Positions 1-35,802 of a DNA stretch of 35,802 nt are shown here, in pieces (position 1 is the first letter of the stretch; the number at the start of each line of letters is the position of its first letter). The DNA is from a virus, in IMG/VR virus record IMGVR_UViG_3300008113_000163, positions 1-35,802 of that record. The stretch is one strand, 5' to 3'. The notes below the pieces were generated by a model. It worked only from the letters and a program-made list of their open reading frames with translations, was not told the DNA's origin and made no database searches. Made by a program: the position numbers and the translations under genes.

Positions 1-3000
1 TCTTGATTTACCTGCCACTTCTTGTACAGTGAAATCTTGATCTTCGTGGATTGCAAGACGATCTACGAATCCAATGATTGAGCCAGCTTCTGCAATTACA
101 GGAAGCTCTACATAACCATTAGAAATATCAGTGGCGGTCAGATCAAATGAAGCCTTATCCCAAACAATGTTTGATTTAAGACCTGAAGAACCTACTGATA
201 AAGAAGCTCCATCAAGTTTAATGTCAAGTTTTCCAGTAGAGATACTTTTCTCAATACCAAAACCTGCAACGGCAGAACTGATCTGTAACTCAGCTACAGC
301 ATTGTCTGCAATCTTATCATTAGTTACAGAGTCATTAGCCAATTCAGAAGTATTAACTCCTGACATAGGAATGTAAAGTTGATTAGAACCATTGATGCCG
401 ATACGAGTTCCGTCAACTTTTACATCAAGTTTTCCGCTGATGCCTTTTTCCATTGCAAAACCCGCAACAGCAGAACTAATTTGAAGTTCGGCTACGGCAT
501 TGTCCGCAATTTTGTCATTAGTTACTGAATCGTTAGCAAGTTCAGAAGTGCCAACACCAGACATAGGAATGTAAAGTTGATTAGATCCGTTAATGCCAAT
601 TCTAGTCCCATCAACTTTGACATCTAACTTTCCAGATATTCCTTTTTCCATTGCAAAACCTGCAACGGCAGAGCTAATTTGTAACTCAGAAACAGCGTTA
701 TCAGCGATCTTGTCATTAGTTACGGAATCGTTGGCAAGTTCAGAAGTTCCAACCCCTGACATAGGGATATAAAGTTGGTTAGAGCCATTGATGCCGATTC
801 TAGATCCGTCAACCTTAACATCTAGTTTGCCAGAGATACCTTTCTCCATTGCGAAACCTGCAACGGAAGAACTGATCTGTAATTCAGAAACAGCGTTGTC
901 GGCAATTTTGTCGTTAGTTACAGAGTCATTAGCTAATTCAGAAGTTCCAATCCCAGACATAGGAACGTAGAGCTGGTTAGAGCCATTTATTCCAATTCTA
1001 GTCCCATCAAATTTTACATCAAGTTTTCCAGAAATGCCTTTCTCCATTGCAAAACCTGCAACTGAAGAACTAATCTGAAGTTCAGCCACAGCGTTGTCTG
1101 CAATCTTGTCGTTAGTTACTGAGTCATTGGCAAGTTGACTTGTGCCAATCCCAGACATAGGAACATGGAGTTGGTTAGAACCGTTTACGCCGATAGTAGA
1201 GTTATCGTAAAGAACATTGAACTCTGTTCCAGTAAGAGAAAGAGCATCTCCTGCTGAATATGTTCCAGCACCTGAGAATTGTACGAATTTTACGGGGGTA
1301 GTTCCTACTGTAGCAACAGTTTCGCTCATTACCCACCCAGTGTTTGCGTACTGAGATCCGCTTTGAACAAAGACAAAGTCTCCACCAGCCATCTCAGTCG
1401 GAGTGTCAAAATCAATAGCTCTTGTAAGCCTTGTGATGTCGCCACTTCCATTAATGTGAGCAGATTCTTTAATGTAATAGATACCATTTTCAGGATCTAG
1501 GTTGCTTCCATTTTGAAAAGCTACAATAATTCTATCGCCTACGTTAAATGAAGATACGCCATCGATTCCTGCAATTGGAGAACCGCTGAAATTTAGGAAA
1601 GCCCCAACACCATCAACACCCGGATCGTATGTACCGTCAAGGTCAAAGTCAGCAAGTAGTCTGACAGGAGCATGAACATGAAGACCTTCAGCAATTGCAT
1701 CAACATATTGCTTAGTAACTGCATCTCTAGGAGCTTGAGGATCTGCCAATCCCACAATATTATAATGTACTCCCGGAGAAGTAGACATATTTAAGTTGCC
1801 CGCCATTGGACGAGAACCGTCTAGAGTTAGATAATCATCTTGTAGATCTTCTAATGCATCAATATACCCCTGTAAAGTAGTATCGGCATTTACTCTATTA
1901 CTAGTTTCTGTTGTAAGGTCAGTTCTAGCAAGGTGTAAGTTTTCATCTAAAATGGTATCTGCATCTGCTAAAGAGGTGGCTACTTGAATGAAGTTAGCAA
2001 ACGAATTAGGTAGGTAATCTCCGTTAGTATCTAATCCAGCTCCTGCTTGAGTGTCATTAAGTTCCGACTGAATGTCAGCTATTGCAACATCTAAAATAGT
2101 GGTAGCATCGTGTATGCTTGCAGCAGCTGAGATGTAATTAGAAGCTACACTTTGAATATAAGTTCCATCTCCAGCTAATCCAGCACCTCCTTGAGTAGTA
2201 TCAAGTTCAGTCTGTAGTCCAGATAGTGATCCTGAACCTCCACCAGAGATTGCTTCAACGGCACTAGATAACTCTTGTAGAGCTTCTTTGATTGTAGAGT
2301 TAGGTGAAATAACCGGGCTTGTTCCTGTAAAAGTTCCTAAATCATCAGAATCAACAAGTACTCCACTAAGAGTTACTAAATGAGAAACGTCATCTACAAC
2401 AGCACTTACTGCATTTGACCTATCAGTAATTTCTTGAGCAAGACCGTCGGCTACAACTTTAATAGCTGCATCTAAATCATTATCAGCATCTGCTAAAGAA
2501 CTAGATGTACTAATGTAGTTAGCTGCACCGTTAGCAATATAAGAACCATCCGTATCTAATCCAGCACCTGCTTGAGTAGTGTCGAGTTCTGATTGAACAG
2601 AGCCTACTTCACTATCTACGTAACTTTTAACGGCTTTTGCAGAAGCGATAGTATCATCAGAAGCAGATACGCTTGATAAATCTGTATCTAATACGCCTGA
2701 TTTAAAATTATCTACTTCTAGGTTAGAAATAGTGTTGCTATCTGCGTCAATAGTCTTATTAGAGAGAGTTTGAGTGTGGCTGACAGTAACCACTTGAGCT
2801 TGAGCTCCAACTTCTCCAATTTTAAACTTTGAAGCTAGAGAGCTATCAAATGAGACAGCTGCATCTGTAGCATCGGACATTTCAACAGTAATACCTGCCC
2901 CAGCTGAATCAGCAGAAGCAACTGTACCGTCTTTGTTAACTACGACATTTGCATCCGTAACTTGTAAAGTAGCGGATTCAATACTAGTAATCGCACCTTG

Positions 3001-3189
3001 GACTACTAGATCTCCTTCCACTACCACATCGCTAGGAATTACTAACTGATCGGTTACGTTTAATTTAAGTACTTCTACTTCGGTATTAGTAGAGTCCTTT
3101 GCTCGAACTGCTTGACCTTGTTCAAGTAAGATTTTATCTCCATCTACTTGATTGTCGCCAAGAAACTTTTTTTGTAATTGTTGCGCCAT
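1..3189 (-). CDS. Large tail fibre protein with tandem repeats (partial, runs off left edge)
   Basis: The frame is open from an ATG at 3189 to the window edge, about 1063 residues with no stop. The N-terminus MAQQLQKKFLGDNQ is followed by stretches typical of phage fibres: three copies of an ELDTTQAGAGL-type module (about 48 aa), PQAPRDAVTKQYVDAIAEGL (a collar-type segment), then a module with VGDRIIVAFQNG and NGIYYIKES that is common in tail fibres. Next come five 66-aa repeats containing SELANDSVTNDKIADNAV and the INGSNQLYVPMSG motif. The last visible part (DLTATDISNGYVEL, then RLAIHEDQDFTV) resembles a terminal beta domain, so I expect the true end within a few dozen codons beyond base 1. 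It is a structural, probably receptor-facing protein, and the last gene of the fibre cluster in the window. The exact adhesion target is unknown. Confidence 0.85.
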   Translation of the reverse strand, partial: MAQQLQKKFLGDNQVDGDKILLEQGQAVRAKDSTNTEVEVLKLNVTDQLVIPSDVVVEGDLVVQGAITSIESATLQVTDANVVVNKDGTVASADSAGAGITVEMSDATDAAVSFDSSLASKFKIGEVGAQAQVVTVSHTQTLSNKTIDADSNTISNLEVDNFKSGVLDTDLSSVSASDDTIASAKAVKSYVDSEVGSVQSELDTTQAGAGLDTDGSYIANGAANYISTSSSLADADNDLDAAIKVVADGLAQEITDRSNAVSAVVDDVSHLVTLSGVLVDSDDLGTFTGTSPVISPNSTIKEALQELSSAVEAISGGGSGSLSGLQTELDTTQGGAGLAGDGTYIQSVASNYISAAASIHDATTILDVAIADIQSELNDTQAGAGLDTNGDYLPNSFANFIQVATSLADADTILDENLHLARTDLTTETSNRVNADTTLQGYIDALEDLQDDYLTLDGSRPMAGNLNMSTSPGVHYNIVGLADPQAPRDAVTKQYVDAIAEGLHVHAPVRLLADFDLDGTYDPGVDGVGAFLNFSGSPIAGIDGVSSFNVGDRIIVAFQNGSNLDPENGIYYIKESAHINGSGDITRLTRAIDFDTPTEMAGGDFVFVQSGSQYANTGWVMSETVATVGTTPVKFVQFSGAGTYSAGDALSLTGTEFNVLYDNSTIGVNGSNQLHVPMSGIGTSQLANDSVTNDKIADNAVAELQISSSVAGFAMEKGISGKLDVKFDGTRIGINGSNQLYVPMSGIGTSELANDSVTNDKIADNAVSELQISSSVAGFAMEKGISGKLDVKVDGSRIGINGSNQLYIPMSGVGTSELANDSVTNDKIADNAVSELQISSAVAGFAMEKGISGKLDVKVDGTRIGINGSNQLYIPMSGVGTSELANDSVTNDKIADNAVAELQISSAVAGFAMEKGISGKLDVKVDGTRIGINGSNQLYIPMSGVNTSELANDSVTNDKIADNAVAELQISSAVAGFGIEKSISTGKLDIKLDGASLSVGSSGLKSNIVWDKASFDLTATDISNGYVELPVIAEAGSIIGFVDRLAIHEDQDFTVQEVAGKSR
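165..1154 (-). repeat. Five tandem 198-bp (66-aa) coding repeats in fibre gene
   Basis: The conserved PMSG codons recur with GAC at plus-strand 362, 560, 758, 956 and 1154, an exact 198-bp period with no indels. Each unit encodes ELANDSVTNDKIADNAV, then ELQISS(A/S)VAGF, EKGISGKLDVK and a GxNGSNQLY segment. The unit nearest the C-terminus is the most divergent: it has IEKSIS where the others have MEKGIS, followed by an altered end (about 165-362). Differences between units are mostly third-position, with amino acids kept. Confidence 0.9.
1930..2605 (-). repeat. Three imperfect repeats of an ELDTTQAGAGL module
   Basis: Three related protein modules of about 45-48 aa sit in the N-terminal third of the large fibre. 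They begin near plus-strand 2605 (ELDTTQAGAGLDTDGSYI), 2215 (ELDTTQGGAGLAGDGTYI) and 2071 (ELNDTQAGAGLDTNGDYL). Each continues with a pattern like ANYI...SLADAD..LD. The first and second copies are separated by about 80 unrelated residues, and the second and third are adjacent. The DNA is diverged. Boundaries are approximate. Confidence 0.7.
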
Positions 3190-3209
3190 ATATATTCCCC
3201 TCCCAGAGA

Positions 3210-3587
3210 TTAATGCTGAATTATCAGTATATCATTTTCTTCTAAAAAATTATCTAAACCAAGTCCTGACCAAGACAGGACATTTCCCGTAACTTCAAAA
3301 TCTACTCCATTTAGCTGAGTAATCCCACCTATCGGAGTTACACTTACTTCCGATGCATATATAGGAGTCATAGGAAGTAATAAAAAACCATCAATCAAAT
3401 TCTGTTGAGTAATTACAACAGTATAGCTTCTATAATTATATTTACTACGAGGTATCCAGTCATCTACATTAGACGTTCCCACTGAAAAAAATTCTTCATT
3501 AGTAAGAACATTTATCCAATGTATCCCAGCTTCTGGAGGTGGGGTGGTCGGGTTCGTAGTTTTTCTAACAATGTGTGGACTAATCAT
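3210..3587 (-). CDS. Tail fibre-associated beta protein, 125 aa
   Basis: A short structural-type protein with no enzymatic motif. The C-terminal half (LLLPMTPIYASEVSVTPIGG, then LNGVDFEVTGNVLSW and GLDNFLEENDILIIQH) matches a beta-rich terminal domain often seen at the ends of phage tail proteins, with the pattern DF-V-GN-L-W and a closing GD/ND-x-L-I-I strand. The same scheme is visible at the cut end of the neighbouring large fibre. It starts 4 bases inside the end of the upstream gene (ATGA overlap at 3584-3587) and ends 20 bases before the large fibre starts, so the three are probably co-translated. It is likely a fibre cap or adaptor. Confidence is good that the gene is real and modest on its role. 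Confidence 0.7.
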   Translation of the reverse strand: MISPHIVRKTTNPTTPPPEAGIHWINVLTNEEFFSVGTSNVDDWIPRSKYNYRSYTVVITQQNLIDGFLLLPMTPIYASEVSVTPIGGITQLNGVDFEVTGNVLSWSGLGLDNFLEENDILIIQH

Positions 3588-3766
3588 ACAAAATAATCAT
3601 CATCCTGATAAAGAATTGAGTCCTCGTCAAATAGTATATCCGCCGTACCTAGCGGAATAACTGAATCATCTATTTCGATAGCTATACTTTTAATTACCTC
3701 CTGCCTCGTAAGAGGTTCTATAACTTGATCAAAATTGCCTGTAAAAGGATTGAAAACATATTTCAT
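3584..3766 (-). CDS. Small fibre-operon protein, 60 aa
   Basis: A 60-residue acidic protein whose start, MKYVFNPFTGNFDQV, resembles a recurring N-terminus of short phage tail-region proteins (the NPFTG-x-x-D pattern). The rest (IPLGTADILFDEDSIL, then YQDDDYFV) is acidic and probably beta-rich. It begins 2 bases after the stop of the upstream 329-aa gene and overlaps the next gene by 4 bases, consistent with translational coupling. No enzymatic motif is visible. It is probably a minor structural or assembly protein of the fibre complex. The function is unknown. Confidence 0.6.
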   Translation of the reverse strand: MKYVFNPFTGNFDQVIEPLTRQEVIKSIAIEIDDSVIPLGTADILFDEDSILYQDDDYFV

Positions 3767-3768
3767 TT

Positions 3769-4758
3769 CTAGATCCTTTCGACAGATTCAATATTTCCCT
3801 GTGCGTTATAGGTAATTATAAGAGTTACTAGTAATTCCCTACTCTCCCCAAATTTCTGCACAAATATTAAAAAACCAGAGTTTACATCTAGTGCAGAACT
3901 AGTTATACCTATACTGTTATTTGTAACAATTAAGGTGTCGTTATCTATATTTGTTATAAATTCAGATGTTAAATCAAGTACTGATTTCGTATTTTGAGCA
4001 ACTGTAGATGCTGAAGACCCTGAGGTTATATTTACCATTAATCCAGTTTTTCCCGATATAGCCGGATCAATTCCAGCTCCACCTACATTGTACCATACAT
4101 AATATTGATTTTCATTTAGTGCTGAGTTTATAAAAAAATATTTGTTATTAAGAGTTTGACTATCTGCCCCTTCTGTATTTTTAATATACAAGGAAGTGTT
4201 AAAATCATAAGAACTAGGCTTAATTCCAGAAGAACTACTTGAAATTATTACATAATAAGAGCTATGAGCGGCTAAGAAGTTGGCATCTATATCCATAGCT
4301 TGTGCAGTTCTATTGGCTATAGTTTCACTTGTGTGAGTAGATAGCAAGCTTACTTGGATACTTCTATAGGTTCCTACAACATCGGGTTCAGTATTTGAAA
4401 AATCAACATTAAACCATACTTTTACAGCCCCTACATCATCATGCACTACGAAGGCTTTTCCTGCTAATGAGGCTGGAGTTCTATTTAAAAATGCAAGTAT
4501 TGTCTTGTGGGCAGATCCTAGCAAATCTCCTCTAGTGGAAATTCTAGTTTCTTGATACGCTCCATTTGAATAATATTTTGCATCTTTTATATTACCAGTT
4601 CCAAATCCTGTGGTGTAATAAGTCAAATCCACTTTACCATATCTGACGGGTACTAAACTATTAACCGCTACTATATTAAGTGCTTTGGCTTCCTCATTGT
4701 GAGAAGAAGTAATAGAGTTGGTATAATCTAAAGAAGTGGGCTTGTGATTTTTATTCAT
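3769..4758 (-). CDS. Virion structural protein with two tandem beta modules, 329 aa
   Basis: After an N-terminal region of about 90 aa, the protein holds two related modules of about 105 aa each. The first starts at LAGKAFVVHDDVGAVKVWFN and the second at LNNKYFFINSALNENQYYVW. Both then carry a pattern like VG/GIDP..., a V-x-(I/L)-x-(S/T) strand, TxA-x-N/R-T, and an (I/V)T-x-(S/N)-x-x-(G/S)I segment. Repeats of this design occur in phage virion proteins of unknown function. The gene follows the 1285-aa fibre after a 24-base gap that contains a good extended -10 promoter, so it may also be transcribed on its own. It is likely a fibre or baseplate-type structural protein. I see no catalytic motif. 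Confidence 0.7.
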   Translation of the reverse strand: MNKNHKPTSLDYTNSITSSHNEEAKALNIVAVNSLVPVRYGKVDLTYYTTGFGTGNIKDAKYYSNGAYQETRISTRGDLLGSAHKTILAFLNRTPASLAGKAFVVHDDVGAVKVWFNVDFSNTEPDVVGTYRSIQVSLLSTHTSETIANRTAQAMDIDANFLAAHSSYYVIISSSSSGIKPSSYDFNTSLYIKNTEGADSQTLNNKYFFINSALNENQYYVWYNVGGAGIDPAISGKTGLMVNITSGSSASTVAQNTKSVLDLTSEFITNIDNDTLIVTNNSIGITSSALDVNSGFLIFVQKFGESRELLVTLIITYNAQGNIESVERI

Positions 4759-4771
4759 AAAATCTTATATT

Positions 4772-4800
4772 ATTATAGCATACTAAACACTAGTTGTAAT
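4772..4800 (-). promoter_or_regulatory. Candidate extended -10 promoter upstream of the 329-aa gene
   Basis: On the minus strand ATTACA (-35-like, 4 of 6) is followed after 17 bases by TATAAT, directly preceded by TGC, an extended -10. It lies across the end of the 1285-aa fibre gene and the intergenic gap. The start codon at 4758 is only about 14 bases past the -10, so a transcript from here would have a leader of only a few bases. Confidence 0.45.
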
Positions 4801-7800
4801 TGCTCTAAATTTAATAGTTGCTGACGTAAATCCCATGTACGAAGAACTAGTGTATTGAATTTGTCCCGCAGGAGTTATAGTAAATTCAATCCCAGATCCA
4901 TCGCCCTCTGAATTTATTGAGATAACCCAATCAAAAGTTTTTTGAATTCCTCGTATTTCAAAAACTTCATACAAACTATCAATAGCACTTATTTTAACAG
5001 ATACTAGAGCATTAAAGGATCTAACTATACTATTATCAAAATAAAGCCCACCAACATCTGCTGGGGTTGATTGATTACTGAGAGCAGAAAAACTGTTTTC
5101 TATTATATCTCCAGAAGAACCTAGTGCGGCATTTAAAGTTTGTAAATTTACTGCATCTAGTGAGCTTGTAGGATTTGCAAGATTAGTTAACTTAAATCCT
5201 CCCATAGATTGAGGTCCAGTAAAAGCTACACTGCCGTCTTTTTCTATAACTACAGAAGAATATGCTCTACTATTGATATCATTTTGTAAACCTGACACTA
5301 CAGAGTCTATCTCAGTTTCAGTATAAAAAGAATCTTGTGCTCTAGCTTGAGTTAAGTATTGCGGATGGTCGTCATTTGATAGTCCAGATAATAATCCGTG
5401 AGTAGTAGCTTCTCCGGCTGGAGTGTATAGTTGAGTTCCTCTAAAATCTACATAATCTCCGCCATTAACTGATCTTACTATAGCTTGTGGAGTATTACTA
5501 AATGAATCAGATGATTCTAAAACAACGCTTCCAATAGGAACAAATTCTGCAAAAGGAAGTCCTGATAAGGAACTTATCTCGCTAGCCGCTGCTAATCTTG
5601 CTGCAGTTACATTTCCATAGGTAGAAGTTCCTTGTATAGCAATTACGTGGTCATCTATATCATTTGTTGCAAAGTAGTGTATTAAAATAAATGCGTTATT
5701 TGCTATCTCCGTTAGCTGCCAAGTGCTCCCAGTATATTCATTGTATGGAATTCTTCCAGATGATCCAGTATATCCGGCAGTTCCACTATAGATAAAGGGA
5801 AATGAATCCGGAGATTTTCTTCTCCATAGTTGTCCTTGTCTATAATATACAGGAATTTGAGATTGCGCTGGTAGAGTATGGATAATATCTTCATCTCTAA
5901 TATGACCTGAATCCGAAGTAAATTGAGCGTCTACGTCAGAATTACCTGCTCCATTTACTGTAAAACCTTGGAGTGCTAAACCCGATAGATATCTAGCTCC
6001 GAGAACTGTATGGAAGTATGAATGTGTTTCTCCATCCATAGTAATTCCATGTCTCTCTTCTGCAAAGTAAACATGTTGATTAATCTCAGAATTCCAATAA
6101 ACTATAGCTACAAAAGCATATTCTTTTATAATTTCTGCTGTAAATACCGTAGTGGAAGCTAAATCTCCATTACTGTCATAGTAAATGTAGTGATTACCAT
6201 CAGTGTTTGGTATAATTAGAGTTTCTGATAAATTTTTATTATATTTTACTCCTTTTATATAAATATCAAAAGAAGTAGAAGATGGTTGAATTGTAAATTC
6301 TCTAGTTAAATCATCAAAAGATAGTACAGAATCTGTTCTATTTACAAACCCAGTGGGTTCCTTTGTATCTGTAAATATATCATTGACTGCCGATCCTCCG
6401 CCTTCAACAGAAGATATTCTATCTGCAAGTTGATCTAGAGCTGAATTTGTTAAAGAAGGGGTGGGAGACCAATCTGAAGAATCAAGAGGAGAGTATGTTA
6501 CTGAAGATGCGCTTGCATTACCTGCAATCCAAGTAGATCCATTCCATTTGATTACCTCTCCTGAATTAGCTCCAGATTGAGTAATGTTTGAAACAGGTAT
6601 ATTTGCTAAGAGTACTTTTGTATAAGTGCCCGCTAATCCACCCAAAGCATCCGAAGCTGTGTCTATTTGTATAGTAGGAGTATCTCCCATTACCACATTT
6701 CCGTATGCAAATTCAGATGCTCCAAATAAGTTGCTATCTAAGATTCTTAAAACTGCTGTGCCATATGCAGTTACTGAAGATACAAACTTACAATTTTCAA
6801 ATATAAAAATAGGACTGTAGATATCAATATTAGAAATAATTAAACATTCGGAAACATTTCCTGCTCCGTGGCAAGTTCCCCCAAAAATAGTACTTTCTGA
6901 GATAGTTAAAAATACGTTTGCATTACTATCAATTCTATTTATACTAGTAACTGTCTGCTTTAGTGTTATCAATCCACTGGTCGAAGAAGAAGCATCAATA
7001 TTTAAAGAGCCTAAGTTTAACTCTTCAAATAATATATCTACATTTCCAACAGGGGAAGTATAGGAAAATCCATTAGCTACTATTACGGACCCTTGTGAAA
7101 CACCTTTAATTGTTATGAACGCTAATGTCGAAGGGATTACTACTTGAGGTTCTGTGTAAAATCCGGGAAGAATTGCAATTACAGAGGTGCCAGAAGCTGC
7201 TGCTATAGCATCTGCAATAGTTGTAAATGGTCTAAATAAACTTCCGTCTGCTCCAGACAAAGAAGCCGTGGAATCTACAAATAAAACTCCAGTAACGGTA
7301 GAAATATTTTCTACCCATTTCTTAGTGGCAGCGTCCTGTGGAGATACGGGATCTAACACATTTTGTATAGTGTGATTGACAGCATCAATACTACCAGAAA
7401 CATTTTGATTTAGATATACTACTTGTTTTGAATCTAGTGTAATTGACCCATTTGGTCCAGTTCCGCTAGACTGACCTGCTTCTAGGATAATATTGGCAGG
7501 ATTTCCGTCTACGTTGCTACCTCCAGTAAGATATATAGAACCTGCAGAATCTGATCCTTGAGCATCTCCTGTAATTAATTTTACATTACCGCTAGACTCA
7601 GTAGTTTGATTGTCAGACCTGATTTCAATATTAGAAGTAGAATTTAAGCCGTATACAGAAAATTGGACATTTTCTCCAAGCGCACTCATATTGAGCGAAC
7701 CTGTCATTGTATCTCCAACTTTGTCCACTTTTAAATCAAGGGCATCTTGAGTATCATTGCTTATAGGTTTATCCGCATCACTTGTATTGTCAACAAATCC

Positions 7801-8640
7801 AAGTCCAATATCAGTTTTATTTAAAGTTACAATTCCTACTTTTGAATTTACGGAATTTACTTCAGAAGGAGAAATTTCAATATATACAGATCCTGACCAT
7901 CTATAAGTTTTATTAGAATCCAAGGCTACGTATATTTTAGAAGATTCTCCAATTAAAGGAAAAGACAACAGGTCTGAGTACTCCTCTACGTCATCAACAA
8001 AAGAAGGAAGATATAGTGCGTCAATTTTACTAAGTGAGTTTAAAGGGGCTACTCCATTTGCAGCGCCTTTTTGAGTAGAGTCTATTTTATTTGATAAATC
8101 TCCTTCTACTGTTGTTACTCTATCCGCTAACTGATCTAATCCTCCGTCTAAAGTAGTCGGAACTGGAGACCAATCTGAAGATTCGGATGGACTGTAAGTT
8201 AGAGCTGCTGTAAAATCAATCGTCTTTGTAAGATTATCGCCGACAATACTTATGCTTCCGTCAGAAGAGATAAGCTCTAAATTTTCTATATTGGTTAGAT
8301 CATCGCCGGATGGAACACCTATAGTATCTATAGCAGATCCCCCGGCTTGGTTAAAAGATGTAGAAATTACTTTTACAAATTGTCCGGTAGAAGAATAGGA
8401 GGTACATTCTATTTCAACTTTTTCATAAGTAAAAACCCCCACTACGGAATTTGTATTCCCAGTAAAGGTTTCTAATACTGTATAATCTGTTTGACCTAGT
8501 ATCTTAGCTCTTACTACTACTTCATTTCCAGAATCAGCGTTTTCAATAACTATTCTAATCTTGGATTCATCCGTAACATCTAATTGACCTACTATTCCAG
8601 CAGATGTTATGTTCTTATTTATCCTCATTTTTATGTCCAT
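4783..8640 (-). CDS. Large tail fibre / tailspike-like protein, 1285 aa
   Basis: The longest complete protein in the window. In order: a beta-rich N-terminal domain (residues 1-140); a YSP-x-x-SSDWSP-x-P...LDQLADR(V/I)-x-(T/S)VEG module near 147-177, repeated near 714-745; a TGDTMTGSLNMS segment; Gly/Ser-rich repeats of the type SIYLTGGS and ANIILEAGQS; a PQDAATKKWVEN collar segment; and, from about 450 to 640, a section beginning VDSTASLSGADGSLFRPF, which is the usual opening of a right-handed parallel beta-helix (pectate-lyase-like) in tailspikes. The last 95 residues match the C-terminus of the 154-aa tail protein at 17721-18185. A strong site (AAGGAG, 5 bases from ATG) supports the start. 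It is probably a receptor-binding fibre. Depolymerase activity is possible but no catalytic residues can be assigned. Confidence 0.85.
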   Translation of the reverse strand: MDIKMRINKNITSAGIVGQLDVTDESKIRIVIENADSGNEVVVRAKILGQTDYTVLETFTGNTNSVVGVFTYEKVEIECTSYSSTGQFVKVISTSFNQAGGSAIDTIGVPSGDDLTNIENLELISSDGSISIVGDNLTKTIDFTAALTYSPSESSDWSPVPTTLDGGLDQLADRVTTVEGDLSNKIDSTQKGAANGVAPLNSLSKIDALYLPSFVDDVEEYSDLLSFPLIGESSKIYVALDSNKTYRWSGSVYIEISPSEVNSVNSKVGIVTLNKTDIGLGFVDNTSDADKPISNDTQDALDLKVDKVGDTMTGSLNMSALGENVQFSVYGLNSTSNIEIRSDNQTTESSGNVKLITGDAQGSDSAGSIYLTGGSNVDGNPANIILEAGQSSGTGPNGSITLDSKQVVYLNQNVSGSIDAVNHTIQNVLDPVSPQDAATKKWVENISTVTGVLFVDSTASLSGADGSLFRPFTTIADAIAAASGTSVIAILPGFYTEPQVVIPSTLAFITIKGVSQGSVIVANGFSYTSPVGNVDILFEELNLGSLNIDASSSTSGLITLKQTVTSINRIDSNANVFLTISESTIFGGTCHGAGNVSECLIISNIDIYSPIFIFENCKFVSSVTAYGTAVLRILDSNLFGASEFAYGNVVMGDTPTIQIDTASDALGGLAGTYTKVLLANIPVSNITQSGANSGEVIKWNGSTWIAGNASASSVTYSPLDSSDWSPTPSLTNSALDQLADRISSVEGGGSAVNDIFTDTKEPTGFVNRTDSVLSFDDLTREFTIQPSSTSFDIYIKGVKYNKNLSETLIIPNTDGNHYIYYDSNGDLASTTVFTAEIIKEYAFVAIVYWNSEINQHVYFAEERHGITMDGETHSYFHTVLGARYLSGLALQGFTVNGAGNSDVDAQFTSDSGHIRDEDIIHTLPAQSQIPVYYRQGQLWRRKSPDSFPFIYSGTAGYTGSSGRIPYNEYTGSTWQLTEIANNAFILIHYFATNDIDDHVIAIQGTSTYGNVTAARLAAASEISSLSGLPFAEFVPIGSVVLESSDSFSNTPQAIVRSVNGGDYVDFRGTQLYTPAGEATTHGLLSGLSNDDHPQYLTQARAQDSFYTETEIDSVVSGLQNDINSRAYSSVVIEKDGSVAFTGPQSMGGFKLTNLANPTSSLDAVNLQTLNAALGSSGDIIENSFSALSNQSTPADVGGLYFDNSIVRSFNALVSVKISAIDSLYEVFEIRGIQKTFDWVISINSEGDGSGIEFTITPAGQIQYTSSSYMGFTSATIKFRAITTSV

Positions 8641-8642
8641 AA

Positions 8643-8996
8643 CTACTCCTTACTATTCATTTTCTTAGATAGAGATCTGCCAAAATATAAAGACGCACAT
8701 ATTATTAGTAACTGTAAAGTGTTCTCTACGTCAACTCCATCAAATATTTTTGCAAATTTATTTAATAAAGAAAATAAACTTAACAAAAATGATATTATCA
8801 ATAAAGTCAAAGATACACTAGGTTTTTTTTCTACAGGATCTTTTATAAAAAATAAAGGAACTCCTGACTCTTGTAAGTTTTTTAAAAATTCTTTTGAGTT
8901 AGACGGAACTATTTCTCTCCTATCTTCTTGCTTTTCCCCCAAAGATCTCGACATGCCCAATACTGGGCGCTTAATTTGCTTTTTGCTTGATCGCAT
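8643..8996 (-). CDS. Small membrane protein with two predicted TM segments, 117 aa
   Basis: The first 55 residues are basic and polar (RSSKKQIKRP...). Two hydrophobic stretches follow: SLTLLIISFLLSLFSLL (about 62-78) and TLQLLIICASLYFGRSL (about 93-109), separated by KFAKIFDGVDVEN. The pattern ends with LYFGR, which I associate with small phage membrane proteins of unknown role. The ATG at 8996 has GAGG five bases upstream. Using it means the gene overlaps the upstream gene by 88 bases in another frame. A start at 8954 would shorten the overlap but has no visible ribosome binding site. It could be a holin-like or virion-associated membrane protein. The function is unproven. Confidence 0.65.
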   Translation of the reverse strand: MRSSKKQIKRPVLGMSRSLGEKQEDRREIVPSNSKEFLKNLQESGVPLFFIKDPVEKKPSVSLTLLIISFLLSLFSLLNKFAKIFDGVDVENTLQLLIICASLYFGRSLSKKMNSKE

Positions 8997-9181
8997 TTAT
9001 GCCTCGCTCTGAAAGATTTCTTCGCTTCTTTTGAATAATTATGCTTGTATCCGTCAGCTCCATAATGAACAATTTTTTCCTGTCCATTCTCACAAGCTTT
9101 TACCATCTTTTTTTTACCCGGTCTTGTCGAAGATCGAGGAGTATTACAAGCCAGTGCATCTCTTAATTTTTTAAATTTCAT
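8909..9181 (-). CDS. Small basic Cys-containing phage protein, 90 aa
   Basis: A strongly basic protein with a recognisable phage pattern: a GKKKMVKACENGQEKIVHYG segment, HNYSKEAKKSFRARHKCD, and AKSKLSAQYWACRDLW. Small proteins with FRARH-x-C-x-x-A-x-x-K-x-(S/T)A-x-YW-x-C are, from memory, widespread in phage and virus-like genomes but have no known function. The N-terminus MKFKKLRDAL repeats a short motif found in two neighbouring genes. It starts 3 bases after the stop of the 59-aa gene and its 3' end overlaps the membrane-protein gene by 88 bases. It might bind nucleic acid or pack with DNA, but that is a guess from charge alone. Confidence 0.7.
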   Translation of the reverse strand: MKFKKLRDALACNTPRSSTRPGKKKMVKACENGQEKIVHYGADGYKHNYSKEAKKSFRARHKCDQAKSKLSAQYWACRDLWGKSKKIGEK

Positions 9182-9184
9182 AAT

Positions 9185-9364
9185 TTACCAAAGACTTCTT
9201 TTTTTTCTAAATTCTTCTTGTTGTTTTTTCTTCTTTTCCAAGTCCTCTAAAGTAGTATCTTTTGTTAATCCTTTAGTATAATCTTCAAAGTGCTCCTCTT
9301 TTTCATTAAGAGTTTTATCATCTTTTTTTTCTTTTAAATATTTTTTCCTTAAAGTCTCAAACAT
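9185..9364 (-). CDS. Charged coiled-coil-like protein, 59 aa
   Basis: This short frame runs from an ATG at 9364 to TAA at 9185-9187, giving a protein starting MFETLRKKYLKEKKDDKT and ending EEFRKKRSLW. It is almost wholly Lys/Glu/Asp-rich and predicted helical. The AAAGGAGAAGGG stretch just upstream, which also encodes the end of the preceding gene (KGEG), serves as the ribosome binding site. It fills an otherwise empty gap between two small genes and keeps the tight operon spacing (2 bases before, 3 bases after), which supports it being real. Function unknown. Confidence 0.65.
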   Translation of the reverse strand: MFETLRKKYLKEKKDDKTLNEKEEHFEDYTKGLTKDTTLEDLEKKKKQQEEFRKKRSLW

Positions 9365-9366
9365 AA

Positions 9367-9627
9367 TTACCCTTCTCCTTTAATTTTATCTCTTAATTTT
9401 TTAAATCTAACTTTGCCATATTGCCTTCCCTCTTTTGTGGCTTTGTTTTTATCATATATAGCAAGTTTTTTTTGAGAAGGGGTTAGCTCTTTCCAAGTTT
9501 TAGGTGTTTCGGATGATATTTTTTTTGAAGGACGACACTTTGGAACTGTTTTTAATTTGCCAGATCCGCACTCGTTTCCTTTTTGATCAGTCCATTTTTC
9601 AGCAAACCACCTTTTTAATCCTTTCAT
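9367..9627 (-). CDS. Small basic phage protein with CG / CRPS motif, 86 aa
   Basis: The pattern is WFAEKWTDQKGNECGSGK, then PKCRPSKKISSETPKTWKEL and a Lys-rich end with VRFKKLRDKIKGEG. The EKW-x-D-x-x-G-x-x-CG...CRPS...TP-x-TW order is a small conserved family I recognise from many phage genomes, of unknown function. The two Cys could bind a metal. The start overlaps the stop of the upstream 45-aa gene (ATGA at 9624-9627). The C-terminal FKKLRDK motif is shared with flanking genes. It is likely a virion- or DNA-associated basic protein, but this is inference. Confidence 0.7.
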   Translation of the reverse strand: MKGLKRWFAEKWTDQKGNECGSGKLKTVPKCRPSKKISSETPKTWKELTPSQKKLAIYDKNKATKEGRQYGKVRFKKLRDKIKGEG

Positions 9628-9761
9628 TTGTATGTTCCGCCACGTTTCTTATATTCTTTTACAATCCAAGCAGAAGCATATGCAGAAGGAAATACTCTAA
9701 ATTTTTTTTTAGCTTCCATTTTTACTCTCGCATATAACTTTGGATCTGATGGCTTATTCAT
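9624..9761 (-). CDS. Small conserved phage protein (PSAYASAWIVKEYKKRGG type), 45 aa
   Basis: A short frame from an ATG at 9761 to TGA at 9624-9626. The protein contains DPKLYARVKMEAKKKF, then PSAYASAWIVKEYKKRGG near the end. The order LYARVK-x-EAKxKF...PSAYAxAWxVxxYKxRGG is a well-preserved short family common in phage and virus genomes, whose function I do not know. GAGGAA four bases upstream is a good ribosome binding site and coincides with the last codons of the upstream gene. The stop overlaps the next start by ATGA. Conservation of the motif makes this a confident gene despite its size. Confidence 0.8.
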   Translation of the reverse strand: MNKPSDPKLYARVKMEAKKKFRVFPSAYASAWIVKEYKKRGGTYK

Positions 9762-9962
9762 CTATTCCTCAGAACAGTGTTTACAGGATTTTTCGGAGCA
9801 TCCTTTGCATCCAATTTTTCCTCTTAGTTTTTTAAAGCTTTTCTTGCCAACATTTCCTTTGGTATAGTCTGCAGCCTCTTCTTTAGATAGACCCGGAGCC
9901 TTTACAGATCCTGATTCTACGGCTTTCATAAATTTAAACTGCTGCTTTGACTTTGCTGGCAT
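9762..9962 (-). CDS. MPAKSK-type small phage protein with Cys-rich tail, 66 aa
   Basis: It begins MPAKSKQQFKFMKAVESG, the hallmark of a short phage family (MPAKSK-x-Q-x-x-FM), followed by PGLSKEEAADYTKGN and KKSFKKLRGKIG. Then comes a Cys-rich end, CKGC...CKHCSEE, with five Cys in 14 residues that could bind zinc. Family members I recall usually end soon after the equivalent of KKSFKKL, so the Cys tail may be an addition. It lies directly downstream of the methyltransferase-like gene and directly upstream of the 45-aa gene. The function is unknown. Confidence 0.75.
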   Translation of the reverse strand: MPAKSKQQFKFMKAVESGSVKAPGLSKEEAADYTKGNVGKKSFKKLRGKIGCKGCSEKSCKHCSEE

Positions 9963-9969
9963 AAAACTC

Positions 9970-10545
9970 CTATGGTTTGATCCATCCTATTTGATAAGAT
10001 TTAAAAACAGGTTCTAATTTTAATCTTTGGAAGAATTGGTCAACTAAAAAATGTTTACCTAATTCTTCTGTATGTCTATCATCAACTACTACCATGCACC
10101 CAGAAGGAAGTATTCTCCATAATACAGCTAGTTCGCACATATGATGAAAAGCAGATTGCATGTGGATATCTTGTGACCAGTCGAAGCTATCTAAATATAA
10201 TAGTCGAATGTCTTTAACGTCTTCTTCGGTAAGATTGTTTAAGTATGTAATAGAGTCTGAGCATACTGGAATTACATGTTTACAGTTTTTTTTAACATGA
10301 TCTCCCGGTTCTGGTCTAATGTCAATACTAAAAGCTTTATACTTTGGTTTTTGATCAATGACCCAATCCCAAACAAGGGTAGATCCTCCGTCAGTATCAA
10401 TCTGACACTCTGGACGAAGAGATCCTGTTTCGATAATTTTTCCATCTTCAAATTTATCTAAATGTTCTAGCATTATAAGATTAGTAAGTTGTCTTACATT
10501 TATTCTAGAATAATGTTCTGTTTCCATAAATTTAGATGCTAGCAT
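9970..10545 (-). CDS. Putative SAM-dependent methyltransferase, 191 aa
   Basis: The fold pattern is that of a class I methyltransferase. An IIETGSLR strand-loop (about 37-44, standing for motif I) is followed by GGSTLVWDW, FSIDIRPEP (acidic residue at the end of strand 2), CSDSITYLNNL, LLYLDSFDW (about 115-123, strand 4) and MVVVDDRH (strand 5). It is closest to the small methyltransferases that accompany glycan-modifying enzymes. The start at 10545 has AAGGAG seven bases upstream and overlaps the glycosyltransferase gene by 14 bases, so the two are probably made together. It probably methylates a sugar or another small target. The substrate is unknown and the motif I glycines are atypical, so inactivity is possible. 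Confidence 0.6.
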   Translation of the reverse strand: MLASKFMETEHYSRINVRQLTNLIMLEHLDKFEDGKIIETGSLRPECQIDTDGGSTLVWDWVIDQKPKYKAFSIDIRPEPGDHVKKNCKHVIPVCSDSITYLNNLTEEDVKDIRLLYLDSFDWSQDIHMQSAFHHMCELAVLWRILPSGCMVVVDDRHTEELGKHFLVDQFFQRLKLEPVFKSYQIGWIKP

Positions 10546-11509
10546 TTTTCAACTCCTTGTAAAAATTTGCTACTTCTAACGGATTCGGTAATAACTTTTG
10601 TACAATAACAGAAGGAAGTGAGTTTAGCTCAATTAACTTACAGTTATTAAAATTTATATTAGTATAGTCTCCTAGATATCCTTTTGCAAAATTTTTGCTT
10701 TTATATCCAAATTGCTTATTTCTGTAATGGGTGATATATGCTTCGTGTTTAATTGAAGCTATGAATCCTATGAAAGCATCACCTGCTGCGGCAATATGAA
10801 TAGCTGCAGAGTCGTTTGAGTATAAGTATTTACAATCAACTAGTAATTGAGAAAAATCTGTAAGAGACAACTTATCTCTCAAATCAACATCAGGAACTTC
10901 TGTAGTTTTTACATATCCACAATGCTCGTCTACCGTTTTACCTACTAAACAAATTTTAAATCCTTGATCTTTAAAAGCTTTTATAGTAGTATCCCAGTAT
11001 TCTGGGGAAAATGTTTTACTTGGAAAATGTTTCCCTGCATGGATCACTATAAAGTCTTCTGCATTTTTAGAAACATGTAGAGCATCCTTATTCTTAATTG
11101 AATAAGGAGGTAAGTTTATAGTTTTATAGTTATCCGGTAATTGCCATCCAAATAGCCCCATTCCCCAATAGTCAACGCAATGGGTAGTCATATGTGATAA
11201 AAATTGCCAAATAAGATTCTCAGGTCTTTGAACACCTTCTAATACTAAGTATTCTTGTTCGTTGATCTTTTCTTTTAAGGGAATAATTTTAAGATTTAAA
11301 TGAGTAAAAAATTCAGGATTTGCTGTCTGTATAGACCAGTTAATTCCTTTAAACTGATCAATAGCAAATCTTATAGCTGGCTCAGCACAAACAATATCCC
11401 CAAGTCCACCATTTATCTTAAGCAATACATTATTGTGAACGCCTCTATTCTGAGCTTCCATTTTATTTTGAAGAGGAAAATTTTTAGACATCATGTCTTG
11501 ATTATACAT
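10532..11509 (-). CDS. Glycosyltransferase family 9 (heptosyltransferase-like), 325 aa
   Basis: The protein shows the GT-B layout of GT9. The N-terminal LLKINGGLGDIVCAEPAI (about 29-46) has the conserved GxGD loop. The C-terminal domain opens with FIVIHAGKHFPSKTFSPEYW (about 153-172), has FKICLVGKTVDEH, and the nucleotide-sugar segment YLYSNDSAAIHIAAAGD (about 229-244). GT9 enzymes transfer heptose or other sugars to lipopolysaccharide. In a phage tail-gene cluster the likely uses are altering host surface glycan or decorating virion proteins. The start has GGAG seven bases upstream, formed by the last codons of the RCC1 gene, which it overlaps by 8 bases. The family call is fairly sure. The acceptor is unknown. 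Confidence 0.75.
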   Translation of the reverse strand: MYNQDMMSKNFPLQNKMEAQNRGVHNNVLLKINGGLGDIVCAEPAIRFAIDQFKGINWSIQTANPEFFTHLNLKIIPLKEKINEQEYLVLEGVQRPENLIWQFLSHMTTHCVDYWGMGLFGWQLPDNYKTINLPPYSIKNKDALHVSKNAEDFIVIHAGKHFPSKTFSPEYWDTTIKAFKDQGFKICLVGKTVDEHCGYVKTTEVPDVDLRDKLSLTDFSQLLVDCKYLYSNDSAAIHIAAAGDAFIGFIASIKHEAYITHYRNKQFGYKSKNFAKGYLGDYTNINFNNCKLIELNSLPSVIVQKLLPNPLEVANFYKELKNASI

Positions 11510-12836
11510 AATACTCCAGCGTTATGTTATAATTATTACGAGCATTTAAATTACGAAATAATTGAATTCCTATTTTAGTTAAAAAATAATTAAAAGTATA
11601 TGTTGTTCCGGGAATAACTTGAAAAATTGCTTTGTTTATAAATATAGAACCGGGTTGAAATATTTGACCTCCAATCATAGCAACTGGAGAAGACTTATTC
11701 TGTAATCCTGCTAAAGTACCGTCAGATAATCCATTTCCTAATTGACCTCCATTATTATCTCCCCAAGTCCAAGTGGAGCCATCTGCTTTAAGTGCGATAG
11801 ATGATATGTCTGTTGAAAAATTCACAAAACTATGACCGCCAACTACAGCTACAGGTGAAGATTTATTTACTATAGTGTCATCTCCTAGTTGACCTGCACT
11901 ATTATTTCCCCATGTCCAAGCGGAACCATCAGATTTAAGACCTCCTGAAGATGAATTAGAATTTCCAGATGTTAGCTGTATGAAACTATGCCCGCCAACT
12001 ACTGGCACCGGAGAAGATCTAACTGAGGTTGTACCATCTCCTAATTGCCCAAATGCGTTAGCTCCCCATGCCCAAGCCGAACCATCAGATTTTAATGCTA
12101 ATACAGAAGTACCAGAGGCTACTATACTTATAAAACTATGTCCGCCTATTACTTGTACAGGTGATGATTTACTTATTGCTGTACCATCTCCTAATTGCCC
12201 ACTGGTATTAATTCCCCATGTCCATACTGAACCGTCTGATTTTAATGCTGCAGATATAAGTCCAGAACTTGCTATGTTGATAAAACTGTGTCCTCCAGTA
12301 ACTAATACTGGAGAGGATTTGTTTACTACAGTATTATCTCCAAGTTGACCTGATGCGTTGGCTCCCCATGCCCATGCCGAACCGTCTGACTTTAATGCTA
12401 AAGTATTTGCGTTTTTGGAACTTATATTTATAAAACTGTGACCCCCAACTGCAGCCACTGGAGAAGACTTATTTACCACTGTGTTATCACCTAATTGACC
12501 ACTTGTATTTTGCCCCCATCCCCATACTGATCCATCAGTTTTTAAAGCTGTAGCAAAGGTAGAACCTGCTGTCATTTTTATAAAACTATGACCTCCGATT
12601 ACTGCTACTAATGAAGATTTACTTACTATCGTGTTATCTCCTAGTTGACCTTGTAAACTAGGTCCACATGCCCAAACTTGTCCGTTTGCTTTTAGAGCAT
12701 ATGTATTAAATCCAGAGCTTGCCGTTAATAATTTGAAATTATCATAAACTGAAACTGAAATATTGGTTACATTAGCTGGAGCTGTCCAGTTTAAAAATAT
12801 TGAGTCTAATGTTTTTTTGACTAATCGCTTTGTCAT
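11502..12836 (-). CDS. RCC1-repeat (beta-propeller) tail protein, copy 3, 444 aa
   Basis: Seven RCC1 repeats of about 50 aa each, with the signature ALK-x-DGS-x-W-x-WG-x-N...GQLGD-x-T, then KSSPV and GGHSFI. Seven repeats fit a closed seven-bladed propeller. The propeller is flanked by WTAPANVTNISVSVYD at the N-terminus (about 17-32) and by VIPGTTYTFNYFL and a final ITLEYYV at the C-terminus. It is the last of three tandem paralogues and overlaps the previous one by 4 bases (ATGA) and the glycosyltransferase by 8. RCC1 propellers in eukaryotes bind proteins or chromatin. Here, next to fibre genes, host binding or fibre assembly is the likely role. The exact function is unknown. Confidence 0.85.
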   Translation of the reverse strand: MTKRLVKKTLDSIFLNWTAPANVTNISVSVYDNFKLLTASSGFNTYALKANGQVWACGPSLQGQLGDNTIVSKSSLVAVIGGHSFIKMTAGSTFATALKTDGSVWGWGQNTSGQLGDNTVVNKSSPVAAVGGHSFINISSKNANTLALKSDGSAWAWGANASGQLGDNTVVNKSSPVLVTGGHSFINIASSGLISAALKSDGSVWTWGINTSGQLGDGTAISKSSPVQVIGGHSFISIVASGTSVLALKSDGSAWAWGANAFGQLGDGTTSVRSSPVPVVGGHSFIQLTSGNSNSSSGGLKSDGSAWTWGNNSAGQLGDDTIVNKSSPVAVVGGHSFVNFSTDISSIALKADGSTWTWGDNNGGQLGNGLSDGTLAGLQNKSSPVAMIGGQIFQPGSIFINKAIFQVIPGTTYTFNYFLTKIGIQLFRNLNARNNYNITLEYYV

Positions 12837-15320
12837 ACAATATATTCTATCACAATTGTTAAATTATTACCAAAAGTACTATTTGCTAAAATATCCATTC
12901 CTATTTGATTAAAAAATGTATTAAAACTGTAAGTAGTTCCGGGAGTTACGTCTATATTTTTTTGAAGTAAAGTATATGGTTTGGATTCAAATAAATGCCC
13001 GCCGATTACTTGTACTGGAGAGGATTTACTTACTACTGTATTATCTCCTAATTGACCACTTGTGTTTAATCCCCAAGCCCATACTGATCCATCAGCTTTT
13101 AAAGCCATTGAATGAAGTTGTCCTGCACTAATTTGAATAAACTTATGTCCTCCAACTATAGGAACTGGAGAAGATTTGTTTCCAATTGTTTCATCTGCTA
13201 ATTGACCATTAGAGTTAGATCCCCATGCCCATACGGAGCCGTCTATTTTTAATCCTAGACAGTGAACATCTGAAGCTTCTATTTGTACAAAGCTGTGCGA
13301 TCCTGTTACTGCAACTGGAACACTTGTAGAGCCTGTGCTAAGATTATCTCCTAATCTTCCACTGCCACGACTTCCCCATGCCCATGCTGAACCGTCTGAT
13401 TTTAAAGCATAAGAGGCATTTCCTCCTCCTCTAATTGCTATAAAACTGTGTCCTCCAGCCACAGGAACTGGAGATGATTTGCTTAGTGAAGTATTATCTC
13501 CTAGTTGACCTCCAGTATTTATTCCCCATGCCCATGCTGAACCGTCTGATTTTAAAGCTATTGAGTGAGCAGATCCTGCGTAAATAGCAATAAAACTATG
13601 TCCACCAACAACTGGTACTGGAGATGATTTGTTTACTATAGTGTTATCTCCTAACTGACCTTGAGGATTATTCCCCCATGTCCACGCAGATCCATCTGAT
13701 TTTAAGGCTACGTAGTGAGATGATCCGGCTCCTCCACTAAGGTATATGAAACTATGTCCTCCAACTACTGGCACTGGAGAAGATTTATTTACTACTGTGT
13801 TATCTCCAAGTTGACCATTAGTCGAAGATCCCCAAATCCATGCTGTTCTATCTGATTTTATTGCAGAAGGAGTTGATCCCATTTGTTCAGATAATTGTGT
13901 AAAACTGTGTCCTCCGATAACTGCAACCGGAGATGATTTGTTTACTATAGTGTTATCTCCTAATTGACCTACAGTATTAGAACCCCACGACCAAATAGAT
14001 CCATTTGTTTTTAATGCTACGTTAGCATTTATTGAAGCGGATATTAATCTATCTGATTTATCATAAATTGACAAAAATATTTGTGTTACTCCTGCTGGAG
14101 CTATCCAGTCTACACTATTCATGCTAAATTCTTTTTTTACATATCTAGCCATAATACTCCAAAACTATAAATGAGTCATTTTGAGCATTAGGTACTATTA
14201 CTTGAGATCCTATAGTCGTAAAAAAACTCGATATATTATATGTTTGTCCGGGAGTAACGTCCATTACTCTAGAAACATTATGCCTAATTCCAGATAAAAA
14301 TAAATTAGATCCTGCTACTTGAATTGGAGATGACTTGCTAATAAGTGTATTATCTCCAAGTTGACCTTGAGAATTAGATCCCCACATCCATAAAGTGCCA
14401 TTTTCTTTTAGAGCGCAAGAATGAGAACCTCCGGCACTTATATGTATGAAACTATGTCCTCCAACAACTGCTACTGGAGATGATCTTCTAGTAACAGTGC
14501 CATCTCCTAACTGACCCGATGTATTTAAACCCCAAGCCCATACTGATCCATCAGCCTTTAGAGCTAAAGTATGACTTCCTCCGGGATTAGCACTTATATC
14601 TATAAATGAATGAGCTCCCGAAGTTATAAATGGAGAAGTACTTATTGTGGTAGTACCATCTCCAAGTTCTCCATTAGTATTAGTTCCCCATGAATATGTA
14701 CTATTGTTTGTACTAATTGCTATAGAAAAATTTAATCCAGCAGTAATTTTTCGATACGTACGAGTTCCACTAACTACAACTGGAGATGATTTTGCTACTG
14801 ATGTGCCATCCCCCACCGAACCGCTGACATTATCTCCCCATGCCCACACAAAACCATCAGCTTTTAAAGCTAAAGTATGAACGCTTCCTGCTGCTAAAGA
14901 TACAAAACTGTGACCTCCTACTACGGGAACAGGAGAACTTTGAGTTGTTATAACATTAGTTCCCTTTCCTGCTCCAGCTCCCCAAGCCCAAGCCTGATTA
15001 TCACTCTTTAACGCTACACAAAAAATACTTCCGGCTGTAACTGAAACAAAGCTGTGACCTCCAGCTACTGCAACAGGAGAGGATTTACTTACTACTGAAC
15101 TATCCCCAAGTTGACCCGAAGAATTTAGACCCCATGTCCATATAGATCCGTTAGATTTAAGAGCCGCTACGTTTGTAGTTCCTGCACTTATAGAAACAAA
15201 ACTATGACCCCCCACTACAGGAACTAAAGAAGATTTATTAACAATTGTAGCATCTCCTAATTCTCCAGAGAAATTTCCTCCAGAAGATAATACAGCTCCA
15301 TCTGATCTTAAAGTGTAAGT
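11680..15320 (-). repeat. Twenty-one RCC1 coding repeats in three adjacent genes (about 150 bp each)
   Basis: Each of the three genes encodes seven W-x-WG modules of about 50 aa. Several modules are nearly identical in protein: GGHSFI and KSSPV occur in most, and ALKSDGSAWAWG occurs in several. At DNA level many copies share stretches but differ at silent positions. This is a dense target for recombination between copies. Boundaries are approximate. Confidence 0.85.
12833..14152 (-). CDS. RCC1-repeat (beta-propeller) tail protein, copy 2, 439 aa
   Basis: Same plan as its neighbours. The N-terminal frame has APAGVTQIFLSIYD (about 18-31). Then come seven RCC1 modules (ALKSDGSAWAWG, GQLGDNT, NKSSPVPVVGGHSFI and variants), and a C-terminal frame with DVTPGTTYSFNTFF (about 401-414) ending in IVIEYIV. 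The fifth and sixth modules are the most divergent (SRGSGRLGDNLSTGSTSVPV and NGQLADETIGN). The start has GGAG seven bases upstream, formed by the last codons of copy 1, with an 8-base overlap. The tandem, same-frame design shows origin by gene duplication. It is presumed to be a tail-tip or fibre protein, and no enzymatic motif is visible. Confidence 0.85.
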   Translation of the reverse strand: MARYVKKEFSMNSVDWIAPAGVTQIFLSIYDKSDRLISASINANVALKTNGSIWSWGSNTVGQLGDNTIVNKSSPVAVIGGHSFTQLSEQMGSTPSAIKSDRTAWIWGSSTNGQLGDNTVVNKSSPVPVVGGHSFIYLSGGAGSSHYVALKSDGSAWTWGNNPQGQLGDNTIVNKSSPVPVVGGHSFIAIYAGSAHSIALKSDGSAWAWGINTGGQLGDNTSLSKSSPVPVAGGHSFIAIRGGGNASYALKSDGSAWAWGSRGSGRLGDNLSTGSTSVPVAVTGSHSFVQIEASDVHCLGLKIDGSVWAWGSNSNGQLADETIGNKSSPVPIVGGHKFIQISAGQLHSMALKADGSVWAWGLNTSGQLGDNTVVSKSSPVQVIGGHLFESKPYTLLQKNIDVTPGTTYSFNTFFNQIGMDILANSTFGNNLTIVIEYIV

Positions 15321-15452
15321 TCCATTTAATGCTAAGTCTGATAATCTATCAAAACCATCTGCGATAGTTATTTTTACTTTAGTTACCCCAGCTGGAACTG
15401 TCCAACTGGAATAACTTCTAGGGAATATCTTTGTTACTAAATTTTTTGACAT
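14145..15452 (-). CDS. RCC1-repeat (beta-propeller) tail protein, copy 1, 435 aa
   Basis: The N-terminal WTVPAGVTKVKITIADG (about 17-33) is followed by seven RCC1 modules. The C-terminal MDVTPGQTYNISSFF (about 397-411) ends in FIVLEYYG. The first and fifth modules have lost the WG signature (VLSSGGN and TYSWGTN), and the third has a short variant lacking the GQLGD stretch, so this copy is the most degenerate of the three. It lies 3 bases downstream of the 750-aa fibre gene, with a weak ribosome binding site, so it probably depends on that gene's transcript. It is likely a component of the tail fibre complex. Function unknown. Confidence 0.85.
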   Translation of the reverse strand: MSKNLVTKIFPRSYSSWTVPAGVTKVKITIADGFDRLSDLALNGTYTLRSDGAVLSSGGNFSGELGDATIVNKSSLVPVVGGHSFVSISAGTTNVAALKSNGSIWTWGLNSSGQLGDSSVVSKSSPVAVAGGHSFVSVTAGSIFCVALKSDNQAWAWGAGAGKGTNVITTQSSPVPVVGGHSFVSLAAGSVHTLALKADGFVWAWGDNVSGSVGDGTSVAKSSPVVVSGTRTYRKITAGLNFSIAISTNNSTYSWGTNTNGELGDGTTTISTSPFITSGAHSFIDISANPGGSHTLALKADGSVWAWGLNTSGQLGDGTVTRRSSPVAVVGGHSFIHISAGGSHSCALKENGTLWMWGSNSQGQLGDNTLISKSSPIQVAGSNLFLSGIRHNVSRVMDVTPGQTYNISSFFTTIGSQVIVPNAQNDSFIVLEYYG

Positions 15453-15455
15453 ATA

Positions 15456-17708
15456 TTATAGTATCACCCAATTATTAGCACCATCGTATACAAAAGTCCA
15501 AGACCCAAAACTAGATTCACATATATAACTAGAATTTAACTGCTCTATTGTATGAGTTGCACTTTTTGTAATAGTTATGGCGTTTGTAGCAGAATTTCCT
15601 TTGTAGTCTTTTATTACTATACTAAATCCTGTAGCTGGTGATGTTGGAAGATTTATTGTTTTAGCTCCAGTAGAAGTGTCTACTAAAAGTAATTTTCCTA
15701 GGTCTCCAGTTACTACTGAGTAAGGAGTTGTATTTATAATAGATGTTGATGATAGAAAACTGCTTGTAGTGGTTGCGGCTGCTACAGCACTAACTCCAGA
15801 TGCCGCTGCTTGATTTATTAAGATACTATCTGTGTCGATTGCCATCCCAACAGGAATTGTAAAATTTCCTACTGCAGCCGTTGAAGTTGTAAGTGTTCCT
15901 GTTGCTGATAAATTGTAAATTGTATTAGTTGTTAGGGAAAGGCTAGGAGATGTAAAAATGCCATCATACTGAACCTCATATATTGTAGTTGGGTCTATTG
16001 ATATATCATCAATAGCAACTGGAGTTTGAGATCCTCCAAAAGAATCATTTTCCCATCCAAAAATTATTCTAATTGTTGTTCCAGAATAAGAATTTAAGCT
16101 AACTTTTCCTTGTGTCCAGACATTTGATGTGCTTGTAAATCTAGTGTTTGATCCTTCACTAGGAACTGAAATAATAGACGTACCTGCTACGGGATTTACT
16201 GTTAAAGTAGGGTCTATGATAACTTTAAGGCAATCAAAAATAGATTCTCCAGTCATCTTGTATCTAAAAGATAACTCTTGACCTGATGATGGAATTGTAA
16301 CATCTTTATAAAACCAAACTACAGAAGTAGAGGATGTGGTATAAGCATTAGATACTCCGCCATCGTTTGATATGTAAGCAGAGTAAGTTCCTGAAAAAGA
16401 GGTGGCTGTTCCAACATGAAATTGATTTGTTTGTGTTCCATTAACCACTGTCCATGAATTTGTAGCAAAAAAACCAGATTCAAAATCTTCTAAAAAAGTA
16501 TTAGATCCTACTGCTGGAATTACATTTTTTACAAATCCATAAAAGTTCTTTCTTGTTGAAGTAGCGTTAGCTAGGGCTATTGATCCGGGAGAGTTAACAT
16601 AAACAGGATTTCCTACTAATAATGTTTCTGATGAGGTGTGAGAAGAAGTGTTAGAAGCAGATCCTCCGCCTCCACTAATAGTCAAATTTCCAGTTCCTAA
16701 TATAGATGATCCGTTAATTGATTTAATATTAAGTCCGGATACAAGATAATCTTGTTTTGTGTCTAATTGATTTTTAGTTACTGCATCATAAAAATCAGAG
16801 CCATCTTGAAGGTTTTTAATTTTTACATTGTTTAAATCTACGAAAGATGCGTCTAAAGAAATATGACCTCTAGTTCCTACAAAACTTGCAACGCCTGTTT
16901 GAATTACAATATCTCCAGTGTTTCCAGCCGTAGATTGTCCGCTTTCAATACTTACATTTCCACTACTGCCTTGTAGGGCACTTCCAGATTTTACAGATAC
17001 ATTTCCGGAATTTCCAAAATTTATGGCTGCTCCAGATTCTATATTGACATATCCAGAATAGTCGGATGGACTACTACTGTCTGCGATACCTGATCCAATA
17101 ATTACTGTACCTGATCCATCACCTACAGAATCCCCGGAAAACAAATATGCTCCACCGGATCTAGCCCCGTTAGTAAATCCTGAAGTCAAATAGAGTTCGT
17201 CAGAACCAGTAGCTCCTACCGTAGCTTTTGTTTTAATTGATGTTGTAGAAGACCCATCTGGCTCTCCTATAATAAGATCCCCTGCTTCAATGGCGTTGCC
17301 TGATGTAGGATTTATTATTAGAGTGCCTGTCATAGTATCGCCAGTTTTACTAACTTTAGCGGTAGCAACAGCAGATGCTGCTGCCGCAGATGCGGAGTCT
17401 GCGTATGATTTTGCGGCTGCAGCTGTTGGTAACTTATTAGAAGCTGCAGAAGAGCTTAAGTTTGTTTCTAGGGAACTCCCAGTTACTCCAGCTCCTATAT
17501 TATTTAAAGCAACATCTACTAATATTTTGTTTGTTAGATTTTGAGATTGAGAACTTGTGACAACTTCTCTAACAGCTCCCTGAATATACGCTTTAATCTT
17601 ACTGTCTGAACTATTATGGAATAAAGAACCTTCAAGATTGTCGCTTACGTCCGATAATTCCCCTCTTAAGAGTATACCTTTTATAAATTTTCTAAATGTT
17701 ACAGCCAT
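15456..17708 (-). CDS. Tail fibre protein with Gly-rich repeats, a jelly-roll-like domain and a C-terminal cap, 750 aa
   Basis: The N-terminus (MAVTFRKFIKGILLRGE) opens a segment of collar type with TGDTMTGTLIINPTSG (about residues 125-140). Then come Gly/Ser-rich beta repeats (GYVNIESGAAINFG, GNVSVKSGSAL, GNVSIESGQS, GDIVIQTG) and a DAVTKNQLDTKQD collar motif. The middle region, FLEDFESGFFATNSWTVV to VAIDDISI, is a MAM/concanavalin-like beta-sandwich. The C-terminal KTINLPTSPATGFSIVIKD to WTFVYDGANNWVIL is a recurrent phage tail terminal domain. It is the first long fibre after the capsid genes and shares repeat style with the 1285-aa fibre. It is probably a side or host-recognition fibre. 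Confidence 0.85.
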   Translation of the reverse strand: MAVTFRKFIKGILLRGELSDVSDNLEGSLFHNSSDSKIKAYIQGAVREVVTSSQSQNLTNKILVDVALNNIGAGVTGSSLETNLSSSAASNKLPTAAAAKSYADSASAAAASAVATAKVSKTGDTMTGTLIINPTSGNAIEAGDLIIGEPDGSSTTSIKTKATVGATGSDELYLTSGFTNGARSGGAYLFSGDSVGDGSGTVIIGSGIADSSSPSDYSGYVNIESGAAINFGNSGNVSVKSGSALQGSSGNVSIESGQSTAGNTGDIVIQTGVASFVGTRGHISLDASFVDLNNVKIKNLQDGSDFYDAVTKNQLDTKQDYLVSGLNIKSINGSSILGTGNLTISGGGGSASNTSSHTSSETLLVGNPVYVNSPGSIALANATSTRKNFYGFVKNVIPAVGSNTFLEDFESGFFATNSWTVVNGTQTNQFHVGTATSFSGTYSAYISNDGGVSNAYTTSSTSVVWFYKDVTIPSSGQELSFRYKMTGESIFDCLKVIIDPTLTVNPVAGTSIISVPSEGSNTRFTSTSNVWTQGKVSLNSYSGTTIRIIFGWENDSFGGSQTPVAIDDISIDPTTIYEVQYDGIFTSPSLSLTTNTIYNLSATGTLTTSTAAVGNFTIPVGMAIDTDSILINQAAASGVSAVAAATTTSSFLSSTSIINTTPYSVVTGDLGKLLLVDTSTGAKTINLPTSPATGFSIVIKDYKGNSATNAITITKSATHTIEQLNSSYICESSFGSWTFVYDGANNWVIL

Positions 17709-17720
17709 TTTAAAATCCTA

Positions 17721-18185
17721 TTATGTTTTACTTACCGAAGTTGCTCTTATTTTTACAAATGCAGAAGTTTGACCTGCTAAATTATTAGAGGTATATTTTA
17801 ATTGACCAAAAGTATCTATATCAAATAACACTCCAGAATCTCCAATTCCTTCTTGAGATATCTGCCAACTGCTCCCTAAGTTTAATCCTTGAAGTATAAA
17901 AGTTTCGACTATCTCAGGAGAAGTTCCTGCAACTCTAAAAATAGTTCCAGATGCTTCAAAAGATCTAACCAATCCAGTATTAAAAGAAATTCCAGAAAGA
18001 TTAGCATTTGTTATGTTATTTTGAATAGTTATTGTGGTTTCGATAAAATCATAAGGACCTTTAATAGTTTCAATAACTTCCGTAACTTCTTGTGCCCAAC
18101 CAGTTACAGACTCTCCCCAAGGAGCTTGATCACCTTGTTCCGGAAAGTCAAATGGAATATTATTAACGGTTAATGTTACAGCCAT
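17721..18185 (-). CDS. Tail protein sharing its C-terminal module with the large fibre, 154 aa
   Basis: The N-terminal VNNIPFDFPEQGDQAPWGES (about 7-26) followed by VTGWAQEVTEVI is a phage tail-protein opening of the FP-x-x-GD-x-P-WG type. Residues of about 50 to 152 match the last 100 residues of the 1285-aa fibre in the same order: VRSF-x-A, F-L/I-x-G, DSG/GSG-x-x-F-x-I, GQ-(L/I)-x-YTS, then SA-x-x-K-x-RA. GAGG seven bases before the ATG supports the start. It is the first gene after the capsid terminator. It is probably an adaptor or a small fibre that docks the same partner as the large fibre. Function inferred only from position and homology. Confidence 0.7.
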   Translation of the reverse strand: MAVTLTVNNIPFDFPEQGDQAPWGESVTGWAQEVTEVIETIKGPYDFIETTITIQNNITNANLSGISFNTGLVRSFEASGTIFRVAGTSPEIVETFILQGLNLGSSWQISQEGIGDSGVLFDIDTFGQLKYTSNNLAGQTSAFVKIRATSVSKT

Positions 18186-18224
18186 GATGATACCTCATAA
18201 TATATTTGTTATATTAGGAGAAAC

Positions 18225-18251
18225 AAAAAAGGGAGGGCTTTCGCTCCTCCC
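18225..18251 (-). terminator. Intrinsic terminator after the major capsid gene
   Basis: Read on the minus strand: GGGAGG, a bulged A, GC, GAAA loop, GC, CCTCCC, then TTTTTT. The stem is 8 bp with one bulge and a GNRA-type loop, and it lies 34 bases past the capsid stop codon. It separates capsid from tail-gene transcription, so capsid mRNA can be made in excess. Confidence 0.85.
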
Positions 18252-18284
18252 CCTTTAGTGTTGCATTGCGCAACTGTTTGAAAA

Positions 18285-19511
18285 TTAGATAGAAGCTGGG
18301 ATATTTGTGAATACCAGCTGATGCCCAATCTTTGTACAGAACAAAGCTTGGTTGGTGTAACAACGGATACCTACACCAGCGTTATTCTCAAGTAAATGGA
18401 AGAAATCTTCATTGCTAAGAGGATTCTTGAATGTAAGATCCGTAGAACCTACTCTTAGGAATTGATCGTGGTTGATTGCATAAGCAAAACCTTCTTTAAC
18501 AAAAATAGAAGCTACAATTGTCATTTTACCATTTTGAGAATAAAATTCTAGGGATTCATGACCTGCTTGAGCAGAAGCTGACTTGTAGCTTACATCAAAG
18601 CGACGAGATCCAGCTTGTTCAGTCATTAATTCAGCCCAAGAAGATGGGTTAACATAAACCGTAACGTCTGACTGAAGACCTTTAGCAACTGGCTTAGCTA
18701 AACCTTTGGCAAGTTTATTAAAGCTTAGAGCTGTAGCAGCGCAATCATGAGAGTTACCTTTCCAAAGAGAATATTGAGAAGCTGAAATTCCAAAAAGAGA
18801 ACCACTGTTAGTGATAATTTTATGGAGACCTGCCATCTCTTTGCCTTTAGATCCGTATTCAAAAATTGTGATAGTTCCGGCAGCGGCTGCGCCAGCTGGC
18901 ATAGCATCTACAGTAACTTGTTGAGTATCAAAATCTACAGAAACAACTTTACAATCTCCAAGAGAAGCGTCAGCTGAGTTGAATAGTTCAATTCTCATAT
19001 TCTCAGCACCGCCCCAAACTCCCGGAGCCCATTGTCCAGCAGAAATATCAAGGACATTACCAGATGCGGTAGCTGTAGCTAGTCCAGATTGACCGTAAAA
19101 AAGACGGATTTCAAGTTTTTTAGACATAGAGTCCATCATAGCTTGAAAAATGTACTTTGTAGCTTCTTCGAAAGCTCTTTCACCAGCAGAGTCAGCAGCA
19201 AACATAGTATCAAAAGCCATCGCAGAACGAAGAACCATTTGATAACCACGGATAGAAGCTTGCTTAATTACACCCGAGATAGGTGGGTTAAGAGCAAAAG
19301 CACCTTCGTCTGGCTCAGCAAAGCTAACGCCGTGCTCCATACCAAGAATTACTGATTGGTTATAATCAGCGCCCGGACGCTTTTCTTTACGAACAAATTT
19401 AATAGCATTAAGAAGTTTAACGCCATCTGGGATTAAGTTTTCAAGTTTACCATCGTAAACTTTTTTGTATAAACCATTTAGGTTTTCAAGTGTATTAGCA
19501 GTAGAACTCAT
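18285..19511 (-). CDS. Major capsid protein (HK97-like fold), 408 aa
   Basis: It is placed after the scaffold and a small head protein and has the length and composition of a major capsid protein. Features seen: an N-terminal helical arm (MSSTANTLENLNGLYKK), a segment YNQSVILGMEHGVSFAEPDEG suited to an E-loop, PISGVIKQASIRGYQMVLRSAM, and a spine-like helix with RAFEEATKYIFQAMMDSM, with no sign of a cleaved prodomain. The P-domain and A-domain part includes VTVYVNPSSWAELM and AYAINHDQFLRVGS. Codon choice is richer in G+C than in neighbouring genes, consistent with high expression. A strong terminator follows. The call rests on position and pattern. Fold assignment is inference. Confidence 0.8.
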   Translation of the reverse strand: MSSTANTLENLNGLYKKVYDGKLENLIPDGVKLLNAIKFVRKEKRPGADYNQSVILGMEHGVSFAEPDEGAFALNPPISGVIKQASIRGYQMVLRSAMAFDTMFAADSAGERAFEEATKYIFQAMMDSMSKKLEIRLFYGQSGLATATASGNVLDISAGQWAPGVWGGAENMRIELFNSADASLGDCKVVSVDFDTQQVTVDAMPAGAAAAGTITIFEYGSKGKEMAGLHKIITNSGSLFGISASQYSLWKGNSHDCAATALSFNKLAKGLAKPVAKGLQSDVTVYVNPSSWAELMTEQAGSRRFDVSYKSASAQAGHESLEFYSQNGKMTIVASIFVKEGFAYAINHDQFLRVGSTDLTFKNPLSNEDFFHLLENNAGVGIRCYTNQALFCTKIGHQLVFTNIPASI

Positions 19512-19536
19512 AATTTTTTCCTTTTACTTTTAATTA

Positions 19537-19860
19537 TTACTTATAAGAAACTTCGATACAAACACTAGACGCAAGAGTACCATCGCAAGTTACAGAAACT
19601 GAGTTTCCTGAAACTGAAGGTGCTCCAGCAAGAAGAATACTCTCTCCAGTTGCACGATTAATAACTCGAACCTTCTGTACAGATCTTGGAGGTTCTTTCA
19701 AGTCAATAGAAATAACTCTAGCAGTTAGAGAACCAGAAATTGACACAATACCTGAATCTTCTGCAGACGGAGTTACTAAATTTGCAACAAGAAGCAATTC
19801 TTTTTGTTCAATTTGCATTTCTTGAATTTTTGGGTCTTTCGACAAAGTTGATGAAGCCAT
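19537..19860 (-). CDS. Small head protein, probable capsid decoration, 107 aa
   Basis: It lies between scaffold and major capsid genes, the classic place for a head decoration or stabilisation protein. The N-terminus is polar and helical (MASSTLSKDPKIQEMQIEQK). From about residue 35 it is beta-rich: GIVSISGSLTARVISIDL, then VRVINRATGESILL and a final CDGTLASSVCIEVSYK with two Cys. The length of 107 aa suits a trimeric decoration protein. AAGGA upstream of the ATG, in an A-rich leader, is the ribosome binding site. No family is certain. It could alternatively be a head-tail connector, but those usually lie after the capsid gene. Confidence 0.6.
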   Translation of the reverse strand: MASSTLSKDPKIQEMQIEQKELLLVANLVTPSAEDSGIVSISGSLTARVISIDLKEPPRSVQKVRVINRATGESILLAGAPSVSGNSVSVTCDGTLASSVCIEVSYK

Positions 19861-19981
19861 TTTTTTTCCTTTTTATAAACTTTTTATTTTTTTTATTTTG
19901 GTATTACATTGCATCATTCGATATTCCAAGGGCATTGCTTGCTTGGAAGTCTATTGAATCCTGTCTATCCAATTATATTTG
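19861..19981 (-). promoter_or_regulatory. Leader upstream of the decoration and capsid genes, with an inverted repeat
   Basis: A 121-base gap, unusually long for this cluster, between scaffold and decoration genes. It holds TTCCAAG (19924-19930) and its complement CTTGGAA (19942-19948) with an 11-base loop. No T-run follows on either strand, so it is not an intrinsic terminator. The rest is A-rich on the coding strand. A promoter driving capsid expression is plausible here, but no pair of hexamers with normal spacing is convincing. Confidence 0.35.
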
Positions 19982-20917
19982 TTAACCGCCTAGATTTTTA
20001 AAAAAGTCCTTAGCTTTAATTTTTTGAGGTTCTTCTTGTTTTTTATTAGAAACACCAGTATCTTGCGTTTTTAGAGGAGATTTTGGAGCATTTTCTTTTG
20101 GCTTAACTGCTTGAATTTGTTTATTTCTTATAGCTCTAATTCTATCTTTAGATACTAAAGTTTCTACTTCGTCGTCGTCCAATACTCCTAACATATCTGA
20201 AATATCTTTTTTGTACTGTTGTTTTACAAAGGGGATCAATTCTTGCATAGTTAGATCAATTCCATTAGAGTATGCAATGTAAGCTAAGTCTGCTAATTTT
20301 TTAGAAATATATGCAGATCTCGGAAGCTCTCCCACTTCTATAGCTTGGATTATTTCATTTTCTAATTCCATAGCTGCTTCATGTTGCAATCTTTGTCTTT
20401 GCTCCTCTACTCTAGCTTCTTCTATGGCTTGCTTTTCTGCTAACAACTCTTCGTATTTTCTTTTGGTTTCCTCTAATGCAAGTTGTTCTGGGGTTTTCTG
20501 GCTTTCTTCTAAATCTTGTTTTAAAATAGCTTCTGCCAAAGCTCTCTTTTGATCTTTCGATAAATTAAACTCAGGACTCATTACAATAGATAAAGGATTT
20601 GAGGTGAACTGTTCTAGGAATTCCCTAACATCCTGTTGAGTTTCCTGTAGTTGTTTTGCTGTAATGGCTCTTTCTTGAAAAGCTTGTTGAGCTGCTTTTT
20701 CCATCTGCAAAGCTTTAGTGATTCTATCTTTATCTCTTAAGTTAATTTTTTCTTTAACTTCTTTTCCATTTACCTTCAGAACATACTCTTCCCATTCTTC
20801 TTGAGACATTGAAGATAGTTCTTCCGGTTTTTGAGATTCTAATTTTTCAAGTTCAGCTTGATCTGATCCCTCAGAAAATTCAGACTCTTGAGACTCAACA
20901 CTGTTTTCTTCTGACAT
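19982..20917 (-). CDS. Capsid assembly scaffolding protein, 311 aa
   Basis: A highly charged, Glu/Lys/Gln-rich helical protein with long predicted coiled-coil stretches (for example EETKRKYEELLAEKQAIEEA, about 147-166). It starts with an acidic disordered arm and ends with a basic Lys/Pro region and KAKDFFKNLGG. This composition and the place directly before the decoration and capsid genes are typical of phage scaffolds, whose basic C-terminus contacts the capsid protein. No protease active site is visible in it. AAAGGA upstream of ATG at 20917 supports the start. A gap of 99 bases precedes it. The call is based on composition and order rather than a sequence family. Confidence 0.75.
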   Translation of the reverse strand: MSEENSVESQESEFSEGSDQAELEKLESQKPEELSSMSQEEWEEYVLKVNGKEVKEKINLRDKDRITKALQMEKAAQQAFQERAITAKQLQETQQDVREFLEQFTSNPLSIVMSPEFNLSKDQKRALAEAILKQDLEESQKTPEQLALEETKRKYEELLAEKQAIEEARVEEQRQRLQHEAAMELENEIIQAIEVGELPRSAYISKKLADLAYIAYSNGIDLTMQELIPFVKQQYKKDISDMLGVLDDDEVETLVSKDRIRAIRNKQIQAVKPKENAPKSPLKTQDTGVSNKKQEEPQKIKAKDFFKNLGG

Positions 20918-21016
20918 ACATTTCCTTTTACGCCCGTTCTAGGGTAGTTTTTAGAATAAGCATCGCTTAATTGCGGTAGCTTTTTTATGTTAGTTTTCGT
21001 ATATTTTTATTCTAAA

Positions 21017-22252
21017 CTAATATCCGTATAATTTTTTCTTCATTTCTCTTTCTGAGTTTTCAATACTCATAGGAGCAATTTCTTCTTCTGGAATTTCTCC
21101 AGACATCTGTAAAGCCTGTTTTTCCTTTATAGCAGAAGGATCTCCTAATAATTGAATTACTGGCTGAACTTCATTTTTTAATGCTGATTCATTTTCACTT
21201 CTAAGCTTTTGATCTTTTGGAACATCTTTTAAAAGTTTGCTTAAAAGTTGAAATTTTTGTTCATCTTTCATTTTTTTATCCTTAATCTCTTGATCTTTTT
21301 CGTCTTCTAAATTATCTAACATAATATCAGAAGGGGATAGTGCATGTCCTAAAGCACTATACTTATCTTCTCTCATTATTTTTTTTATTTCTTCTGGATC
21401 TTTTGTTTCAACTCTATTTTTTACATCTAAAGCAGCATCTGCAACCCCAATAGGGTCTAGTGCGGCTGCAGCACTCAAACCTGCTGCTAGGGTATCTCCT
21501 GATTTTAAAGATAGACCAGCCCCTACTAGAGGACCTATAAATCCTCCATAAGAAAGAAGTCTTGTAAAGGCAGAGGGTTTTAATCCTAGTTTTTTGCTTT
21601 GTTTTTTAATTTCATTTGTAGTTTTTGTATCTTCTGGTAAGTCTCTGGCTTCTCTTATAAGCTCATCAGTTTCGTAAATTCCTTTAGCATGGTGTCCTTT
21701 TTTGTAAGGTTCTTTTACTTTGGGATCGAAGTTAGGATATAAAATCCAATCTCCAGAATGTTTTATTTCATGACCAGCTGCACTAATAGACAAAAGTTTA
21801 GCAAGTTCATCACTTAAATTATAATAGTCTTTGTAAAATGATGGGTCTGGAACGGCTAAGTATTTAGGGATACCTCTTCCTCTAACTCTATCAGATTGTC
21901 TCAAGGCAACTCCTTGATCAACATCTCCAAACTCATCTTGTAAAGTTCCAATAACAGACTTAGCTTTAGTTCCTGAAGCAGATTCTTTGTATGGATTTAC
22001 TACGTATCTTTTTCCGGGAGTTTCATCTTGAGAATAAATATCGTTTAAAATATCCGTAATATCTCCAGAAATTGGCATCCCTGATTTATCTAATTTTATA
22101 CTTCCAAGAGCAGCATCTACTAGTGTTGCAGGATCTTGATATCCCAATTTTATAGCCTCAGAAAGAAGTTTGGCAGAATCCATTGAAGGATCGTTAGCAA
22201 TCATACTTTGTAACTTTGCTATATCTTTGTAGAAACTTTTAGTCTTACTCAT
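21017..22252 (-). CDS. Head-cluster protein with HEIKH metalloprotease-like motif, 411 aa
   Basis: It lies between portal and scaffold, where many phages keep their prohead protease. Residues 161-165 read HEIKH, an HExxH zinc-protease motif, in the helix-like context LLSISAAGHEIKHSGDW. Further His and Glu residues that could complete the site follow in KKGHHAKGIYETDELIREAR (about 185-203). A Gly/Ala-rich segment comes next (FIGPLVGAGLSLKSGDTLAA, then GLSAAAALDP), which looks membrane-active or compact helical. The end is charged. It could be a metal-dependent maturation protease, or an ejected internal protein with peptidase activity. The Lys inside the motif is unusual, so inactivity is possible. 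No standard family is recognised. Confidence 0.55.
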   Translation of the reverse strand: MSKTKSFYKDIAKLQSMIANDPSMDSAKLLSEAIKLGYQDPATLVDAALGSIKLDKSGMPISGDITDILNDIYSQDETPGKRYVVNPYKESASGTKAKSVIGTLQDEFGDVDQGVALRQSDRVRGRGIPKYLAVPDPSFYKDYYNLSDELAKLLSISAAGHEIKHSGDWILYPNFDPKVKEPYKKGHHAKGIYETDELIREARDLPEDTKTTNEIKKQSKKLGLKPSAFTRLLSYGGFIGPLVGAGLSLKSGDTLAAGLSAAAALDPIGVADAALDVKNRVETKDPEEIKKIMREDKYSALGHALSPSDIMLDNLEDEKDQEIKDKKMKDEQKFQLLSKLLKDVPKDQKLRSENESALKNEVQPVIQLLGDPSAIKEKQALQMSGEIPEEEIAPMSIENSEREMKKKLYGY

Positions 22253-22266
22253 ATTAGATATCTTTT

Positions 22267-24279
22267 TTAACTTGGTACTTTTGTTGTTGGTAAGGTATCA
22301 AAAGGAGCTGGTGGGGTAGCTGGCTCTGGAACTCCCGGTACAGATTGAGACATTGACTGCTCCGATCCTTCGGCTACTTGAGCTATTGAAGACTGTCCTT
22401 CTGAATTTTGTTCTGGATTATTTGCTAAATCCTCTCCGGGTTGCATTGGAGCAGGGGCTGGCGCAAGAGGTTGTTGATTTGTCATAGTGAGAACTGCAGG
22501 GTCTGTACTTCTTGCAAAGTCTATGTGCTGTTGTATATGATCAAAAATAGCAGCGCTCTTTTCAGGATCTACTCGAATATCTATGTCATTTAGAATAGTT
22601 CTATGTCTGAGGATATGTTCTTTATGATCGTCTATAACTAAAGCAGGAACAGATGTTCCTTGTATTAACCTTTCATTCTCTGCTTGAATTAAATTCGATT
22701 GATCTACTGGACTTTCCATCATTCCATCAATTCTTCCAGTATTAATAACTTGAGCATATTGTTGAATTGAAAACTCATCAGGCTTCATTTGCATTAATTG
22801 CTCTGCCATCTGAACTCTTCCTGCTGTTGTTCTAGCTAGAGGATTCCCAACATCAACAAGAACTCTATTGATATCTTTTATATCACTACCTTTAAATTCT
22901 ACTAAATATTGTCTATTGTTAATTCCTACTATAGATGCTACTCTCGGAGCCAAAGCATAATCCTGAAGTATCTCAATAATAGCAACCCCTAAATCTTCTA
23001 CTAATTGGACATATTGATTTTGCAATCCTGATTGAAATTGAATAGCCATGGATTGAACTAATGCTAATGAATTTCCAGATCTTAAATTCTGAGCAGGGTC
23101 TGGAGTACCTCTAGTTACCGAGTTAATTCCGGAAATCTGCTCCATTTTACTTTCTAATATTGATAAAAAAGAAAATGTTTCTTGAGAAGTTCCTAATAAA
23201 TTCAAAGGTTCTGGTTTTTCAGTTCCCTGAATAATGTTTAATCCTCCTCCAAGATTAGTAATATCTATATTTGAACCAGTCTTTACAAAAAGATTCTGAG
23301 TTGCAAATGCTATATTATTTGACATGATCGAAGAATATAAGTGATTAATTCCTTCTTGCAATGGAAGTAGATCAAATAAATTTGAATATCCAAAAGCAGT
23401 CCCCAATATTTCATTCGGAGCCATTCTAAAAATAGGAATTCTTCTGTACGGAAGTGGTTGATCGTGAATTATAATATCATCAGATAGAAAAATCAGTTCT
23501 CTACCTTCAGGAATAGAATCACTTTTTCGGTGATACATAGTCCAAACTTCTACTTGGTCAGACTCGCTCTTTCTAAATACTTGTAGACTTGTTTTATCTG
23601 CCTCACTTTTTGTGGTCAGAGCCAGTATTTCTTCTTCAAACTCAGGGTACTTTGCAGCAAGATCAAATTTATTCTTATATGTTCTTACTAGAATCCAATC
23701 ATGATTATGGTCTTCTCTATTGACATCAAAAACAACATCAAATGGAGAAATATTTGTAAATTTTAAATCTCCCTCGTAAATCTTGTCTCCTGTTTCAACA
23801 TCCTCTTCGATTACGCTTCCCGAAGTAGCATCCCATTCTATTTTTACATAGCCAGACCCTAAAACAATACTCAGTTCAACTGCTTTATTTATATACCTTT
23901 CTAGTCTTTTTTCTCTCATGTAGTAATCTAATAGCCCATTTGCCAAAGTCACTTGGGCGCTAGATTTATAATCTGTGTTAGCAGCTCTTGCTTCCATGGA
24001 AGGTCGACTAGATGTAGTCATTACAAACATGTGTTGAGCTAAATTTCTAACGTGGTTAACTGGAAGTTGAGCTAGTTCTCCTTGCTCTCCTCCAAAGGTG
24101 ATTGTATGACCAGAAGCCATATCTGTAAAGTATGCACCGTGGTATGCTGCCCAGCATGTTTTTAATTTTTCAAGGTAGCCGTTAGTTGTTAGGGTATTTT
24201 TCCAATCTCCAGCCTTTTCTAAAAGTACTGAAGCGGCTTCTTTACCCTCTCTAGCTGCAAAATATGTTTGTTTAGCCAT
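22267..24279 (-). CDS. Portal protein, 670 aa
   Basis: It follows the large terminase and has the size and pattern of the large portals of podovirus-type phages. Features: a helical N-terminus with KTCWAAYHGAYF; LPVNHVRNLAQHMFVMTTSS; a VELSIVLGSGYVKIEWD core strand (about residues 142-156); IPIFRMAPNEILGTAFGYSN and LLPLQEGINHLYSSIMSNN, the typical central region; and a Pro/Gln/Ser-rich C-terminal tail (APAPAPMQPGEDL) expected to be disordered. The portal forms the ring at the capsid vertex through which DNA is packed and ejected. GAGGG upstream supports ATG at 24279. The call is confident. The exact subfamily is not. Confidence 0.85.
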   Translation of the reverse strand: MAKQTYFAAREGKEAASVLLEKAGDWKNTLTTNGYLEKLKTCWAAYHGAYFTDMASGHTITFGGEQGELAQLPVNHVRNLAQHMFVMTTSSRPSMEARAANTDYKSSAQVTLANGLLDYYMREKRLERYINKAVELSIVLGSGYVKIEWDATSGSVIEEDVETGDKIYEGDLKFTNISPFDVVFDVNREDHNHDWILVRTYKNKFDLAAKYPEFEEEILALTTKSEADKTSLQVFRKSESDQVEVWTMYHRKSDSIPEGRELIFLSDDIIIHDQPLPYRRIPIFRMAPNEILGTAFGYSNLFDLLPLQEGINHLYSSIMSNNIAFATQNLFVKTGSNIDITNLGGGLNIIQGTEKPEPLNLLGTSQETFSFLSILESKMEQISGINSVTRGTPDPAQNLRSGNSLALVQSMAIQFQSGLQNQYVQLVEDLGVAIIEILQDYALAPRVASIVGINNRQYLVEFKGSDIKDINRVLVDVGNPLARTTAGRVQMAEQLMQMKPDEFSIQQYAQVINTGRIDGMMESPVDQSNLIQAENERLIQGTSVPALVIDDHKEHILRHRTILNDIDIRVDPEKSAAIFDHIQQHIDFARSTDPAVLTMTNQQPLAPAPAPMQPGEDLANNPEQNSEGQSSIAQVAEGSEQSMSQSVPGVPEPATPPAPFDTLPTTKVPS

Positions 24280-24302
24280 TAAAACCCTCTAATAGTATTT
24301 GT

Positions 24303-25736
24303 TTAATTTTTCTTGTAACTAAACATACTTACAAGGTGTTGCTCAAATGCCGTCTTGGAAGAGTCTCCGAGTTTAAAAGCGGAGTCTCCATAAGTCATTC
24401 CATACCCTTTAGGATAAGGATTACGTGTATACGCTATGTTACGTATCAAATAAGCCAGTGCATCTATTAAATCGTAGTGTCCGCCGTCTAGAGATCTCTC
24501 ATATTCTGTCTTGTTTTTATTCCAAGTTGCATTTTTTAAATGAAAAATCAACTGCTTACACTTTGGATTTATTATAATTCTCTCTTCAGCAATCAAAATT
24601 CGTATTTGATTTAGCCACGCATGTTTATTATCTTTAGCTGTAGGTATAAATGATATCTCATAATCTATAGATAAATCATTCAATAAAATCAAATTGTTAT
24701 TATCTGCCACCCTTAAGAATGGTCTTTTTAATCCCCACAAAGCTTCCTCTGTTTTCTTAATCGAACTCGCTAAATTTGCCGTAGTAAACGCCCTTCCTTT
24801 AAAAGTAGCTTCATCTTCTATTACGACCTTACCCGTTACAAAGTCGTAATAAGCATATAATACCCCAGTTAAGTCTTTAACTCCAATATCCATGGAAACA
24901 TAAGGATCAAAATAGGATGGTCTTTTATATTCTTTTACAATTCTAAATAATGTCTCATCGTTAGCCTCTGGTATTACAGCATGATCCTCATCCGTAATCA
25001 TTATGTTCAAATACTCTCTTTTGAAGTCTACAGAATCATATCCCCCAACTTCTTCAGCAAATCCATCAATATCTTCTTTTGTATACCTTGGACAATCCCA
25101 TATATTTCTTTTTATTAAAACTTCATCAAATTCTGCTTTTTTTACCAAGTCCCAGAATTCATGACCTTGAGATTTTGGAAGGGTGGAAATCAAAATCATA
25201 GGTCCTCTGGTCGTGTTTAGCTTCGGATATAAAACTGACCGCAAACCGTATTTTAAATCAGTCATAAATCCGCACTCGTCGACTATTATCATGTGAGCCT
25301 TAGGTCCCCTTGCTGATTCAATTTCTTCGGCATTAAAGCCATAAAGCTCTAGTTTACTTTTAGTAGAGGGGAAGATATAAGACGAAGAATCCCTGTCGAA
25401 TCTTGGTTTTAAATCTTGAGGGCATGACTTAAATATTTCGTCAAATGTAGCTTTTACAATTTTTTTTCCTTGTTTTAGTCTTGGAGCAACATAGCATATT
25501 GTTATGTTGTTTCTAGATATTAGCTCTTCCACTGCTAACCCTAGTGCTCCATAACTTTTCCCTGATTGTCGAGAAAAAACAGCTACATGGGTTTTTCTTT
25601 TTTTATTTTTTAACTGATCTCTTAAAACTTTTTGATTTGAATCTAGCAAAAAATCTGATATCCTTCCTTTTCTCCAAAGGATTTCTCTTGCTTGCTGGGG
25701 ACTTATTTGTAAAGGGTTATTGTTCGTTGGTGTCAT
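24303..25736 (-). CDS. terL: Terminase large subunit, 477 aa
   Basis: The packaging motor and nuclease. The ATPase half has a Walker A of the form SRQSGKS (residues 55-61), a Walker B MIIVDE (149-154) and the coupling motif ISTLPKS (about 183-189). The RNase H-like nuclease half has SMDIG with Asp 283, an acidic residue in ADNNN (Asp 345), and the final YDLIDALAYL (Asp 422 and Asp 425). All expected catalytic acids are present. At 477 aa it is in the usual range. It starts 20 bases inside the end of the putative small terminase gene and precedes the portal. Confidence 0.95.
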   Translation of the reverse strand: MTPTNNNPLQISPQQAREILWRKGRISDFLLDSNQKVLRDQLKNKKRKTHVAVFSRQSGKSYGALGLAVEELISRNNITICYVAPRLKQGKKIVKATFDEIFKSCPQDLKPRFDRDSSSYIFPSTKSKLELYGFNAEEIESARGPKAHMIIVDECGFMTDLKYGLRSVLYPKLNTTRGPMILISTLPKSQGHEFWDLVKKAEFDEVLIKRNIWDCPRYTKEDIDGFAEEVGGYDSVDFKREYLNIMITDEDHAVIPEANDETLFRIVKEYKRPSYFDPYVSMDIGVKDLTGVLYAYYDFVTGKVVIEDEATFKGRAFTTANLASSIKKTEEALWGLKRPFLRVADNNNLILLNDLSIDYEISFIPTAKDNKHAWLNQIRILIAEERIIINPKCKQLIFHLKNATWNKNKTEYERSLDGGHYDLIDALAYLIRNIAYTRNPYPKGYGMTYGDSAFKLGDSSKTAFEQHLVSMFSYKKN

Positions 25737-26103
25737 CTACAACCTGTAAAGCCAGTTGTAGCAGTTGGTCGTTCGTTAAAGAATTTTCTTTTTTAGATTT
25801 CTTATCCTCAACTGCAGGTTTTCCCTTGATTAACATCAAGGACTTAACGTATATTTCAAAAGCTTTTACTTCGTTAAACTCTAATGGAGCAATTTTAGCC
25901 GACTGATATAATCTATTTATCTCAAGTTTACATAGCTCTTCTTCATTTGAACCTACTGCAATAGCAGAGCTAGAAAACTTATTGATGTCCTCAAGATGAC
26001 GAAGCTTGTCTTTTACTTGAGTCAATTCTTCTTGAAGCTTCAAATTGACTTGAGTTAATTTCTCAGCGTACTTTTTTAAATCTTCGTAATCTTTGTTTGA
26101 CAT
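25717..26103 (-). CDS. Putative terminase small subunit, 128 aa
   Basis: It lies immediately upstream of the large terminase with a 20-base overlap. The N-terminal 40 residues are a clear coiled coil (YAEKLTQVNLKLQEELTQVK). The middle reads EELCKLEINRLYQSAKIAPL and EFNEVKAFEIYVKSLMLIKG, a helical pattern seen in small phage proteins preceding terL. The C-terminus (LTNDQLLQLALQVVDD) may contact the large subunit. No helix-turn-helix is obvious at the N-terminus, so DNA recognition would have to use another part. Assignment rests mainly on position and size, with moderate confidence. Confidence 0.6.
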   Translation of the reverse strand: MSNKDYEDLKKYAEKLTQVNLKLQEELTQVKDKLRHLEDINKFSSSAIAVGSNEEELCKLEINRLYQSAKIAPLEFNEVKAFEIYVKSLMLIKGKPAVEDKKSKKENSLTNDQLLQLALQVVDDTNEQ

Positions 26104-26105
26104 AA

Positions 26106-26390
26106 TTAACGCTTATTAAAATTTACCGCAGCTTTAATAGCTTCATTTCCATTTTTAATTTTTGTAACTTCTAAAGCAAGCTCTTGCATCTTAATGTTAG
26201 ATAACTCTTCATTTTTATTAATCTTATCTTCTAACTCATTTGATATTTTTTTGTAGGACAAGAATTCTCTGGATGTTGCGTATGCTAAAATGGCTATTAA
26301 ACATATTGCGTCTGAATATGAGCTTGAGAAGAATATAATTCTTGTGACAAAGATACCCGCTAATATGAGTAAAAAATCATAATTCCGCAT
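26106..26390 (-). CDS. Small membrane protein at the head of the structural operon, 94 aa
   Basis: Two hydrophobic segments near the N-terminus (FLLILAGIFVTRIIFF, about 6-21, and DAICLIAILAYATS, about 27-40) are followed by a charged helical cytoplasmic-type tail with coiled-coil character (NELEDKINKNEELSNIKMQE). The ATG at 26390 has AGGAA six bases upstream. It is the first gene of the leftward operon, just before the terminase genes, and ends 2 bases before the small terminase start. The pattern would suit a holin or another small phage membrane protein. No family is recognised and lysis function is untested. Confidence 0.55.
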   Translation of the reverse strand: MRNYDFLLILAGIFVTRIIFFSSSYSDAICLIAILAYATSREFLSYKKISNELEDKINKNEELSNIKMQELALEVTKIKNGNEAIKAAVNFNKR

Positions 26391-26448
26391 TAAATTTCCT
26401 ATGTTAAAAATGAGACTTTGTGTTAATCGCTGGCATTTTTGTTAATTC

Positions 26449-26462
26449 GTTTCACTAGAAAC
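26449..26462. repeat. Inverted repeat GTTTC-ACTA-GAAAC
   Basis: Five-base arms with a four-base spacer, on the left side of the divergent region, closer to the leftward gene. It could be a protein-binding site for the leftward operon. It lies about 75 bases away from the main inverted-repeat array. Confidence 0.4.
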
Positions 26463-26502
26463 AGTCGAACTTACATTGTCTCACTTATATTTGTTATTAA
26501 TT

Positions 26503-26530
26503 TTGCGCTTGTAGATTTTCTATGTATAAT
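26503..26530 (+). promoter_or_regulatory. Candidate rightward promoter
   Basis: TTGCGC and TATAAT are separated by 16 bases. Transcription would begin near 26537, just where the inverted-repeat array begins, giving the M15 peptidase transcript a structured leader of about 170 bases. The -10 is perfect and the -35 is weak. Confidence 0.4.
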
Positions 26531-26553
26531 ATTCTTACTATATAGTATACCAA
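26526..26553 (-). promoter_or_regulatory. Candidate leftward promoter
   Basis: On the minus strand TTGGTA and TATTAT are separated by 16 bases. The -10 element shares bases with the rightward TATAAT, so the two promoters would compete. It would give the terminase operon a leader of about 130 bases. Weak support. Confidence 0.25.
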
Positions 26554-26643
26554 AATTCGCAGCGAGTTAAACGAGCTGCGATACGTATAATAGTATACGT
26601 AATGAATACCGTAGATAATACGGTAAATATACTAAATATTTAG
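26537..26643. repeat. Array of five inverted repeats with regular spacing
   Basis: From left to right: ACTATATAGT (26537-26546); TCGCAGC with GCTGCGA (26557-26581, 11-base spacer); TACGTATA with TATACGTA (26582-26601, 4-base spacer); TACCGTA with TACGGTA (26607-26625, 5-base spacer); CTAAATATTTAG (26632-26643). The arm sequences differ from each other, and all arms are perfect. Centres are about 22-28 bases apart, mostly close to two helical turns. Confidence 0.85.
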
Positions 26644-26706
26644 ATTTATTAGTAACGCACTGCATTTTACATAGAATTTTAAACAAATATATCTAAGGAT
26701 TTAAGT

Positions 26707-27108
26707 ATGATAACATTTAAAAAGAAAGAAAACAAGAAGTTAACTGAAAATTTTAACAGTAAGGAATTTGAGTGTAGTTGTGGGAAATGCGATATTCAAA
26801 AGATATCACAAGATTTAGTTGATAAATTACAGCAAGTTAGAGAAAAATATGGAAAATCTATAACTGTAACATCAGGATACAGATGCGAACATCACAATAA
26901 AGCTATAGGTGGAAAACCTAACAGTTCTCACATTGGAGGACTTGCTGCTGACATAGCACCTACCTTGATGAATATAGACGAACTTGATGATCTCTATGAG
27001 ATTTGTTTCAATATATTCGATAACATAGGAGATGGGAGATCTAAAAAATTTATACATGTAGATATTCGACCTCCAAAGTCTACTGGTAAAAGGCATTGGA
27101 TTTACTAA
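26707..27108 (+). CDS. M15-family zinc peptidase, probable endolysin, 133 aa
   Basis: It carries the zinc site of the VanY/phage M15 family: SSHIGGLAADI gives His 75 and Asp 82, and IHVDI near the end gives His 117. SGYRC (56-60) is the usual substrate-loop segment before it. The N-terminal FECSCGKC is a common opening of small phage M15 endolysins. The family cuts D,D or L,D bonds in peptidoglycan stem peptides. There is no signal peptide, so it would need a holin or the tail to reach the wall. It is first in the rightward operon behind an AAGGA ribosome site, and its stop overlaps the next start (TAATG). Confidence 0.85.
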   Translation: MITFKKKENKKLTENFNSKEFECSCGKCDIQKISQDLVDKLQQVREKYGKSITVTSGYRCEHHNKAIGGKPNSSHIGGLAADIAPTLMNIDELDDLYEICFNIFDNIGDGRSKKFIHVDIRPPKSTGKRHWIY

Positions 27109-27386
27109 TGAAAAAAATGCAAAAAATGAATAGCTTGTCTAAAAAAATATCTAAAAAAACAGGTTTGAGCATTTATGAGATAGATGCTATACTTAAAGTG
27201 GCAGCTTATGAGACAGTTGAGATCTTAAAAAAAGAACAAAGATTTTACTGGGAAGGATTTGGAGTTTTTAGAGTTAAAGTAACTGAGAATGGTATGGGAG
27301 TTTATATTAGATTATCAGAAGACGCTTATTCTAGATTAAATAGTGATAATAATGGAGATAGGAAAGATGAAATTATATTTGAATGA
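27108..27386 (+). CDS. HU/IHF-like DNA-binding protein, 92 aa
   Basis: The first 60 residues follow the HU pattern: LSKKISKKTGLSIYEIDAIL, then a helix AYETVEILKKEQRF, and YWEGFGVFRVK, equivalent to the GFG-x-F motif. After this, instead of the long DNA-clamping arm of HU, it has a short, different end (VYIRLSEDAYSRLNSDNN). It may therefore dimerise like HU but grip DNA differently. HU-like proteins organise DNA and assist replication or packaging. The start was taken at 27108, where TAATG joins it to the M15 gene, rather than at an upstream TTG. Confidence 0.65.
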   Translation: MKKMQKMNSLSKKISKKTGLSIYEIDAILKVAAYETVEILKKEQRFYWEGFGVFRVKVTENGMGVYIRLSEDAYSRLNSDNNGDRKDEIIFE

Positions 27387-27729
27387 TACTCAGAGATCAC
27401 ATCTCTTAGAGATTTTAAAAGCTTCTGAAAACAACGCAGTAAATGGGAAAGACTTAGAGCTGGCAAAAGCCTTTAATGAGCTTTATGAAAAAGTAAAACC
27501 AGAAAATGCGGAATATATAAGTTTAAAAAGGGCGGAAGCGGAAACAGTTTTAGAATTTTGCGACATAGTTAAGAAATCTTTAGATAATGCTATTTCTTTT
27601 TTACAAAAAGATGACTCCAGACCTAAAGAAGAGATAGACGAATTAAACTCAAAAGCTTCTTCTGCAAAAAAAGAGATAGAAGATGTATACGATCAACTTG
27701 ATAAAAAAATTAGGAACAACCCTCTATGA
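27367..27729 (+). CDS. Helical coiled-coil protein, 120 aa
   Basis: An acidic, helical protein starting MKLYLNDTQRSHLLEIL. The second half reads as coiled coil (EEIDELNSKASSAKKEIEDV). No known domain is recognised. The ATG at 27367 has AGGA and GGAG stretches just upstream, so I prefer it to the GTG at 27343. It overlaps the end of the HU-like gene by 20 bases, and its own stop overlaps the start of the AAA+ gene (ATGA). Position suggests it works with the ATPase, perhaps as an adaptor. That is inference only. Confidence 0.6.
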   Translation: MKLYLNDTQRSHLLEILKASENNAVNGKDLELAKAFNELYEKVKPENAEYISLKRAEAETVLEFCDIVKKSLDNAISFLQKDDSRPKEEIDELNSKASSAKKEIEDVYDQLDKKIRNNPL

Positions 27730-28754
27730 TTTCGCTTAGAAGAGCTCTACAATCCTATGAAGATGAAAGCACAGAGGATCTACCTTCAAAAGGGGATACT
27801 AATATATGGTACAAATACAAAACTACAAGTGGATTCTTCTATAGTCCTTTTGGAAAAAGTAAGCAAGAATTAAAATACTATGAGGATGCTTGCTCGATGT
27901 CAACCGATTTGAAATCTACGGATAGACATTATGAAGTAGTTACGGATAATTTAGCTATTGTATACGAAACAAATACTCCTCAGACAGAAGCAGAATCTTT
28001 GCCACTTGGAGTTTATTTTCATGAATACGGTAACTCTTCTACTCCAGAAAGATTAACCCCTATGACTATTCGACAAGATAAATATATCGACATCATGGAT
28101 AGTTTGTCTGATCTTAGTATAAATATAGATCAATTTATACAAAATAAAAGCTTATACGAAGAGACATGTTCTTCTTACAAGTTAGGAATTTTACTTTTTG
28201 GTCCTCCGGGAAGTGGAAAAACAAGCTATCTACGAGAATTTATAAGAACTCAAGATGCTATTGTAATATTTATGGATGGAGTCCCAACAAGAAGATTTCT
28301 TGATAAACTAGAAAACTCTACTAAAGATAAATTAAAAATAATAGTTTTTGAAGAAGCCGTATCTTTGTTAGAATGTTCTGAAGATATTAGAGAAATGCTA
28401 GATTTCTTAGATGGATCAAAATCAGTTTCTAATGCAATATACTTTTTATCTACTAACTATCCAGAATCAATACCTGAGAACATAGTTAGAAATGGAAGAA
28501 TAGATGTATTTGTGAAAGTTGATTATCCAAATTTTTCAGCTAGGAAGAAATTATTTAATTTATATCTTAATAGAGATCCCAGTGATGAAGAATTATTGTT
28601 AACTGATAATATGCCGATAGTTGATATTAGAGAAATGTGTTTTTCTCATAAAAAAACTGGAAAATCTCTAAAAGATTGTGCTAAAATAATAGAAGAGAAG
28701 AACAAAATGTTGAAAAGGCATTTTGGAAAAACTAAAGAAATTCGCCTTTTTTAA
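27726..28754 (+). CDS. AAA+ ATPase, 342 aa
   Basis: An N-terminal domain of about 150 aa of unknown fold precedes a single AAA+ module: Walker A GPPGSGKT (159-166), Walker B KIIVFEE (204-210), sensor 1 STNYPE (242-247, Asn 244) and arginine-finger candidates in VRNGRID (254-260). The Walker B has Glu at the position normally held by the Mg-binding Asp, followed by the catalytic Glu. The layout is like Bcs1/Cdc48-type remodellers rather than replicative helicases. It sits next to HU-like and nucleotide-metabolism genes. The likely role is remodelling a protein or nucleoprotein complex in phage replication or assembly. The exact target is unknown. Confidence 0.8.
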   Translation: MISLRRALQSYEDESTEDLPSKGDTNIWYKYKTTSGFFYSPFGKSKQELKYYEDACSMSTDLKSTDRHYEVVTDNLAIVYETNTPQTEAESLPLGVYFHEYGNSSTPERLTPMTIRQDKYIDIMDSLSDLSINIDQFIQNKSLYEETCSSYKLGILLFGPPGSGKTSYLREFIRTQDAIVIFMDGVPTRRFLDKLENSTKDKLKIIVFEEAVSLLECSEDIREMLDFLDGSKSVSNAIYFLSTNYPESIPENIVRNGRIDVFVKVDYPNFSARKKLFNLYLNRDPSDEELLLTDNMPIVDIREMCFSHKKTGKSLKDCAKIIEEKNKMLKRHFGKTKEIRLF

Positions 28755-28775
28755 AACTACACCTATAGGAGAGTC

Positions 28776-30629
28776 ATGAACAAGTCCAACAGACTGTTGA
28801 GCGAAATTGTTGCGTACAGAACTTACGCAAAACATTTAACTGCGTTTAATAGAAGAGAAAGTTTGGAAGAAACTTTAAATAGAAATCTTGGAATGTATTT
28901 GGAAAAATATCCAAAACTTAGCAGAGACATTATTAAAGCATTTAAACAAGTTCATGATTTTAATGTAATGCCGTCAATGAGATCTCTTCAATTTGGAGGA
29001 GATGCTATTTTAAGAAACAACGTAAGACTGTTTAATTGTTCTTTTGCAAATATCACATATCCTAGAATCTTTGCAGAATCTTTATTTTTGCTTTTATCAG
29101 GAACAGGATTTGGATACTCAGTGCAAAAACATCATGTATCTCAACTTCCTCCTCTAAGAAAACCAAAAGAAGAAGGTACTTATGTAGTTCATGATTCGAT
29201 CGAGGGATGGGCAGAAGCTCTGAATCAGTTAATGAGCGCTTATTTTTTTGGATCTATACGTCCAATTTTTGATTTTTCAAAAGTAAGACAGAAGGGATCT
29301 TATTTAGTTACGACTGGAGCAAAGGCTCCGGGTCCAGAGCCATTACGGCAGATGTTGGTTAAAGTAGAAGAAATGTTACGTGGTTCTATTGGTAGAAAGT
29401 TATCTTCTATTGAGGTTCATGACATTATATGCTTAATAGCTGACTGTGTTTTATCTGGCGGAATTCGTAGAGCTGCACTAATTAGTTTGTTTGATAGAAA
29501 TGATACTGCTATGCTAACTTGTAAACATGGTTCATGGTGGGAAAGATATCCTCACAGAGCCAGAGCTAATAATTCAGCAGTACTACCTCGAACAGAAACT
29601 ACATTTGAGGAGTTTAAGAATGTATATGACATGTGTATTGCAAGTAATGCTGGAGAACCCGGATTTTTTTGGACAAATGATATTGAATGGGGAACTAATC
29701 CATGTGCTGAGATTGGTCTTCAATCAAACCAGTTTTGTAACCTTACCACGACTAACCTTACTGGAATAAAAAATGAAAAGGACTTTCACAATCGTGTTTA
29801 TGCAGCCGCATTGCTGGGAACTTTACAAGCTGGCTTTACTGAGTTTCCTTATCTTTCTCAAAAATGGAAAGATGTCACGGATAAAGAAGCACTTATTGGA
29901 TGCTCTTTTACCGGAATTGCCGACTCATCTAACCTTACAGGAGAACAACTTAGAAACGCAGCTAGAACAGTACTCGAAGTTAACGAAAAATACGCAAAAA
30001 AAATTGGAATCAATGTCGCTTCTAGGACTACTGCTATCAAGCCTGAAGGTACGGCTTCCTGCGTTCTTGGGTCTAGCTCGGGAATCCACGCTCGTCACAA
30101 TGATTATTACTTACGAAGAGTAAGAATGAATAAAGATGACGAACTAGCTAGATATCTTTCTAAAGTAGTCCCGGAACTTGTGGAAGATGATATTTTTTCT
30201 CCTAGCGGAGTAGTAGTAACTATCCCACAAGAATCTCCAGAGGGAGCTATTACTCGCTACCAAGAAAGTGCAGAAGTTCTTTTTGATAGAGTAAAGCATT
30301 ACTATAATAATTGGGTAGTTCCCGGTCATAGAGATGGAGCTAACACTCATAACATCAGTTGTACTATTAACTATAAACCAGAAGAAGTGCCTTTGTTATT
30401 TCATAAACTTTGGAATGACAGGTACGAGTATGCAGCTGTAAGTCTTCTTCCGTTTTCAGATGCAATTTACCAACAAGCTCCTTTTGAAGACTGTACAAAA
30501 GAAACATTTGACAAATTCAATAAGATGGTAAAGGAAATTGATTTGACAAAAGTACTAGAGATGGAAGATAATACTAATAGAGCTGAGCAATTAGCATGTT
30601 CCGGCGGTGTTTGTGAGGTAGCGTTTTAA
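28776..30629 (+). CDS. nrdJ: Class II (adenosylcobalamin-dependent) ribonucleoside-triphosphate reductase, 617 aa
   Basis: It reduces ribonucleotides to deoxyribonucleotides, using B12 to make the thiyl radical. The spacing of catalytic residues matches the Lactobacillus enzyme: Cys 88 in FNCSF, Asn 308, Cys 310 and Glu 312 in TNPCAEI, Cys 321 eleven residues later in QFCNL, and the C-terminal redox pair Cys 608/Cys 613 in ACSGGVCEVAF. A phosphate-binding loop KPEGTASCVLGSSSG is also seen. At 617 aa it is about 120 shorter than the roughly 740-aa Lactobacillus form. No class I or III subunit is present. AGGAG before ATG supports the start. It is paired functionally with the thyX gene downstream. 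Confidence 0.92.
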   Translation: MNKSNRLLSEIVAYRTYAKHLTAFNRRESLEETLNRNLGMYLEKYPKLSRDIIKAFKQVHDFNVMPSMRSLQFGGDAILRNNVRLFNCSFANITYPRIFAESLFLLLSGTGFGYSVQKHHVSQLPPLRKPKEEGTYVVHDSIEGWAEALNQLMSAYFFGSIRPIFDFSKVRQKGSYLVTTGAKAPGPEPLRQMLVKVEEMLRGSIGRKLSSIEVHDIICLIADCVLSGGIRRAALISLFDRNDTAMLTCKHGSWWERYPHRARANNSAVLPRTETTFEEFKNVYDMCIASNAGEPGFFWTNDIEWGTNPCAEIGLQSNQFCNLTTTNLTGIKNEKDFHNRVYAAALLGTLQAGFTEFPYLSQKWKDVTDKEALIGCSFTGIADSSNLTGEQLRNAARTVLEVNEKYAKKIGINVASRTTAIKPEGTASCVLGSSSGIHARHNDYYLRRVRMNKDDELARYLSKVVPELVEDDIFSPSGVVVTIPQESPEGAITRYQESAEVLFDRVKHYYNNWVVPGHRDGANTHNISCTINYKPEEVPLLFHKLWNDRYEYAAVSLLPFSDAIYQQAPFEDCTKETFDKFNKMVKEIDLTKVLEMEDNTNRAEQLACSGGVCEVAF

Positions 30630-30647
30630 AAATTAGGGAGAATTTTT

Positions 30648-30905
30648 ATGATGAATAAAAAGCAAGCTATTAAAAAAACTAGAATATGTGAAACTCTAGT
30701 ATATTCAAGGGTGGAGGATATTGCCACCCTCATTGATCTCCATTCTCAACTAGGAATGGATGAAATGGAAGTTTTTATTGATAAAAAGCAGTTAAATAAA
30801 ATGCAAAAAGTACTGGATAAGAAAAAATTTTATTCAAGAGCTATAGAGTTTGAATCTCTACAAAACGAATGTAGACTTTACGTTTCTTGGATGTCTGAAT
30901 TTTGA
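30648..30905 (+). CDS. Hypothetical small protein, 85 aa
   Basis: A Lys-rich, helical protein (MMNKKQAIKKTRICETLVYS, then DIATLIDLHSQLGMDEMEVF). It follows the reductase gene by 18 bases with a GGGAG ribosome site. ATG at 30648 and ATG at 30651 are both possible starts. Its 3' end overlaps, tail to tail, the end of the opposing zinc-finger gene by 28 bases. No family is recognised. It might be a helper of the reductase or independent. Nothing in the sequence decides. Confidence 0.55.
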   Translation: MMNKKQAIKKTRICETLVYSRVEDIATLIDLHSQLGMDEMEVFIDKKQLNKMQKVLDKKKFYSRAIEFESLQNECRLYVSWMSEF

Positions 30906-31078
30906 CTATCTAGCTTTATTTTTCTAGATTTTCTCATTCTTTCCCTGTTATATATTTTATAACAAGAAGGGCACATTTTACCATTCCAAACTTTTCCACT
31001 TTCGTCTATAAATCTAGTAACTTCTCCTTTTAAGATAGGTTCTTTTTGTTTATCCTCACTACAAATTTTACAAATCAT
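30878..31078 (-). CDS. Small zinc-finger-like protein on the opposite strand, 66 aa
   Basis: A 66-aa protein with MICKICSEDKQKEPI at the start (CxxC), KVWNGKMCPSCYKIYN (second CxxC), and a basic tail RERMRKSRKIK. This resembles the zinc-knuckle part of HNH-type or HNH-associated phage proteins, but no HNH catalytic residues follow. AGGAG lies five bases before the ATG on the minus strand, which marks it as a real gene even though every neighbour is on the plus strand. Its 3' end overlaps the 85-aa gene by 28 bases. It may be a small regulator or moron gene. Confidence 0.65.
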   Translation of the reverse strand: MICKICSEDKQKEPILKGEVTRFIDESGKVWNGKMCPSCYKIYNRERMRKSRKIKLDSQNSDIQET

Positions 31079-31080
31079 AT

Positions 31081-31109
31081 TTGCTCCTTATGCATACATT
31101 TGTTATAAT
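31081..31109 (+). promoter_or_regulatory. Candidate rightward promoter, possibly bidirectional
   Basis: TTGCTC and a perfect TATAAT (31104-31109) are 17 bases apart, reading into the 40-aa gene. On the minus strand TATTAT (31110-31105) with TTCATA 18 bases upstream (31134-31129) could drive the opposing zinc-finger gene. The two -10 elements overlap. Confidence 0.45.
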
Positions 31110-31129
31110 AGACTATAGGAGATTTATTT

Positions 31130-31252
31130 ATGAATTTATTAAAAATAAAATCAAAGTCTACTAAAAAAATAGGAATGTCTATAATAAAGACCTCAAAAGG
31201 ATACTATTTTGAATTCAGTTTAGGATATCGCAGTTGGATTTGGAGCTTTTAA
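31130..31252 (+). CDS. Very small basic protein, 40 aa
   Basis: A short frame from an ATG at 31130: MNLLKIKSKSTKKIGMSIIK, then an aromatic end with YYFEFSLGYRSWIWSF. It has AGGAG eight bases upstream and lies just after a candidate promoter. Its stop overlaps the next start (TAATG at 31250-31254), typical of the genes around it. No family is recognised. It could be translated mainly to couple the next gene. Confidence 0.5.
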   Translation: MNLLKIKSKSTKKIGMSIIKTSKGYYFEFSLGYRSWIWSF

Positions 31253-31443
31253 TGGAAGATAAATGTCCTTTTTGCAAGATTCCCTGTAATATGGAACACT
31301 GCCCTTATACTAAAACCGAATGTACTGGCTGTGAAAAAATTATAAACGGCTACGAAAAACAGATAAGGTATCTATTAGATACTATACACGACCTTGAGGA
31401 CACCAATAGAAGGATCGAAAAACTAAGGAAAAAATATGATTAA
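31252..31443 (+). CDS. Cys-rich small protein with coiled-coil tail, 63 aa
   Basis: It starts MEDKCPFCKIPCNMEHCPYT, then TECTGCEKI. Six Cys and a His in the first 25 residues look like a zinc-binding knot, followed by a charged helix (IRYLLDTIHDLEDTNRRIEK). The ATG at 31252 has GGAG six bases upstream and joins the previous stop, so I prefer it to a TTG at 31234. It overlaps the muramidase gene by 8 bases. Function unknown, perhaps nucleic-acid or protein binding. Confidence 0.6.
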   Translation: MEDKCPFCKIPCNMEHCPYTKTECTGCEKIINGYEKQIRYLLDTIHDLEDTNRRIEKLRKKYD

Positions 31444-31798
31444 TTTAATAATAACACTATACTCTGTTCTGAATGGAATTGATCAAAGATTAGCATTTCA
31501 AGTAGCAAAAATAGAAAGTAATATGAATCCAAATGCAATATCTAAGACTGATGATTTAGGATTATTCCAATTAAATTCAAAGTATTATAAATTTCATAAC
31601 GAAAACTGGGCATTTAACTATCAAACGAATACAGCTCTTGCTATGTCCGCTCTTAAAAATTTAAAAACAAAATGTCATCACAAGTACGACAATAGTTTTA
31701 TGTTGTGTTATAATAGAGGGATAAGAGGTGCAGCTAAAATTAAAAATCCTAATAATTTTAAATATATTAAAAAGCTAAACATATTATGGAGTCTTTAG
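31436..31798 (+). CDS. SLT-type lytic transglycosylase / muramidase, 120 aa
   Basis: It has the core of the lysozyme-like SLT fold: RLAFQVAKIESNMNPNAIS (about 18-36), with the catalytic Glu in KIES, then DDLGLFQLNSKYY and LCYNRGIRGAAK, equivalent to the YN-x-G segment that lines the active site. The N-terminus, MINLIITLYSVLNGID, is hydrophobic and could be a short export signal or just the first fold helix. At 120 aa it is a minimal catalytic domain with no wall-binding part. The family cuts the glycan strand of peptidoglycan. It lies among small membrane genes, fitting a lysis role, with the M15 enzyme cutting the peptides. Confidence 0.75.
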   Translation: MINLIITLYSVLNGIDQRLAFQVAKIESNMNPNAISKTDDLGLFQLNSKYYKFHNENWAFNYQTNTALAMSALKNLKTKCHHKYDNSFMLCYNRGIRGAAKIKNPNNFKYIKKLNILWSL

Positions 31799-31807
31799 TA
31801 GGTGAAA

Positions 31808-32002
31808 ATGAAAGTATATGTAGCAACTTTAGTGGACTTAGAAAATACAGTAATAGTAGGAGTTTACACTAGCGAAGATGTAGCTATGTCTAAGCTAGAT
31901 AAAAGCATGGATGATCTATATGATTCCAATGAGGATCTTGGAGTTTTTCCCATGGTTGTGGAAAAATACATAGATGACATAGAAGATAAGGAGTTTACTT
32001 AG
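31808..32002 (+). CDS. Small acidic protein, 64 aa
   Basis: It starts MKVYVATLVDLENTVIVGVY, then TSEDVAMSKLDKSMDD and an acidic end. The opening strand (VYVATL...VIVGVYTSEDVA) is a pattern found in short phage proteins of unknown role. AGG six bases upstream favours the ATG at 31808 over a GTG at 31802. It sits 9 bases after the muramidase gene and 2 bases before thyX. No catalytic residues can be named. Confidence 0.55.
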   Translation: MKVYVATLVDLENTVIVGVYTSEDVAMSKLDKSMDDLYDSNEDLGVFPMVVEKYIDDIEDKEFT

Positions 32003-32004
32003 AA

Positions 32005-32688
32005 ATGAAAGTAGAGCTTGTCTCGATAACAAAACCAGTAAAAAATGGAACTGAAATTTTTAGCTCCGAAGAATTGATGTCTTTTATAGCTAGAGTTTCA
32101 AATCCCTCTAATCAGATGAATACCAAGACTTCTAGTAAGTTGCTTGGGTATTGTATAAAAAATAAGCACTGGTCTGTATTTGAACATGTGAATATGACGG
32201 TTGAGATTACTACAAGTAGAGCTATAGCTGCGCAAATTTTAAGGCACCGAAGTTTTGTGTTTCAAGAATTTAGTCAAAGATATGCTGAAGCAGTTAGCAA
32301 TGAGAAAGTTGAGGCGAGAAGACAAGACACTAAAAATAGACAAAATTCTATTGATGATATGGATGAAGAAGATATAGAGTGGTTTGAAAGACAGCAAGAT
32401 AGATTGTGGGCAGAGGCAAAGGCAGAGTATGATGAGGCGATAAGAAGAGGAATAGCTAAAGAACAGGCTAGGTTTCTTCTTCCTTTATCTACTCAAACAA
32501 CATTGTATATGACTGGAAATGTTAGAAATTGGATTCATTACATAGAATTACGTTCTGAAAATGGAACTCAAAAAGAACATGCAGATATAGCTATTGCTAT
32601 AAAAAATATATTTAAAAATGAGTTTCCAAGCATAGCCAAAGCTTTAAGTTGGATTGATCAGGGGGGGGGGATAATTGATAAAGGATAA
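32005..32688 (+). CDS. thyX: Flavin-dependent thymidylate synthase ThyX, 227 aa
   Basis: It makes dTMP from dUMP using FAD, NADPH and methylene-tetrahydrofolate. The signature RHR-x7-S is seen exactly: RHRSFVFQEFSQRY at residues 80-93, with Arg 80, His 81, Arg 82 and Ser 90. The C-terminal NVRNWIHYIELRSEN (about 172-186) has the Arg residues that hold dUMP and folate. Length is normal for the family. A charged insertion (QDTKNRQNSIDDMDEEDIE) lies in the middle. The gene ends in a run of ten G, giving Gly-Gly-Gly, then IIDKG. With class II reductase it secures dTTP supply in hosts lacking thyA or under phage control. Confidence 0.95.
   Translation: MKVELVSITKPVKNGTEIFSSEELMSFIARVSNPSNQMNTKTSSKLLGYCIKNKHWSVFEHVNMTVEITTSRAIAAQILRHRSFVFQEFSQRYAEAVSNEKVEARRQDTKNRQNSIDDMDEEDIEWFERQQDRLWAEAKAEYDEAIRRGIAKEQARFLLPLSTQTTLYMTGNVRNWIHYIELRSENGTQKEHADIAIAIKNIFKNEFPSIAKALSWIDQGGGIIDKG
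32661..32670 (+). repeat. Ten-G homopolymer at the 3' end of thyX
   Basis: An uninterrupted run of ten G in an AT-rich setting. It encodes GGG in ThyX. A loss or gain of one G would change only the last few ThyX residues. It also lies 4 bases upstream of a possible TTG start of a 26-aa hydrophobic peptide, where it could act as a ribosome-binding stretch. Confidence 0.7.
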
Positions 32689-32755
32689 TTTAGATGCTAT
32701 ACTGTTTTTAGGAGCAATGTTTTTTGTATCTTTTTTGATGGGAAATCTTTTATGA
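32675..32755 (+). CDS. Possible 26-aa membrane peptide
   Basis: A short frame from TTG at 32675, overlapping the end of thyX by 14 bases, to TGA at 32753-32755, whose last bases overlap the next ATG (ATGA). It encodes NLDAILFLGAMFFVSFLMG, a single hydrophobic segment with few charges. No normal AAGGAG site is visible. The poly-G run just upstream may substitute. The stop-start overlap and hydrophobicity favour a real peptide, perhaps a mini-holin or a coupling peptide, but the TTG start is weak evidence. Confidence 0.35.
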   Translation: MIKDNLDAILFLGAMFFVSFLMGNLL

Positions 32756-32964
32756 AAAGAAAAGAAGCATTGAAGATAATAGATGAGGAATATTCTAAAT
32801 TTGTTGAGGAATGGATAAAAGCCGACATAGAAAACTTACAAGAATTTTCTCCTTTAAATGAAAGGATTTTGTCAGCGTTAGAAAAATCTGGAATGTTACC
32901 TCCTTTTTGTTATCTTAAAAAGATAGGAACTTTAGATACTGCATGGGAACCTGAAGATGACTAA
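32752..32964 (+). CDS. Hypothetical acidic helical protein, 70 aa
   Basis: It starts MKRKEALKIIDEEYSKFVEE, then ERILSALEKSGMLPPFCYLK and an acidic end WEPEDD. It has the pattern of a short phage protein with one helix and a PP-x-x-Y turn. It is coupled to the upstream peptide by ATGA and overlaps the 45-aa gene by 8 bases. No family is recognised. Confidence 0.55.
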   Translation: MKRKEALKIIDEEYSKFVEEWIKADIENLQEFSPLNERILSALEKSGMLPPFCYLKKIGTLDTAWEPEDD

Positions 32965-33094
32965 ATTAAAAATTAAGCTTATTTTGAGCAATATAAAAAT
33001 AAGAAAACCTGTGTCTAAGAAGCCGAATATTCGTATGAAAAGCAAAAAAGATTATAATAGAAAAGCAAAGCATAAAAAAAGTTGTGATACTTAA
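32957..33094 (+). CDS. Small, strongly basic protein, 45 aa
   Basis: A short frame from an ATG at 32957, ending with TAA at 33092-33094. MTKLKIKLILSNIKIRKPVS is followed by KSKKDYNRKAKHKKSCDT, with an estimated charge above +12. The D-Y-x-R-K-x-K-x-K end is reminiscent of small phage proteins with K/R-rich tails. It overlaps the upstream gene by 8 bases. It could bind nucleic acids or ribosomes, but there is no domain to prove it. Confidence 0.5.
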   Translation: MTKLKIKLILSNIKIRKPVSKKPNIRMKSKKDYNRKAKHKKSCDT

Positions 33095-33109
33095 AAATTG
33101 TGGTATTAT
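33082..33109 (+). promoter_or_regulatory. Candidate extended -10 promoter before the HTH-like gene
   Basis: TTGTGA and TATTAT are 16 bases apart, with TGG directly before the -10 (extended -10, TGn). It lies at the end of the 45-aa gene and reads into the gene starting at 33131, preceded by AGGGG five bases upstream of ATG. Confidence 0.45.
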
Positions 33110-33130
33110 AAATATAAGAAAGGGGTTCTA

Positions 33131-33322
33131 ATGAAAAGATTTTCAAAAGTTAATGGTAAAGCAACAAAGTTAAATAAAAAATTAACAGCAGGGACGCTGG
33201 AATTTATTTTAACCAAAGCTGGTAAAATCTCTGCAAAGAGTATTGCAGCAATTATTCATCGACCTGTTAAAACAGTCCAAAACGTAGCCTCCCGTTTTGG
33301 TATTAGTCTACGGATGTCGTAA
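33131..33322 (+). CDS. Helix-turn-helix-like protein, 63 aa, possibly truncated by frameshift
   Basis: The core LTAGTLEFILTKAGKISAKS, then AAIIHRPVKTVQNVASRFGISL has the pattern of Myb/GcrA-type or sigma-like helix-turn-helix segments (an I-A-x-x-I-x-R turn, then a V-x-x-x-A-x-x-x-G-I-S-L recognition helix). The start at 33131 has AGGGG five bases upstream. A different frame remains open from 33307 to 33417, begins where this gene ends, and stops in an ATGA overlap with the next gene, so the true product may be about 95 aa. The GC content here is higher than in neighbours. A DNA-binding regulator is likely. Confidence 0.55.
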   Translation: MKRFSKVNGKATKLNKKLTAGTLEFILTKAGKISAKSIAAIIHRPVKTVQNVASRFGISLRMS

Positions 33323-33417
33323 TCTCCTCCAAAGGTGTCACATACCATATCAGTTTCGACCATGATGGTCATTATGTCATAAAAGTTGTGAGGTGGCTGC
33401 AAGCCTTTTTATTATGA
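33307..33417 (+). pseudogene. Open frame that continues the HTH-like gene after a possible frameshift
   Basis: In the frame one base back from the HTH-like gene there is no stop from 33307 to TGA at 33415-33417. It encodes VVISSKGVTYHISFDHDGHY, then VIKVVRWLQAFLL, a plausible beta-helix tail. It has no usable start codon of its own. No classical slippery heptamer is visible in the short window where the shift must happen (33307-33322), so a sequencing or natural indel is more likely than programmed frameshifting. Confidence 0.35.
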
Positions 33418-33566
33418 AAGAAAAAATGGATTTAATTTTAAAAGGGTATCTATTTTCTATATTAAATATAGCTTTTACACTAAATGGATTTCCTGTAATT
33501 GGAATAAGTTTAGGACTAATAGCAGTTGTATATTTTATAAAAGCCTTAACTATTCGAGGTAAGTAA
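33414..33566 (+). CDS. Small membrane protein with two hydrophobic stretches, 50 aa
   Basis: It starts MKEKMDLILKGYLFSILNIA, then NGFPVIGISLGLIAVVYFIK and ends ALTIRGK. Two hydrophobic helices (about 11-22 and 26-43) with a basic end fit a tiny holin-like or other phage membrane protein. No ribosome site lies at normal distance. The ATG overlaps the stop of the alternative frame before it (ATGA), so translation is probably coupled. The stop is followed directly by the next ATG (TAAATG). Confidence 0.5.
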   Translation: MKEKMDLILKGYLFSILNIAFTLNGFPVIGISLGLIAVVYFIKALTIRGK

Positions 33567-33749
33567 ATGGAAATCATTGCTACAATAGCAGCGTTATGCC
33601 AATTAAATACAGGCGCTGATGGAACTAGTCTACTAGAACTTATTCAGAAAAAACAATTACAATGTCAACAGTACTATGTAAAATGTTTAGATAATCCAGT
33701 AAACAGAAATTATAAAACTTTATCAAAATGTATTGTGGATAAAAAGTGA
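33567..33749 (+). CDS. Small exported-type protein, 60 aa
   Basis: It starts MEIIATIAALCQLNTGADGT, then LLELIQKKQLQCQQYYVKCL, with four Cys in all and a short hydrophobic N-terminus. It could be an exported or membrane-anchored lysis accessory protein (spanin-like), but no clear lipobox is seen. GAGGT lies seven bases upstream. The stop TGA overlaps the next GTG start. Function unknown. Confidence 0.5.
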   Translation: MEIIATIAALCQLNTGADGTSLLELIQKKQLQCQQYYVKCLDNPVNRNYKTLSKCIVDKK

Positions 33750-33913
33750 AAAATTTAGGATTAACTTTTTTACATGGATTAGTAATAGGAATTTTTTTAA
33801 GTTTTTCTATTCTATCTGTGGTAATTGATAAGTACTTTATAAGCAGAGATACTTTTAGATTAGATGGCATATATCTAAATGGCAAAATTTATAAAATATG
33901 CGAGGATAGATAA
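33746..33913 (+). CDS. Small single-pass membrane protein, 55 aa
   Basis: It starts at GTG 33746 (GTGA overlap with the previous stop) and reads MKNLGLTFLHGLVIGIFLSF, then SILSVVIDKY. One hydrophobic helix (about 6-27) is followed by a polar tail FISRDTFRLDGIYLNGKIYK. The N-terminal tip is short, so the tail is likely outside the membrane. It may belong to a lysis or exclusion set with its neighbours. No family is recognised. The stop overlaps the next ATG (TAATG). Confidence 0.5.
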   Translation: MKNLGLTFLHGLVIGIFLSFSILSVVIDKYFISRDTFRLDGIYLNGKIYKICEDR

Positions 33914-34080
33914 TGTTTACTCTTTTTTTTGTAATTATGAGTTCTTCTGGAAGTATCTCAGCAACCACTACGAATTTTGGTTCAGAAGCTGACTGCCTAA
34001 AAGCTATTAGTAAATTAGTAGATATGGAAGGTAGGAATAAGATTAAGGTTCAAGCAAGGTGTGTTAAAAATGGGTTATAA
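33913..34080 (+). CDS. Small protein with exported-type N-terminus, 55 aa
   Basis: It starts MFTLFFVIMSSSGSISATTT, then NFGSEADCLKAISKLVDMEG and ends ARCVKNGL. This matches a recurrent short phage pattern: a hydrophobic strand, then F-x-S-x-x-x-C, a helix, and a second Cys near the end. GAGGA six bases upstream supports the ATG. It overlaps the next gene by 11 bases. Role unknown. Confidence 0.55.
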   Translation: MFTLFFVIMSSSGSISATTTNFGSEADCLKAISKLVDMEGRNKIKVQARCVKNGL

Positions 34081-34360
34081 TTTTGATGGAAAATTAGCAA
34101 ACCAGTGTCCAGAAGTTCAGAATTTATCAGTCGCTAAAAGTGTCTGTGCTAAGTGCTCTAAACTTTTAGAATTTCCAAAACGTGACTGTGTTACTATAAA
34201 TAATTTAAGTTATTTTACTTTTAGCTATATTGGAACTCCTCACTACATACATGAAACTAAAAGAGGAAAGTCTGTAGTATACTGTTCAGATTACTGTAGA
34301 AAAAAACATAACCATAGGTTTGCTAAAAGAACTCCCCCTAATGGGGGAGGTCTATCCTAG
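34070..34360 (+). CDS. Cys-rich zinc-binding-like protein, 96 aa
   Basis: Three Cys groups can be seen: CPEVQNLSVAKSVCAKC (about 14-30), RDCVTI (about 40), and YCSDYCRKKHNHRF (about 73-86). Such pairs suggest a treble-clef or zinc-ribbon fold with a basic end. ATG at 34070 has AAGGTG eight bases upstream, so it is preferred to GTG at 34061. The last codons (PPNGGGLS) are encoded by a strong hairpin that also contains the ribosome site of the next gene. A nucleic-acid-binding or regulatory role is possible. Function unknown. Confidence 0.55.
   Translation: MGYNFDGKLANQCPEVQNLSVAKSVCAKCSKLLEFPKRDCVTINNLSYFTFSYIGTPHYIHETKRGKSVVYCSDYCRKKHNHRFAKRTPPNGGGLS
34332..34350 (+). promoter_or_regulatory. 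Hairpin masking the ribosome binding site of the 40-aa membrane gene
   Basis: CTCCCCC (34332-34338), loop TAAT, GGGGGAG (34343-34349): a perfect seven-pair, mostly G-C stem. The right arm plus G34350 is the GGAGG site, 11 bases before ATG at 34362. There is no T-run, so it is not a terminator. A ribosome finishing the upstream gene would melt it and free the site. Confidence 0.6.
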
Positions 34361-34361
34361 A

Positions 34362-34484
34362 ATGGATTCTACTTTTATCACATATTGTGTTGCTGTATTT
34401 TTTGTAGTTCTGTATAATATACTACTCACCGCTATAACTGTTTTTGTAGCTTATAGTCTTATAGTATCTTTATTAAAAAAATAA
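34362..34484 (+). CDS. Very hydrophobic small membrane protein, 40 aa
   Basis: A short frame from an ATG at 34362 to TAA at 34482-34484. MDSTFITYCVAVFFVVLYNI is followed by LLTAITVFVAYSLIVSLLKK. Residues 6-38 are almost all hydrophobic, enough for one long or two short membrane helices, ending in two Lys. It is the last gene of the rightward operon and ends 1 base before the opposing gene. It is a holin or antiholin candidate whose translation seems controlled by the hairpin in front of it. Confidence 0.5.
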   Translation: MDSTFITYCVAVFFVVLYNILLTAITVFVAYSLIVSLLKK

Positions 34485-34485
34485 T

Positions 34486-35358
34486 CTATAGTTTATAAGA
34501 TGCGTTACAAGGTAAGAATCCCATTGTCCTAACTGTAGGATAGGCATCATATAAAGGAGTAACATCGCTGTATATTAAGATATCATTTATATAATGCGAT
34601 ACTGCGATTCCATCAAATTCAATCTTGTAATGATTTGTACCGGGAGTTTGTATTATAATATTAAAAAAAACTGGGTATCCATCTTGAATTATATGAGCAG
34701 TTACAACTCCTGAATTATTTGCTACTTGAAGTAATCCAAAAGCACGATTTGTTGAAGGACTTGGAAAAGTGTAATCTACAATATCTGAAAATTGAGAAAT
34801 CCCTACAAACATATTTCCTGATGATGGAGATCCACTCCAATCTATTTCAAAAACACAACTAAAATTATTTCCTGTTGGAAAGAAAGAAGAACTTTTTACT
34901 AAATCATAATCAAAAGGAGATCCTCCTCCAACACCTCCGTTAAGAGTTAAGGTCGGAAGATATACTGCACTATATAAATCATATTGAATGTAGTTAGGTA
35001 CAACAGTACCAGAAAAATCAACATCAAAATCACCCGCTACTAATTCAGATCTTAGTATTTCAAAAGAGCCTTCGTCAAAGTCTTTGATAATAATTTTTTT
35101 AATTTCAAAAACATTCCTAGCTTTATCAGAAACTTCAAAATTAGCTGTGCATGGATTTTGAGATGCATTAAATTTTATAATTTCAGATTGTCCTCCTACC
35201 GTACTTTGATATACAAGGAATACACTTTTCCAATTTAAAGGATCGGAAAAGTAAGTATCTCCAGCGACTGACGAAACTGCTTCGAGTTCTGATTTGTTTA
35301 AAGTAAATTCAGTTGGAGATCCTTTAGATGGAGTTCCAGATTTTGTAATAATTGACAT
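34486..35358 (-). CDS. Lectin-like (concanavalin-type beta-sandwich) structural protein, 290 aa
   Basis: The N-terminal half (MSIITKSGTPSKGSPTEFTL..., FEIKKIIIKDFDEGSFEILR) looks like a virion-attachment domain. The C-terminal half has the strand order of a concanavalin A-like sandwich: NNFSCVFEIDWSGSPSSGNM, AFGLLQVANNSGVVTAHIIQ, then HYKIEFDGIAVSHYINDILI. Such domains bind sugars or proteins on phage particles. AGGGAA five bases before ATG supports the start. It converges on the rightward operon with a 1-base gap. It is probably a structural or receptor-binding protein. Ligand unknown. Confidence 0.6.
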   Translation of the reverse strand: MSIITKSGTPSKGSPTEFTLNKSELEAVSSVAGDTYFSDPLNWKSVFLVYQSTVGGQSEIIKFNASQNPCTANFEVSDKARNVFEIKKIIIKDFDEGSFEILRSELVAGDFDVDFSGTVVPNYIQYDLYSAVYLPTLTLNGGVGGGSPFDYDLVKSSSFFPTGNNFSCVFEIDWSGSPSSGNMFVGISQFSDIVDYTFPSPSTNRAFGLLQVANNSGVVTAHIIQDGYPVFFNIIIQTPGTNHYKIEFDGIAVSHYINDILIYSDVTPLYDAYPTVRTMGFLPCNASYKL

Positions 35359-35370
35359 TTTTTCCCTATT

Positions 35371-35802
35371 TTATTTTAAAATTTTTCTAATTCTGGGATA
35401 TGCTTGCTTTATTGTTGGTTTAGTAAGATCTTCTTCAGGATCTAATAAATCAGCAGGTCCTAACTTCCGAAGCTCCTCTTGTGCCTTATCAAAAAGTTGA
35501 GGATTTTCTTTTCTGGCTCTTTTTGTCATTTCTTCTATTCTCATCAGATCCACTTCGCTCCTAGAGTTATCGTTTATACTAGGAGTGTCCGCAACTTTCT
35601 CTGCTGCTTGTGCTCCTAAAGCTAATCCTCCAGTGGCAGCAGCGGCAAGACCTTTGGCTGCTAAAGATCCAGCGTTCGCTTTAATTAAAGGTGCAGCTGC
35701 CGACCAAAGCTCTCCAGCTTTTCCAGAGTCCATAAATCTTTTAAGCATTTTTTTAAATTCAATATCATTTATACCTTCTGCCATTCTTTGTACAAATTTT
35801 TG
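35371..35802 (-). CDS. Helical protein, C-terminal part (probably cut by right edge)
   Basis: The frame is open to the window end. The first in-frame ATG (35784) lacks a ribosome site, and the six codons before it (QKFVQR) read on smoothly, so the gene probably starts outside. The visible part has an amphipathic start (FKKMLKRFMDSGKAGELW), an Ala/Gly-rich stretch (AAKGLAAAATGGLALGAQAA) that might insert in a membrane, and a charged helical end (EEMTKRARKENPQLFDKAQE). The Ala/Gly-rich style recalls ejected internal virion proteins, as does part of the HEIKH protein. No family is recognised. It precedes the lectin-like gene by 12 bases. Confidence 0.55.
   Translation of the reverse strand, partial: QKFVQRMAEGINDIEFKKMLKRFMDSGKAGELWSAAAPLIKANAGSLAAKGLAAAATGGLALGAQAAEKVADTPSINDNSRSEVDLMRIEEMTKRARKENPQLFDKAQEELRKLGPADLLDPEEDLTKPTIKQAYPRIRKILK

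Follow-up and report, generated by a model that had tools for sequence, protein, structure and literature searches.

The 316 bases that separate the leftward gene at 26106-26390 from the rightward M15 peptidase gene at 26707-27108 appear to be a cis-regulatory segment dividing two divergent operons, and their palindromes appear to belong to several modules, not to one repeat. The reading that we favour, with a probability of roughly 0.55, is an early/late switch in which a host-type promoter and its operator boxes, subject to repression, lie between two phage-type promoters. The host-type promoter at 26503-26530 would start the rightward transcript near 26537, and the rightward leader would fold first into a hairpin with tandem G.A mismatches (inverted repeat IR2), whose pairing is backed by covariation. 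AGTATACT-like boxes, of which one coincides with the start site and the rest follow from about +47, would bind a sequence-specific protein that is probably encoded by the phage. Once bound, this protein would repress the host-type promoter or block it, and both operons would then be transcribed from flanking TAACAAAT(A/G)TA motifs, one on each side.

Such a scheme offers a compact and testable regulatory map for uncultured phages to which none of the sequenced isolates searched is closely related. Each of its parts, namely the host-type promoter, the operator box, the hairpin, the leader RNA, and the dispersed phage motif, carries a clear prediction.

The phage and its divergent control region

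The window, i.e., the whole stretch of DNA that was analysed, is a 35.8-kb virus record and represents a fragment of an uncultured phage, of which a fuller relative measures 79.7 kb. This relative encodes PolA, a DnaB-like helicase, homologues of rIIA and rIIB, and an Erf-type annealing protein, as well as a virion protein resembling the internal one of T7. Such a gene content makes a lytic, podovirus-like phage likely, and the source would be lytic-type, uncultured, and about 80 kb in size. Relatives were collected by means of the terminase (21 loci in viral contigs, 74–90% identity), and more distant ones, mostly with 35–58% identity, were added by alignment. The intergenic region is present, whole or mostly, between the same two genes in 14 close relatives. 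No terminase relatives were found in bacterial genomes, and the isolates in the phage collection displayed remote similarity only, e.g., 27–28% identity for a Silvanigrella phage.

The palindromes had been described as lying at the junction of a leftward and a rightward operon, and this junction is real. After the peptidase and the HU-like protein, the rightward gene order continues with an AAA ATPase, a B12-type ribonucleotide reductase, and ThyX. The features of the region are the following:

26106-26390, reverse strand: leftward gene bordering the divergent region
26398-26483, reverse strand: structured 5' leader RNA of the leftward operon, with four short helices around the conserved loops GUAAGUUCG and GCGAUUAACAC, indicated by covariation
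26486-26496, reverse strand: TAACAAATATA motif, directed towards the leftward operon and a candidate phage-type promoter
26503-26530, forward strand: putative host-type (sigma70-like) rightward promoter with a weak -35 hexamer, TTGCGC, and the -10 hexamer TATAAT at 26525-26530
26536-26551, forward strand: IR1 (26536-26547, TACTAT/ATAGTA) and the overlapping box AGTATACC (26544-26551), at the presumed transcription start
26557-26581, forward strand: IR2 (TCGCAGC-11-GCTGCGA), leader hairpin of 14 of 15 phages; above a 7-bp stem, it has an internal loop of tandem G.A/A.G mismatches, a single G-C pair, and a terminal loop that is short and A-rich
26582-26601: IR3 (TACGTATA-4-TATACGTA), two adjacent boxes, CGTATAAT (26584-26591) and AGTATACG (26592-26599), supported by box enrichment in relatives
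26607-26625: IR4 (TACCGTA-5-TACGGTA), private to this phage, in the place of the relatives' boxes 30 and 44 bp past the hairpin
26626-26643: box AATATACT (26626-26633) and IR5 (26632-26643, CTAAAT/ATTTAG), a drifted form of the conserved AT-rich element TACTAAATAGTTAA (consensus from the relatives' intergenic sequences)
26652-26691, forward strand: interval with the conserved GTGACGCAnnGCAT element, in the window GTAACGCACTGCAT, and with the motif listed next
26681-26691, forward strand: AAACAAATATA, the second motif of the TAACAAAT type; the start codon of the peptidase follows 15 bp later
26707-27108, forward strand: first rightward gene, M15 peptidase, endolysin-like (Pfam PF08291, E=7e-23; phrog_894 endolysin, E=2.4e-37)
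27108-27386, forward strand: second rightward gene, HU-like DNA-binding protein (Pfam PF00216, 24.3 bits with a cut-off of 22.4; phrog_379)

The array begins just past the conserved TATAAT promoter and lies between two TAACAAAT(A/G)TA copies, one facing each operon. The rightward promoter that had been suggested at 26503-26530 is plausible in view of its conserved -10 hexamer, although its -35 hexamer is weak; TATAAT, together with TTTG 18–19 bp upstream, is kept in most relatives.

The TAACAAAT(A/G)TA motif is dispersed. With at most one mismatch, it occurs 16 times in the window against 4.5 expected, and none of 100 shuffled sequences reached 16. In five relatives, it lies outside genes and beside terminator-like hairpins, often directly after such a hairpin and ~25 nt before a start codon. 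We take the motif as a putative phage-type promoter. If it is one, these phages need a transcription factor of an unknown kind, either their own or a recruited one, because no match to the single-subunit RNA polymerase family was found in a search without a positive control (the control genomes likewise gave none). The late promoters of T4 consist of TATAAATA without a -35 element. The candidate motif resembles them in being short and dispersed and in lying just upstream of late-type genes without a clear -35, but its sequence is different.

Exact copies of the motif in the window are found on the reverse strand at 3946-3956, 18201-18211, 19974-19984, 26486-26496, and 31095-31105; the copy at 3946 sits inside a gene. 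In two distant relatives (L053, 1750-1920; L055, 1400-1530), TTGACA-type promoters stand before the same peptidase gene. Instead of IR2 and the boxes, these promoters are followed by GC-rich hairpins with T-runs that look attenuator-like by eye, although on that strand they were absent from the terminator scan's list.

Palindromes, leader hairpin, and boxes

All five of the perfect inverted repeats that the preliminary description reported are present between 26536 and 26643, and each of them is perfect. When repeats with arms of at least 6 and loops of at most 12 were counted, the 120-bp stretch held 5 non-overlapping repeats versus 1.19 expected from first-order Markov copies, of which 0 in 2000 reached 5. 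It is the densest spot in the whole window. The distances from centre to centre are 27.5, 22.5, 24.5, and 21.5 bp. This near-even spacing is mostly set by the lengths of the repeats, because they nearly abut. The expression “regularly spaced array” is partly misleading, as only IR2 and, less strictly, IR1 stay palindromic in relatives. Conservation of the arms, which had been proposed as a check, was found for IR2, whereas IR3 and IR4 fail as the named palindromes.

The IR2 hairpin occurs as one copy per genome, and its tandem G.A internal loop is invariant across the 14 of 15 phages that have it. The pair adjoining this loop is CG in seven, UA in four, and GC in one of the aligned sequences, and it is paired in all of them. 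Over the whole stem, 7 doubly changed cells were counted versus 1.9 in shuffles (0/500). On the terminase (TerL) tree, the state of the closing pair needs at least four changes, one of which falls between the close pair L013 and L018. The covariation rests mainly on one base pair, and the remaining stem pairs are nearly invariant and say little. We read IR2 as a real paired element, most simply an RNA, since it is not obvious why symmetrical G.A mismatches should be retained in a duplex operator. There is no U-run after it, and it is therefore not an ordinary terminator. Protection of the 5' end, or a landing site for a factor that binds RNA or modifies RNA polymerase, are the most likely options for its role. 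A search of viral contigs with the bare core gave at least 120 matches, most of which were judged to be due to chance; together with its flanking sequence, the core matched only eight known relatives. An extension of the stem at its base by IR1 and the following box was considered and found to be weak, with the pairing broken in many rows.

Downstream of the hairpin, the sequence is dominated by repeated boxes. In 1524 bp from 14 phages, 15 perfect copies of AGTATACT are found versus 0.38 expected (maximum 3 in 500), and with one mismatch allowed, there are 29 versus 4.9 expected. The core GTATAC is ~95-fold above the genome background in the relatives' region, and elsewhere in the genomes, boxes are scattered. 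Across phages, the boxes tend to sit about 17, 30, 44, and 58 bp past the hairpin. The spacing of neighbouring boxes is 12–14 bp in 19 of 49 cases, in a list that admits two mismatches and in which chance would account for about half of such sites. A phage may have one to about six boxes, and both number and positions differ between relatives. In the window, the boxes (26544, 26584, 26592, 26626) are degenerate and weaker than those of the relatives, without a perfect AGTATACT. Within IR1, TACTATA is invariant in 11 of 11 aligned rows, and 7 of 13 phages retain the palindrome in perfect form. The IR4 sequence was not found in the relatives' intergenic regions.

Because the boxes vary in number and position, and because the box part folds inconsistently and to a similar degree on either strand, they are read as candidate DNA sites, as expected of the targets of a sequence-specific protein. 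The met boxes of MetJ are palindromes of eight bp that abut in tandem operator arrays. The boxes described here are likewise eight-bp palindromes in series and of variable number, but they have another sequence and a spacing of 12–14 bp instead of abutting 8-bp units. A PhaR-like DNA-binding domain was present in 5 of the 10 records searched, and its gene is a candidate DNA-binding gene alongside the HU-like one. A second intergenic locus with ACTCAAYAGTATAC in two relatives gives a weak hint of a common regulator. The small phage proteins with the PhaR-like domain (PHB/PHA accumulation regulator, PF07879), a possible regulator, are encoded at G001:70376-70540, G002:49365-49517, G004:319-477, G006:53473-53619, and G007:35809-35958.

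Three functions had been offered for the array as a whole. “Operator array” suits its GTATAC part, with AGTATACT boxes over-represented in relatives and changing in number and place. “Structured regulatory RNA” suits only IR2, with its compensatory changes; the downstream repeats fold inconsistently and about equally well on the other strand. The third, a replication origin, is weighed below.

The leftward leader RNA

The leftward operon carries a leader of 86 nt directly after the TAACAAATATA motif, separate from the five-repeat array and on the opposite strand. Its alignment comprised 15 sequences, to which the independent member L052 was then added; the covariance model finds this distant relative with E about 1e-7. 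With L052 included, 9 of 15 pairs change on both sides versus 3.2 in shuffles (0/500), and an alignment that was not fitted to the model also displayed 9 such pairs. The case for the leader rests on covariation, because its single-sequence folding energy is unremarkable (z -0.7). Searches of Rfam at gathering and relaxed thresholds gave nothing credible for the IR2 hairpin or the leftward leader. The leader is probably a new phage RNA family, and it is the more novel object of the region compared with the five-repeat array. Two further matches to the leader pattern were rejected: one, in the GC-rich contig L027, falls within coding sequence and is due to chance, and one in a Vibrio contig was matched by the pattern but not by the covariance model.

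By inspection, the intergenic region of L052 retains the leader RNA and both TAACAAAT-like motifs between the same flanking genes, and no TATAAT promoter, IR2 hairpin, or boxes were seen in it. Their absence, beside a retained leader and motifs, makes the five-repeat array look like the younger and more dispensable part of the region.

Other leaders were observed in these phages. A second long one (19861-19984, reverse strand) stretches between a TAACAAATATA motif and a 107-aa gene before the major capsid-like gene; its words ACTTCTAAGCAAGC and TTAGAATATCGA are conserved in relatives, and it may be a structured RNA. A third conserved leader follows AACAAATGTACATAG and contains AAGCTACC...GATGCTTTAACTTA ahead of a scaffold-like gene, with loci near 79523 in record G002 (L067-L071) and near 39918 in record G003 (L072-L075).

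Alternative readings and known systems

It is quite unlikely that the repeats are chance palindromes in AT-rich intergenic DNA with one real hairpin among them. IR4 is without conservation, IR5 is the form of one lineage, and palindromes arise easily in AT-rich DNA, but five repeats were absent from all 2000 Markov copies, and the relatives independently show the box enrichment, by which this explanation is disfavoured. A structured leader RNA that spans the whole stretch and acts on the rightward operon by controlling its elongation, stability, or translation is rather improbable. Consecutive hairpins had been predicted for the leader, and that of the window does fold well, as a four-way junction of -32.9 kcal/mol with z -3.93 (124 nt; z -5.5 for 99 nt), in which an outer stem UAGUAUA/UAUACUA closes the hairpins in a row. 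This leaves room for an RNA role beyond the covarying IR2, and several of the relatives' leaders that include IR2 also fold better than shuffles (mean z -2.85). However, the downstream repeats are not consistently better than shuffles in relatives: without IR2, z ranges from +0.9 to -4.6 with a mean of -1.66, compared with -1.21 for the opposite strand, and it is positive or near zero in L017, L004, L013, and L005. The broken basal extension of IR2 argues in the same direction. Since palindromic boxes pair mutually in any transcript, outer stems arise trivially, and the array fold is a by-product unless shown otherwise.

A replication origin would treat the boxes as initiator iterons beside AT-rich DNA and would obtain its primer from the rightward promoter. 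The repeated boxes, their AT-rich surroundings, and a switch of strand composition at about 26 kb agree with this proposal, but the switch falls where the gene direction changes and can be explained without an origin. Moreover, few boxes are found in the window, and no initiator gene appeared among the 25 of 61 families listed. Iterons would be retained across the phage group, whereas L052 keeps the divergent genes and the leftward leader with no boxes, TATAAT promoter, or hairpin in that region, although its origin may lie elsewhere. The proposal gains no support from this comparison and is given little credence. Equally doubtful is IR2 as an RNA-only antitermination signal that allows the host RNA polymerase to pass terminators in the rightward operon. 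The put RNAs of HK022 are about 70 nt long and form two stem-loops (PMC9378689). Like put, IR2 would be a conserved RNA structure close to where host RNA polymerase begins a phage transcript: it lies just downstream of a host-type promoter, has a conserved internal loop, and belongs to genomes in which terminator-like hairpins occur. The resemblance is one of position only, as IR2 is a single short hairpin of 25 nt with a tandem G.A loop, no other part of the array is conserved as a paired structure, and no terminator was identified directly downstream in the rightward operon.

The favoured early/late switch has its nearest parallel in phi29, in which the inverted repeats between the divergent early and late promoters A2b/A2c and A3 are targets of p4 and p6, the p4 sites being CTTTTT-15 bp-AAAATG (PMC3100819). 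In phi29, the host-type early promoters and the oppositely directed late promoter share one intergenic region, interspersed with inverted-repeat protein sites; here, such an arrangement is predicted from sequence, with putative host-type and late-type promoter motifs that are both present and conserved. A small nucleoid-like protein takes part in the phi29 switch, and the second gene of the present rightward operon is HU-like. The differences are that most boxes lie downstream of the start site and that the enriched repeated word is AGTATACT/GTATAC and not the p4-type CTTTTT-15-AAAATG. Neither p4 nor p6 was named among the 25 families listed per scan for a relative's rightward genes. As the site sequence is unlike that of p4, the region is not a member of the phi29 switch, despite the similar logic. 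We know of no phi29 counterpart of the leader hairpin. A bolder version of the switch is possible but improbable: the tandem-G.A hairpin and the 86-nt leftward leader, as two unrelated and undescribed RNA elements, would act directly on RNA polymerase or the ribosome, next to an unknown repressor and phage promoters read by an unknown initiation factor, forming a self-contained early/late switch without a described counterpart.

Elsewhere in the window (11502-15452, reverse strand), there are three neighbouring paralogous genes of about 440 aa with repeated WG-N-GQLGD motifs. Read from the translation alone, these repeats resemble those of RCC1 beta-propellers, and the products are probably tail or host-recognition proteins.
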